Source: Candidatus Dadabacteria bacterium
Lineage (GTDB): Bacteria; Desulfobacterota_D; UBA1144; Nemesobacterales; Nemesobacteraceae
Direction: 5' to 3'
Assembly (NCBI GenBank): GCA_022826905.1
Contig: JAJDUA010000042.1
Location: forward strand, 1-47,030
DNA: 47,030 nt
Shown here: in pieces, positions 1 through 47,030 of the stretch
Layout of the letters: the number at the start of each line of letters is the position of its first letter
How positions within the stretch are numbered: position 1 is the first letter of the stretch
The notes under the pieces: generated by a model
What the model was told of the DNA's origin: nothing
The model's input: only the letters and a program-made list of their open reading frames with translations
Database searches by the model: none
Program-made: the position numbers and the translations under genes

Positions 1-54
1 TTCGTTCTCACCATCTGAAGATACCTCGTCTGATTCATCTCCTTCCTCCTTGCT

Positions 55-1485
55 ATGAAAGGAGATAAATCTAATTGCCCACTTACCCTAAACCGGTCAA
101 CTCACGTGTTTAGAAACCGGTCATATAACGTACTCTCTACACCCTTCAAAAGTTCCACAAGCAATGAAAGAACCCGAAGAGTCCTTGGGCGCTTCGACGC
201 GGACAAAGTAAGTTCCGACGGCGGAGCGGTCCTGCTTCGCGAAGCGGAGCACCGTTTCAGGGTCATAAGAGGGTTAAGCGAATGCTTCACGGACCACCGC
301 GACCCCCGCTACGTCACCCATTCCCTGTTCTCCATGGTGGCGCAACGGGTACTTGCCATCTGCTGCGGCTACGAAGACCTAAATGATCACGACCGATTCA
401 GAAACGATCCCATGGCGGAGATGTTCTGCGGCACGTCATCTCCCCTTGCGGGTAAAAGCACGCTTAACCGCATGGAGTTAACCGGGTCTGAAGCACAGCG
501 CTACAAGAAGATAGTCGCGGACTTCGGCGCTATGGAAAGGCTGCTTGTGGATCTGTTCTTGAGGTTCCACAAGAAGAATCCGAAGAAGATAGTGCTTGAC
601 ATAGACGTAACGGACGATCCCGTGCACGGGAACCAGGAGGGGAAGTTCTATCACGGTTACTACAGAAAGTACTGTTACGCCCCTTCCTACATATTCTGCG
701 GGCGCCACCTGCTTGGATGCAGGCTCAGGGAGGCCAACCAGGACTCCGCGGCGGGAGCGGTGGAGGAGATCGAGAGGATTGTCTCTCAGGTTCGGAGGAA
801 GTGGAAAAAGACTCGCATTATAATAAGGGGGGACTCGGGTTTCTGCCGGGACGAGCTTATGAGCTGGTGCGAGGAGAACGGGGTTGACTATATTCTGGGG
901 ATGGCAAGAAACTCCCGGCTGATGAAAAGGGTGAAGAAGGAAACCCGCAAGGCCTGCGTGGAACACAGGGAAACCCGCAAGGCCTCGCGCCGCTTCAAGA
1001 GCTTGCGCTACCGCACCAAGAAAACCTGGTCTCGTGGACGGAGGGTGGTGTGCAAGGCCGAGCATCTTGAGAAGGGGAGAAACACCCGGTTCGTGGTGAC
1101 GTCGCTTAAGCACGAAGAGTATTGCGCGAAAACTCTTTAGGAGAAGATGTACTGCGCGAGGGGGGAGATGGAGAACCGGATCAAGGCCCAGCAGCTTCAA
1201 CTGTTCTCAGACCGCACTTCGACTCACTGGATGCGTTCAAACCAGTTGAGGATGTACTTCTCCGCCTTTGCCTACATACTGATGGAGTGCGTGAGGAGAG
1301 TGGGACTGAAGGGAACCCGCCACTCTATGGCGCAGTGCGATACCATAAGGCTTAAGCTGATAAAGATCGGCACTGTGGTAAGGACAAGCACTCGGAGGGT
1401 GGTGTTGTCGTTCTCGGAGAGTTATCCGTACGCAAACCTGTTCAGACAGGTGTTGTGGAAGCTTCAGGCAGTGCCGTTGCGTTGA
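55..1485 (+). pseudogene. IS1380-family transposase, interrupted by an in-frame amber codon
   Basis: The reading frame matches IS1380-type DDE transposases, which cut and paste their own element. The first catalytic Asp region reads LDIDVTDDPVHGNQEG (about residues 182-197) and the second IIRGDSGFCRDELMSWCE (about 257-274). A TAG at 1138-1140 stops the frame after 361 residues. The same frame reopens at once as EKMYCARGEMENRIK and runs to a stop at 1483-1485. The family normally has Tyr before the Glu-Lys, so a single base change of TAT/TAC to TAG is the simplest explanation. The third catalytic residue, the Glu of the RGEMEN motif (codons 1165-1173), lies after the stop, so the truncated product should be inactive. 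A 17-bp direct repeat at 939-955 and 969-985 gives an in-frame near-duplication of ten codons. TAG ends other genes here (tkt, folB), so genome-wide recoding is unlikely. I could not define terminal inverted repeats. Confidence 0.88.
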
Positions 1486-2116
1486 GTCAGGGCTTATGAA
1501 TCCGGCTGTCAGGTAAAGTCGAGGGACAGTTATGTCCGAATGCTGCTGAGAACTGTGATTCAGGTAAAAACCCCTCGAATTAACAGCGCTTTATCCGGAA
1601 AAAACTCCTGCCCACTGTGAATCCAGATGAAATACATGAACTGATCCTTGAAATCCTTCCCCTCTTCTACCTTTGTGAGAAATGCGGGCTAATCATAATC
1701 AGCGATCATGTTCTACATCCAGACAACCAAAAGTTAAAAGCATGTCTTGAAATTCGCAGTTTTCTCTCCCGGCATCACCATTATCGCATATAGCACAGGA
1801 GTTTCTCACGCATGACCTCCGGTTCGAGATACGGTAAGTACTGGCGTGTTCTCATACGTGAGCACATCCGGCTGACTACCAGACCATTCAGTTCTGCATG
1901 TCTAGATCACGCATAAAATCATTCGAGATGGTCCCGAATGCAGACACCCCTTGGAAACTCGCCAGCAATGTCTCGGAGAACTGTGGTATTGCCAAGAGAT
2001 TTCGGTTTCGTCCAGAAGGAGAAGAATCCCGCGCGACCGCTACGCATTCAAAATCCTCGTCAAACCAGAAAAGTCGCCCTAGTCTCGCCGCAATCCCGGT
2101 CTTCCCAAGAACCCGT
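1486..2116. other. 631-bp region without a recognised gene
   Basis: The stretch lies between the broken transposase and the pterin operon. The best forward frame is a GTG-started ORF at 1617-1793 (58 codons) containing a YLCEKCG segment, with no clear ribosome site and no family I recognise. On the reverse strand about 65 codons are open between roughly 1897 and 2095, also unrecognised. The right end of the IS1380 element should lie in the first part of this interval. Decayed mobile-element DNA is the most likely content; this is inference. Confidence 0.4.
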
Positions 2117-2464
2117 CTATCTCTCCCTCGCTTCGGTTACCGAAACGGAATCGGCGAAGCGAAGCGCCCCGGGTTTGTCCACCTTCGCCGACGCCCACCT
2201 CACCGCCGGATCCTCAAAAACTATATCGCATATGCCCCCGGCAACCCTCTCAAGCAGGTTAAAATCATTCGTCTCCACAAAGCTTATGATCTTTTTATTT
2301 ATGGCCTTGTAGTCCAAAGTATCGTCTATGCTGTCGCTCTCGACAGCCTTGCGTCCGTCGAAATCGATGGTGACGTTTATGATCAGGTCCTGGCGGTTCT
2401 CCTTTTCCCAATCATAAACTCCTATTATCGTGCGAAGCCTAAGGTTTTCAATTTTTATTATCAT
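2117..2464 (-). CDS. folB: Dihydroneopterin aldolase / dihydroneopterin triphosphate epimerase family (FolB/FolX)
   Basis: A 115-residue protein of the FolB/FolX T-fold family, which acts on 7,8-dihydroneopterin (aldol cleavage to 6-hydroxymethyl-dihydropterin) or epimerises its triphosphate at C2'. Visible signatures are the N-terminal IGVYDWEKENRQDLIINV segment with the substrate-binding Glu, the central NLLERVAGG motif and the C-terminal KVDKPGALRFADSVSV strand with the conserved Lys. The length is normal for the family. The gene begins 4 bp after the FolM-type reductase and is surely co-transcribed with it. That pairing, known for folX and folM in tetrahydromonapterin synthesis, leaves FolB and FolX both possible; the sequence alone does not decide. 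Confidence 0.85.
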   Translation of the reverse strand: MIIKIENLRLRTIIGVYDWEKENRQDLIINVTIDFDGRKAVESDSIDDTLDYKAINKKIISFVETNDFNLLERVAGGICDIVFEDPAVRWASAKVDKPGALRFADSVSVTEARER

Positions 2465-2468
2465 CTCA

Positions 2469-3182
2469 TCAGGTAAGGCTCATGCCTCCGTCAACGAAAA
2501 GACACTCTCCGGTAACGTAATTATTCTCTAGGAGATAGTTAAACGCGTTTATTATATCCTCAATAGAACCTGGACGCTTCATCGGAGTTCCCTGTGCCAT
2601 CCTGTGAAGATAGTCATCCCCAAACTCCGGGGGAGCAAGCACGGCTCCTGGGCACAAGGCGTTTACCCGAAAATCGGGAGCGAGTTCTCTTGCGAGCATT
2701 TTAGTCAAATGATAAAGGCATTTCTTGCTCAGATTGTAGGAGAAATGCTCGACGGGATTTTTCCTGATCCTAGTGTCAAGAAAATTAATGATAAGCCCTC
2801 CGCTAGTCTCGGTGGAAAAAGATTGCGAGAGAAAGAAAGGAGCCTTGAAGTTTATGGCCATGTCGGTCTCAAGAAACTCCGGGGTGACATCATGGAACCC
2901 GACGTTCTCAAAGATCGAGGCGTTGTTAACAAGAACGCAGAGCTCCCCAAGGCTCTCCATGACTTCAGGGACAAGGTCTCTCGCGCTATCAGGTGATGAA
3001 AGGTCACACTGGAAAAGGTCGCATTTAACACCGCTCTTGAGAATCAGTTCCCTTGTAGCTAAGGCTTCTTTTTCCGAAGAGTTGTAGTGGAGGGCGATAT
3101 TATAGCCCTTTTGTGCGAGGTTAAGGGAAATCTCCTTTCCTATTCTCACCGCCCCACCTGTAACCAAAGCCGCCTTTTTCAT
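2469..3182 (-). CDS. folM: Short-chain dehydrogenase, FolM/pteridine-reductase type
   Basis: A 237-residue classical SDR. The cofactor loop reads TGGAVRIG, i.e. the TGxxxRxG variant that marks pteridine reductases and FolM rather than the usual TGxxxGxG; the Arg favours NADPH. Other signatures are LVNNAS, the catalytic YNLSK (Y-x3-K) and a PGAV loop after the sixth strand. The expected reaction is NADPH-dependent reduction of dihydromonapterin or dihydrofolate to the tetrahydro form in the cytoplasm. It sits directly upstream of the dihydroneopterin aldolase-like gene, supporting a pterin role. It could substitute for, or add to, a classical dihydrofolate reductase; no folA is visible here. 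Confidence 0.8.
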   Translation of the reverse strand: MKKAALVTGGAVRIGKEISLNLAQKGYNIALHYNSSEKEALATRELILKSGVKCDLFQCDLSSPDSARDLVPEVMESLGELCVLVNNASIFENVGFHDVTPEFLETDMAINFKAPFFLSQSFSTETSGGLIINFLDTRIRKNPVEHFSYNLSKKCLYHLTKMLARELAPDFRVNALCPGAVLAPPEFGDDYLHRMAQGTPMKRPGSIEDIINAFNYLLENNYVTGECLFVDGGMSLT

Positions 3183-3246
3183 TTCGCACGTGAAACGGCG
3201 GGTTTCATGTCGTACGCACGCCGCGAAAACCGCCTCTGGATATATG

Positions 3247-3276
3247 TTGCTATATTATTCCCATTGTTTATTATAA
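3247..3276 (+). promoter_or_regulatory. Possible sigma-70 promoter of tkt-pgi
   Basis: TTGCTA (3247-3252), an 18-bp spacer and TTATAA (3271-3276) lie in a strongly A+T-rich patch between the divergent pterin and tkt genes. The -35 box is only moderate. The patch may also carry the opposing pterin-operon promoter. Confidence 0.35.
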
Positions 3277-3330
3277 GTAAATTTAAAAACGGCCCGCAAA
3301 AGCGAAACCCCGGCCGTCGTTTTACATGAA

Positions 3331-3346
3331 TCCGGCGCGCGCCGGA
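3331..3346. other. Perfect 16-bp palindrome in the tkt leader
   Basis: TCCGGCGCGCGCCGGA reads identically on both strands and stands out in an A+T-rich leader between the likely tkt promoter and the tkt start. It could be an operator or, in RNA, a 6-bp stem with a GCGC loop. No T-tract follows, so a simple terminator is unlikely. Confidence 0.5.
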
Positions 3347-3392
3347 ACGGATTTATAATTTTCCGTGCGGATTTCTCCCCGAGGATGAAAAT

Positions 3393-5387
3393 TTGGAGAA
3401 CCTTGTAATCAACTGCATAAGAACTCTCGCGATGGATGCGGTGGAAAAAGCGAAGTCCGGCCATCCGGGAACCCCGATGGCTCTCGCTCCCACGGCTTTC
3501 GTGCTTTTCGACAAGTTCTTAAGGCATAACCCCAAAAACCCGAGCTGGACCAATCGCGACCGCTTCGTCCTTTCTGCCGGTCACGCTTCCATGCTTCTCT
3601 ACGCCGCCCTCTATGTAAACGGATACGACATCTCGATTGACGATATAAAGAAATTCCGAAGCCTCCACAGCCGCTGTCCCGGTCACCCCGAACTGGGAAT
3701 CACGGCCGGAGTTGAGACCACGACCGGGCCTCTGGGGCAGGGAGTATCGAATTCGGTTGGAATGGCCATAGCAAGTAAATGGCTTTCGGAGCACTTCAAC
3801 CGTCCCGGCCACGATATAATAACTCATCATGTGTATTCAATCTGCAGTGACGGGGACATGATGGAAGGAATTTCCTCAGAAGCCGCATCCATAGCGGGAC
3901 ATCTGGGACTCGGAAATTTGATCTGGATATACGACAGCAACAGCATAACAATCGAGGGCAGCACTTCGCTTGCATATTCCGAGGACACGGAGATGCGGTT
4001 CGAATCCTACAACTGGCACGTGGAAGAAGTCTCGGACGCAAACAATCTTGGAGAAATTGAAAAAGCCCTTGTTCGCGCGCGGTCCGAAACCAAGAAGCCC
4101 TCCATTCTCATATTGAAAAGCCAGATAGCATACGGAAGCCCCAACAAGCAGAACACGTGCGAGGCCCACGGAGCTCCGCTTGGAGAGGAGGAAGTCAGTC
4201 TGACAAAGGAATTTTACGGATGGAACGCACCGGGGAACTTTCACGTTCCAGATGAAATCCTCTCCTACAGAGAAGGAGCGATCGCCAGAGGAAACGATGC
4301 CGAAGCGGCCTGGAAGGAGAATTTCAGGAAGTATTCAAACGAATATCCGGAACTTGCTCACGACTTTGAGATGTTTAGTAAAAGGAAGCTGCCTGAGGGG
4401 TGGGACGTTGACATCCCATTTTTTCCCTATCCCGCAGATCCGGTTGCGACTCGTTCCGCGAACTCGAGCATAATCAATGCCATAGGGAAAAAAGTGCCGT
4501 GGTTTATGGGCGGCGCCGCTGATGTGGGCTCTTCGACTAAAACCTATCTTAAGTGTACGACGAGCTTTTCCGCCGAGGACAGGGAGGGAAGAAATTTTCA
4601 TTTCGGAGTCAGGGAACACTCAATGGCGGCAATAGCAAGCGGCATGTGCCTCAGCGGACTGAAGACCTATGCCTCGACCTATTTCGTCTTTGCCGACTAC
4701 ATGAAACCTTCGATAAGGCTCGCGGGCCTGATGAAACTGCCCGTCATCTACATTTTTACCCACGACAGCATAGGGGTCGGCGAAGACGGACCCACACACC
4801 AGCCCATAGAACATCTGGCGACCCTGAGAGTCACTCCCAACATCGATGTCATACGACCCTGTGATGCGAACGAGCTAGCGGTCCTCTGGAAGCACGTGAT
4901 GGGACTCACGGACCGCCCCGCCGCGTTCATTCTCACAAGACAGAACGTTCCGGTAATAGACAGGGACCGCTACTCGGCGGCCGAGGGAGCTCTTGCGGGC
5001 GGTTACGTACTTGCGGACTCAGACGGCGCGCCCGACATTATACTGATATCCACAGGTTCTGAGGTTCATGTCTGCCTTGAAGTTTATGAAAAGCTACGGG
5101 AAACGGGAAAAAACCCGAGAGTGGTGAGCCTTCCCTGCTGGAGCCTATTCGAAGCACAGCCCCGGGAGTATAAAGACAGCGTACTGCCGCCTTCCGTACC
5201 CACAAGGATCAGCGTTGAGGCGGGAGCGACGCTTGGATGGGAAAGATTCATCGGCTCGAGCTCTTCCGCCAAAGCCTACGGAATAGACTGTTTCGGAGAA
5301 TCGGCCCCGTATCAGGACGTCATGAACAATTTCGGTTTTAACGCCGAAACCATACTCAAAGAATGTCTCGACCTGCTTGGTGACTAG
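3393..5387 (+). CDS. tkt: Transketolase
   Basis: A 664-residue ThDP-dependent transketolase of usual length. It moves two-carbon ketol units between sugar phosphates in the non-oxidative pentose phosphate pathway. Visible signatures are KSGHPGTPM (about 21-29), GHAS (63-66), TGPLGQG (111-117), the ThDP/Mg motif SDGDMMEG (152-159) followed by YDSNSI (180-185), and FGVREHSM (404-411), whose Glu activates the cofactor. The start is TTG with a GAGG ribosome site at 3381-3384 eight bases upstream; the nearby ATG at 3385 is out of frame. The PGI-like gene follows after 2 bp, so the two are co-transcribed. Confidence 0.95.
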   Translation: MENLVINCIRTLAMDAVEKAKSGHPGTPMALAPTAFVLFDKFLRHNPKNPSWTNRDRFVLSAGHASMLLYAALYVNGYDISIDDIKKFRSLHSRCPGHPELGITAGVETTTGPLGQGVSNSVGMAIASKWLSEHFNRPGHDIITHHVYSICSDGDMMEGISSEAASIAGHLGLGNLIWIYDSNSITIEGSTSLAYSEDTEMRFESYNWHVEEVSDANNLGEIEKALVRARSETKKPSILILKSQIAYGSPNKQNTCEAHGAPLGEEEVSLTKEFYGWNAPGNFHVPDEILSYREGAIARGNDAEAAWKENFRKYSNEYPELAHDFEMFSKRKLPEGWDVDIPFFPYPADPVATRSANSSIINAIGKKVPWFMGGAADVGSSTKTYLKCTTSFSAEDREGRNFHFGVREHSMAAIASGMCLSGLKTYASTYFVFADYMKPSIRLAGLMKLPVIYIFTHDSIGVGEDGPTHQPIEHLATLRVTPNIDVIRPCDANELAVLWKHVMGLTDRPAAFILTRQNVPVIDRDRYSAAEGALAGGYVLADSDGAPDIILISTGSEVHVCLEVYEKLRETGKNPRVVSLPCWSLFEAQPREYKDSVLPPSVPTRISVEAGATLGWERFIGSSSSAKAYGIDCFGESAPYQDVMNNFGFNAETILKECLDLLGD

Positions 5388-5389
5388 CC

Positions 5390-7111
5390 GTGTCCGCCGA
5401 GAACAAAGCCGGTTTCGAGTCGCTAAGCTACACGGAATACGCGGGCGATTACCAAAGCGCAATTGAATCCCAGCTGCTCAAGTTCAAAAAAAACCGCTTT
5501 GCCAAGAGATTCTTCGGTCACGATTACCTGCTCTGGGCGGATGACCCTTCGGAAATCACAAACCGACTCGGCTGGGTACATCTTCCCGAAAACATGCTCG
5601 GGGCGACGGATGAAATCCGCGATTTCTCAGAATCGGTGCGAAAAGCGGGATTCACCGACGTAGTGGTTCTCGGCATGGGAGGCTCAAGCCTCTCCTGCGA
5701 GGTGTTCAGAAACATACTCGCTCCCCGGGGCAGCTTCCTGCGTCTTACCCTTCTTGATACGACGGATCCCGATTTCATACTGAAAACCCGGCAGAACATC
5801 AGTCTTCCGAAAACAATCTTCGTAGTCTCCTCAAAATCAGGTTCGACGGTGGAAACCGTTTCCCTGATGAAATATTTTTACGGCGAACTCGCAAAAGAAA
5901 CTGACTCCGCGGGGGAACATTTCATCTGCATAACGGATCCCGGCTCAAAGCTGATCGACACCTCCCACAAACACGGATTCAGAAAGGTGTTTATAAACGA
6001 CCCGAACGTAGGCGGAAGGTTCAGCGCGCTCTCCTACTTCGGCCTTGTCCCGGCCGCACTTGCCGGAGTCGATGCGCGCGCGATACTTCAGTCCGCCTCC
6101 TCAGTGCTGCTTGAACTTAAAAGCGCCGCCGCCTCGGGAGACTGTAACGAGAGTCCTTCCCTCCGCCTGGGAACCTTTCTCGGGGTGATGGCGAGGGAGG
6201 GAAGAAACAAGCTGGGTTTTGTTTTCTCTGAAAAACTTTTTCCTTTCGGCTACTGGGCAGAACAGCTGATTGCCGAGAGTCTTGGAAAAGAGGGCGTCGG
6301 CATCCTTCCGTTGCTTGACGAGCCGGGCGCCCTAGCGCCGCAACCCGGTGAGGACAGGGCGTATATTGTTTTTTCCCTGAGAGGGGACGATGACACGGAT
6401 GCCGTCTCGGAACGTCTCGCGCGGGGTGGTGTTCCCTTCGTACGAATAACCGTTGACTCGCCCGACGCGGTTGCGGCTGAATTTCTGCGTTTTGAGTTCG
6501 CGGTTGCCGTTGCGGGAAGCATTATGGGAATAAACCCCTTCGATCAGCCCGATGTAGAGTCCGCAAAGGCTTTTGCCAGAAAGTTTCTTAAGCTCTACAG
6601 GGAAACCGGAGAAACCGAACCCCGTAAAACCGACTTTTCCATAGAAGATCTCGTTTTCTCAAGCAACAGAGACATAGAATCCCCGGAACATTTAAGAAGC
6701 ACCCTCTCTTCGAAAAAAACGGGCTACATATCGATCCATGCGTACGTGGACCCGGGAGAAGAGAATTCAAAGGAACTCCACTCCCTACGGGAGCAGATCG
6801 AGAACATATCATCCGTACCCGTAACTATGGGCTTCGGCCCCAGATTTCTCCACTCAACCGGCCAGCTTCACAAGGGAGATTCAGGGGAAGGATTCTTCAT
6901 CCAGATCGTAAGCCGTAACGCGAACGATCTTCCCATACCTGATGAGGTTGGTTCCGCGGAGTCGGTATTTTCCTTCGGAATACTAAAGACCGCGCAGGCC
7001 ACGGGCGACTTCAAGTCTCTTAGCGAAAAGGGAAGGGCGATAGTGAGCATCGGAATTCCGTACGAGGCAGCCGCAAGCATCCGAAAGATCTCCCGGTTTC
7101 TTGTCGCTTGA
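5390..7111 (+). CDS. pgi: Glucose-6-phosphate isomerase (PGI domain of Tal-PGI type)
   Basis: A 573-residue SIS-fold protein that should interconvert glucose-6-phosphate and fructose-6-phosphate. The phosphate-binding motifs are VVLGMGGSS (92-100), SSKSGSTVET (147-156) and NVGGRFSALS (206-215). Later, FSEKLFPFGYWAEQL and NPFDQPDVESAK correspond to the conserved C-terminal PGI region. The length and style fit the PGI half of bifunctional transaldolase/PGI proteins, but the transaldolase half is absent, because the GTG start lies 2 bp after the tkt stop. Coupling to tkt places it in glycolysis/pentose phosphate balance. The transaldolase must be elsewhere or missing. Confidence 0.87.
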   Translation: MSAENKAGFESLSYTEYAGDYQSAIESQLLKFKKNRFAKRFFGHDYLLWADDPSEITNRLGWVHLPENMLGATDEIRDFSESVRKAGFTDVVVLGMGGSSLSCEVFRNILAPRGSFLRLTLLDTTDPDFILKTRQNISLPKTIFVVSSKSGSTVETVSLMKYFYGELAKETDSAGEHFICITDPGSKLIDTSHKHGFRKVFINDPNVGGRFSALSYFGLVPAALAGVDARAILQSASSVLLELKSAAASGDCNESPSLRLGTFLGVMAREGRNKLGFVFSEKLFPFGYWAEQLIAESLGKEGVGILPLLDEPGALAPQPGEDRAYIVFSLRGDDDTDAVSERLARGGVPFVRITVDSPDAVAAEFLRFEFAVAVAGSIMGINPFDQPDVESAKAFARKFLKLYRETGETEPRKTDFSIEDLVFSSNRDIESPEHLRSTLSSKKTGYISIHAYVDPGEENSKELHSLREQIENISSVPVTMGFGPRFLHSTGQLHKGDSGEGFFIQIVSRNANDLPIPDEVGSAESVFSFGILKTAQATGDFKSLSEKGRAIVSIGIPYEAAASIRKISRFLVA

Positions 7112-7205
7112 CGGCACCGCTTGCCCCATCCGGGCAGAAGGTTATGGTATTATAAAAGGGTAGTAATGGAGCTGAAGAACTAAGGTGAACAGAGGAGATT
7201 CCAGC

Positions 7206-8307
7206 ATGAAAACAACACACTCGGAAAAAGCAGAAAGCCGCTTTCGCGACGAAATCGTCATAAAGACAGGGAAAACGGTACTTTTCGCTTCTGTGCTGGC
7301 GCTGCTCGTTTTCTTTTCATACACAGAGGCGCTGAATGCCCATAACTATCCAGAGATCCCGGCCCGAGCGGGCACCGGGGACAACCATGAGAACGGAAGC
7401 GTAACCGCGGGAGACGTCATGGCCGGGGACAAGATGAAAATGCGGGAACTCGTGCTGCACGCAAAAGACCACTTAACGCAATTAACCGATTATCGCAACG
7501 GTCTCGCACCCTTTCTCCGACTCATTCAAGAAAAAGATGGAGACTGGCAAAACGACGACGTATACATATGGCGGATGAGCAAAGAGGGCGTAATACAGCA
7601 GCCCCATCCATTCTACCCCTTGGCGCAGGGCGGAACCCTACTTCAAGCAGGGAACAACGGCCAACAAGGTTTCGGACAGCGATACGCTCAAAAGCTTCGT
7701 GGGAGAATTCAAAAAGCATTTGAGCGAGCAGGTAGAGGAAGCGGGGCAGAGCCCGGCCAAGCTGGCGACCATACGCAACTGCTGGAGGGCGCTGCCGTGG
7801 AAACACGGAGATGTGTACCTGTTTATAATGACGGAGGAAGACCATCTCGTATTTTTTAACGGCAACAGTCCCGGTCTTGAGAACGGAACCCTTGACGTGG
7901 AGGACGCCAATGGTTGCGATGTAGGGGCTGAGGCGGTCAGGGTGGCAAGAGGTGAAGAAAGGGAGTGTAAGGACCTTGGTCTTGTGCCCGAAGATTCTCA
8001 GGGCTTTCTTGAGTATCTGTGGGATGATCCGACGGATAGCATAGGCCCCGTAGCGGATGAAGGGATGGCCCCGGGCGACATACCGAAGTTAAGCTATGTT
8101 GAGCGGATAAGCTTCACCAATTTCCTTGATGGTGAGAATCTTATAATCGGTTCCGGATACCATCCGGAAATAAGCGACGATGCTGATGGCGGATGTTCGA
8201 TAGCCGGATCCAAGGGAACGGTCGGAGGCACTCTGTTTAGCCTGCTTCTTGCGGCATCGGTACTGTTTTCGGCGGTCTTCTTGAGAAATCGCTCCGCAGG
8301 AAAATAA
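7206..8307 (+). pseudogene. Tandem cache-domain surface protein with sorting-like C-terminal tail, frameshifted
   Basis: Two overlapping frames join into one 366-residue protein if a single G is removed at about 7668 (NNGQQ then VSDSDTLKSFV). The start is the ATG at 7206 with GGAG at 7194-7197; a GTG at 7185 lies upstream of this ribosome site. The order is a basic N-terminus and a membrane/signal segment (about 24-40), a first cache-like unit (about 78-150, with DDVYIWRMSKEGVIQQPHP) and a second one (about 160-318, with GDVYLFIMTEEDHLVFFNG, then GFLEYLWDDP and IIGSGYH). The tail has GGCS (328-331), a hydrophobic helix (about 341-358) and a basic end, resembling Cys-containing CTERM sorting signals. 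Cache domains bind small molecules outside the cytoplasm; no signalling output domain is present. The frameshift may be a true lesion or an assembly error. Confidence 0.7.
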
Positions 8308-8396
8308 TACGGCAAGCTTGAAAAACCGAAGAGGGCGGCGGAAGATATCCCCTTGCTTTCTGATCTTGGAACTGGCTGCGGTCTGCATCTTGGAAT

Positions 8397-9098
8397 TCAG
8401 GATGTTCCGGTGGCAACAAGGTGTCTAACTCCATCCGGACAGCCTATTATGATATCGCTTGCGGTTCCTATAAAAAGTCCGTGCTCAACTATTCCGGCCC
8501 TTTTTGAGAGCTTCTCCGCAATACTGGACGGATATTCAATCTCTCCGAAACTGCAGTCAACTATAAGATTGCCCTGATCCGTGAGAAAGGGGGAGCCGTC
8601 GCGGGCAAGCCGCAATGTCGCTTCTCCGCCAAGGCTCTCAAGATATCTCCTCTCGGCTCCAAGGGCAAACGGAAGCACCTCAACGGGGAGCGGAAAACGG
8701 CTGCCGAGCCGCGGCGAGAGTTTCGATTCATCGGCGACGGTTATGTTTCTCTCGCTGTTCTGGGCAAGCACCTTTTCCCTCAAAAGAGCCCCTCCGCCCC
8801 CTTTTATAAGATTGAAGTCAGGGTCAACTTCATCAGCCCCGTCAATAGTCACGTCAATCTTCCTCCGCGGACCGAGTTCAACAAGGTCAAGGCCCAGGGC
8901 TTTGGCGAGATTTTCCGTTCTCCCGGAACTTGGAACGCAGGATATCTCCGAGAGACGGCCATCTTTTATCCGCTTCGCAAGCTCCCTTACCGCCTTCTCC
9001 GCGGTCGACCCGGTGCCAAGTCCAACGAGCATCCCCCTTTGCAGGAAGTCGACGGCTTTTACGGCCGCGGCTTTTTTAAGTTCTTCTGTTTTATCCAT
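8397..9098 (-). CDS. rpiA: Ribose-5-phosphate isomerase A
   Basis: A 233-residue RpiA that interconverts ribose-5-phosphate and ribulose-5-phosphate in the cytoplasm. Visible signatures are GLGTGSTAEKAV (phosphate loop, about 26-37), IDGADEVD with the catalytic Asp/Glu, LIKGGGGALLREKVLA with the catalytic Glu and Lys, and VADESKLS. The length fits the family. It is convergent with the cache-protein gene and lies 1.3 kb from the tkt-pgi pair, so three sugar-phosphate genes cluster here in two transcription units. Confidence 0.95.
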   Translation of the reverse strand: MDKTEELKKAAAVKAVDFLQRGMLVGLGTGSTAEKAVRELAKRIKDGRLSEISCVPSSGRTENLAKALGLDLVELGPRRKIDVTIDGADEVDPDFNLIKGGGGALLREKVLAQNSERNITVADESKLSPRLGSRFPLPVEVLPFALGAERRYLESLGGEATLRLARDGSPFLTDQGNLIVDCSFGEIEYPSSIAEKLSKRAGIVEHGLFIGTASDIIIGCPDGVRHLVATGTS

Positions 9099-9255
9099 AG
9101 CGAAATAAGTAGCGGAAAACCCTTTCCTGCACCAAGACAGTTAACACAAACATAATACTATACGAATAACGCAGGGATACAGTAACAAATGAAATATTCT
9201 GAAAGCATTTGCGGGAAACAAGTATCGTTGCAGATCGGGAGCACATCGTTTTGTT

Positions 9256-9285
9256 TTGGCGCAAAAAACTTATATACTTGATAAT
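9256..9285 (+). promoter_or_regulatory. Sigma-70-like promoter of the CBS-domain gene
   Basis: TTGGCG (9256-9261), an 18-bp spacer and GATAAT (9280-9285) precede the ATG at 9322. The in-frame TTG at 9256 falls inside the -35 box, which argues against it being the translation start. Confidence 0.5.
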
Positions 9286-9321
9286 AAAGTTGGATTACGA
9301 GATATAAAAACAGAGCGGGTA

Positions 9322-9756
9322 ATGGAAAATCTAAGACACATACTAAAGCACAAAGGCAGCAGTGTATGGTCCATAGGACCGGATGAGACTGTGTACAAAG
9401 CACTACAGATGATGGCGGAAAAAGAAATAGGCGCTCTGCTCGTGCTTGACGGAGAAAAAGTCGTTGGGATATTCTCCGAGCGAGACTACGCAAGAAAGGT
9501 TATCCTCCAAGGAAGGTCATCGGCGAACACGAAAATCAGCGAGCTTATGATCAGGGATGTGATCTACGGTTCGCCCGACGACCCGATTCAGGAAAGCATG
9601 GCTATCATGACGGCGAACAAGATAAGGCACCTTCCGGTAATAGAAGAGGGAAAACTCTGCGGGATGGTGACGAGCGGTGACATCATAAACCACATAATCT
9701 CCCGTCAGAAATTTGAGATCGAGGCGCTCAAAAAATATATAACCGGAGGCTATTAA
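9322..9756 (+). CDS. Two-CBS-domain protein
   Basis: A 144-residue stand-alone pair of CBS domains (about 8-68 and 75-135). CBS pairs bind adenine nucleotides such as AMP, ATP or SAM and act as energy or redox sensors for partner proteins. The first repeat has VWSIGPDETVYKALQMM and IGALLVLDGEKVVGIFSERD, the second SPDDPIQESMAIM and IRHLPVIEEGKLCGMVTSGD. The ATG at 9322 is chosen over an upstream in-frame TTG because it matches the usual N-terminus of this family and leaves room for a promoter. The ribosome site is weak (GCGGG). No obvious partner lies next to it; it is convergent with the reductase gene. Confidence 0.88.
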   Translation: MENLRHILKHKGSSVWSIGPDETVYKALQMMAEKEIGALLVLDGEKVVGIFSERDYARKVILQGRSSANTKISELMIRDVIYGSPDDPIQESMAIMTANKIRHLPVIEEGKLCGMVTSGDIINHIISRQKFEIEALKKYITGGY

Positions 9757-9774
9757 CCCTCCACCGGCCTAGCC

Positions 9775-11901
9775 TTACGCGGTCAGTTGTTCCTGAACCT
9801 TCTCGCAGTCGGAGTGGAAACTCTTGGCGATTTCAAGGAACTCTATAGCTTTTGACGCCGAAGCCTCTCCGTCCCTGTATTCGCTGAACTTGCGCGAGAC
9901 ATTGAACCATTTCTCATCAGTCTCCCCAGTTCTCACGACAAGATTTTCAAACTCCCATATCGTCTGCTCAGGAGTGAACGGGTCGACAAGCTTGGTGTAG
10001 AGAGGAACATGGGCGCTTTCGGAGCATGCCAGATAAAGCTCGTTTATGCATGCCTCGTAGTCGCCGTGCAGGAAAAGAGCCTGAGCCTGCTCAAGACGCC
10101 TCTCCGCATCTGAGAAGACTGGGATTTTCTCCTCGACGGTAACCCCCGCGCACTCTCCCCTTACTCCCTGCTGCACAGCAAACTTTTTCTCTTCGTGTCC
10201 CCAGTCAGTGTAAAAATCGGGATCATCCTCGTACGAGGGAATCTCGTTGAACTCGGAAACCGCTTCCTTAATATGCTTGGCGCCGAGCCTTTTCATAGTG
10301 AGGTCAAAATGTTCACCGTCTTCTTTTTCCCTCTCGTATATCTCAAGCAGTCTCTGGACAACCTTGGGAGCGTTTCTGGTCGGAATTTTGGTAACCGGCA
10401 TAGCAAGGCGCGAGTCGTCTCCGTAAAGTCCTCCGCCGAGGAAAAGCATCTCCGCAGGAACGCTTCTGCCTTCTCTGGTTATGGACGCTCCCTGGAACCC
10501 TATGCTGGCCGAAACATGCTGAGCGCAAGCGTTGGGACAGCCGGATATCTTGATCCTGAGATCCCCGAGAGTCTCCTTGTATTTTCCAAGACCGTTATCC
10601 ATCATACCGGTAAGCTTCGTCGCAAGGCCCTTGGCAGAAGTGATGCCCAGACGGCAGGTATCGGCACCCGGGCAGGCAGTTACATCTTCGAAAGTGTCCG
10701 CACCCGAACCGGAAATGTCCACATCCTTAAGGGCAGCGTAAAGCGAGGGAATGGACTGATCGGGAACCCATCTGACCACGAAATTCTGCTGGATAGTTAT
10801 CCTTATGGAGCCGTCTGCATAAGTGTCTATCATGTCCGCAAGCGCTCTTGCGGTATCGGATGGAACGTCTCCCAGAAGCACTCTCACGTTAACGATTGAA
10901 TATCCTTCGACCCCCGCCGGAGAAACATTTTTTTGCCGCCACTCCGTAAAATCCGGGTCATCCTTGACCCAGTCAGGAACCTCCGGAAGGTCGTGTCCGT
11001 TCGGCTTGGGGGTTTCGTGCTCCCGGTCAATTGCCTCAAGATAGTCGTTCCACAAAGGGTCGATCTCAAGCGAAGCCCTTTCCTGCTCGACTACCTCTCT
11101 GAATTTCTCAAAACCGAGTTTCCTTACAAGAAACTTCATTCTGGCCTTCATCCTAACCTTTCTCTCTCCGTACCTGTCAAAGACCCTGACGACCGAAGCC
11201 GAAAAAGGTATCATCTCCTCAACCGGCATGAACTCCGTCCAGAGATGTCCGAGCGAAGGCGAAGCGCCTAGCCCCCCGCCGACGTAGACCTGAAAGCCGT
11301 GCTTTCCATCCTCTTCCCTTACCCTAGCGCGAAAACCCAGATCATGGATGCGGATTCCCGCGTTGTCGACATCCGGATTGCTCTCGAAGCAGACCTTGAA
11401 CTTCCTTCCCATGTTCTGGCATATAGGGTTTCGGAGCATAAACTGCTTAAACGCCTCGGCATAAGGAGTCACATCAAAGGTTTCCGTAGGCGAAGCACCG
11501 GTTATCGGGGAAGCCGTGACGTTTCTCACTGTGTTGCCGCAGGCTTCACGAGTTGTGATACCCACACTTGCAAGATCCCTCATCATGTCGGGGACCGTTT
11601 CAAGGTTGACGTAGTAAAGCTGAGCGTCCTGACGGGTCGTAAGGTGAAAGAAGCCGCTTGCGTACTTGTCTGAAACGTCCGCAAGCTTTCTCAACTGAGC
11701 GGAACTCAGTTTCCCGTAGGGAATCTTTATCCTCTGCATCTGGACTCCTTCCTGGCGCTGTGCGTAAACTCCCAGCTGGAGTCTTATTTTCTGGAATTTC
11801 ACCTCGCTTATCTTCCCGTTCATGTAGTCGGAGATCTGCTGTTCGAATTCGTCGATCTCATCCGCTACAAGCTTGGGCAGGGTCGGTACTTCTTCGTCCA
11901 T
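9775..11901 (-). CDS. Siroheme/4Fe-4S sulfite or nitrite reductase with C-terminal helical extension
   Basis: A 708-residue assimilatory reductase for the six-electron reduction of sulfite or nitrite. Two ferredoxin-like half-domains are followed by the cofactor motifs ACPGADTC (C410, C416) and SGCPNAC (C455, C459), which bind the 4Fe-4S cluster and siroheme. TTRQD (88-92) and TGASPTE lie in the substrate/cofactor-binding half. Residues from about 595 to the end form an additional helix-rich domain (AERRLEQAQALFLHGDYEACINEL onward in pieces) resembling HEPN or TPR-like folds, beyond the usual 500-570 residues. Substrate choice cannot be settled from sequence; an ammonium transporter is the only nearby nitrogen gene and no sulfate-assimilation gene is adjacent. 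It is transcribed alone. Confidence 0.85.
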   Translation of the reverse strand: MDEEVPTLPKLVADEIDEFEQQISDYMNGKISEVKFQKIRLQLGVYAQRQEGVQMQRIKIPYGKLSSAQLRKLADVSDKYASGFFHLTTRQDAQLYYVNLETVPDMMRDLASVGITTREACGNTVRNVTASPITGASPTETFDVTPYAEAFKQFMLRNPICQNMGRKFKVCFESNPDVDNAGIRIHDLGFRARVREEDGKHGFQVYVGGGLGASPSLGHLWTEFMPVEEMIPFSASVVRVFDRYGERKVRMKARMKFLVRKLGFEKFREVVEQERASLEIDPLWNDYLEAIDREHETPKPNGHDLPEVPDWVKDDPDFTEWRQKNVSPAGVEGYSIVNVRVLLGDVPSDTARALADMIDTYADGSIRITIQQNFVVRWVPDQSIPSLYAALKDVDISGSGADTFEDVTACPGADTCRLGITSAKGLATKLTGMMDNGLGKYKETLGDLRIKISGCPNACAQHVSASIGFQGASITREGRSVPAEMLFLGGGLYGDDSRLAMPVTKIPTRNAPKVVQRLLEIYEREKEDGEHFDLTMKRLGAKHIKEAVSEFNEIPSYEDDPDFYTDWGHEEKKFAVQQGVRGECAGVTVEEKIPVFSDAERRLEQAQALFLHGDYEACINELYLACSESAHVPLYTKLVDPFTPEQTIWEFENLVVRTGETDEKWFNVSRKFSEYRDGEASASKAIEFLEIAKSFHSDCEKVQEQLTA

Positions 11902-11976
11902 GTTTTTCTGGCTCCGTAAAACAAAATCTTTTTATATCTCCCGATATTCTAACATAAAACAACTTTTTTTTGGAAA

Positions 11977-12363
11977 TCACTCCTGCGAACCGCTCTGAGT
12001 CGAAAGCCACATCTTAATTACCAGAAGAATATAATCAATTTCCCGTTCCGTAAGCTTTCTTTTCTTAGGGATGCCGTGCCACTTCAGCAGGCAGCTTCGA
12101 CAGCACGTGGCTGTGGCATGCTGGGCACGAAACACAGGATGCCCACCCCATGGAGTCTGCTTACCGTCATTAGGGGGCAAAGCGGGGGCAAGCCTTTTTT
12201 CAAGAAAATCCCTTCCGTGCGAAAGCACTTCGGGGAGCCCTTTTTGCCTGAGATAAAACGTCTCCTTGGCATTCAGCCTGAACCCAGAACGGAACTGGGA
12301 TCTGCTTAGTCTTCTGAAAACATTCTCCAACCGTTCCTTTTCGCCGTTTTTCGCTTTATGCAT
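11977..12363 (-). CDS. DUF4186 family protein
   Basis: A 128-residue protein matching the DUF4186 family, whose function is not known. The characteristic block GGHPVFRAQHATATCCRSC is followed by LKWHGIPKKR. The conserved Cys and His residues (CCRxC, KWHG) suggest metal binding, which is inference. The N-terminal RLSRSQFRSGFRL segment and the LAPALPPNDGKQTPWGGHP block are also typical. It starts 9 bp after the helicase stop and is probably co-transcribed with it. Confidence 0.85.
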   Translation of the reverse strand: MHKAKNGEKERLENVFRRLSRSQFRSGFRLNAKETFYLRQKGLPEVLSHGRDFLEKRLAPALPPNDGKQTPWGGHPVFRAQHATATCCRSCLLKWHGIPKKRKLTEREIDYILLVIKMWLSTQSGSQE

Positions 12364-12372
12364 TTAAGAAAT

Positions 12373-14877
12373 TCAGTGCTCTCGCTTCTCAGAGAAAAAA
12401 TTCCGCATCCGCTCGAGTATCTGTTCCGTCTTTCTGCAGAAAAAATCACTCCCCGAAACGGAGTTGATAAAAAATTTCCCGTAGTACTTCGACACGATAC
12501 GCTTATCAAGAACCATAACAACACCACGGTCCGTCTTGGTGCGTATGAGTCTCCCGAAACCCTGTTTGAACCTGAGTACCGCATGGGGAAGTATGTATTC
12601 GCGGAACGAATCTATATCCTGATTTTCCATGTACTCGATTTTCGCCTCCGTAACCGGGTCCGTGGGGACCTTGAAGGGAAGTCTGCATATGACGACCATC
12701 TTTAGGGAATCCCCGGGAATGTCTACTCCTTCCCAGAAGCTGTCGGTTGCGAAAAGCACTGAATTCCCAAGCGTTTTGAATTTCTCAAGCAACAGGCCCC
12801 TAGGCATTTCCCCCTGTTTGAAAAGACTGACTGGAACGGCCTCGATATTCTCAAGGATTTTTCCCGTCTTCTCGTAAACCCTGTTAAGCGAGGAGTAGGA
12901 GGTGAAAAGCACCAGAGCGTTTCCGTTCGTTATAGAGATCGAGTCTGAAAGTATCCGCGCAAGGGAATCTTCGTAGTCCTCGCGCCCGGGCTCGGGCATA
13001 TCCGAGGGGACCAGCAGCAAGGACTGCGTTTGGAAATCAAACGGTGAATCGACAATAAGCCCCCTGAATCTTTCATTATCCGAAAGTCCGATGTTTTTCC
13101 TCTGGAAATCGAAATTCTTATCAACGGCAAGCGACGCGGAAGTCATAACAACGGTTTTGGTCTTCGAGTAGAGCTTTTCATCAAGCTCCTTGGATACATC
13201 AAGGGGGGAAAGGTTGATGGAGCAGAAAATCGCTGCCCTTCTGCGGTTCCCCTCAAACCACCTTATATAACTCTCGTCCTGTTCCCCAAAAAACCTTCCT
13301 ATCGCTTCGCGGAAAGCAAGGGATCTCTTGGCGATGCCACCAAGTTCAGCGGTGAGTTTTATGTGGGAATCCGCGTGCGGTGAGCCCTCGACTACTCCCA
13401 GCAGGTGGGCAATCTCCTTTTCAAGCGAAAAGAGGGATTTTTCAAGCGCCCCGAAGCGCTCCTCAACGCCACGCCATTTCTCGTACCGCACAATCTCTTC
13501 TGTGAGCCTCAGACTTATCGCTGTCTCACCCGAGAGCTCCACCCCAAAACCGTAAAGCAGATTAAAGGCCTCTTCGCTTACGACCTCTATACGCTCAACG
13601 GCCCTCGCAAGCCCGCCGCCCGAGCGCTCGAAAACCTCCCTGAGGGCGGAATCTTTTTCTTTCTGCGCAAGGTGCGAGATGTAGGATACAAGCCCCTTGT
13701 CCCTGTTTTTCCGGGAACGAAGCTTTGATAGGGTCCTCGCAATCCCGTGCTTGCTAAGCTTCAAGCTGAAATGTGAAGTAGCCGCCTCGGCAATGTTGTG
13801 CGCCTCATCAAAAACGACCTTTGCGTAGCGGGGAATTATCCCGAAATCCGAATCGGGTCCCGCAGTCCCTTTTATTGCAATATCGGAGAAAAGCATGTGG
13901 TGGTTGGCAACCAGCACCGAAGCCCTCGAGAGCTCCCTCCGCGACTTGAAGAAAAAGCAACTCGAATAATGGGGGCACTTGGTCCCCGGGCAGCTTTCGC
14001 TTTCCGCAGATACCTTGTCCCATACATCGTCAGGAGGTGTAAACGCAAGATCGGAAAGTGAACCGTCTGCGGTGGTCTTGGCCCACTCAAGCACATCCTT
14101 CATCGACCCTCTTTCACCGTCGTCTATAAAATCGAAAAGATCCTGCCCGACGGCTTCGCCCCGGAGAAGACAAAAGTAGTTTCTCATTCCTTTAACGAGA
14201 GCATAATCAAACTTTCTCGGAAAAAGATTCCGAAGGAGAGGAAGATCCTTGTTTATCAGCTGTTCCTGAAGATTGATGGTGTTTGTTGAGACCAAAACCC
14301 TCTCACTGTTGCTAATTGACCAGAGAATGGAAGGTATGAGATAGGAAAGAGTTTTTCCGGTTCCCGTGCCAGCTTCTATCATTGAGAGGTGCTCGTCGTT
14401 GAATGCATCGATTACACTTGAAAGAACTTCCAGCTGTTCGTCTCTGTGTTCGTATTTCTCTCCCAAGACACGGGACACGGGACCTGCAGGCAGGAGATAC
14501 TCTCTGGCGGATTCATCGTCAACGCGTACCGTCTCCCCAGGAACAAAAGGCTCAACAACTACGTACACCTTCTCGACCTCGCTGTCCACTATGTAGAAAC
14601 CGACGCCTTTGTTTCCGAAAGCCGAAGCGACTGCCACATCCTGAGGTGAAGGTTCGAGGTTGCCTGAGGGATGATTATGCACAACGACGTTCCCTGTTTT
14701 CGCCGAGTCAAGGATGGCCGGAACCGCTTGGCGGTTACCGCGTGCAAGAACTTTCACATCGCACACCAGAGAAGTTTCGTCTACCTTACCGACGAAAAAA
14801 ACCTCGTTTCCATAGGCCTCCGTTATTGCCTCCCTGATGAATTTCGCGGCCTCGGGGGTAAAATAGTTTTCAATCAT
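12373..14877 (-). CDS. JAB/RadC-like domain fused to DinG/XPD-type Fe-S helicase
   Basis: An 834-residue fusion. Residues about 1-115 form a RadC-like JAB/MPN metalloprotein domain with the zinc motif HNHPSG (67-72) and a downstream PSPQD whose D80 completes the set. From about 135 a DinG/XPD superfamily-2 helicase follows: Walker A GTGTGKT (170-176), four Cys of an XPD-like Fe-S cluster (C236, C296, C301, C307), DEAH (357-360), then SFWEGVDIPG and GFGRLIRT in the C-terminal motor. Such helicases unwind 5'-overhang, R-loop or G4 structures at the expense of ATP. The JAB domain could be a peptidase-like or a structural DNA-repair module; RadC itself has no settled function. DUF4186 lies 9 bp downstream. 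Confidence 0.88.
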   Translation of the reverse strand: MIENYFTPEAAKFIREAITEAYGNEVFFVGKVDETSLVCDVKVLARGNRQAVPAILDSAKTGNVVVHNHPSGNLEPSPQDVAVASAFGNKGVGFYIVDSEVEKVYVVVEPFVPGETVRVDDESAREYLLPAGPVSRVLGEKYEHRDEQLEVLSSVIDAFNDEHLSMIEAGTGTGKTLSYLIPSILWSISNSERVLVSTNTINLQEQLINKDLPLLRNLFPRKFDYALVKGMRNYFCLLRGEAVGQDLFDFIDDGERGSMKDVLEWAKTTADGSLSDLAFTPPDDVWDKVSAESESCPGTKCPHYSSCFFFKSRRELSRASVLVANHHMLFSDIAIKGTAGPDSDFGIIPRYAKVVFDEAHNIAEAATSHFSLKLSKHGIARTLSKLRSRKNRDKGLVSYISHLAQKEKDSALREVFERSGGGLARAVERIEVVSEEAFNLLYGFGVELSGETAISLRLTEEIVRYEKWRGVEERFGALEKSLFSLEKEIAHLLGVVEGSPHADSHIKLTAELGGIAKRSLAFREAIGRFFGEQDESYIRWFEGNRRRAAIFCSINLSPLDVSKELDEKLYSKTKTVVMTSASLAVDKNFDFQRKNIGLSDNERFRGLIVDSPFDFQTQSLLLVPSDMPEPGREDYEDSLARILSDSISITNGNALVLFTSYSSLNRVYEKTGKILENIEAVPVSLFKQGEMPRGLLLEKFKTLGNSVLFATDSFWEGVDIPGDSLKMVVICRLPFKVPTDPVTEAKIEYMENQDIDSFREYILPHAVLRFKQGFGRLIRTKTDRGVVMVLDKRIVSKYYGKFFINSVSGSDFFCRKTEQILERMRNFFSEKREH

Positions 14878-14928
14878 ATCCGCTTAATTTTACACGGAGG
14901 CGTTAATAACTAAACTTCCCGACAGATG

Positions 14929-14957
14929 TTGCCTTGCCCTTCGGGCTTCGGTAGCCT
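14929..14957 (+). promoter_or_regulatory. Likely promoter of tRNA-Ser
   Basis: TTGCCT (14929-14934), a 17-bp spacer and TAGCCT (14952-14957) end 15 bp before the tRNA, a typical position for a stable-RNA promoter. Confidence 0.45.
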
Positions 14958-14972
14958 GTTTTGCGTGTCGGG

Positions 14973-15063
14973 GGAGGGATGGCCGAGCGGTTTAAGGCGC
15001 TGGTCTCGAAAACCAGTGGGGTCCTTGTGGCCCTCGTGGGTTCGAATCCCACTCCCTCCGCCA
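14973..15063 (+). tRNA. serU: tRNA-Ser(CGA)
   Basis: A class II tRNA with a 7-bp acceptor stem (GGAGGGA with TCCCTCC), D arm containing GGCCGAGCGGTTTAAGGC, an anticodon stem CTGGT/ACCAG around the loop CTCGAAA (anticodon CGA at 15007-15009), a long variable arm and the T arm GTGGGTTCGAATCCCAC. G at 15060 is the discriminator and CCA (15061-15063) is encoded. It reads UCG codons. The following 0.3 kb and the Fic gene look foreign in style, so the tRNA could have served as an integration site, but no integrase or duplicated tRNA end is visible. Confidence 0.95.
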
Positions 15064-15274
15064 TTACCTTGTCCTGAACGCTTCCGCCCCGAGACGGCAA
15101 GTTCTGCGTGAAGCCCCGTATCTGCTTGGTACTCTTACGGCAAACGCGAACTGTATCGAAGCACATCCGTCTGACAAGGGATACCTCTCCAAGCCTAGAT
15201 GAGATTATTGATGAAGAACTGAAAAAAGCCATGCACGGCCAAAGCAACCTTACGCCACGCAGTGAATAACAACC

Positions 15275-15323
15275 TTAATCACCGCATATTTTACGGTAAT
15301 TCTTTTTGCTTATACGGTGAACA
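15275..15323. promoter_or_regulatory. Upstream operator-like half-sites of the Fic gene
   Basis: TTAATCACCGCAT (15275-15287) is a perfect 13-bp inverted match to 15346-15358 next to the Fic start. With TACGGTAATTC (15292-15302) it forms a weaker dyad with a 5-bp spacer, and TACGGTGAACA (15313-15323) is a further related half-site. The set suggests cooperative binding of one regulator. Confidence 0.55.
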
Positions 15324-15334
15324 GAGGGTATAAT
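15306..15334 (+). promoter_or_regulatory. Sigma-70 promoter of the Fic gene
   Basis: TTGCTT (15306-15311), a 17-bp spacer and a consensus TATAAT (15329-15334). Transcription should start near 15341, inside the proximal operator and about 19 bases before the ATG. Confidence 0.75.
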
Positions 15335-15357
15335 CACTGCAAACAATGCGGTGATTA
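15331..15357. promoter_or_regulatory. Proximal operator dyad overlapping the Fic promoter
   Basis: TAATCACTGCA (15331-15341), a 5-bp spacer and TGCGGTGATTA (15347-15357) are inverted with one mismatch. The dyad overlaps the -10 box and the predicted transcription start, an arrangement expected for repression. The C-terminal winged-helix region of the Fic protein is a candidate binder (inference). Confidence 0.7.
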
Positions 15358-15359
15358 AT

Positions 15360-16472
15360 ATGTGGATATATGAACACCAAGACTGGCCGGACTTCACTTG
15401 GGATGCCGGAAAACTCGCTTCTAAGCTTGCCGATATTCGGCACCGTCAGGGTCGCCTATTAGGCAAAATGGAAGGATTGGGTTTTGAACTGAAGAGAGAG
15501 GCAAGCCTAAGCACTCTGACAAGCGATGTTGTTAAATCATCGGCCATCGAGGGAGAAAACCTAAATCCCAAAGAGGTTCGTTCGTCAATCGCTCGCCGAC
15601 TGGGCATTGATATCGCTAGCCCCCTGCCAGTGAACCAAGATGTCGAAGGGATTGTCGAAATCATGCTGGATGCGACTCAGCAATTTACCAAACCCTTAAC
15701 AAAAAAGAGGCTGGTTGGCTGGCATGCCGTCCTGTTTGCAACAGGCCGCAGCGGCATGCGCCGCATCACAGTTGGTGGATGGCGCACTGTGGAATCCGGC
15801 CCCATGCAAGTGGTTTCAGGCCCTATAGGACATGAAAAAATTCATTTTGAGGCTCCGGGTGCAGAGCGGCTTCCCCACGAAATGGCAGAATTCCTAACAT
15901 GGTTTGAGGGCGAAGACAATGTTGATCCTGTGCTAAGAGCCGGCATCGCCCATCTGTGGTTTGTGACGATTCATCCATTTGAAGATGGCAATGGGCGCAT
16001 TGGTAGAGCGATTGCCGATATGGCCTTGGCGCGTGCTGACGGCATGCCGCACCGCTTTTACAGCCTTTCATCGCAAATTGAATCTGAGCGTAAGAATTAT
16101 TACGATCAGCTGGAAAAGCAGCAACGCGGCACACCGGAGATAACGGGCTGGCTTGAATGGTTCCTAGATTGCCTTGGTCGTGCAATTGCCAGTGCCGAAA
16201 ACGCACTGAGCGCTGTTTTATTTAAAGCACAGCTATGGGAAAAGATTAATCGGGAGCCTGTCAACGAACGTCAGCGTCTGATTATCAACCGTATGCTCGA
16301 AGATGATTTTAAAGGACACATGAATACCTCCAAATATGCCAAGCTGGCCAAGTGCTCCCCGGATACAGCGCTACGGGACATCCAGAGCTTAAAATCGCGC
16401 GGCATTTTTATTCAGAATCCCGGCGGAGGACGAAGCACAAGCTACCGTTTGCCAGATACCATTCCGGAGTAG
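15360..16472 (+). CDS. Fic-domain AMP-transferase with DUF4172 N-terminus and C-terminal HTH
   Basis: A 370-residue class II-like Fic protein that should transfer AMP (or another nucleotide moiety) from NTP to a protein. The order is a DUF4172-type N-terminus (WIYEHQDWPDFTWD), an inhibitory helix with SSAIEG (60-65; S-x3-E-G, E64 blocking ATP), the core HPFEDGNGRIGR (205-216) with its catalytic His, and a winged-helix segment at about 305-365 (MNTSKYAKLAKCSPDTALRD). The ATG at 15360 gives the usual MW start of this family; a GTG nine bases upstream lies in the operator. The gene has its own promoter and operator, no partner gene, and A+T-richer, differently styled codons than its neighbours, suggesting acquisition near the tRNA. 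Confidence 0.92.
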   Translation: MWIYEHQDWPDFTWDAGKLASKLADIRHRQGRLLGKMEGLGFELKREASLSTLTSDVVKSSAIEGENLNPKEVRSSIARRLGIDIASPLPVNQDVEGIVEIMLDATQQFTKPLTKKRLVGWHAVLFATGRSGMRRITVGGWRTVESGPMQVVSGPIGHEKIHFEAPGAERLPHEMAEFLTWFEGEDNVDPVLRAGIAHLWFVTIHPFEDGNGRIGRAIADMALARADGMPHRFYSLSSQIESERKNYYDQLEKQQRGTPEITGWLEWFLDCLGRAIASAENALSAVLFKAQLWEKINREPVNERQRLIINRMLEDDFKGHMNTSKYAKLAKCSPDTALRDIQSLKSRGIFIQNPGGGRSTSYRLPDTIPE

Positions 16473-16492
16473 GTCGTCAATTAGTCCAAAAG

Positions 16493-16535
16493 GAAATCAG
16501 AGAGTTGAGAGAATCACACCTGATTTCGTTTTCTC
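16493..16535 (+). terminator. Possible terminator after the Fic gene
   Basis: GAAATCAG (16493-16500) and CTGATTTC (16520-16527) form a perfect 8-bp stem with a long 19-nt loop followed by GTTTTCTC. The long loop and weak T-run limit confidence. Confidence 0.35.
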
Positions 16536-16554
16536 GTCAAAAGGGAAGAGACGG

Positions 16555-18507
16555 TCAGGATGCTAAATTGAAAGTAAGCCTTCTTCTCTCCATGTCCGCC
16601 GATACAAGCTTCACGCGGACTTCCTCTCCAAGTTCGAACCACTTTCTTTTCCTGCCCTTGATCTTGTAAAAGTGCTCGGGGATGAGCCCCTCGACGAAGT
16701 GTTCTTCTATTTCTATGAAAACCCCGAAGGGGTGTATGCTCAGTATTTTCCCGTGGAATACGTCACCCACGCGGCTTTTCATGAAATTCGCCGTCTCAAG
16801 GTTCATAAACTGGCGCTCCGCATCCTCGGCCGTTCTCTCCAGAATCGAGCAGCGTTCGGCTATCCGCTTGAGACGGGCGGAGTCGTAGGAAGGTGTTCTT
16901 TTCTCCAGTATTTCATCGATAATCCTGTGAACGACAAGATCGGGATACCTTCTTATGGGCGAAGTGAAATGAGTGTAATCGTCTATCGCAAGACCGAAAT
17001 GGGGAACATGCTTTGTCGAGTAAACGGCTTTTTTAAGCGCACGCAGAATCATGAAGTTTATCTGCTCCCGGTCCCGTCTTCCCGAAGCGGTTTTTATCAC
17101 CGTTTGGATTTCCTGCTGCTTGATCTGTCCTCCGAGGTTGGCCTTGATGCCTATTTTGAGAAGGCTTTCGCGCAACTGTTCTATGGAATCCGGGTCCGGG
17201 GATTCGTGAATCCTGTAAATCGATTCGAAACCGTTTCTAAAAATAAACTCCGCGACAACGGAGTTGGCCATGATCATGAACTCCTCTATTATCTCATGGG
17301 CGACATTCCGCTTAAGCCTGTCGACGTCGCTTACCTCTCCCTTGGAATCGCGAAGCAGTACAGCCTCGGGAAAGTCAAAGTCAAGGCCTCCTTTGCCGAT
17401 CCTAAGCTCCTTGAGCTTGCGGTAAAGCTCTTTCATCAAAAAGAGAGAAGAAACGATGTTTTTGCCACGGGAGGATGAAGCAGTGCCGTTTCCTTCCAAA
17501 ACGGCCGCAGCTTCGGAGTATGTAAGTCTCGCGCAGCTTTTTATCACGCTGTTGTATATCTTCGAGTCCTTGAGCCTTCCCGAGGAATCGAAATCCATCT
17601 CGACCGTCTTGGTAAGCCTTCTCCTTCTGGGGCGCAGGCTGCAAAGATCGTTTGAAAGCCTCTTGGGAAGCATGGGAATCACCCTGTCTGAAAGGTAGGT
17701 GCTGGTGGCCCTGCGGGCAGCCTCCTCGTCACACGCGCTTCCGCAAGCCACGTAATGGGAAACATCCGCGATACTTACCCGGAGTCTGTACCCCTTGCGG
17801 ATTTTTGTTACGCCTACCGCATCGTCAAAATCCTTTGCGTCATCCCCGTCTATGGTGAAAATAGTCTCTTTTTCAAGATTCACTCTCGAAGAAAGGTTCC
17901 CGTTTGATAACTCCGCGCTTAGACCCGCGACTTCTTTTGTCACGTCGCGCGAAAAACCCTTTGCAAGACCATACTCGGAGATGATCCCTTTTTTTTCAGT
18001 TTCAATCTCTCCAGATATCCCCAGACGCTCGGTCACTCTCGCCAACTGTCTTCCTGGCTTAATCTCTATGACTACAAGCTCCCCGTCGGAAAAACTCTTT
18101 TTCCTCTCTCCGGTTTCAACCTCATACTCGAAGAGTTCCGCTTTTCTGGGAAAGGCAACGAATCCCCTTGGGGTTTCTCTCAAGTCGGCCAAGACTCTCA
18201 GGGAACTACCCTTTGAGAGACCGTTTGGAGCGATTTTCTTGCGGTTCCCATTAATAAGGGATCTGGGGAAATCCAAGTGTTGACCGTCTTTCCCGGCACC
18301 TTTTCTCCCGCGTTTTCGAAGACGGTAGTGGCCCTTGGATGTCCTTTTGAGCTTTCCCTCAAGGATCATCCTATCCAGCATGGCGTGGAGGTTCTTTCTT
18401 TTTCTCTCGGGCATATCAAGCCCTCGGAGAATACTGCCCTCGGAGAGACTTCTTCCCCCTTTTTCACTGAGCAGTTTTAGAATCCGCGATTCTCTTTTAC
18501 TTGTCAT
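16555..18507 (-). CDS. rnr: Ribonuclease R
   Basis: A 650-residue RNase II/R-family 3'-5' exoribonuclease that degrades structured RNA. An N-terminal winged helix (about 5-65) is followed by cold-shock domains, the RNB domain with the metal-binding IDGDDAKDFDDA (219-230) and ADVSHYVACGS, the later FTSPIRRYPDLVVHR motif and a C-terminal S1 domain (about 565-650). The long lysine-rich C-terminal tail of E. coli RNase R is missing, and the whole is shorter than the usual 700-800 residues, as in several other lineages. It is convergent with the Fic gene and divergent from the small membrane protein. Confidence 0.94.
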   Translation of the reverse strand: MTSKRESRILKLLSEKGGRSLSEGSILRGLDMPERKRKNLHAMLDRMILEGKLKRTSKGHYRLRKRGRKGAGKDGQHLDFPRSLINGNRKKIAPNGLSKGSSLRVLADLRETPRGFVAFPRKAELFEYEVETGERKKSFSDGELVVIEIKPGRQLARVTERLGISGEIETEKKGIISEYGLAKGFSRDVTKEVAGLSAELSNGNLSSRVNLEKETIFTIDGDDAKDFDDAVGVTKIRKGYRLRVSIADVSHYVACGSACDEEAARRATSTYLSDRVIPMLPKRLSNDLCSLRPRRRRLTKTVEMDFDSSGRLKDSKIYNSVIKSCARLTYSEAAAVLEGNGTASSSRGKNIVSSLFLMKELYRKLKELRIGKGGLDFDFPEAVLLRDSKGEVSDVDRLKRNVAHEIIEEFMIMANSVVAEFIFRNGFESIYRIHESPDPDSIEQLRESLLKIGIKANLGGQIKQQEIQTVIKTASGRRDREQINFMILRALKKAVYSTKHVPHFGLAIDDYTHFTSPIRRYPDLVVHRIIDEILEKRTPSYDSARLKRIAERCSILERTAEDAERQFMNLETANFMKSRVGDVFHGKILSIHPFGVFIEIEEHFVEGLIPEHFYKIKGRKRKWFELGEEVRVKLVSADMERRRLTFNLAS

Positions 18508-18554
18508 GATATAAACCCGGCTTTCCAGCCACGGGGGATTCCCTGTTTTAAAAA

Positions 18555-18582
18555 TTGAAATTTACGGGGTCTTGTATACAAT
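18555..18582 (+). promoter_or_regulatory. Sigma-70 promoter of the 60-residue membrane protein
   Basis: TTGAAA (18555-18560), a 16-bp spacer and TACAAT (18577-18582) sit about 38 bp upstream of a start codon preceded by GGAG. Confidence 0.6.
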
Positions 18583-18620
18583 AGTGCCGTTTTTATTAAT
18601 TCTGCTTTCTGGAGTTTCTT

Positions 18621-18803
18621 ATGCTTAGAACAAACATCCTCGGAGGAATCCTCATAACCGCGCTTGTTCTCTTTATAGTAGGTTTCGGAATCTCCCTCAA
18701 ATTCTCACTTGACTGGTCTTTTTACTTTAAGGTTCTCTCGGTAGTCGGCGCGGTCGCGCTTGCGGTCTCTCTGATAGTCCACCTCATACCTTCAAGAAAC
18801 TGA
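18621..18803 (+). CDS. Small two-helix membrane protein
   Basis: A 60-residue hydrophobic protein with two predicted membrane helices (about 8-27 and 36-56) separated by a short KFSLDWSFY segment and ending HLIPSRN. I recognise no family. The case for a real gene is good: a fitting promoter, GGAG at 18611-18614 six bases before the ATG, and independence from neighbours. It is divergent from RNase R and convergent with pilM. Its function is unknown; many small proteins of this kind modulate membrane complexes or stress responses, but nothing here points to one. Confidence 0.65.
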   Translation: MLRTNILGGILITALVLFIVGFGISLKFSLDWSFYFKVLSVVGAVALAVSLIVHLIPSRN

Positions 18804-18841
18804 TCCGGTACGCGGAATTTCTTACCAGCTTTTTCTTCTAT

Positions 18842-19924
18842 TCACAAACCTCTTAGCGCAAGACCCACCGCAACCGTCATCTTCGGAGCCAGATGTTCAA
18901 TATATTCAGGATCAAAACGCGAATCCGAAACAGTGATGCTCCGAAAAGGATTCGAAATCTCGACCGGAACCCCGGTTGCCTCTCCAAGTGCATCAGCGAG
19001 AGTTGCTATTCTTGAAGATCCCCCGGAAAGAATTATTCGGTCCATCACGTCCCCGGCTTCGTCAAGAACCGTCTTTATCTCATCTGTGGCACGAGCAACG
19101 AAATCAGCGAAAACATTTTTTATCTCGTCATATCTGCCATAACCCTTAATGCTGAATTTTATTCTCTCCGCCTCCTCGTAGGTAATCTTGAATTTCTCCA
19201 TCAAACGAAGCGTAACCCATTGCCCTCCAAGCGGAATATCCCTTAGCACAAAAGGCACTGTGCCATCCAAAACGCTCAAGTTAGTCCCCGACGCTCCTAT
19301 GTTCACAAGCGCCACCTTTTGACCGCGACCTCGGCAAAAAACCGCGTAGCCGTTTGAAAGGGCCATGGCATCAATATCAATTACCCGGGCGCGAAGGCCC
19401 GCTGAGAAAAGCGAACTTTTATACTCCTGCGCCGTTTTTTTCGAAACTGCCGCAATCAGTATCTGGATCTCCTCGGATTTTCCATTTCGGCGGAAAAGCG
19501 GAGTGTAGCTGTAATTAACCCCGTTAACGTTTCTGCAAAGACTGGTTCTCACAAGGTCCGGAACAAGCTTTTCCATGTCCTTTCTGAGAAAACTTCTGGG
19601 AACATTGACGACTCTTAAAGCAACTGCTTCGCCGGAAACCCCTATAACCGCTTTTTTAGTTCTTACGCCGAGTCTGGAAACGAGGCTTGATACAACCCCT
19701 GAAACTATTTCGCCCCTTGAAATCGACTTGCGGATTATTGCATCGCCAGGAAGCATGGACTCTCCCATATTCTCAAGTCGATATATTCCACCCCTGTAGG
19801 AAAGTTCCACAACCTTAACGGAACTTGAACCTATATCTATCCCAATCACGGCATTTTTCCCCTCAAGAAGCGAATCTGGGCGACGGAGTTTACCGAAAGC
19901 CAACTTTTTAAAAGGAAAAATCAA
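18842..19924 (-). CDS. pilM: Type IV pilus assembly protein PilM
   Basis: A 360-residue actin/FtsA-like ATPase of the PilM family. It normally sits on the cytoplasmic side of the inner membrane and binds the N-terminus of PilN to organise the pilus alignment complex. Phosphate-1 motif IGIDIGSSSVKVVEL (about 27-41), VALVNIGASGTNLSVLDG (phosphate-2) and IILSGGSSRIATLADAL (adenosine loop) are visible. In most genomes pilM leads a pilMNOPQ operon; here it is the last gene behind an XRE regulator, a two-helix sensor-like protein and a lipoprotein, 18 bp after the lipoprotein gene, and pilN/pilO are absent from the window. It may serve a variant pilus or secretion system. Confidence 0.87.
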   Translation of the reverse strand: MIFPFKKLAFGKLRRPDSLLEGKNAVIGIDIGSSSVKVVELSYRGGIYRLENMGESMLPGDAIIRKSISRGEIVSGVVSSLVSRLGVRTKKAVIGVSGEAVALRVVNVPRSFLRKDMEKLVPDLVRTSLCRNVNGVNYSYTPLFRRNGKSEEIQILIAAVSKKTAQEYKSSLFSAGLRARVIDIDAMALSNGYAVFCRGRGQKVALVNIGASGTNLSVLDGTVPFVLRDIPLGGQWVTLRLMEKFKITYEEAERIKFSIKGYGRYDEIKNVFADFVARATDEIKTVLDEAGDVMDRIILSGGSSRIATLADALGEATGVPVEISNPFRSITVSDSRFDPEYIEHLAPKMTVAVGLALRGL

Positions 19925-19942
19925 CGAAGCGGGGATTGGAAA

Positions 19943-20308
19943 CTACTCTTCCACAAGATCATAATATATTTGCACTTCCCTGGAATGGGCTTCCGGTGGA
20001 AGGTTATCGAAACTGGCTGTGAAGAAAAAGCTTTCCATCGGATTAAGTCTTTCCCCTTCTTCAACAAGCGCTGAGGTAGCGGCAAGGGTATTTCCGTCCG
20101 AATCCTTTATGAAAATGACGACGTAAACCGACTGTACCGGGAAATTCGCCGTGTTCACCACGGCGCCGTTAAAATCTGCGCTTCCGTCAAAGTTCTCGGT
20201 CTGGAGAACCGGCCCGTCGAGCTCGACGGCGGATTCCTCAGCGGTGCAGGCCGCAAGAACAAAGGCCATAAGAAGAAACAATGAAGTGATCAGGAAGTTC
20301 TTTTTCAT
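19943..20308 (-). CDS. FxLYD-like lipoprotein
   Basis: A 121-residue lipoprotein: Lys-rich start, hydrophobic helix and lipobox VLAAC (Cys21), then a small beta-rich domain. The pattern NGAVVNTANFPVQSVYVVIFIKD-like, followed by an ATSALVEEG and an FFFTASF strand, resembles FxLYD domains, which are small immunoglobulin-like folds of uncertain role. The start overlaps the stop of the upstream membrane protein by 4 bp (ATGA), so translation is coupled. By position it could be a PilP-like periplasmic partner of the PilM complex, but sequence similarity to PilP is not apparent. Confidence 0.75.
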   Translation of the reverse strand: MKKNFLITSLFLLMAFVLAACTAEESAVELDGPVLQTENFDGSADFNGAVVNTANFPVQSVYVVIFIKDSDGNTLAATSALVEEGERLNPMESFFFTASFDNLPPEAHSREVQIYYDLVEE

Positions 20309-21066
20309 TTTTCCAGTTTAGTGCCCGCGTTTGAAATAGAAATTATATTCGGCGCATCCGCAGTTTTCTTTTCCGCGGTCTTCTTATCTTCAGAAGCATG
20401 ATCCTCTATTATGTCTCCAAGCACCTTGTGCATCAGCTTGAGTGCGCTTACGGAGTGTTCTTTTAGGTAACCTTCGCTAAAAGGTATTTCCTCTTTTCTC
20501 CTTCTGTAGAACAGATGAAGAATAAAAGCCTGGTTGTTGAGAACCACCAAAATAGCTGCGTAGAGCAGAAAGTTGTCGGCGAAAACCTTTTTCATCAATG
20601 TTTTTGTGTCGGAATCAATCTTAACTATGCCGAGCGGCCCATTGACCTGTGGAGAGAGGAACGGAACGGAAACGGAAATCTTTCCTGCGTATTTTTCAAC
20701 CGAGTATCCCTCGGACGGATAAGTGTTTTCCAGAAAGTGTCCGGAAGCCACTTCGTTTTCCGGCTGTTTCATAAAAGTGACGCTGAAAAATTTGGGAGAG
20801 ACCCCGAAGGTGTTAAACAGTTTCTCCCTGCCCAACCTCTCGTCAAGAAAAAGATAGAACTCGTCGCTTGTAGACGCCTCTCCGTGGTCCTGATAGAAAC
20901 TGGTTGCCTGGTCTCCTATGGTCTCGGCTATGGCCTTGGTCCTAGTGACAAAGTCTTTTTTTGCGTTATCAAACTGAAAATAGAACACCACACCTATAAG
21001 GGCTATGATGCCCAGCTCAACCATTGATATTTTGAACAACAGTCCAAATTTTTGGTTCAGGCGCAT
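20305..21066 (-). CDS. Two-TM membrane protein with periplasmic sensor-like domain
   Basis: A 253-residue protein with a membrane helix at about 13-31, an extracytoplasmic domain at about 32-160, a second helix at about 164-187, then a basic stop (FYRRRK) and a Lys/Glu-rich cytoplasmic tail. The topology resembles cache or CHASE-type receptors, but no kinase, GGDEF or methyl-accepting domain follows. It overlaps the XRE regulator gene by 10 bp and the lipoprotein gene by 4 bp. Signal transfer to the XRE regulator or to PilM is plausible but untested. No named family recognised. Confidence 0.7.
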   Translation of the reverse strand: MRLNQKFGLLFKISMVELGIIALIGVVFYFQFDNAKKDFVTRTKAIAETIGDQATSFYQDHGEASTSDEFYLFLDERLGREKLFNTFGVSPKFFSVTFMKQPENEVASGHFLENTYPSEGYSVEKYAGKISVSVPFLSPQVNGPLGIVKIDSDTKTLMKKVFADNFLLYAAILVVLNNQAFILHLFYRRRKEEIPFSEGYLKEHSVSALKLMHKVLGDIIEDHASEDKKTAEKKTADAPNIISISNAGTKLEK

Positions 21067-21470
21067 TTTACAAACTCTTCAAGTATCTTGCGTAGATTTT
21101 TGTCCTGCGAATGTCGGAGAAGCATGAATACCATTCCGGCAAAATCCTTCTTTATTTCTCCGTCAAGACTTCTGTAAAGCTTAAGGAGCATCTTCTCCTC
21201 GTTTGTGAGAACCTCGAGTTCCTGCTCGGATATGGCTTCTTTTTCGATGAATCTCTTGAGTCTCTCCGCCCTTGAGACGCTCCAGATTTCCTCGATCTTT
21301 ACCCCCAAGATCGAAGATATCTGCTGGCAGCGGTCAAAAGACGGAGCGTCAACCTTCCCGGTTTCAAGCTGATGTATGTACACGCTCGAAACCTCAAGGG
21401 ATCGAGCAAGGTTCTCTTGGGTAATCTTTTTCCTCTTCCTTATCCTCTTTAGGTAATCTCCAAACTTCAT
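21057..21470 (-). CDS. XRE-family HTH regulator
   Basis: A 137-residue protein with a Cro/C1-type HTH at about 3-58 (FGDYLKRIRKRKKITQENLA, then VSSVYIHQLETGKVDAP) and a C-terminal helical region of about 75 residues (EQELEVLTNEEKMLLKLYRSLDG) probably used for dimerisation or sensing. It heads the four-gene operon ending in pilM. The promoter is flanked by a 9-bp inverted repeat, suggesting autoregulation. A GGAGG ribosome site precedes the ATG. Confidence 0.85.
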   Translation of the reverse strand: MKFGDYLKRIRKRKKITQENLARSLEVSSVYIHQLETGKVDAPSFDRCQQISSILGVKIEEIWSVSRAERLKRFIEKEAISEQELEVLTNEEKMLLKLYRSLDGEIKKDFAGMVFMLLRHSQDKNLRKILEEFVKCA

Positions 21471-21500
21471 TTAAAATTCCTCCGAGAATAAAATAATCCT

Positions 21501-21538
21501 GTTTTGCTAATTTTAACCTAATGTACATAACAAAACAA
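21501..21538 (-). promoter_or_regulatory. Promoter and flanking inverted repeat of the XRE-pilM operon
   Basis: On the minus strand TTGTTT (21533-21538), a 17-bp spacer and TAAAAT (21510-21515) form a sigma-70 promoter. GTTTTGCTA (21501-21509) and TAACAAAAC (21528-21536) are inverted with one mismatch and cover both boxes, a fitting operator for the XRE protein. Confidence 0.55.
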
Positions 21539-21613
21539 TCCAGTGAGACCAACCTCAGATAGATACAGAAGTTAAAACAAAGATAAGAAGTAAAGCCGGA
21601 ATAAAGCAAGGGT

Positions 21614-22060
21614 TCAGAACGATGCGCAGGTGGGATTAATCTCGCGCAAGACGCCCGGCTGAGCAAATCTGCTTTTGTATCCTTCAATAATCCTGTCTAT
21701 TCCGGGAGCAGAATCAGCATTTGGTGGAACAAGGATTATGAGTACCTTAGTGTCCTCTTTTATCAGATTTCCGGCAGAATCTGTGTACTGTCCATAGGCA
21801 TCCAGAATGGTAAGCCCATCAGGGAACTCAACAGTTATGGTGTCTTCGAGAAACTCGTTCCACTGCTGATCACTCACGACTTGACGATTATCCGCATCCC
21901 CACGCCCGAAAAAAAGTCTGTATTCGGTATAAGGTTCGGTACCGTCCGGACACGGGTTTGTCTGGGCCTGGGAAGAACATGACACGATGAAAGCGCAAGC
22001 CACAAAAAGAGCTGCGATAGCAACTAGAGCACCAGCTGTCTGATTAAGCATCTTCAGCAT
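21614..22060 (-). CDS. DUF3574 lipoprotein
   Basis: A 148-residue exported lipoprotein: signal helix at about 8-27 ending FIVSC (Cys28), then a DUF3574 domain. Recognisable elements are YRLFFGRG, VSDQQWNEFLEDTITVEFP, DGLTILDAYGQY and KVLIILVPP. DUF3574 has no assigned role. The gene stands alone between the XRE operon and tRNA-Phe. Confidence 0.85.
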   Translation of the reverse strand: MLKMLNQTAGALVAIAALFVACAFIVSCSSQAQTNPCPDGTEPYTEYRLFFGRGDADNRQVVSDQQWNEFLEDTITVEFPDGLTILDAYGQYTDSAGNLIKEDTKVLIILVPPNADSAPGIDRIIEGYKSRFAQPGVLREINPTCASF

Positions 22061-22129
22061 AAACCACCTAGCTTAGGCAGAGAAAAGGGAAGATTCCGCT
22101 TCTCCCACAAAAACACCATAAAAATGATG

Positions 22130-22202
<73 letters not shown>

Positions 22203-22220
22203 AGAAACAAACGGGGTTTA

Positions 22221-22250
22221 ATTCTACCCGAAGAAAATATTTTGTTTCAA
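22221..22250 (-). promoter_or_regulatory. Promoter of tRNA-Phe
   Basis: On the minus strand TTGAAA (22245-22250), an 18-bp spacer and TAGAAT (22221-22226), ending about 19 bp before the tRNA 5' end. Confidence 0.6.
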
Positions 22251-22382
22251 GGAGCTGAATTCCTTCGTTCACAAACAAATGGGCCCCGGCCCTTTTCTAA
22301 AGAACCGAGACCCCTTGAACACAGAAAAAAGAGGTATGGAGAGATGGTTTTTTTCTTCTGCGTTGTGTTTTGTTTCCTCTAT

Positions 22383-23504
22383 CTATACGTCAAGCCAGTA
22401 AAGAAGCTGTACGGCAAATCCGTGCTGATCCTCTTCGCCGGCAAAATAAGCGTCGTCACCGTCCGCGTTGTCGTACCTGTACTCAACCCTCGTCTCGAAA
22501 TTCCCCACGGACTCGAAAGGAGTCAATATGAGAGTCGAGGTGAACTCGTAGAGCTTGACGCCCGCCAAACCCGTGAAGTTTCCGTCATCGTCAAAGTTTC
22601 TTATTTCCTCGTCATCAACATATTCACCCCTGAGAGCGAGTGACATAGAGTCCGCAAGGCTTACTATCGCGTAACCGGCAAAACCCCAGCGGTCTCCGCT
22701 AGCGTCATGCGACGTGTACTCGAAATCGGCTATTAAGGTGACCTTCTCCATGAGGGTCATGCTACCAACGACCGTGACAAGGGTCCTGGTATCGCCATCA
22801 GTATCGCCGAAGTACCCGGTAACACCGAGCCAGCCGTCATTCGCGAAATTAAGCGCAATCTGCGATTCAAACGTTTTGCCGTCATCCACATCATCAACCG
22901 CGTCCCAGTCGTTGCTTAAACCGAGAGCGAAATCAAGTGATCCGGCACTGAAGGTGGCACGAACACCGCTGTGCGCAAACGGAATCCTGTAAAAAAGCAG
23001 GGATCTCGTTATGTTGGTGTTGTCCTTGGCCTCTATAAGTTCCCAGCCCGCAAGCGTGGTGAACTGACCTGCATAGATGTTAAGACCGCCGTCGCCCGAC
23101 GGAACGAGTACATTTATGTAAGCCTGGTAAGGACTTACCGCCCCGTCGCCGTCGGTGTTAAAACCGAAGCCGAGACGTTCAGCCTGCTCGCCAAAAAGAA
23201 CATCAGCCCTGAAACCCACCTGATCCATTACTCCGTCGCCGACGGTCGGAACCTTTTCAAGCGAAAGAGTAAAGGCATCTATCGAGAAATCGTTGTGTTC
23301 GGGATAAAGCCCTCTCTCCGCAATACCCTCTCCGACTTCCCCGTTTGAAACATACTGATAAGTCGTGTCAAGCGAAAAGCCGAGTCCGATCGACTCGAGG
23401 TTTCCGAGATCGAGGGCGTTTGCCCTCGGGGCCCCGAACTGAGTCCCGAGCAGCAAAGCCGCCGCGATCATCATCAATGAAAGTTTAGAAACTGCACTTC
23501 TCAT
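22383..23504 (-). CDS. Outer-membrane beta-barrel porin (BBP2/OmpL-like)
   Basis: A 373-residue exported beta-barrel. The signal peptide is MRSAVSKLSLMMIAAALLLG followed by a cut near ANA (about residue 30). The body alternates amphipathic strands and Asp/Gly-rich turns and ends in an aromatic-rich C-terminal strand (FAVQLLYWLDV) lacking the classical terminal Phe. The pattern resembles putative beta-barrel porin-2 proteins. The ATG at 23504 is chosen because AGGAGG lies just upstream; an in-frame start at 23552 would precede the signal peptide by 16 residues. It follows amtB by 55 bp and is likely co-transcribed, so it may admit nitrogenous solutes across the outer membrane. Confidence 0.82.
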   Translation of the reverse strand: MRSAVSKLSLMMIAAALLLGTQFGAPRANALDLGNLESIGLGFSLDTTYQYVSNGEVGEGIAERGLYPEHNDFSIDAFTLSLEKVPTVGDGVMDQVGFRADVLFGEQAERLGFGFNTDGDGAVSPYQAYINVLVPSGDGGLNIYAGQFTTLAGWELIEAKDNTNITRSLLFYRIPFAHSGVRATFSAGSLDFALGLSNDWDAVDDVDDGKTFESQIALNFANDGWLGVTGYFGDTDGDTRTLVTVVGSMTLMEKVTLIADFEYTSHDASGDRWGFAGYAIVSLADSMSLALRGEYVDDEEIRNFDDDGNFTGLAGVKLYEFTSTLILTPFESVGNFETRVEYRYDNADGDDAYFAGEEDQHGFAVQLLYWLDV

Positions 23505-23559
23505 TTTTTCTCCTCCTAGTAGAGTTATTATTTTCCTTTTTCCTGCTCTCATGCTGCTA

Positions 23560-24912
23560 TTAAATCTCCGATGCGGCCTGGAAATCCGGATAGGACTCCA
23601 TTCCGTGCTCAGTTATGTCCAGTCCTCTTCTCTCTTCTTCCTCGCTCACTCTTATGCCCATAGCCATCTTTATGGCGTAGAAGATGATGAAGGCGCAAAC
23701 AACCGTAAAGGCGCCGTATGCCAGAACTCCGATAAGCTGAACCATAAAGCTGAAATCAGGCCCTCCGAAAATTCCCACGGCAAGCGTTCCCCATATACCG
23801 CAGACCAAGTGAACAGAAATCGCACCCACCGGATCATCTATCCTTATCTTGTCGAAGAAACTGACTGCGAAAACCACTATCACTCCGGCCACAAGCCCTA
23901 TGATGACCGCCTCTCCGGGACTAACCACGTCGGCTCCGGCGGTGATTCCCACAAGACCCGCCAGCACGCCGTTTAACGCCATGGAGAGATCCGGGTACTT
24001 AAAAGTTCCCCACGACGTGAAGGCCGCTCCCAAAGCACCTGCCGCCGCTGCAAGCGAAGTCGTCACTATGACCAGTGAAATCAGTTCCGGATCCGCACTC
24101 AGCACAGAACCGCCGTTAAAACCGAACCATCCCATCCAGAGCAGGAACACACCGATTGCAAGAAGCGGAAGAGAATGACCTGGAATCGGTCTCATCGCTC
24201 CCCCGGCGAGGTATTTCCCTATGCGCGGGCCGAGAAGATAGGCCCCGACAAGTCCTCCCCATCCGCCTACGCTGTGAACGAGCGTGGAACCTGCGAAATC
24301 GTAAAAACCCATCTGATCAAGCCATCCGCCGCCCCACTTCCAAGATCCTGCTATGGGATACACTATGGCGACGAATATGGTTGCGAAGATAAGAAAGCTT
24401 GAAAGCTTTATACGTTCGGCAACAGCTCCGGAAACAATCGTGGCCGCTGTTGCGGCAAACATTGCCTGGAATATAAAATCGGTGTAGTAGGTGTAGCCAC
24501 CGTCTGCATACTCTATGAGCCCTTCAGCTCCAGACGGTGCTGAAATACCAAAACCGGCAAAGCCGAAGATGCCACCACTTATAAGGTTGAAATCCCCCGG
24601 GTACATAAGGTTAAAACCCATAAGGGCGTAAGTAAGAATTCCCGCCGAGATGATAAACGTATTTTTAAACAGTATGTTTACCGTGTTCTTCGATCTGGTA
24701 AGTCCGGTCTCGAGAGTGGCAAATCCGAGATGCATTATAAAGACAAGAAAAGTCGCAAGCAGCATCCACACGTTGTTCGCCACGAAAACGGAATGCGCTG
24801 CACCTTCCGACGCAAAAGCTGAATAGCCCCCCAGAACAACAAAAGCAAAAACCGAAAGAAACAGCACACGGCTGCATCCGAAGGGTTTTCTTAAAAAATC
24901 TGCGATATTCAT
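23560..24912 (-). CDS. amtB: Ammonium transporter (Amt/MEP/Rh family)
   Basis: A 450-residue polytopic Amt channel that takes up ammonium. An N-terminal signal-like helix is followed by the Amt core. The LVFIMHLGFATLETGL helix, the pore segment AGSTLVHSVGGWGGL and the later GAISVHLVCGIWGTL carry the two pore histidines. The C-terminal cytoplasmic tail (RVSEEEERRGLDITEHGMES) matches the conserved tail that contacts GlnK. The ATG at 24912 has GGAG six bases upstream; the in-frame ATG at 24927 overlaps that ribosome site and is rejected. A sigma-54 promoter lies just upstream, as expected for NtrC control. glnK is not adjacent. Confidence 0.95.
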   Translation of the reverse strand: MNIADFLRKPFGCSRVLFLSVFAFVVLGGYSAFASEGAAHSVFVANNVWMLLATFLVFIMHLGFATLETGLTRSKNTVNILFKNTFIISAGILTYALMGFNLMYPGDFNLISGGIFGFAGFGISAPSGAEGLIEYADGGYTYYTDFIFQAMFAATAATIVSGAVAERIKLSSFLIFATIFVAIVYPIAGSWKWGGGWLDQMGFYDFAGSTLVHSVGGWGGLVGAYLLGPRIGKYLAGGAMRPIPGHSLPLLAIGVFLLWMGWFGFNGGSVLSADPELISLVIVTTSLAAAAGALGAAFTSWGTFKYPDLSMALNGVLAGLVGITAGADVVSPGEAVIIGLVAGVIVVFAVSFFDKIRIDDPVGAISVHLVCGIWGTLAVGIFGGPDFSFMVQLIGVLAYGAFTVVCAFIIFYAIKMAMGIRVSEEEERRGLDITEHGMESYPDFQAASEI

Positions 24913-24956
24913 AACCAACTCCTCCATGTTTGGACAATTTTCTTCTCAATACCTTT

Positions 24957-24972
24957 TGCAATTAAGGGGCCA
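24957..24972 (-). promoter_or_regulatory. Sigma-54 (-24/-12) promoter of amtB-porin
   Basis: On the minus strand the element reads TGGCCCC, TTAA, TTGCA: the invariant GG and GC are ten bases apart and the -12 half TTGCA is perfect. Transcription should begin near 24945, leaving about 33 bases of leader with the ribosome site. Confidence 0.72.
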
Positions 24973-25091
24973 TAAAACCAAAAGACATAGAGTATTCGCT
25001 CTAACTCCTTGAAATAATTACAAAAAAATAAATTCTCAACGGTTCGGGATTTTCAAGTAGACTTAGAGCCTGCAAACTATGCCTAAAAAAT

Positions 25092-25106
25092 GTGCACAGC
25101 GTGCAC
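25092..25106. promoter_or_regulatory. GTGCAC dyad, possible enhancer site
   Basis: GTGCAC-AGC-GTGCAC forms a 15-bp dyad about 150 bp upstream of the predicted amtB start, a normal distance for a sigma-54 activator. The half-site TGCAC is shared with NtrC boxes, but the spacing is shorter than the NtrC consensus. Confidence 0.4.
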
Positions 25107-25191
25107 CGAAAAAAACTGTTTAGACCAAAAATTGCGTGCGGGCACAGAAAATGGAAACTGAAGTAATCACTTCCTTTAAAAACACAGAAAA

Positions 25192-26145
25192 ATGAAAATC
25201 CTTTTCGCCGGAACACCAGAATTCGCCGTACCATCGCTCAAGGCGCTTTGCGATTCCTCCCACGAGGTGATCGCACTTCTATCAAGGCCGGACAGACCGA
25301 GGGGGAGAAGTCGGAAACCCGTATGGCCGGAAACAAAAAAAGTCGCCGCGGAGCGCGGAGTACCCGTTTTTCAGCCCCAAGACTTAAAAACACCTGAGTT
25401 CAAAGAGATACTGAAGGCCCTTTGCCCTGATCTCATAGCGGTTGCGGCCTACGGGAAGATACTTCCTGCCGACGTGCTTGACGTACCCCCTTTCGGATGC
25501 GTAAACGTTCACGCATCTCTGCTTCCCAGCTACAGAGGGGCGGCGCCAATTAACTGGGCCATAGCAAAGGGAGACAAAAAAACTGGAGTTACGATTATGC
25601 AGATTGACGAGGAATTGGACACAGGAGACATTCTCGCCCAGAGGCAGGTGCTGATAGGGGATGAGGAAACCGCCGAAGAACTTTCAAAAAGACTCTCATT
25701 TGAAGGAGCAGGGCTTCTTCTGGAAACGATCGACCGCATCGCGAAAAACGAAATATCTCCCGTAAAGCAGGATCCGGGCGCGGCTACCTACGCACCTCTT
25801 CTCTCGAGAAAAGACGGCTGGGTGGACTGGAGCCAGGGCGCAGAGGAGATAAAAAACCTGGTAAGGGCGATGACTCCTTGGCCGTCCGCCCACACCACTC
25901 TCGGGGGGAAGAACCTTAAGATATTAAAGGCTCTTCCGGGCCCTGGTCAGGGAAAACCCGGAGAAATAGTATCGCTCGGGGGCAAAAGCATGGACGTTGC
26001 AACGGGTAACGGGATCCTGCAGATACTCTCCCTTCAGATCGAAGGCAGAAGAACAATGGACGCCTCAGAATTTATGCGGGGCAGAAAAGACCTTCGGGAA
26101 GGCCAGTTCATGGGAATACACGGAAGTTCCTTATATCCTGATTGA
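25192..26145 (+). CDS. fmt: Methionyl-tRNA formyltransferase
   Basis: A 317-residue Fmt that formylates the initiator Met-tRNA with 10-formyl-THF. Visible signatures are LFAGTPEFAVPSLKAL, the catalytic and folate-binding region VNVHASLLPSYRGAAPINWAI (split around Asn-His), and TGVTIMQIDEELDTGDIL, with the C-terminal tRNA-binding domain beyond about residue 205. The length is normal. No def gene is adjacent. The end overlaps the convergent small gene by 15 bp. Confidence 0.96.
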   Translation: MKILFAGTPEFAVPSLKALCDSSHEVIALLSRPDRPRGRSRKPVWPETKKVAAERGVPVFQPQDLKTPEFKEILKALCPDLIAVAAYGKILPADVLDVPPFGCVNVHASLLPSYRGAAPINWAIAKGDKKTGVTIMQIDEELDTGDILAQRQVLIGDEETAEELSKRLSFEGAGLLLETIDRIAKNEISPVKQDPGAATYAPLLSRKDGWVDWSQGAEEIKNLVRAMTPWPSAHTTLGGKNLKILKALPGPGQGKPGEIVSLGGKSMDVATGNGILQILSLQIEGRRTMDASEFMRGRKDLREGQFMGIHGSSLYPD

Positions 26146-26499
26146 AACCTCGAAAGTTCCTATTTTCACTTTGCCGGCGAGTCCGCACTTCCAGCAGATA
26201 TCTGTAACGTGAGTCTTCGATTCTGCGGGAACGAGCAGGATAAACTGGGCCGAAAGTTCCGAGAGTGCTTTCCAGTACTCACTTCTTTCTTCGTCGATAG
26301 TGGCTTCGGTCTCAACCTCAATAATCTGCACAACCTGCCCGTAGGAGCCGAGAATTACGTCGGGGAAAAAACCCTCGAACTCACAGAGTTGCTCTTCGCC
26401 GGGGTTGGTGCGTATCTCGTTATAAAGCGAGGAGTGCTTGTGCTCCACCTGCCTTATTACCCAGTCATGAATTAACTTCTGCTCAGTCGGAGTTTTCAT
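26131..26499 (-). CDS. Small protein with PD-(D/E)XK-like pattern
   Basis: A 122-residue protein I cannot assign to a named family. The central stretch FPDVILGSYGQVVQIIEVET has the layout of a PD-(D/E)XK nuclease core (Asp at about 47, then ExE in place of ExK), followed by a helix (EERSEYWKALSEL) and a strand (FILLVPAE). CWKCG near residues 102-106 could bind metal with other ligands. It overlaps the nadK stop by 17 bp and is co-transcribed with prfB and nadK. Nuclease activity is only a fold-level guess; the Lys of the motif is missing. Confidence 0.6.
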   Translation of the reverse strand: MKTPTEQKLIHDWVIRQVEHKHSSLYNEIRTNPGEEQLCEFEGFFPDVILGSYGQVVQIIEVETEATIDEERSEYWKALSELSAQFILLVPAESKTHVTDICWKCGLAGKVKIGTFEVSIRI

Positions 26500-27349
26500 A
26501 TCTCCCGCTCCACATAAGCTTTGTCTTCAGAATGTTGAAATAATCCCTGAAAGGAGATTTTATGATATTCACGTAGCTCTCCGAACTTTCAAGAACAACA
26601 TCGTCTCCGAGATAAAGAGGTACTCCCACCTGACCGTCAAGCGTGAGGTAGGTGTTCTGTATGTCGGTAAGCACCCTTGTTCTTATTTTCTTCGTGTTGG
26701 GCACCACGATAGGCCTGTTGGTAAGAATGTGCGGACATATGGGAGTGACGGTTATCACGGGCAGCGTCGGATAAATTATCGGCCCACCCGCGGAAAGAGA
26801 ATAGGCGGTTGAGCCGGTAGGAGTCGCAAAGATGATCCCGTCAGCCTTAAAGGTCGTAACGTATCTTTCCTCTATATATATGGAGAGATCCACAACCTTG
26901 GAGATTGGACCGTTGTTTATCACGATGTCGTTTAGCACCGTGAATTCTTCGTACTCCCCGTCCTTTCTGGCCACGCTGCACGATATCATGTCTCTTTTCT
27001 CTATCTCGTAGTCTCCGGCGAGCACCCTCTCCATCATCGGAAAAAACTCATCCACCGTAAACTCGGTGAGAAATCCGAGTCCGCCGAGGTTGCAGCCCAG
27101 TATTGAGACGTCGTGTCCCTGCGCCATTCGTGAAACCCAGATAAATGAACCGTCACCCCCGAACACAACTATTATATCAACGGCCGCGGCTAGGTCTGCC
27201 TCCGCAAGCACATTCTCAGCGTCTATGCTCCGTCCAAGCCTCTCCTCAACGAGAAACTCTATCTCTCTTTCGCGAAGCCACTCGCACAGTCGCTGGGCAA
27301 TCTCGTAGACTTCCGCGCTATTCTTCTTACCCGTTATACCAAACCTCAA
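26483..27349 (-). CDS. nadK: NAD kinase
   Basis: A 288-residue NAD kinase that makes NADP from NAD and ATP or polyphosphate. Visible signatures are the IIVVFGGDGSFIWVSR motif (GGDGS with the catalytic Asp), GGLGFLTEF, LNDIVINNGPISKVV and DGIIFATPTGSTAYSLSAGGP. The length fits the family. It overlaps prfB by 4 bp (ATGA) and the downstream small gene by 17 bp, so the three form a translationally coupled unit. Confidence 0.95.
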   Translation of the reverse strand: MRFGITGKKNSAEVYEIAQRLCEWLREREIEFLVEERLGRSIDAENVLAEADLAAAVDIIVVFGGDGSFIWVSRMAQGHDVSILGCNLGGLGFLTEFTVDEFFPMMERVLAGDYEIEKRDMISCSVARKDGEYEEFTVLNDIVINNGPISKVVDLSIYIEERYVTTFKADGIIFATPTGSTAYSLSAGGPIIYPTLPVITVTPICPHILTNRPIVVPNTKKIRTRVLTDIQNTYLTLDGQVGVPLYLGDDVVLESSESYVNIIKSPFRDYFNILKTKLMWSGRYENSD

Positions 27350-28468
27350 GTTACTTCCTCCCCTGAATTTTCGGTCGCGTCATGCAAAAGATACGATTCT
27401 ATAAAATCATCTATCTCCCCGTCAAGTATCACATCCACCCCCGAGGACTCGAAATTGGTGCGGTGATCCTTCACCATGCGATATGGATGCATGACATAAG
27501 ATCTTATCTGGCTTCCCCAGCCGATTTCCTTTTTCGAGGAATTGAGTTCCTCTTCTTTTTGTTTTTCCTCCATCCTGCGCAGTTCGTAGAGCCTCGCTTT
27601 TAGTATCTTCATAGCGCTTTCCTTGTTCTGGCGCTGCGACCTCTCGTTCTGGCAGCTGACCGCGACTCCTGTGGGCAGGTGGGTGATGCGGACCGCGGAG
27701 TCCGTCTTGTTAACATGCTGTCCACCCTTTCCGCTCGCGCGGTAAGTATCAATCCTGAGGTCTTTTTCCTCTATGTTCACCTCTATTGAATCATCTATCT
27801 CGGGAGAAACGAAAACCGAGGCGAACGAAGTGTGCCTCCTTTTATTCGAGTCAAACGGGGATATCCTCACCAGCCTGTGAACCCCGGTCTCCGCCTTGAG
27901 ATAACCGAAAGCAAAATCCCCCTGTGCGAGAATAGTGGCACTCTTTATGCCGGCTTCCTCTCCATCCTGAGTCTCAAGCAGTTTTGCCGAAAATCCTTTC
28001 CTTTCCGCATACCGAAGGTACATGCGAAGAAGTATCTCAGCCCAGTCCTGAGCTTCCGTTCCCCCCGCCCCGGCGTTTACCGATACAATGGCGTTTCGAG
28101 CGTCGTCAGGACCGCCGAGAATCCGGGTGAACTCAAGTTCGGCAAGCCTGGCTTCTACGGACGCAAGCATGCTGCGCGCCTCTTCAATCGAATCCTGATC
28201 GTCTTCACCGACCGCAAGTTCGAAAAGACACGCCGCGTCATCCATGTCGGAACGGAGATTCTCGAATCCCGAAATACGGTCCTTGATTTCGGATTGCTCC
28301 TGAAGCGTTTTGCGCGCTAGATCAGAGTTGTCCCAGAAGCCGGGACCTGAAGTAATTTCTTCAAGTTCTTTGAGTCTTTCAGTCTTTGCAGGCAGGTCAA
28401 AGACAGTCTCCTGTCTTGTGGATTCTGCTTCTGAGGTCTTCTACAAGACCGCGCAGTTCTTCTTTCAT
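27346..28468 (-). CDS. prfB: Peptide chain release factor 2 (programmed +1 frameshift)
   Basis: RF2, which terminates at UGA and UAA, is encoded in two frames. The ATG at 28468 opens 23 codons (MKEELRGLVEDLRSRIHKTG onward, then DCL) ending at UGA (28397-28399). A +1 slip on CTT continues as DLPAKTERLKEL and gives a protein of about 373 residues, normal for RF2. The body has the anticodon-like SPF (in RISPFDSNKRR) and the catalytic GGQ (in SGKGGQHVNKTDSAVR). Annotating only the zero-frame ORF from 28245 would lose the first 74 residues. It overlaps nadK by 4 bp. Confidence 0.96.
28396..28412 (-). promoter_or_regulatory. prfB autoregulatory frameshift site
   Basis: The minus strand reads AGGAGACTGTCTTTGAC: an internal Shine-Dalgarno-like AGGAG, then CTT TGA C. 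Low RF2 lets the ribosome pause at UGA and slip +1, the known feedback loop of prfB. Confidence 0.93.
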
Positions 28469-28546
28469 CTGAGATACCTCCTTAGAACACACCAAAAAAT
28501 AGTACGCAAATAACCCGTGAATTCAAAAAAACGCTGTGCGGATCAA

Positions 28547-28575
28547 TTGAAACGCCGTAGGTTTGTGGGTATTTT
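28547..28575 (+). promoter_or_regulatory. Possible promoter of the aminotransferase gene
   Basis: TTGAAA (28547-28552), a 17-bp spacer and TATTTT (28570-28575) lie about 45 bp before the ATG, which has GAGGAG upstream. Confidence 0.42.
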
Positions 28576-28620
28576 ATGCGCTTTGATTCAATCCCCTAAT
28601 AATGTGAGGAGAAACACCAA

Positions 28621-29760
28621 ATGAAAAGATTGCTGCTGACCCCCGGCCCCGTGGCGGTCTCAAGCGAAATAATGGTTGAGATGGCAAGACCGCTCATTCA
28701 TCACAGAACCAAGGAGTTCGAAGCTATATTCGAGCGGGCAAGAGAAGGGCTGAAACACATTTTTCAGACCGAAAACGAAGTTTTCATACTGGCGGCTTCG
28801 GGAACCGGCGCCATGGAAGGAGCAGTTGTGAACACTCTTTGCGCAGGCGATAAGGTAATCACGGTAAACGGCGGGAAATTCGGAGAGAGGTGGGGAAAGA
28901 TCGCAAGGGCCTACGGACTAGAAGTGGACGAGATAGATGTTACTTGGGGCGAGGCGGTTTCCCCCTCAATCATAGAGGAAAAGCTTGACAGCGACCTCTC
29001 GATAAGGGCGGTTCTGATGCAGGCAAGTGAAACCTCCACCGGAGTCAAGCACCCAACCGACCAGGTCGCGGCGATTACCTCGAAAAGAGACGACGTGCTG
29101 TTGATAGTTGACGGCATAACCGCCGTCGGGGTGTTTCCCCTTCCGTTTGACGAGCTGGGAATAGATGTTCTCGTGGGCGGTTCGCAGAAGGCTTTCATGC
29201 TCCCTCCGGGGCTTTCATTCGCAGCGATGAGCGAGAAAGCCTGGGAATTCAACAAAACCTCGGACCTCCCGAAGTTCTACCTCAACTTTGCTGACTACCA
29301 GAAAAGCGCCCAGAAAAACACGACACCCTGGACCCCGGCCGTCACTCTCATAGTCGGCCTCGGCAAGGTTATAGAGGGATTTATGGAAGAGGGGATGGAG
29401 AACATCTACAGAAAACGTGAGATGATGTCGCTTGCGACCCGCGAGGCGCTCCAAGCGATCGACATAGATCTCTTCACCACTGATGCGGCAAGCCCGGCAC
29501 TTACCGTGGGAGTAGCCCCCGAAGAAATTGGGGCAGGAAAGATCATCTCCGAGCTTCAAGCGAAATTCGGTATGACCGTCGCAGGCGGACAGGATCATGC
29601 CAAGGGGAAAATCTTCAGGGTATCCCACATAGGAGACGTCGACCGAAACGACATGGTGGCGTTTGTCTCGGCCCTCGAATCTGTCTTGGAATCTTTGGGA
29701 CACGACTTCACGGGCGGAGCCGGTGTTGCCAAGGTATCGGAAATGTTGGGAACGGCATAG
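28621..29760 (+). CDS. Class V aminotransferase (serine/alanine-glyoxylate aminotransferase-like)
   Basis: A 379-residue fold-type I PLP enzyme. It begins LLLTPGPVAVSSEI and IHHRTKEFEAIFERA, typical of serine-glyoxylate and alanine-glyoxylate aminotransferases, with ASGTGAMEGAV binding the cofactor phosphate, LIVDGITAVGVFPL with the pyridine-binding Asp, and VGGSQKAFMLPPG with the Schiff-base Lys. Likely reactions are transamination between alanine or serine and glyoxylate or another 2-oxo acid; related archaeal and bacterial proteins act as phosphoserine or sulfur-amino-acid aminotransferases, so the substrate is open. It has its own promoter-like element and a downstream terminator. Confidence 0.85.
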   Translation: MKRLLLTPGPVAVSSEIMVEMARPLIHHRTKEFEAIFERAREGLKHIFQTENEVFILAASGTGAMEGAVVNTLCAGDKVITVNGGKFGERWGKIARAYGLEVDEIDVTWGEAVSPSIIEEKLDSDLSIRAVLMQASETSTGVKHPTDQVAAITSKRDDVLLIVDGITAVGVFPLPFDELGIDVLVGGSQKAFMLPPGLSFAAMSEKAWEFNKTSDLPKFYLNFADYQKSAQKNTTPWTPAVTLIVGLGKVIEGFMEEGMENIYRKREMMSLATREALQAIDIDLFTTDAASPALTVGVAPEEIGAGKIISELQAKFGMTVAGGQDHAKGKIFRVSHIGDVDRNDMVAFVSALESVLESLGHDFTGGAGVAKVSEMLGTA

Positions 29761-29945
29761 GCGGAAAGCTTCTTTGAAGAACCTCTTCTTTCTCCCTGAA
29801 GACATGTGAACCGGATTAGGTAGCCATTGAATCTGCCGCCTTTATGCGTGAAACACGAAACTTGTTGGTGCGGCTCTCTTCCCTCCGGCATCCGTATTCA
29901 GGAACTGCAAGATAAATATTCTGCTTGCCGTCTCGACTGTTGCTG

Positions 29946-29973
29946 TCCCGCCTCGTTCGCGGGATAGATTTTT
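29946..29973 (+). terminator. Rho-independent terminator
   Basis: TCCCGC (29946-29951), a 7-nt loop and GCGGGA (29959-29964), followed by TAGATTTTT. It probably ends the aminotransferase transcript. The 185 bp between the gene and the hairpin hold nothing I recognise. Confidence 0.6.
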
Positions 29974-29984
29974 ACAGCTGTTTC

Positions 29985-30266
29985 TTATTCGATTGCTTCA
30001 AAGCTAATTTTGAGCCGTGTACCGGTTGCCTCTGCAATTTTCTTTAGCGTATTTGTGGAAGGATTAGTCCGGCCACTCTCGAATCTAGCCACAGTAGATT
30101 GTGTGGTTCTGAGTCTTTCAGCTAGTTGTGCTTGCGTTAGCCCTGCTTGAGTTCGGGCTTTAATGAGCAAGCGTGCAATTTCAAATTCCGGCTTGAGTTT
30201 GTCATATTCAGCCCTGTATTCCGGGTCCTTGCTCCATTTTTCGTGTAATTTGCTTGCCCTACCCAT
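29985..30266 (-). CDS. HigA-like XRE regulator (orphan antitoxin type)
   Basis: A 93-residue protein with a C-terminal Cro/C1 HTH (about 38-88: TQAGLTQAQLAERLRTTQ, VARFESGRTNPSTNTLKKI) behind a helical N-terminus (KWSKDPEYRAEYDKLKPEFE), the layout of HigA antitoxins. GGAGGAG five bases before the ATG at 30266 decides the start; a further ATG at 30287 precedes that site. No RelE/HigB-type toxin ORF is found on either side, so it is an orphan or a plain regulator. Confidence 0.8.
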   Translation of the reverse strand: MGRASKLHEKWSKDPEYRAEYDKLKPEFEIARLLIKARTQAGLTQAQLAERLRTTQSTVARFESGRTNPSTNTLKKIAEATGTRLKISFEAIE

Positions 30267-30293
30267 TTGCACTCCTCCAGTCTCCATTTGGCA

Positions 30294-31064
30294 TCAGCGT
30301 TTCCGGGCTTTTCCTTTTCTCGTTACGGCCTCGTTCTCTTCAGAATCTCGAGACCCGTCGGCATCCTCTCCATCGGGACCCGCATCTCTTATGGACCACA
30401 GCGAAGCAGGCCGCCCTCCTCTAGGTCCCGAGGCGCCTATCTGGGCGGACACGTTCATGAACATTCTGTTTGCCCTAATCTTGCGCTGGAAGTTTCCCTG
30501 ATCAATGCTCCTGTTCCACGCAGCCTCGTACACGTTGCGAAGTTCGCTTATGGTAAACTGCGGCGGGCAGAATTTTGCGGCGACCAGAGGAGATTCAAGA
30601 CTGCGCATCGCACGCTGCAGCGCGTCACGCACAATCTCGCGGTGATCAAAGGCGAGACTGATCTCGTCCTGCTCTATCATGGACACGGGAATCAGCATCG
30701 CGTCGGCGGCGTCGCCCCCGCCTACGGGGTCGGGAAGATCTCCGCAGATCGCCCAGTATGCGACGGTGACTACGCGCATGCGGGGGTCGCGATCCGGAGA
30801 ACCGTAACTTCCCAGCTGTTCCAGATAAACTGACTCCTCCGTAACGCCGGTCTCTTCTGCAAGCTCCCTAGCCGCGGCCTCATCCAGATTTTCATCCGGT
30901 TTCAGAAAGCCCCCGGGCAACGCCCACTCGCCGCGAAACGGCTCAACTCCCCGATTTATCAGCAAAACCCTCAATGTCTTCTCGCGGATTGTGAACACCA
31001 CCACGTCCACGGTAACCGCCACCGGCGGAAAAGCCCTCGGATCGTACTTTTCTGAAGAACTCAT
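30294..31064 (-). CDS. NrtR-type Nudix/winged-helix regulator
   Basis: A 256-residue protein with a Nudix domain (about 12-145) and an NrtR-type winged helix (about 165-232: FTISELRNVYEAAWNRSIDQ, FQRKIRANRMF). The Nudix box GGFLKPDENLDEAAARELAEETGV (split at ENLDE) retains all catalytic positions, so ADP-ribose or a related dinucleotide could be hydrolysed as well as sensed. NrtR proteins repress NAD-synthesis or pentose genes and are released by ADP-ribose. The last 30 residues are charged and probably disordered. It is divergent from an ARPP-1 gene across a 41-bp dyad, which is the likely operator. Confidence is high for the family, moderate for the regulator role. Confidence 0.82.
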   Translation of the reverse strand: MSSSEKYDPRAFPPVAVTVDVVVFTIREKTLRVLLINRGVEPFRGEWALPGGFLKPDENLDEAAARELAEETGVTEESVYLEQLGSYGSPDRDPRMRVVTVAYWAICGDLPDPVGGGDAADAMLIPVSMIEQDEISLAFDHREIVRDALQRAMRSLESPLVAAKFCPPQFTISELRNVYEAAWNRSIDQGNFQRKIRANRMFMNVSAQIGASGPRGGRPASLWSIRDAGPDGEDADGSRDSEENEAVTRKGKARKR

Positions 31065-31109
31065 GGAAAAAATTCTAGCCAGATATTGACAAAACTACAA
31101 TATCCTCTA

Positions 31110-31150
31110 CAGTTATTGTTTATAAGATAATATCTATAAGACAATAACTG
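31110..31150. promoter_or_regulatory. 41-bp dyad between the Nudix regulator and ARPP-1 genes
   Basis: CAGTTATTGT (31110-31119) and ACAATAACTG (31141-31150) are perfect 10-bp inverted arms around a very A+T-rich core. Each arm continues into a similar 20-bp element (TTATTGTnTnnnAGATAnTA on both strands), so two facing operators are likely. A TTGACA at 31086-31091 may be part of the ARPP-1 promoter. Confidence 0.65.
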
Positions 31151-31220
31151 ATGGAGAAAGATAATCGCTGTCTTGTACCGGCGGCGGAAATTAACCAATA
31201 AGAAAACAAGGAGGAATCAA

Positions 31221-32111
31221 ATGAACATTTTAAAACTTGATACAGCGTCAGTAGGCTATCCCGTTACACGGCTGGGAGTTTCATTTTTTCCCGTCTACCT
31301 GACGGCAAACAAACTGCCTGAAATTTCAACCGAAGGACTTGTAATCGACGAACTTGACTCAGAAAGAGTGTCCGGGCTTTTGGTGCGCAACCCTACAAAA
31401 AAACCGATTCTGATCGTTGAGGGAGAACACCTAGTGGGAGGCAAACAGAATCGGGCCGTCAACGCGACGGTTCTGGTTCCTCCCTTAAGCGAGGTTGAGA
31501 TTCCCGTATCGTGCACGGAACAAGGACGATGGGGACAGTATCGGGCGTACAGAAGAAGCTCTTCCTTCACTCCTCAAAACATACGTTCAAAACTACAGGA
31601 GACGGTAAACGCATCAGTGGTGCGAGGAGGTCCCCGCCGCAGCGATCAGGGCGAAGTCTGGAGAGAAGTCGACGGTTTGCTGAACCGTATGGAGGTGGAA
31701 TCGGGCACGGCGGCGGCGGCGGATGCAGAAGAGGCCTACAGGCTCAACAGTTCCCTGTCGGAAGCGGTTGAAGATCTGGTAGGTATGGGACCCCTTGCGG
31801 CACAGAACGGAATAGTAATTACGCACGGAAAACGGGTGAAGGCAGTTGACCTTTTCGGTTCCCCCGATCTTCTGGAAAAACACTGGGGCACGCTGATCCG
31901 CTCTTACCTGCTCGAAATCCCGGAGAAGCCGCTTCCCCACTCGGCGGAAAAAGCGCTTTGGGCAATCAGACGGTTTGGGTTTATGGACCAGAAGTCCTGT
32001 CCGGGAATCGGTATGGGCGCGGAACTGCGCATGATGGACCGGAGGATGGTGGGACAGGCCCTTGTGCTTGAAGAAATGATCGTGCACGCCAGCATGTTTA
32101 CCAGGAACTGA
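31221..32111 (+). CDS. ARPP-1 family (DUF6569) protein
   Basis: A 296-residue protein of the ARPP-1 family (ARG and rhodanese-phosphatase-associated protein). Recognisable blocks are LLVRNPTKKPILIVEGEHLVGG, QNRAVNATVLVPP and VEIPVSCTEQGRWG. The family was named from genomic links to ADP-ribose glycohydrolases and NAD/ADP-ribose processing genes; its own reaction is unknown. The ATG at 31221 follows AAGGAGG; a GTG/TTG extension further upstream is rejected. The divergent Nudix regulator fits an NAD/ADP-ribose context. Rare Cys and the conserved EGE/GG residues could form a ligand site, which is inference. Confidence 0.82.
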   Translation: MNILKLDTASVGYPVTRLGVSFFPVYLTANKLPEISTEGLVIDELDSERVSGLLVRNPTKKPILIVEGEHLVGGKQNRAVNATVLVPPLSEVEIPVSCTEQGRWGQYRAYRRSSSFTPQNIRSKLQETVNASVVRGGPRRSDQGEVWREVDGLLNRMEVESGTAAAADAEEAYRLNSSLSEAVEDLVGMGPLAAQNGIVITHGKRVKAVDLFGSPDLLEKHWGTLIRSYLLEIPEKPLPHSAEKALWAIRRFGFMDQKSCPGIGMGAELRMMDRRMVGQALVLEEMIVHASMFTRN

Positions 32112-32125
32112 CGCAAAGGGAGGAA

Positions 32126-32407
32126 TCAGGAAAAATGTTTCGAGACAAGCGGGTCATTGTCTATTTCCGAGATCAGGTAGCCGATCCCGTAATAGTCGCC
32201 CGAGTTGTGATAGAGTCTTATTCCTTGGGGAGTAGTAAGGTAGTTTCCCGTTTTTACGGTTTGCTCAGGAAGATCGACCTCGTAAACCGTATAGCCGATC
32301 GTTCCGCTTCCTATGTTAACTTTTTTCCGCTCTTCCCTTAGCCTCTTAACGCTTTTGGCAATCTCCCAGGCCTTGGGATAGATGTGTCCTTTAACGAGAA
32401 ACTTCAT
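32126..32407 (-). CDS. Uncharacterised 93-residue protein
   Basis: A small protein starting MKFLVKGHIYPKAWEIAKSV, with a basic helix (KRLREERKKV) and a beta-rich second half (TIGYTVYEVDLPEQ, GIRLYHNSGDYYGIGYLISEID). The ATG at 32407 is preferred because the longer in-frame extension overlaps the upstream zinc-ribbon gene in another frame. It is the last gene of the aroC run. No family recognised. Confidence 0.55.
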   Translation of the reverse strand: MKFLVKGHIYPKAWEIAKSVKRLREERKKVNIGSGTIGYTVYEVDLPEQTVKTGNYLTTPQGIRLYHNSGDYYGIGYLISEIDNDPLVSKHFS

Positions 32408-32421
32408 GACAGCCTGAAAAA

Positions 32422-32766
32422 CTAAAGAACCTCCATCTCCACGCGGTCTATCAAACCGATGCACATCATTATCTTGTCTATACCCGGATCCCTTTCGTGA
32501 ACGAAAGTTTCCGAGAACTCTCCGTCGCAGTCCCCGCACGCACCCCCCTCATCAGACTCCTTTTCGCAATCCCCGCAGTAATATGTCTTCAGGTTATACC
32601 AATGTAAAGAGGAATAAAGAAGCTCCCTGAAGCCACTTTTGCTAAGACACTCCCCCCACTCGGAAATCGCTTCGACCAGATTGCGGCGGTAGTAATCAGG
32701 TACGTCGGCCAGATGTCCCGAGTATATCTCTTGCTCTCCTACGTAAATTCTGAACAGTTCCGACAT
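32422..32766 (-). CDS. Small zinc-ribbon protein
   Basis: A 114-residue protein with a helical N-terminal part (MSELFRIYVGEQEIYSGHL) and a CxxC-x9-CxxC zinc ribbon (YYCGDCEKESDEGGACGDC, about residues 62-80). The ATG at 32766 lies 11 bp after the aroC stop; the longer frame runs into aroC. Such ribbons commonly bind zinc for protein or RNA contacts. Function unknown; co-transcribed with aroC and the 93-residue gene. Confidence 0.65.
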   Translation of the reverse strand: MSELFRIYVGEQEIYSGHLADVPDYYRRNLVEAISEWGECLSKSGFRELLYSSLHWYNLKTYYCGDCEKESDEGGACGDCDGEFSETFVHERDPGIDKIMMCIGLIDRVEMEVL

Positions 32767-32777
32767 GACAGTTAAAT

Positions 32778-33848
32778 TCAGATAGTCGACAGTTTTGAGA
32801 TCAGCAGGTGATCGACCAGAACGAGATTGACCATGGCCTCCGCTATTGGAACCGCCCTGGGACAAAGACACGGATCATGCCTCCCCTTTACCCGCAACTG
32901 GGTTTTCTCTCCCTTTTTATCCACGGTGTCCTGAACCTGGGATATGGAAGAAGTGGGTTTTATGGCGATTCTCACGACTAGGTCCGCCCCGCTGGTTATT
33001 CCGCCCAGAAGGCCGCCCGAGTTGTTCGTTCTGAAGCCGAGAGTTCCGTCTTCCTTTTTATACATGAGATCATTTACCTGCGAACCTTTTTTCTCGATAA
33101 CCCCGAAACCCATCCCCACTTCGAAGCCCCTGATTCCCCCTATGCTCATAAGAGAGCGCGCGAGGTCCGCGTCAAGTTTGTTAAACACGGGCTCGCCGAG
33201 ACCCGTAGGAAGCCCCTGGGACACTACCTCAACGGTTCCTCCAACGGAATCTCCCTCCTTTCTGACTGATTCTATAAGATCGATCATTCTCTCCGCGGCT
33301 TGCGGGTCGGGGCAGCGTACGGGGTTTTTCTCGATCCGGTCAAAATCAATGTCCTGAGCTACTATGTCTCCCACCTGCTTTACGTACCCCGTGGTAGTCA
33401 CTCCGTGGGAATTAAGAATTTTTTTGGCTATCGCGGCGGCAGCCACCCTGCCGACCGTTTCCCGCGCCGAGGAGCGGCCGCCTCCACGGTGATCCCTGCG
33501 TCCGTACTTCTCGTCGTAGGTGAAATCGGCGTGGCCGGGACGGTAGACATCCTTTATATCCTCGTAGGATTTCGATATGGCGTCTGTGTTTCTAACCATC
33601 ATGGATATGGGAGTTCCGAGGGTTTTTCCGTCAAAAACTCCTGAGAGTATCTCGATTGCGTCGGCTTCCTTTCTCTGGGTCGTGATCCTGCTTTGCCCCG
33701 GACGCCTTCTGTCAAGTTCGTACTGTATGTCCTCGGCGCAAAGCTCAAGTCCCGCGGGACAGCCGTCAACTACAACTCCCATAGCGGGGCCGTGGGACTC
33801 CCCCCAAGTGGTAATTCTGAAAAATCTTCCGAAACTGTTTCCCGCCAC
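32778..33848 (-). CDS. aroC: Chorismate synthase
   Basis: A 356-residue chorismate synthase, the last shikimate-pathway enzyme, which eliminates phosphate from EPSP using reduced FMN. The three family signatures are visible: GESHGPAMGVVVDGCPAG (about 16-33), the DHRGGGRSSARETVGRVAAAA region (about 118-138) and RTNNSGGLLGGITSGADLVV. Length normal. It begins 10 bp after the epimerase gene stop. Confidence 0.96.
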   Translation of the reverse strand: MAGNSFGRFFRITTWGESHGPAMGVVVDGCPAGLELCAEDIQYELDRRRPGQSRITTQRKEADAIEILSGVFDGKTLGTPISMMVRNTDAISKSYEDIKDVYRPGHADFTYDEKYGRRDHRGGGRSSARETVGRVAAAAIAKKILNSHGVTTTGYVKQVGDIVAQDIDFDRIEKNPVRCPDPQAAERMIDLIESVRKEGDSVGGTVEVVSQGLPTGLGEPVFNKLDADLARSLMSIGGIRGFEVGMGFGVIEKKGSQVNDLMYKKEDGTLGFRTNNSGGLLGGITSGADLVVRIAIKPTSSISQVQDTVDKKGEKTQLRVKGRHDPCLCPRAVPIAEAMVNLVLVDHLLISKLSTI

Positions 33849-33858
33849 TTTACTCTCT

Positions 33859-34848
33859 TTATTGCTTCAGATAACCGTTTTCCCTGAACCACTCTACGGT
33901 CTTCTGTATAGTCTGCTCGATCGGAGTCACCGTGAATCCGAGCTCTCTTACGGCTTTCGAATTGTCAGCGTGCCAGTTATACCTTGAAAGCTTTATGGAA
34001 TCGATGTCCAATGTGGAATAATTCGGAAATCCGAGTCCCAGAACCCTCTCAAGTAAAAACGCAGTGGTGTAAGCGAATATGTAGGGAATCTTGATTTTGG
34101 GAGCAGAGATGCCGGTTATCTCTTCTAGAAGGGCGAAATAACCCTGCACATTGACGTTCTCGTTTGCGAGTATGTAGCGCTCTCCAGGCTTTCCGTTCTT
34201 CTCCGCAAGCAGATGTCCGTTCGCAACATCCTCAACGTCGACAACGTTAAAGGTGCCGTCCATGTAACCAGGGAATCTTTTCTTGCAGAACCAAAGAACC
34301 GATCCTGAACTTGAAAGATAGATGTCTCCCGCACCGAGAACTACCGAAGGGTTCGTTATAACCACTGGAAGTCCTTTTTCGCTGAAGCTCTTTGCCTCTC
34401 TTTCCGCAAGATACTTGCAGTTCATGTACCCTATTCCATCGGAGTAGAGATCGTACTGGGTAGATTCGGTTACCGGGGAACCGTTCCGCTCGACCCCGAT
34501 GGCGGCTACGCTGCTCGTGAAAACTACCTTGGATACACCCACGTCCATGGCTGCGGAGAGAACGTTCGAAGCGCCGCGCACGTTTATATCCAGCATTTTC
34601 TGGTGATCCGACTTCTTAAATGACACGAACCCAGCCGTATGGAAAAGCGTGTCGCATCCGGAAAAAGCGGCCTTAAGAGAATCTGGATCCCCAACATCCC
34701 CGTAGACCTTCTCAACATCGAGAGAATCTATGTTTTTAGTATTGCTCGTCTTTCTGACGAGAACCTTGACCCTGTCTCCCCTCTCAACCAGCTTTCTGGT
34801 TATATGCGATCCTATAAACCCGGTCGCTCCCGTAACTACTGTCGCCAT
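33859..34848 (-). CDS. NAD-dependent epimerase/dehydratase (extended SDR)
   Basis: A 329-residue extended SDR. TGATGFIGSHI is the nucleotide loop, VFTSSVAAIG and GYMNCKYLAE carry the catalytic Ser and Y-x3-K. The layout resembles dihydroflavonol-4-reductase and HpnA-type proteins, which act on sterol-, hopanoid- or sugar-like substrates. No hopanoid genes are adjacent. It lies between queA and aroC in a minus-strand run, so its substrate cannot be inferred from context. Confidence 0.85.
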   Translation of the reverse strand: MATVVTGATGFIGSHITRKLVERGDRVKVLVRKTSNTKNIDSLDVEKVYGDVGDPDSLKAAFSGCDTLFHTAGFVSFKKSDHQKMLDINVRGASNVLSAAMDVGVSKVVFTSSVAAIGVERNGSPVTESTQYDLYSDGIGYMNCKYLAEREAKSFSEKGLPVVITNPSVVLGAGDIYLSSSGSVLWFCKKRFPGYMDGTFNVVDVEDVANGHLLAEKNGKPGERYILANENVNVQGYFALLEEITGISAPKIKIPYIFAYTTAFLLERVLGLGFPNYSTLDIDSIKLSRYNWHADNSKAVRELGFTVTPIEQTIQKTVEWFRENGYLKQ

Positions 34849-34962
34849 CTGCTATTTCCTCCCGGAAAATTGACTAAAAAAAACATTTTCCCAAGAGTAT
34901 AACAATTCCGCCTGACAATGTACAAAAACAAACCCGAGACCGCGTACGGTTAAAAAAAACCC

Positions 34963-35973
34963 TCACACTATCATCATCGAGTCGCCGTAACTCAAGAACC
35001 TGTAATCGCGCGATTTAGCCTCCTCATAAGCGGCAAGAGCCAGCTCCCTCGTGCCACAAAACGCGGAGACAAGCATAAGAAGGGTTGAGCGGGGCATATG
35101 GAAATTGGTTATCAGAACATCTACAAACCGGAATTTGTAAGGAGGTTTTATAAAAAGATCGGTCCTTCCTGAAAAAGGCCTCATCTCCCCGACGTTTCCC
35201 TCTGCCGACTCAAGGGCCCTCGTAACCGTGGTCCCGACGGAAATAATCCTTCCTTTCTGCGCCTTGGTTTCGTTTACCGCCTCCGCGGTCTCCCGTGGAA
35301 CCGAGACGCGTTCTGAATGCATCGCGTGGTTATCGATAAGTTCTTCCTTTACGGGCCTGAAGGTCCCCTCTCCCACATGCAGCGTGACATACTTCATCAG
35401 GATACCCTTTTCGCAAAGATCCGAGATAAGTTCCGAGTCGAAATGAAGGCCGGCTGTCGGAGCGGCGACAGCTCCTTCCTCGGTTGCGTAAACGGTCTGA
35501 TAGGTCTTCTTATCCAACGGTTCGGGTTCTCTTGCTATGTAGGGCGGAAGCGGCATACGTCCCGCGTTATTGATGACCCGCTCGATGGGCTCGCTGAACT
35601 TTATCGTCCAGCTTTTATCGGACTCCCTCTCAAGTCTGCCCGATACTCCCCCGTCAAGGGAAACCCGAAGACCCTCGCGCGGATTTTTAAAAAGCACTCC
35701 CCACCGAGTCTCATCCTTTTTCTCCGTGAGAAGAAACTCAACTGTTCCCCTTCGCTCCACATGTCCCGCAAGCCTCGCGGGAATCACTCTGGTGTTGTTA
35801 AGAACCATGAGGTCACCGGGGAGGAGCAGGCCCTTCAGATCAGAGAACTTGGCGTGGGAGAAACCCTGCGTTTTCCTGTCAACTACGAGGAGCCTTGAGG
35901 AACTGCGATTGGAAAGTGGATACTGGGCGATCAGCCGCTGGGGAAGATCGTAATCGAATTGATCCGTTCTCAT
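34963..35973 (-). CDS. queA: S-adenosylmethionine:tRNA ribosyltransferase-isomerase
   Basis: A 336-residue QueA, which attaches the ribosyl part of SAM to preQ1-tRNA and yields epoxyqueuosine at position 34. The N-terminal FDYDLPQRLIAQYP, LLPGDLMVLNNTRVIPARL, the central GAVAAPTAGLHF, THLHVG-like TLHVGEGTFRPV and the C-terminal ITNFHMPRSTLLMLV are diagnostic. It follows argG by 12 bp. Confidence 0.96.
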   Translation of the reverse strand: MRTDQFDYDLPQRLIAQYPLSNRSSSRLLVVDRKTQGFSHAKFSDLKGLLLPGDLMVLNNTRVIPARLAGHVERRGTVEFLLTEKKDETRWGVLFKNPREGLRVSLDGGVSGRLERESDKSWTIKFSEPIERVINNAGRMPLPPYIAREPEPLDKKTYQTVYATEEGAVAAPTAGLHFDSELISDLCEKGILMKYVTLHVGEGTFRPVKEELIDNHAMHSERVSVPRETAEAVNETKAQKGRIISVGTTVTRALESAEGNVGEMRPFSGRTDLFIKPPYKFRFVDVLITNFHMPRSTLLMLVSAFCGTRELALAAYEEAKSRDYRFLSYGDSMMIV

Positions 35974-35985
35974 CCGCGAAAGGAG

Positions 35986-37188
35986 CTATTTCCCCTCGAG
36001 AAGTTTTTTCACGGAAAGCCGGAGGGAGTTCAGCCTTATGAACCCGGTAGCATCCGACTGGTCGTAAATCGAATCCTCCTCGAAGGTCGCCAGATTCTCG
36101 CTGTAGAGGGAATTCGGGGACTTTCTTCCGCAGACTGTAACGTTTCCCTTGTAAAGCTTAAGCCTTACTGTGCCGGTTACATCCTTCTGGCTCTGGCGGA
36201 CAGCAGCAGTCAGCATTTCCATCTCGGGAGAAAACCAGAAGCCGTAGTATATAAGTTCCGATATCTTCGGAATCAGGGAATCCCTGAGGCGCATCACTTC
36301 CCTGTCCATGGTAATCGACTCAAGAGCCCTGTGCGCCGCGTGAAGAACAGTGCCGCCCGGGGTCTCGTACACTCCCCTTGATTTCATACCGACGAACCTG
36401 TTTTCAACAATATCTACCCTACCGATGCCGTTTGCTCCGGCGACATCGTTTAAGCAGCCAAGGAGTGCCGAGGGAGAAAGCTCCTCTCCGTCAACGGAAA
36501 CAGGAATGCCGCTTTCAAACTCGATTTCCACGTAAACCGGCTGATCGGGGGCCGCCTCGGGAGAAACCGTCATTTCGAACATATCCTCAGGAGGTTCGGC
36601 CCACGGGTCCTCCAAGATCCCTCCCTCATAACTGATATGAAGTAGATTGCGGTCACAGCTGTAGGGTTTTTTCTCGGTTACAGTAACGTCTATTCCGTTT
36701 TCCCTGGCGTAATTTACAAGATCGGTTCTTGATTTGAAATCCCACTCGCGCCACGGGGCTATGATCTTTATGTCAGGATGTAGCGCATAGAAGGTAAGCT
36801 CGAAGCGGACCTGATCGTTTCCCTTGCCTGTCGCTCCGTGGGAAACTGCGAAGGCTCCCTCGCGCTTGGCTATCTCAATCTGCCTTTTCGCTATAAGGGG
36901 ACGCGCTATGGAAGTGCCTAAAAGATAACTGCCTTCATACACGGCGTTTGCGCTTATCGCCGGGAAGACGTAATCTCTGACAAACTCCTCTTTTAGGTCT
37001 TCGATGAATACCGCGCACGCGCCGGTATCCCAGGCCTTCTGCTCCGCTTCCTGTAAATCCTCTTTCTGTCCTATGTCAGCCACATAGGCTATAACGTCAG
37101 AATTGTACTCGTTTACGAGCCACTTCAGGATTACCGAGGTGTCAAGTCCCCCGGAATAGGCGAGAACTATCTTTTTTTTCTCAGACAT
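35986..37188 (-). CDS. argG: Argininosuccinate synthase
   Basis: A 400-residue ArgG, which condenses citrulline and aspartate with ATP. The PP-loop [17 protein letters not shown] (about 8-24) and the [15 protein letters not shown] segment (about 117-131) are characteristic, as is the C-terminal RLYKGN-like [13 protein letters not shown]. Length normal for the short bacterial form. It starts a close-packed run towards aroC. Confidence 0.96.
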
Positions 37189-37230
37189 ATCGATGGCGCT
37201 CCGGTATTTCTTCGAGAATGGGAGACTTAA

Positions 37231-37659
37231 TCAAGGCGTGTCCTGATTCTGCTCGGAGATCGGGCGAAGATCCAGAAGGTAGAATTTTATTCCCTTGTTC
37301 TGGTAGAATTTTTCAAGTGAAAGACCGGCATATTCTATTTTCTGGAGGTCGTCTCCGGTGTAGGTAAGGTTTTTCACCTCTCCTGAGAGCGTGCACGAAA
37401 ACGGTATGTCCTTATCCGGCCTCTCCTGACAGATAAAACCCATGTCTATCTGCCCGCTCAAATCCATGCTAAGAGGAACAATGAATCCCACAACCATCTT
37501 AACGCTCTGCAGTTCGACCACCATGATCTTTATCCTGCTTGAATCTTCCTCGTCTCCGACCTCCATCACGTAGCCGTAGTAGTTTATTTCCTTGTTCTGC
37601 TCGCTTAGGGAATTCATGTACCAGTAATCTTCCGAATCGAGCCAAGACATTATTTTCAT
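37231..37659 (-). CDS. Uncharacterised 142-residue protein
   Basis: A soluble protein starting MKIMSWLDSEDYWYMNSL, with alternating strands (INYYGYVMEV, IKIMVVELQSVKMVVGFIVP, FSCTLSGEVKNL). The ATG at 37659 has GGAGG with a 7-base gap; the longer frame starts upstream of this site and is rejected. It lies 42 bp upstream of argG in the same direction. I recognise no family; the fold looks beta-rich. Confidence 0.62.
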   Translation of the reverse strand: MKIMSWLDSEDYWYMNSLSEQNKEINYYGYVMEVGDEEDSSRIKIMVVELQSVKMVVGFIVPLSMDLSGQIDMGFICQERPDKDIPFSCTLSGEVKNLTYTGDDLQKIEYAGLSLEKFYQNKGIKFYLLDLRPISEQNQDTP

Positions 37660-37985
37660 TGTTTTTTCCTCCGAGGATTCACATGGATATTCTGGGAAAT
37701 TATATACTATTATCCCATCTTTAGGCAACGATGCGAGATTGATTTAAACTGTCATTATCCTTTATTGTCAACTGTCTTTTCCGTCATCCTCTTGAGAATT
37801 CCGAGAAAATCCTTTTCTCATTCTGCAGTCTCTACAACAAAATAATTGCCATTTTTTGCGTGTCTTATACATTTATTTAGTCATTACAGGATAAAACGAT
37901 CCATTATTCTCGGACAAAACCTGTGCCGGAAAATATAGAAAAACACATCTAGAGCGATGAGATCAGTTCTGCTTAGAGGTACTCC
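37660..37985. other. 326-bp divergent intergenic region
   Basis: An A+T-rich gap between the argG run (-) and the DUF1214-sulfotransferase cluster (+). It holds a perfect 7-bp inverted repeat GAGAAAA-TCC-TTTTCTC (37803-37819). No promoter for the plus-strand cluster is convincing; TTGCCA near 37845 and A+T-rich hexamers follow but with poor spacing. No ORF above 40 codons looks real. Confidence 0.5.
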
Positions 37986-39197
37986 ATGCGAAAACTCGCA
38001 ATCCGTCTTCTCGCCTTGTTTCGACAGACATCTCTTTTTATCTGGAAGCTGCGTGGCAAAACGGAAGCTGACTTAGCCGCTCAGCGGGTAGTTAACGGGA
38101 AATCCTGGGATGAGTTCTGCGACACTTTAAAAGCCGCGGGGGCAGCTTTAAATTTCCCGAAGGCACCCCAAGACCCATTCAATCAGGCAGAAGGATATCG
38201 GTACTTAAGCCGTATTGCCCGGGCCGGACTGATGGCATTTATCGAGCATGCCGACCCGAAAGCCCCCGTACTTCATCGCGTAGTCAACGAAACAACCAAG
38301 ATAGGTGCAGACAATCCTGATAACTTCTACCAGACTGCAGCACTTAGCGGCGAGTATGAATACAAAATTACGGGGTGGCGCAATAATATCGCATACTTAA
38401 GTTTTGGCACTCAATCCGGCAACTATGGACAAGGACAAGGGTTACCTCCAACAGGGCATATAGAGTCTGACCAAATAGAAACCGATGAAAACGGGTACTT
38501 TGAACTGATACTCAGTTGCAAACCTCAAAGCAAGAACTGGCTTCCCATGACACCGGAAACTGGCACATTAGTGGTACGTCAGACCTTCCTTGATCGCGAA
38601 ACAGAAACTCCGGCAGACTTGCGGATAGAACGAATCAATTGTTCCGAAGATGAACGCCGCCCTTCTCCATTGACGCCGAAACAGCTCGACGAAGGATTGA
38701 AAACTGTGGGAACGCTCGTTGCAGGCGCGCCGCTGCTGTTTGCAAAGTGGTCTCGTGATTTTCAAAAGCACACCAACGAACTGCCAATGTTTGATCCGGA
38801 GGTATCGCTGGCCGCCGGGGGTGATCCAAATATCGTTTACTACCACAGCCATTGGAAAGTAGCGGAAGACGAAGCACTCTTGATAGAAGCAATGCCGCCG
38901 GAATGCGAACATTGGAACTTCCAGTTAAACAACTACTGGATGGAATCGCTGGACTACCGCTATCACACGATACACACTAACAAATATCTTGCACACTACG
39001 AAGACGATGGTTCTGTACGCCTAGTAGTAGCTCACGAGGATCCCGGTCATCCCAACTGGCTCCAGACAGCCGGCCATTTTTCCGGCACGATGTGCTTCAG
39101 GTGGGTACGCGCTAGGGAACATCCTAAACCACAGACCAGATTGATCAAGTTAACTGAACTTAGGCAGTTGTTGAGTCGAACGAACCGCGATGGCTAA
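37986..39197 (+). CDS. DUF1214-domain protein
   Basis: A 403-residue protein with a hydrophobic basic N-terminus (MRKLAIRLLALFRQTSLFIW) and a DUF1214-like C-terminal domain whose last strands read SVRLVVAHEDPGHPNWLQT, then SGTMCFRWV. DUF1214/DUF1254 proteins are beta-rich and of unknown reaction; they are often found next to lipid- or steroid-metabolism genes. The ATG has no strong ribosome site. The gene overlaps the sulfotransferase by 8 bp, so the two are translationally coupled. It is the first gene of a five-gene plus-strand cluster flanked by minus-strand genes. Confidence 0.78.
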   Translation: MRKLAIRLLALFRQTSLFIWKLRGKTEADLAAQRVVNGKSWDEFCDTLKAAGAALNFPKAPQDPFNQAEGYRYLSRIARAGLMAFIEHADPKAPVLHRVVNETTKIGADNPDNFYQTAALSGEYEYKITGWRNNIAYLSFGTQSGNYGQGQGLPPTGHIESDQIETDENGYFELILSCKPQSKNWLPMTPETGTLVVRQTFLDRETETPADLRIERINCSEDERRPSPLTPKQLDEGLKTVGTLVAGAPLLFAKWSRDFQKHTNELPMFDPEVSLAAGGDPNIVYYHSHWKVAEDEALLIEAMPPECEHWNFQLNNYWMESLDYRYHTIHTNKYLAHYEDDGSVRLVVAHEDPGHPNWLQTAGHFSGTMCFRWVRAREHPKPQTRLIKLTELRQLLSRTNRDG

Positions 39198-40446
39198 AAA
39201 GAATCTGGCAACTTCTACAGACTATGAGAACCCCTACCGTCCTCTTCCCGTTAAGATTTTCAATTCCATCGGGAAGCTGAGTGGAAACCTCGGATTATCA
39301 AGTTCTTTGAATATTGAAAAGCTCACCGCCAGCGCGGTTCGAAAAACGAAGCTTGAGAATTTTGGTGACGACGGTCACTTTGAGGCATTGGAGGTTCTCA
39401 TAAATTCGATCAATAACGAAGCCGAGCTGACCCCAACCGGCAGGCTGATACAGAAATTCCGACTCACAAGCGCACTTGTTCATCGTCTGCGAATTGAGGA
39501 ACTGCTGAAACAGCACCCTGAAATACATGAGATCAATCTGGGGAAAATTATCCTGATCACGGGATTGCAGCGCAGTGGAACGACAATACTGCACAGGCTG
39601 CTGAATTCCCATCCGGATATTCGAGGCATATCAGGCGTGGAAGCGCTCAACCCGCTACCGTCAAGAAACAAGGCCGAAGGAACGGTCGCTCGAAATATGC
39701 AGGCAGCCCTGGCACAGCGACTGATTTCGTATTTGTCGCCGCAGTTCATGGCGGTTCATCCCATTGACCATAATGAACCGGAAGAAGACGTAATGCTTCT
39801 TGATCTTAACTTTATGAGCCAGGCGCCGGAAGCCACAATGCATGTGCCGAGTTACTCCCGGTGGCTTGAGAAACAGGACCATACGCGTACCTACGAATAT
39901 TTCCATAAGGTGCTGAAGATTCTGTACTGGCAGCGCCCCTCCAGCAACTGGGTGCTTAAAACGCCGCATCACATGGAATATCTGGATGTGTTTCTTAAGG
40001 TTTTCCCCACTGCTACAGTTGTGCAGACCCATCGCGACCCTCGAAAAACCATGCCTTCTTTCTGCAGTATGGTTGCTCACAACCGCGGCATATTCAGCGA
40101 TCACGTGGATCCGAAGGAAATCGCCGGACACTGGTCCAGAAAGGCTCGCAGGATGGTCGAGTTAACCCTCCAGTCCCGAGATAAAGCAGATGCCGACCGA
40201 TTCGTCGACGTTTCGTACTACGACTTGATGAAGGATCCGATCGCTCAGCTTCGCCGGATTTATCTCCAGGCGGGGATTGATTTTGATGCCGAAGCGACGC
40301 AGCAAGCAAAAACTTTTATGAAAAGAAATCCGCAAAATCGCTTCGGCAGGCACGTCTACCATTTAAGTGATTTCGGACTGAGCGAGGAAATTATTGAAGA
40401 TTATTTCTCCTCTTATCGGGAGAAATATGAAATTCCTTTCGAGTAA
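39190..40446 (+). CDS. PAPS-dependent sulfotransferase
   Basis: A 418-residue sulfotransferase of the Sulfotransfer_3 type, which moves sulfate from PAPS to a hydroxyl or amine. The 5'-phosphosulfate loop is ITGLQRSGTTILHRLL (123-138) and the 3'-phosphate motif THRDPRKTMPSF (280-291); WVLKTPHHMEYL (254-265) is the conserved central segment. The extra N-terminal helical region of about 115 residues is typical of bacterial members. The acceptor is not known. The gene overlaps the DUF1214 gene and precedes two dehydrogenases, so the acceptor is probably an alcohol made in the same pathway (inference). Confidence 0.88.
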   Translation: MAKKNLATSTDYENPYRPLPVKIFNSIGKLSGNLGLSSSLNIEKLTASAVRKTKLENFGDDGHFEALEVLINSINNEAELTPTGRLIQKFRLTSALVHRLRIEELLKQHPEIHEINLGKIILITGLQRSGTTILHRLLNSHPDIRGISGVEALNPLPSRNKAEGTVARNMQAALAQRLISYLSPQFMAVHPIDHNEPEEDVMLLDLNFMSQAPEATMHVPSYSRWLEKQDHTRTYEYFHKVLKILYWQRPSSNWVLKTPHHMEYLDVFLKVFPTATVVQTHRDPRKTMPSFCSMVAHNRGIFSDHVDPKEIAGHWSRKARRMVELTLQSRDKADADRFVDVSYYDLMKDPIAQLRRIYLQAGIDFDAEATQQAKTFMKRNPQNRFGRHVYHLSDFGLSEEIIEDYFSSYREKYEIPFE

Positions 40447-40502
40447 TCTATGCAGATGCAAGCAATTACAAAAAACCGAAAAACAATGCGGAGAAACTCG
40501 CC

Positions 40503-41513
40503 ATGAAACGAAGAACAAAGCAAATGGGAGATGGCTCTTTCATAGACGCTATAATCATCGCAATTCGAGATTTGGCGCAACCCAAGGTATCGGAAGTAAG
40601 TCCTGTTCCAGAACACGTACGTATCGACGGCAAGACCTGTCTGATAACCGGAGCGAACAGCGGGCTGGGCAAAGCCGCCGCCGCCGAGCTTGCAAGGCGC
40701 GGAGCGAACATGATTTTAGCTTGTCGGCCCGGGCATACGAAAACATGCGACGAAATAAAGAAACTGTCCGGTTCAGATAATGTAGAAATGATGGAAGTGG
40801 ACCTCTCGGATCTTCGATCGGTACACCGTCTCTGCGACAGTCTGAGTAACCGCGGCATCAAAATTGATATTGCGGTCTTTAACGCTGGTCTGGCGCTCAA
40901 AAAGGCAACTAAAACACCGCAAGGATACGAAACAATGTTCACGGTTCATTTCCTGTCGAATCGCGTCATGGTTGACCGGTGGTTAAAAGACGGCGTGATC
41001 TGTCCATCCAGCCAGACTGGAAAGACGCCGCGGATCATCTTCGTCTCATCCGAGGCTCATCGATCCTCTTATACTATCGATTTCGACCGCCTCGGGGAAT
41101 TTACCGACTATAAGCTCGGGGATGGCTTCAAGTATTACGGTATCAGCAAGCTTGTTTCGTGCATGTTCGCAACTGAACTCTCACGCCGCCTGAACACGGG
41201 CGGCAAAACTGAAGTTGCGGTTCACTCAATGTGTCCCGGAGGCGTTGCTACGAACATTTCACGGGAAACGCCGTTGATACTGAAGCCCATAGTTAACCCG
41301 TTGCTAAGATATTTTTTTCAATCGCCGGAAGAAGCCATTGGACCGGTAATTTACTTGTGCTGCGCAGAAGAGGCCGGCACCGACACAGGTATCTACCTGC
41401 ATTTAATGCAGCGAAAGTCCGTGTCTCCTACGGCGCTGGATGAGGAAAACGGAACCAGGTTGTGGGAAGCGAGCAAGCCCTTAGTCGTCAATTCCCGGGA
41501 ACAAATCCCGTAA
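40503..41513 (+). CDS. Short-chain dehydrogenase, retinol-dehydrogenase-like
   Basis: A 336-residue SDR with a 40-residue N-terminal extension. TGANSGLGKAAAAELARRGA is the nucleotide loop, IAVFNAG replaces the usual NNAG with FNAG, FVSSEAH carries the catalytic Ser and YYGISK the Y-x3-K. The order and spacing resemble retinol- and WW-domain-like dehydrogenases that act on lipophilic alcohols and ketones. It is 56 bp downstream of the sulfotransferase. Confidence 0.86.
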   Translation: MKRRTKQMGDGSFIDAIIIAIRDLAQPKVSEVSPVPEHVRIDGKTCLITGANSGLGKAAAAELARRGANMILACRPGHTKTCDEIKKLSGSDNVEMMEVDLSDLRSVHRLCDSLSNRGIKIDIAVFNAGLALKKATKTPQGYETMFTVHFLSNRVMVDRWLKDGVICPSSQTGKTPRIIFVSSEAHRSSYTIDFDRLGEFTDYKLGDGFKYYGISKLVSCMFATELSRRLNTGGKTEVAVHSMCPGGVATNISRETPLILKPIVNPLLRYFFQSPEEAIGPVIYLCCAEEAGTDTGIYLHLMQRKSVSPTALDEENGTRLWEASKPLVVNSREQIP

Positions 41514-41544
41514 CCGGCACAGCGGCCGGGGGAGCAGGTGCCGG
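41514..41544 (+). other. Inverted repeat between the two dehydrogenase genes
   Basis: CCGGCAC (41514-41520) and GTGCCGG (41538-41544) can form a 7-bp G+C stem with a 17-nt loop just after the first dehydrogenase. There is no T-run, so processing or partial attenuation is as likely as termination. Confidence 0.35.
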
Positions 41545-41613
41545 ATGCGCATTTGCGTTATATAAAGATCAACTGTACGCGAGACCACACTTTGCACATA
41601 ATATTGTTCCAGC

Positions 41614-42621
41614 ATGCCTAAGATGTTCTCAAAATCCGTAACTCACATCCTGCATCTGTTTACGAGTAAGCCGATGGCGGAAGAAGTCGATATGTCGGGT
41701 CGGAACGTCATCGTGACAGGCGCCGCTCCCAATTCAATCGGTTACGAAACGGCTAAGATCCTCGCAAGCTGGGGAGCTACGGTCGTTGTCACCAGCATTG
41801 ACAATATTGAACTGATGGAGGGCTCTTTGAGGAGAGACTTGCGAATCATTGGCGCCGACGAGAAGAAAATTGCAGCCCATGCGTTAGATCTGTGCGATGT
41901 TGACAGCGTTAATAATTTCACGACGTGGTACCGAAAAAATTACGACGACCGACTGCACGTACTTGTCAATAACGCGGGGATTCACAGGAATATTCTTAAT
42001 CCAAGAAAAAAGCCGCCCATGACGAAAGACGGTTTCGAAATTCATTGGCGAACCAATTTCCTTGGAACCTTTCACCTGACGAGTCTGCTGCTTCCGATTC
42101 TTAAGCGAAACGGTCTGAAAAGCGGAGATGCGCGAGTCGTCAACGTAACTTCCCACCTGCACGACAGAGTGAAAAACAAGAGCCTGTTTGATAACGATGA
42201 CGGAGACTACAGCTCCTGGGAGGCTTACGGGCTGTCAAAATTAGCGCTGATTCACTTTACTTTCGAGATCCAGAGACGGTTTGCCGGAGAGTACAACCTC
42301 CAATCGGCAGCGGTACACCCCGGGTCTGTCAAGACTAATCTTCTGAAGACTGAAGAATTCGAGGGAAGGATCAGGTATCTTCTAAACCGAGTCTGTTCCG
42401 CACTCACATCTTTTGTCTTGCTGCGCCCGATATTCGGCGCGCAGACTTCTGTGATGTGCGCCAGCACGCAAACACTTCAAGGTGGAAGTTATTACGTGCG
42501 CTGCGAAACAGCGGAATCATCCGGCGAGACAAAAGACCGGGATGTGTCGAAACTCCTCTGGGACAAATCAGACGCATGGGTTAAAACTCTAGTTAAAAAC
42601 AGCGGACATGAGCAGTCTTAG
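41614..42621 (+). CDS. Short-chain dehydrogenase
   Basis: A 335-residue SDR, distinct from the previous one. VIVTGAAPNSIGYETAKILASWG is the nucleotide loop with a two-residue-longer turn, LVNNAG is standard, VVNVTSHLHD carries the catalytic Ser and AYGLSK the Y-x3-K. The C-terminal RCETAESSGETKD segment is unusual. Two SDRs in one cluster suggest a two-step oxidation or reduction of the same substrate. It overlaps the SRPBCC gene by 14 bp. Confidence 0.86.
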   Translation: MPKMFSKSVTHILHLFTSKPMAEEVDMSGRNVIVTGAAPNSIGYETAKILASWGATVVVTSIDNIELMEGSLRRDLRIIGADEKKIAAHALDLCDVDSVNNFTTWYRKNYDDRLHVLVNNAGIHRNILNPRKKPPMTKDGFEIHWRTNFLGTFHLTSLLLPILKRNGLKSGDARVVNVTSHLHDRVKNKSLFDNDDGDYSSWEAYGLSKLALIHFTFEIQRRFAGEYNLQSAAVHPGSVKTNLLKTEEFEGRIRYLLNRVCSALTSFVLLRPIFGAQTSVMCASTQTLQGGSYYVRCETAESSGETKDRDVSKLLWDKSDAWVKTLVKNSGHEQS

Positions 42622-43066
42622 CATAATTACCGACCGCATTCAGATCGACGCGCCTATTGACTTCGTCTGGGAGGTACTGACTGACGTTGAAAAATACGGC
42701 GAATGGAATCCATTCACGTCTCAGGCCAGAACCGATTTTAAAATCGGATCGCCCGCTCATCTGCTGGTAAGAATGTGGCCGGGGAAATTCAGAATAACCG
42801 AACGTATATGCGCATTTGAAAAACCGCGTCTTCTTGCCTGGAGCAGGAAGTTCGGAACTTCCTGGCTTTTGTTCGTGGTGCGGGAGCAGCGTCTGGAACC
42901 TGTAAGTGATACCAGCTGCACCTACCATAATGTCGACCTGCTGAACGGTGTGCTCTCACAATTCGTCTCACTGTTCTTCGGCGGTTACATACGCCGCGGT
43001 TTCAGCGATGTAGGCACGGCATTGAAACTTCGCGCGGAAACTCTGTATCGGGAAAGGAAGAACTGA
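42608..43066 (+). CDS. SRPBCC/START-like protein
   Basis: A 152-residue helix-grip protein. The opening IQIDAPIDFVWEVLTDVEKYGEWNPF is the classical SRPBCC start, followed by alternating strands (GSPAHLLVRMWPGKFRI, FEKPRLLAWSRKFG) and a long C-terminal helix. The fold binds hydrophobic ligands in a cavity and may act as a cyclase, carrier or hydrolase. Its place at the end of the cluster, overlapping the second SDR, suggests it handles the pathway substrate. Confidence 0.85.
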   Translation: MSSLSIITDRIQIDAPIDFVWEVLTDVEKYGEWNPFTSQARTDFKIGSPAHLLVRMWPGKFRITERICAFEKPRLLAWSRKFGTSWLLFVVREQRLEPVSDTSCTYHNVDLLNGVLSQFVSLFFGGYIRRGFSDVGTALKLRAETLYRERKN

Positions 43067-43073
43067 AAATCCG

Positions 43074-43748
43074 CTAAGGACAAAGCCCGACAAAACTGAT
43101 CATCTTTTCCGTACCCGAACCGTCTCTTCTGTATGAAGGAAGACCATGACAACAAGTGCACAGATCCATTATCTCGACTTGCCGAACTCCCGCATCACAA
43201 AGTTCGATTCTGTTAAGCTCCACAAGATCAAGAAGAAATTTCCCGTCGCCTTTTTCTAAAAGCCAGTCCTCTTCGCCGCTGAACCTTGAGACGAACTGTG
43301 AAGCTACATCGTCTCGAACTTCGTAGCAGCATCCCCATATGGCCGGACCGATTACAGCTACGGCATCCTGCGGTTTCAAAGAGTATTTTTCACAAACGGC
43401 CCCGACACAGTCCCCGACCGCGCGCAGTGAGGTTCCGCGCCATCCCGCATGGACGGCGCAGACGCATCCGGAATCGGGAAAGCAGAGCAGAACAGGAACG
43501 CAGTCGGCCGTGATGATCCCGACCCCTATACCTTTTTGCTGGGTAACAATCGAATCGGCTTCGGCAGACTTCTGTTCCGTGGCACTGTCGGCGAAAAAAA
43601 CAGTGTTGCCGTGAACCTGGTTCACGGTAAGGATATTTTCAAGTCCGTGCGTGGCGGCAATTTTGCGAATATCCGGCCCGCCGGGATCATGAACGAAACC
43701 GTGGATGATTCCACATTTCTCTAGCAGGGCGGAACGAAAAACCTTCAT
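43074..43748 (-). CDS. pgeF: Peptidoglycan editing factor / laccase-domain (YfiH family)
   Basis: A 224-residue PgeF (YfiH) protein with the Zn ligands of the family: NQVHGNTV, TADCVPVLL and CAVHAGWRGT. Family members hydrolyse wrongly incorporated peptidoglycan precursors in E. coli and are multicopper-like purine nucleoside phosphorylases/adenosine deaminases elsewhere. It overlaps rluD by 4 bp and is co-transcribed with it, a common arrangement. Confidence 0.9.
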   Translation of the reverse strand: MKVFRSALLEKCGIIHGFVHDPGGPDIRKIAATHGLENILTVNQVHGNTVFFADSATEQKSAEADSIVTQQKGIGVGIITADCVPVLLCFPDSGCVCAVHAGWRGTSLRAVGDCVGAVCEKYSLKPQDAVAVIGPAIWGCCYEVRDDVASQFVSRFSGEEDWLLEKGDGKFLLDLVELNRIELCDAGVRQVEIMDLCTCCHGLPSYRRDGSGTEKMISFVGLCP

Positions 43749-44701
43749 CCGTTCTGTCTCCTTAGAAAATCGATCGCTGAAACCATATCCTCGGGGATTT
43801 CCGCTGAAAGCTCAATCCGCTTCCCGGTCGCCGGATGGGTAAATCCGAGGCTTCTCGCGTGAAGTGCGTGTCTTTTTATCAACCCTCCCAATATCTTTGA
43901 ATTTTTCGGGCGGTTTTTCTTGCCTCCGTAAACCTTATCGGCAAGCACCGGGAACCCGTTTTCAGAAAAATGAACCCTTATCTGGTGAGTTCTTCCGGTC
44001 TTCGGCCAAACGTTCACAAGCGTCGCCCCGCGCAACCTTTCGATTATCTCCCAGCGGGTCTCGGCAGATCTTCCAGCCCTAGAAAAAGAGGTCATCTTTA
44101 CCCTGTTCGAGGGACTCCTCCCTATGGGGGAGCTGAAAACCCCCGAACCTTTTTTCATCTCTCCGGAAACAATAGCCACATATTCCTTTTCCGTCTCTCT
44201 GTCCTTGAACTGCCCGGAAAGATTCCCGTGCGCACGGTCGTTCTTGGCCACGACCATTATCCCCGAGGTCTCCTTGTCGAGGCGGTGCACGATGCCGGGA
44301 CGCATTTCCCCTCCTATTCCCGAGAGGTCCCCGCACATATGTACAAGGGCGTTTACAAGGGTTCCGCCCGCAACTCCCGCACCGGGATGAACCACCATAC
44401 CGGCGGGCTTGTTGACGACGATTATGTCGCGGTCCTCATGGATGACCTCAACATCGATTTTCTCTCCATTTATGCCGCAGGGTTTGGGGGGCGGAATGTT
44501 GACGCTGAGACTCTCTCCGCCGCTTATTATCCTAGAAGGCTTAAACACCCTGCGGTCAATAAGTATGTGCCCAAGCTCTATATGTTTTTTTATGCTTGAG
44601 CGGCTGAGTTCCGTAAGAAAACCCGAGAGAAACACATCCGCTCTCTGCCCGGCAAATTCTTTGGGAATTTCCGTTACGGTTTTTTCTTCTGCGGATTCCA
44701 T
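43745..44701 (-). CDS. rluD: Ribosomal large-subunit pseudouridine synthase (RluD/RluA family)
   Basis: A 318-residue pseudouridine synthase: an N-terminal S4 domain (about 15-80) and the RluA core with the catalytic Asp in GIVHRLDKETSGIMVVAK (about 138-155), KTGRTHQIRVHF and ADKVYGG. It isomerises uridines in 23S rRNA, most likely at helix 69. It begins 9 bp after the SAM-hydroxide adenosyltransferase gene. Confidence 0.92.
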   Translation of the reverse strand: MESAEEKTVTEIPKEFAGQRADVFLSGFLTELSRSSIKKHIELGHILIDRRVFKPSRIISGGESLSVNIPPPKPCGINGEKIDVEVIHEDRDIIVVNKPAGMVVHPGAGVAGGTLVNALVHMCGDLSGIGGEMRPGIVHRLDKETSGIMVVAKNDRAHGNLSGQFKDRETEKEYVAIVSGEMKKGSGVFSSPIGRSPSNRVKMTSFSRAGRSAETRWEIIERLRGATLVNVWPKTGRTHQIRVHFSENGFPVLADKVYGGKKNRPKNSKILGGLIKRHALHARSLGFTHPATGKRIELSAEIPEDMVSAIDFLRRQNG

Positions 44702-44710
44702 GAATTCCCC

Positions 44711-45493
44711 TTAGCTGCTCTCCTCAACGATAATGACTTCCGGCGGAACTTCGCCGAAAACATCGCTCGCCCGCCCTTGGTTAACCGATATTTCTATATG
44801 TCCCCCGCTTCCCCCGACAGCAACAATTTCACCGGGTTCCACGGAAGAATACGATTCCGAGATTCCCGTGACCCGCTTCCCTCCAACTGTTACCACGGCC
44901 CCGTCCCCGTCGCTGACAGCCTCCGTCGGTATGCTGGTTATAAAATTCCCGAACTTGTCTGTGTAAACCACAGTTCCGCGGATATTGTTCCCGTCTACCG
45001 AGTATTCGTCATGCGGAAGAAGTTCGGGATCATGGATTAGGGGGCCGATCTCTGGGAACGGAACCCCGAGCGAAAGGTGGGCCGCGACGGGAGAAAAAAT
45101 ATCCCTCCCGTGGAAAGTGGAACTTATCTCCTTCAGGAAAAAGTCGCTGTTTTTTATTTCCCGGGCGCTGAAATCCTCGCAGGAACGGATAACCGAACTG
45201 AAAACGCCGTTATCGGGCCCCACGAAAAAATGACCGTCGGCCGAAAGCGCGAGAGGCTTTCGCATGCTCCCCACTCCCGGGTCGACCACAACCAAGTGCA
45301 CGGTTTTTTCTGGAAAATAGCGGTATGAATTGCCGATCGCAAAAGACGCGGCACGAATGTCATGAGAATCAACGCAGTGGGTTATATCAACCAGGACGGC
45401 ATCTTTGTTCACCGAAAGCATCACTCCTTTCATCGCTCCCACGTAATGATCCCTTGACCCAAAATCCGTTGTCAGTGTTATAATGCTTTTCAT
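44711..45493 (-). CDS. SAM hydroxide adenosyltransferase (DUF62)
   Basis: A 260-residue DUF62 enzyme that splits SAM into adenosine and methionine with water. TTDFGSRDHYVGAMKG (about 8-23), VVVDPGVGSMRKPL, GPDNGVFS and the FHGRDIF strand form the adenosine and SAM sites. Its physiological purpose is not settled. It heads the pgeF-rluD unit. Confidence 0.9.
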   Translation of the reverse strand: MKSIITLTTDFGSRDHYVGAMKGVMLSVNKDAVLVDITHCVDSHDIRAASFAIGNSYRYFPEKTVHLVVVDPGVGSMRKPLALSADGHFFVGPDNGVFSSVIRSCEDFSAREIKNSDFFLKEISSTFHGRDIFSPVAAHLSLGVPFPEIGPLIHDPELLPHDEYSVDGNNIRGTVVYTDKFGNFITSIPTEAVSDGDGAVVTVGGKRVTGISESYSSVEPGEIVAVGGSGGHIEISVNQGRASDVFGEVPPEVIIVEESS

Positions 45494-45547
45494 CCAAGCG
45501 GCTCCGCGAGTAAATTATGGAACGCGGGCGGGATTATATCAAGTCAG

Positions 45548-46306
45548 ATGGTGAAACTTACGGTTTTGGGTTCGGGCACATGCGTGCCCCACAGGAAAAG
45601 AGGTTCCTCCGGATATCTGCTTAGTACCGAGGACGGATCAGCCCTCTTTGACTGCGGAAACGGCACTGTATGGAAGCTTGAGAAAATAGGGGTCGACTAC
45701 CTTGGGATCGACAATATCTTCATAACCCATTTCCATCCCGACCACACTTCAGACCTCATCCCCCTTCTTTTCGCGACAAGGCATCCCTACGGCAAGAAAA
45801 GAGAAAAAACGCTCGGTATATGGGGGCCGGAAGGGTTCTCGGAATTTGTAGAAAAGCTGCGGGCCCCATACAGGGAGTGGGTAAGGCCCAAGCTTGTTGA
45901 AATCCATGAGATAGAAAAAAAGAAACAGAAAATCGGCGGCCTTGAAATAAAGACATTCAAAACCGTTCACACTGAAAACAGCGTCGGATACGTGATACGC
46001 ACACTGGGAAAAAAAATCGTCTACACGGGAGACACGGGCTATTTCCCAGGACTTCGCAAAGTGGCCTCGGATGCGGACATATTCATTACGGAATGCGCTC
46101 TTCCGGACTCAGAGAAAATGGCCGTACATATGACTCCTTCAGACATAGCAGAGATTCTTCGGGAAAGCAGTACCAAAAAAATTGTCCTCTCGCATCTTTA
46201 CCCTTCAATGGACGGGAGAGATCTTCCAGAGGAAATAAAAACGCTTTCGGGAAACAGCGAAACGGAAATAATAGTGGCTGAGGATCTGCTGGAAATTGTC
46301 ATGTGA
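45548..46306 (+). CDS. Metallo-beta-lactamase-fold hydrolase (RNase Z-like)
   Basis: A 252-residue MBL protein. The metal-binding motif is THFHPDHTSDL (about 59-69; H-x-H-x-D-H), with the later GDTGYFP Asp and VLSHLYPS His completing the site. The short length and the absence of an exosite arm resemble RNase Z-like and arylsulfatase/cyclic-nucleotide-type MBL hydrolases rather than true tRNase Z. It is divergent from the DUF62 gene. The palindrome GCATGTACATGC follows directly after its stop (46307-46318). Confidence 0.85.
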   Translation: MVKLTVLGSGTCVPHRKRGSSGYLLSTEDGSALFDCGNGTVWKLEKIGVDYLGIDNIFITHFHPDHTSDLIPLLFATRHPYGKKREKTLGIWGPEGFSEFVEKLRAPYREWVRPKLVEIHEIEKKKQKIGGLEIKTFKTVHTENSVGYVIRTLGKKIVYTGDTGYFPGLRKVASDADIFITECALPDSEKMAVHMTPSDIAEILRESSTKKIVLSHLYPSMDGRDLPEEIKTLSGNSETEIIVAEDLLEIVM

Positions 46307-46337
46307 GCATGTACATGCAGAGAAAAGTGTGATTCCT

Positions 46338-46889
46338 CTATTCTGATACGAATCCCAAACGTTCCAGTTTTTCCTCTGTTTTAGCCCATGGTTTCCCCGG
46401 AATTCTACCGATAAAATTATTGAATACATCCAAAAAAATGGCTTTAGCGGTCGAATCGGTTAGGTATTCTATCTCGGATTCAGGTAGAAGTGGTCGAACA
46501 TCATTCAGCAGCCTAGAACTGTCCACCTTTGCCAGCATGCGCTGTTCGGCCTCAGATCGTGATATGCTTATCCCAGACTTTTTCATATAAAAAAGAAAAC
46601 ACTCTATTACATGCGCAGTATCAAGCTTTTCAAAAACGACCAAAGAGTGCGCAAGATCAAACATATCCCGCCCCTTATCACGTTGCAGCAGTGCCCGGAG
46701 TTTGGTTGCAAGTATTTCTTCCTGAGAATAAGCATGAACTTCGGTCTCAGCATTAAACCATGGATTATCAACTCCGTAACGTATATATCTCGATCCGTCG
46801 TAAGCCTCAACTTCCCTGGTATTGATTTCAATTTTCAGACGCAAAGGTGTCGCCAGTGAAGCATCCTCTGCCTCCACCCGAAACAACAA
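46338..46889 (-). pseudogene. AbiEii/AbiGii-type nucleotidyltransferase toxin, N-terminally truncated
   Basis: The 183 codons match the C-terminal two thirds of AbiEii-family toxins: LFRVEAEDA, RLKIEINTRE, TKLRALLQRDKGRDMFDLAHSL and a C-terminal helical region. The N-terminal nucleotidyltransferase half with the GS-x-D-x-D motif is absent: the frame begins at a TTG and is closed by a TGA at 46902-46904. No AbiEi antitoxin is adjacent. The remaining part cannot be an active toxin, so this is a remnant. The DNA beyond it carries no match to the missing half. Confidence 0.75.
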
Positions 46890-47030
46890 ACTAGTATAGC
46901 ATCAGTTTAGTAGTGGCGGGTATTTGGGGCAGATGAGAGATTGTGGTAGAATCGGAGGAAAAAACAAGAGCTTGAGATTCGGCAGGCAATTCAAGGTGTC
47001 GTGTCTGCGCGTTGGTGGAACGATAGCGCA
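46890..47030. other. Terminal 141 bp, unassigned
   Basis: The stretch cuts off the AbiEii remnant. A GGAGG-like sequence near 46961 is followed in the + direction by an open frame (ELEIRQAIQGVVSARWWNDSA) running off the window end. It could be the start of a further gene or mobile element; the window is too short to tell. Confidence 0.35.

Follow-up and report, generated by a model that had tools for sequence, protein, structure and literature searches.

A horizontally spread five-gene cassette in a Dadabacteria-type genome as a candidate unit for sterol tailoring and sulfation

The window, the whole 47,030-nucleotide stretch of DNA analyzed here, belongs to a Dadabacteria-type genome of 1.78 Mb and carries five plus-strand genes that form a conserved, co-inherited and transferred unit. 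We consider this cassette probably to be a sterol-tailoring unit that ends in PAPS-dependent sulfation, with a sterol as the predicted substrate and a sulfated sterol as the predicted product.

Gene content of the cassette

ORF calling in the window confirmed the five genes at 37986-43066, their two overlapping junctions (8 bp between DUF1214 and sulfotransferase, 14 bp between second SDR and SRPBCC) and the minus-strand genes on both sides, all as described in an earlier note on this DNA. The left flank contains queA, argG and a 165-aa ORF that matches no Pfam family, and the right flank yfiH-, rluD- and SAM-hydrolase-like genes (names by sequence reading). The features are:

37729..37985, no strand: left border region, left side of the insertion, from the divergent 165-aa ORF to DUF1214; empty site in L128, L129 and L130
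37986..39197, plus strand: DUF1214 protein, 403 aa; PF06742, 34.2 bits (cut-off 25)
39190..40446, plus strand: PAPS-type sulfotransferase, 418 aa; PF13469, 161.8 bits (cut-off 27)
40503..41513, plus strand: first SDR, 336 aa; PF00106, 71.8 bits (cut-off 26.6)
41614..42621, plus strand: second SDR, 335 aa; PF00106, 80.7 bits (cut-off 26.6)
42608..43066, plus strand: SRPBCC protein, 152 aa; PF10604, 37.3 bits (cut-off 27.4)
43067..43073, no strand: right border, between SRPBCC and the convergent yfiH-like gene

The two remaining intergenic gaps are 56 bp (sulfotransferase to first SDR) and 100 bp (SDR to SDR). The 8-bp overlap is not conserved, as the DUF1214 ORF of L002 stops upstream of the start of the sulfotransferase match. 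Ribosome sites had been called generally weak; they look weak for four genes, but not for DUF1214, because AGAGG precedes its start. Promoter-like sites were as frequent as in shuffled sequence (6 vs 6.0) and terminator-like sites barely more frequent (9 vs 5.9), and we therefore make no claim about transcription.

Relatives were surveyed in the best 80 of 181 loci, picked by DUF1214 similarity. Alignments A1 and A2 were built from 30 and 39 of these 80 loci, respectively; weak or distant rows were left out of alignments A3 (first SDR: L069, L074, L078) and A5 (SRPBCC: L074, L078). The sulfotransferase has the PF13469 profile and the motif residues of PAPS-dependent sulfotransferases: G125, L126, R128, T131, T132, H281, R282, P284 and S290 are invariant in 31 sequences, and we take them to be the phosphosulfate loop and 3'-phosphate-binding residues. 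Both SDRs combine the short-chain dehydrogenase profile with the expected Asn, Ser, Tyr and Lys, invariant in the first (N127, S183, Y212, K216; 34 sequences) and in the second (N119, S180, Y205, K209; 14 sequences). Their mutual identity is only 24-26% (cross hits), and the second is absent from the four-gene and three-gene forms of the cassette. PRK06197 (NCBIfam), presumably a model of the retinol-dehydrogenase-like style of SDR, is the best model for both SDRs, but their scores of 134.5 and 158.7 bits fall under its curated cut-off of 268.

The SRPBCC protein has the profile and fold of the SRPBCC/polyketide cyclase superfamily. Its model (pLDDT 93.6) matched PYR/PYL receptors and aromatase/cyclases in Foldseek, and the protein is probably a ligand holder. 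The DUF1214 protein, whose relatives among the best 80 of 181 loci are 55-95% identical, scored only 23 bits in a six-frame genome search, under the cut-off that it passes in the protein search. Its AlphaFold model (pLDDT 89) is matched by 6ANS from Burkholderia cenocepacia, an uncharacterised DUF1214-type protein of the same fold and 47% identity to which no function is assigned; the structure comparison returned nothing pointing to a function.

Gene arrangement suggests that the DUF1214 protein is a partner of the sulfotransferase. The two genes adjoin in nearly all loci, and in congener G018 the native site has lost exactly this pair and kept SDR1-SDR2-SRPBCC; a divergent DUF1214-sulfotransferase-SDR-SRPBCC set lies on another contig of G018. 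This pairing would also fit a scheme in which the sulfate is a leaving group on a sterol hydroxyl, eliminated by the DUF1214 protein to yield a deoxygenated or rearranged sterol. Sulfation followed by elimination has a precedent in the sulfotransferase domains of polyketide synthases, and 4gox, which we take to be such a domain, is a weak match (E 0.003). However, the DUF1214 protein has no structural or sequence match to a known lyase, and we regard elimination as very unlikely. A further coupling is seen in seven acidimicrobial loci among the best 80 of 181 (L039, L044, L046, L047, L048, L051 and L052), where the sulfotransferase and the first SDR are a single open frame. For PAPS supply, the window's genome encodes an APS kinase (230 bits), and among the best 80 of 181 loci 12 include a CysC-like gene and 5 include CysD/CysN (Pfam-checked on L021 and L039).

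Conservation and transfer

Among the best 80 of 181 loci, 28 carry the complete set of five, and all 28 keep the same order and strand, across phyla. Because of this conserved order, and with the co-inheritance described next, chance adjacency is ruled out. The gene distance matrices are congruent and show that the gene families share a history, against the refuting conditions of the earlier note (no conserved co-occurrence, or independent histories). Correlations (r) ranged over 0.86-0.90 in the 75-row comparison of the three core genes and over 0.71-0.91 in the 29-row comparison of the five, and 0 of 199 permutations reached these values. Between the window and six close relatives dN/dS was 0.05-0.24. 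A limited literature search found no description of the five-gene cassette, in agreement with the earlier view that no named pathway has this exact set.

Three lines of evidence support the transfer that the earlier note had suspected. First, the site is empty in the three loci listed above, which represent two congeners and one sister genus, although congeners without the cassette amount to only 2 of 13 and one of those genomes is 89% complete. Second, the codon-usage distance of the cassette is 5.01, compared with 2.59 +/- 0.45 under the null, and 0 of 500 random gene sets reach the cassette's value. Third, the cassette tree (72 loci and the window, after L033 and L046, with a cut-off SDR, were dropped) mixes phyla; its starred branches force at least five changes each for Acidobacteriota and Pseudomonadota, at least three for Chloroflexota, and at least two each for Gemmatimonadota and the Dadabacteria group. 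The cassette was thus inserted at this site.

A tetranucleotide distance larger than that of the cassette was found in only 1 of 84 sliding windows, itself overlapping the cassette. The GC content of the cassette is like that of the rest of the window and was rejected as transfer evidence; the claim of a composition unlike the flanks therefore holds for codons and words and fails for GC. Set against argG, identity was higher for DUF1214 in 35 of 40 non-Dadabacteria genomes and for the sulfotransferase in 20 of 40 (correlation -0.33), a raw comparison that can only be suggestive because DUF1214 may evolve slowly. Mobile-element borders were rejected: the ORF list, inspected by eye, has no transposase next to the cassette in the window, and long repeats do not flank it.

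Association with sterol genes

Within the phylum, the genomes with the cassette and those with an ERG4/ERG24 sterol reductase over the cut-off are the same 11 out of 57, a Dadabacteria pattern that may represent one event. In sets hand-picked from the window's genome and those of the 80 loci, ERG4/ERG24 was over the cut-off in 34 of 44 cassette genomes (0 of 14 controls), a sterol methyltransferase was found in 27 of 42 (0 of 14 controls), and KshA_C in 37 of 44. By equal coordinates, some picked genomes recur in the phylum search (G057 = G020, G058 = G025, G067 = G018). KshA_C and squalene-epoxidase models also match in control genomes, and these families are therefore weaker evidence. G016 lacks the cassette yet has a sterol methyltransferase.

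Sterol genes also adjoin the cassette in several lineages. ERG4/ERG24 lies inside 5 of 44 cassette loci, where 0.32 would be expected (Poisson P 2e-5; 3e-4 when they are counted as 4 lineages). The stretch between SRPBCC and yfiH in L006, a close relative, includes genes for a sterol methyltransferase (68.7 bits) and a KshA_C Rieske protein (76.9 bits), and the L012 cassette sits among P450-GPP34, MMPL, ERG24 and Rieske genes. The window's genome encodes three sterol methyltransferases and a KshA-type Rieske oxygenase outside the cassette. This context supports the hydrophobic substrate proposed before (lipid, terpenoid or steroid-like) and appears to narrow it to a sterol or steroid.

Habitat complicates this picture. 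Isolate tags such as SB06xx, RHO, IRC, APA, COS, jk18x and p16x, which presumably denote sponge samples, occur on 52 of the best 80 of 181 loci; among the titles as listed, "sponge" is in that of L008 only. The tags are absent from the portion of PMC10469786 available to us. Sterol genes were reported in 115 of 537 Ircinia MAGs, and sponge symbionts are rich in them as a group (PMC9531527, available part), so that co-occurrence of cassette and sterol genes is confounded by habitat. The cassette might then sulfate another hydrophobic alcohol (terpenoid, hopanoid, carotenoid or fatty alcohol), with sterol genes merely common in its surroundings. Free-living gammaproteobacteria (G085-G089) fit such a substrate, having all five genes yet no ERG4/ERG24 and no sterol methyltransferase, as do sphingomonad plasmids, where distant DUF1214 genes lie near SDRs, some with a sulfotransferase, and no steroid genes are evident. 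Each of the free-living carriers nevertheless has a strong KshA_C match (230-236 bits), the linkage of ERG24, sterol methyltransferase and Rieske genes exceeds expectation in several lineages, and a distant DUF1214-sulfotransferase pair occurs in a steroid-degradation setting (see below). We therefore think another alcohol unlikely and favor a sterol.

In the proposed mechanism, the SRPBCC protein would hold or carry the sterol, the two SDRs would adjust one or more hydroxyls in oxidation state or stereochemistry, and the sulfotransferase would cap a hydroxyl with sulfate from PAPS, served by the genome's own APS kinase. The DUF1214 protein would be the immediate partner of the sulfotransferase and might present the sterol or act on the sulfate ester. 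The sterol would probably be imported, because no squalene epoxidase match was found in the window's genome, for which de novo synthesis was rejected on the same ground. It could also be altered by the sterol methyltransferases, ERG4/ERG24 reductase and KshA-like Rieske oxygenase encoded elsewhere. The earlier pathway reading, in which SDRs adjust, the sulfotransferase caps and SRPBCC binds, is upheld overall, with the enzyme reactions and product remaining predicted.

Sponges are noted for their sulfated steroids (review PMC8145587), and their symbionts carry out sterol methylation and perhaps sterol synthesis (PMC10070321, PMC9531527), as far as the available parts of these sources go. It is conceivable, though we offer it tentatively, that symbionts of several phyla share this cassette by transfer and make part of the sulfated sterols of sponges, and that the DUF1214 protein represents a new type of partner enzyme whose target is the sterol or the ester formed from it. 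The cassette is a concrete, testable bacterial candidate source of these compounds and places this DUF1214 group in a biological setting for a first time.

Comparison with known systems

The closest solved structures to the sulfotransferase are 2zq5 (189 bits) and 2z6v (170 bits), presumably mycobacterial Stf1 and Stf9. Both belong to the same PF13469 family and are listed as putative uncharacterised proteins; we know of no five-gene set to which they belong.

A DUF1214-like gene likewise adjoins a PF13469 sulfotransferase in the actinobacterial cholesterol-catabolism region. Of the 10 actinobacterial loci retrieved, 4 place the distant pair, usually with an SDR, within steroid-degradation clusters: in L109 the DUF1214-SDR-sulfotransferase triad is beside HsaA (693 bits), HsaC (555), HsaB (302) and KshA_C (290), and L107, L112 and L116 have similar settings, with or without the SDR. 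The other 6 of 10 have no Hsa/Ksh genes. PAPS genes are near in 5 of 10 (CysD/CysN in L109, L110, L111, L113 and L114). The actinobacterial DUF1214-like gene is only 27-31% identical to that of the window, and in L109 it misses the Pfam model; among hits long enough, the Hsa-linked loci are 28-31% (DUF1214) and 34-36% (sulfotransferase) identical to the window. These loci differ from the window in having an SDR of another subfamily, no SRPBCC and no second SDR, and the five cassette genes include no hsa or ksh. We take the actinobacterial loci to correspond to Rv3529c-Rv3531c. In the available parts of two sources, Rv3529c, Rv3530c and Rv3531c are tabulated as cholesterol-catabolic genes (PMC6429209) and Rv3529c is the sulfotransferase Stf1 (PMC8882603). 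The cassette may offer a clue to the sulfotransferase, SDR and DUF1214-like genes inside these clusters.

Such relatives, the frequency of KshA_C in the chosen cassette genomes, and carriers of fatty-acid/hydrocarbon type, such as Ketobacter and Gordonia, would suit a catabolic or detoxifying module that oxidizes and sulfates host sterols or steroids for breakdown or export. The genes of the window's genome are, however, sterol-modifying rather than degrading as far as seen, and we judge this role quite unlikely. Two sponge systems also bear comparison with the cassette. The CSG steroid biosynthesis clusters (PMC9531527, available part) share with the cassette sponge symbionts, many phyla, horizontal transfer and sterol enzymes, and some cassette genomes (L139-L141) contain CSG-like operons. 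They consist of ERG24-CYP51-LSS, whereas the cassette has none of these three and adds predicted sulfation; neither "sulfotransferase" nor "sulfate" appears in the available main text. The main text of PMC10070321, as available, likewise has no word starting "sulf". The sterol methyltransferases described there come from the same kind of bacteria as the window, whose genome has three, and differ from the cassette in that they methylate the side chain.

A conserved five-gene unit

The window (G000:C1:1-47030) belongs to a 1.78 Mb genome assembled in 69 contigs. Open reading frames and Pfam searches define the following feature:

37986-43066, plus strand: five-gene cassette encoding a DUF1214 protein, a PF13469 sulfotransferase, two different short-chain dehydrogenases (SDR1 and SDR2) and an SRPBCC protein

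The two overlapping junctions described in the earlier note, of 8 and 14 bp, are present. To survey relatives, bacterial and archaeal genomes were scanned with the DUF1214 protein and the best 80 of 181 loci were kept; among these the closest by DUF1214 gene are Candidatus Dadabacteria MAGs (91-95% identity). The complete set occurs in 28 of the 80 loci, each within 8 kb, with order and strand identical in 28/28; conserved gene order was the check suggested in the earlier note. A further 17 loci lack only SDR2, and 28 consist of DUF1214, the sulfotransferase and SDR1, hereafter the core three. One locus has the core three plus one unlinked SDR match, two from Gordonia have DUF1214 and the sulfotransferase with an SDR on the opposite strand, one has this pair alone, and three have DUF1214 alone on a short contig or close to a contig end. 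The order DUF1214-sulfotransferase-SDR is found in 66 of the 74 loci possessing all three genes; the SDR is placed first in seven Myxococcota-type loci, and in L074 the SDR match lies approximately 3.5 kb past the sulfotransferase.

The suggestion that the families share a history was borne out by their between-family distances. Distance matrices correlate across loci with r of 0.86-0.90 for the core three (75 rows) and 0.71-0.91 for all five (29 rows), and in each case 0/199 permutations were as high. Comparison of the window with six close relatives gave dN/dS of 0.05-0.24 for each of the five genes, and the catalytic residues of the sulfotransferase (31 sequences), SDR1 (34 sequences) and SDR2 (14 sequences) are invariant. 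The cassette is a real unit.

The sulfotransferase and SDR1 form one open frame of approximately 760-790 residues in seven acidimicrobial loci among the 80:

L039, L044, L046 (frame interrupted by the contig end), L047, L048, L051, L052: sulfotransferase-SDR fusion

Pfam recognized both domains of the L047 protein, at 145.9 and 54.6 bits. Fusion in one frame argues for a shared substrate of the two enzymes. CysD and a CysN with an APS-kinase domain directly follow the fusion cassette in five acidimicrobial loci. For the supply of PAPS, 12 of the 80 loci have a CysC-like gene close to the cassette and five have CysD and CysN there, and the window's own genome encodes an APS kinase (230 bits).

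Insertion, transfer and partial loss of the cassette

The DUF1214 gene is present in 11 of the 57 genomes searched from the phylum. All 11 are among the 13 members of the window's genus, and the gene is absent from all 44 genomes outside it. In two congeners without the cassette (L128, L129) and in the sister genus (L130), argG, the 165-residue frame and the yfiH-like gene stand side by side, with ~240-300 bp separating the latter two; this is the empty insertion site. A composition unlike the flanks had been claimed earlier; codon usage and tetranucleotides do differ, while GC content matches that of the remainder of the window. A rapidly searched tree of the core three, concatenated (73 rows), mixes phyla; some of its branches are long, and its phylum labels were taken from record titles. 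Its starred branches require a minimum of five changes each for Acidobacteriota and Pseudomonadota, three for Chloroflexota and two each for Gemmatimonadota and the Dadabacteria group; Actinomycetota require just one. Together the empty site, the codon and tetranucleotide difference and the phylum mixing uphold the transfer first suggested from composition: the cassette was inserted and transferred.

In the close relative L004 the cassette is located at a different site. An IS605 OrfB/TnpB gene lies there between SDR1 and SDR2 (L004:11668-12828, plus strand; PF01385 61 bits, PF07282 82 bits).

The congener G018, whose argG is 94% identical to that of the window, retains SDR1, SDR2 and SRPBCC at the native site (L138:5414-7978; 81-89% identity), and exactly DUF1214 and the sulfotransferase are gone, a pattern indicating that the pair was lost jointly. 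A second pair is present on another contig (L015:2949-7024), within a divergent set (DUF1214 75%, sulfotransferase 56%, SDR 57% and SRPBCC 52% identity) that joins a gemmatimonadote on a starred branch.

Sterol genes in and around cassette genomes

The sterol reductase family ERG4/ERG24 scored over the cut-off in precisely the 11 cassette genomes of the phylum and in 0/46 others, three of which have a short match below the cut-off. Among hand-picked cassette genomes, ERG4/ERG24 was over the cut-off in 34/44 versus 0/14 controls, the KshA-type Rieske domain KshA_C in 37/44, with one control matching below the cut-off, and sterol methyltransferase was present in 27/42 versus 0/14 controls. Across the phylum, 12 of 57 genomes have sterol methyltransferase; each belongs to the window's genus, and one of the 12, G016, lacks the cassette.

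Physical linkage was also observed. ERG4/ERG24 lies within the cassette locus in 5/44 genomes where 0.32 were expected (Poisson P 2e-5; P 3e-4 when counted as four lineages), and also in L050. The cassette of L012 is surrounded by P450-GPP34, MMPL, ERG24 and Rieske genes; in the close relative L006 the interval between SRPBCC and yfiH contains genes for a sterol methyltransferase and a KshA_C Rieske protein. A fatty-acid-hydroxylase-family gene is upstream in seven acidimicrobial loci.

Away from the window, its own genome encodes ERG4/ERG24, a P450-GPP34 fusion protein, a Rieske protein of the KshA_C type and three sterol methyltransferases. The methyltransferases were found in L131 and L132 of this 1.78 Mb genome and squalene epoxidase gave no match, suggesting that the organism uses sterols made by others.

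Several further arrangements were noted. In L132 an MMPL transporter gene (L132:10973-13228, minus strand) with a weak sterol-sensing match (25.6 bits; cut-off 22.3) adjoins the KshA_C Rieske gene, on whose far side is a sterol methyltransferase; a relative of the transporter is near the cassette in L012. In different phyla, the P450-GPP34 (GOLPH3-type) fusion turns up repeatedly close to sterol genes or to the cassette:

L131:8895-10913, minus strand: P450-GPP34 fusion
L012:70-2148, plus strand: P450-GPP34 fusion
L018:1440-3446, minus strand: P450-GPP34 fusion, by similarity

A sterol operon in L139 encodes a protein of approximately 1,070 residues (5717-8935, minus strand) that combines squalene epoxidase (91 bits) with cyclase domains (N 169, C 184 bits). 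Similar long frames occur in L140 and L141, and squalene epoxidase-bearing open frames of 1,130-1,581 residues in 13 of 44 cassette genomes searched.

Distant relatives also occur beside steroid-degradation genes. In the Gordonia/Mycobacteriaceae family a DUF1214 relative is present in 89/121 genomes and adjoins such genes in four of ten fetched loci: L109, from HsaA (693 bits), HsaC (555) and HsaB (302) in NCBIfam and KshA_C (290) in Pfam, and L107, L112 and L116, assigned by tblastn against L109. L107 has DUF1214 and the sulfotransferase with the SDR absent. CysD/CysN are nearby in L109, L110, L111, L113 and L114; in L108 DUF1214 stands alone among the genes sought, and a tblastn search of L115 found neither steroid nor Cys genes.

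Several observations limit the sterol association. Most carriers have sample tags of sponge samples, and their sponge habitat, which we presume, rests on these tags. Sponge symbionts often bear sterol genes, and steroid clusters occur in 115 of 537 Ircinia MAGs across 10 phyla, according to PMC9531527; habitat is therefore a confounder of the co-occurrence. A single event may underlie the pattern among congeners, and some genes could be missed where MAGs are incomplete. All five cassette genes are present in five gammaproteobacteria of free-living type (G085-G089); profile searches of these genomes found no ERG4/ERG24 and no sterol methyltransferase, and KshA_C matched in 5/5 (230-236 bits). 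On plasmids, 28 records match DUF1214, every one below 60% identity, and in the four regions examined DUF1214 lies near SDRs, in some with a sulfotransferase, and clear steroid genes are absent.

Proposed activity and known systems

Most likely, SRPBCC would bind a sterol, the SDRs would then set the hydroxyl, and sulfate would then be transferred from PAPS onto the predicted sterol acceptor, with DUF1214 assisting. Some sulfated sponge steroids, such as halistanol sulfate, are 3-alpha, and an SDR pair inverting the 3-hydroxyl ahead of sulfation would suit these. PMC7551063, PMC6723502 and PMC8145587 describe 3-beta-sulfated and trisulfated steroids in sponges.

In searches of openly accessible journal papers, nothing was found on DUF1214 together with a sulfotransferase or on a sulfotransferase in Dadabacteria sponge symbionts, and the literature listings returned nothing on bacterial sterol sulfation. 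Searched passages of PMC10070321 have no word starting with "sulf", and those of the PMC9531527 main text have neither "sulfotransferase" nor "sulfate". The DUF1214 model (pLDDT 89) matched 6ANS; weaker matches were VPA0735 and VPA0106, and the listing assigns a function to none of the three. A structure search with the SRPBCC model revealed resemblance to PYR/PYL hormone receptors and aromatase/cyclases. The component families are known; the unit of five genes and the way it has spread appear undescribed in the literature searched.
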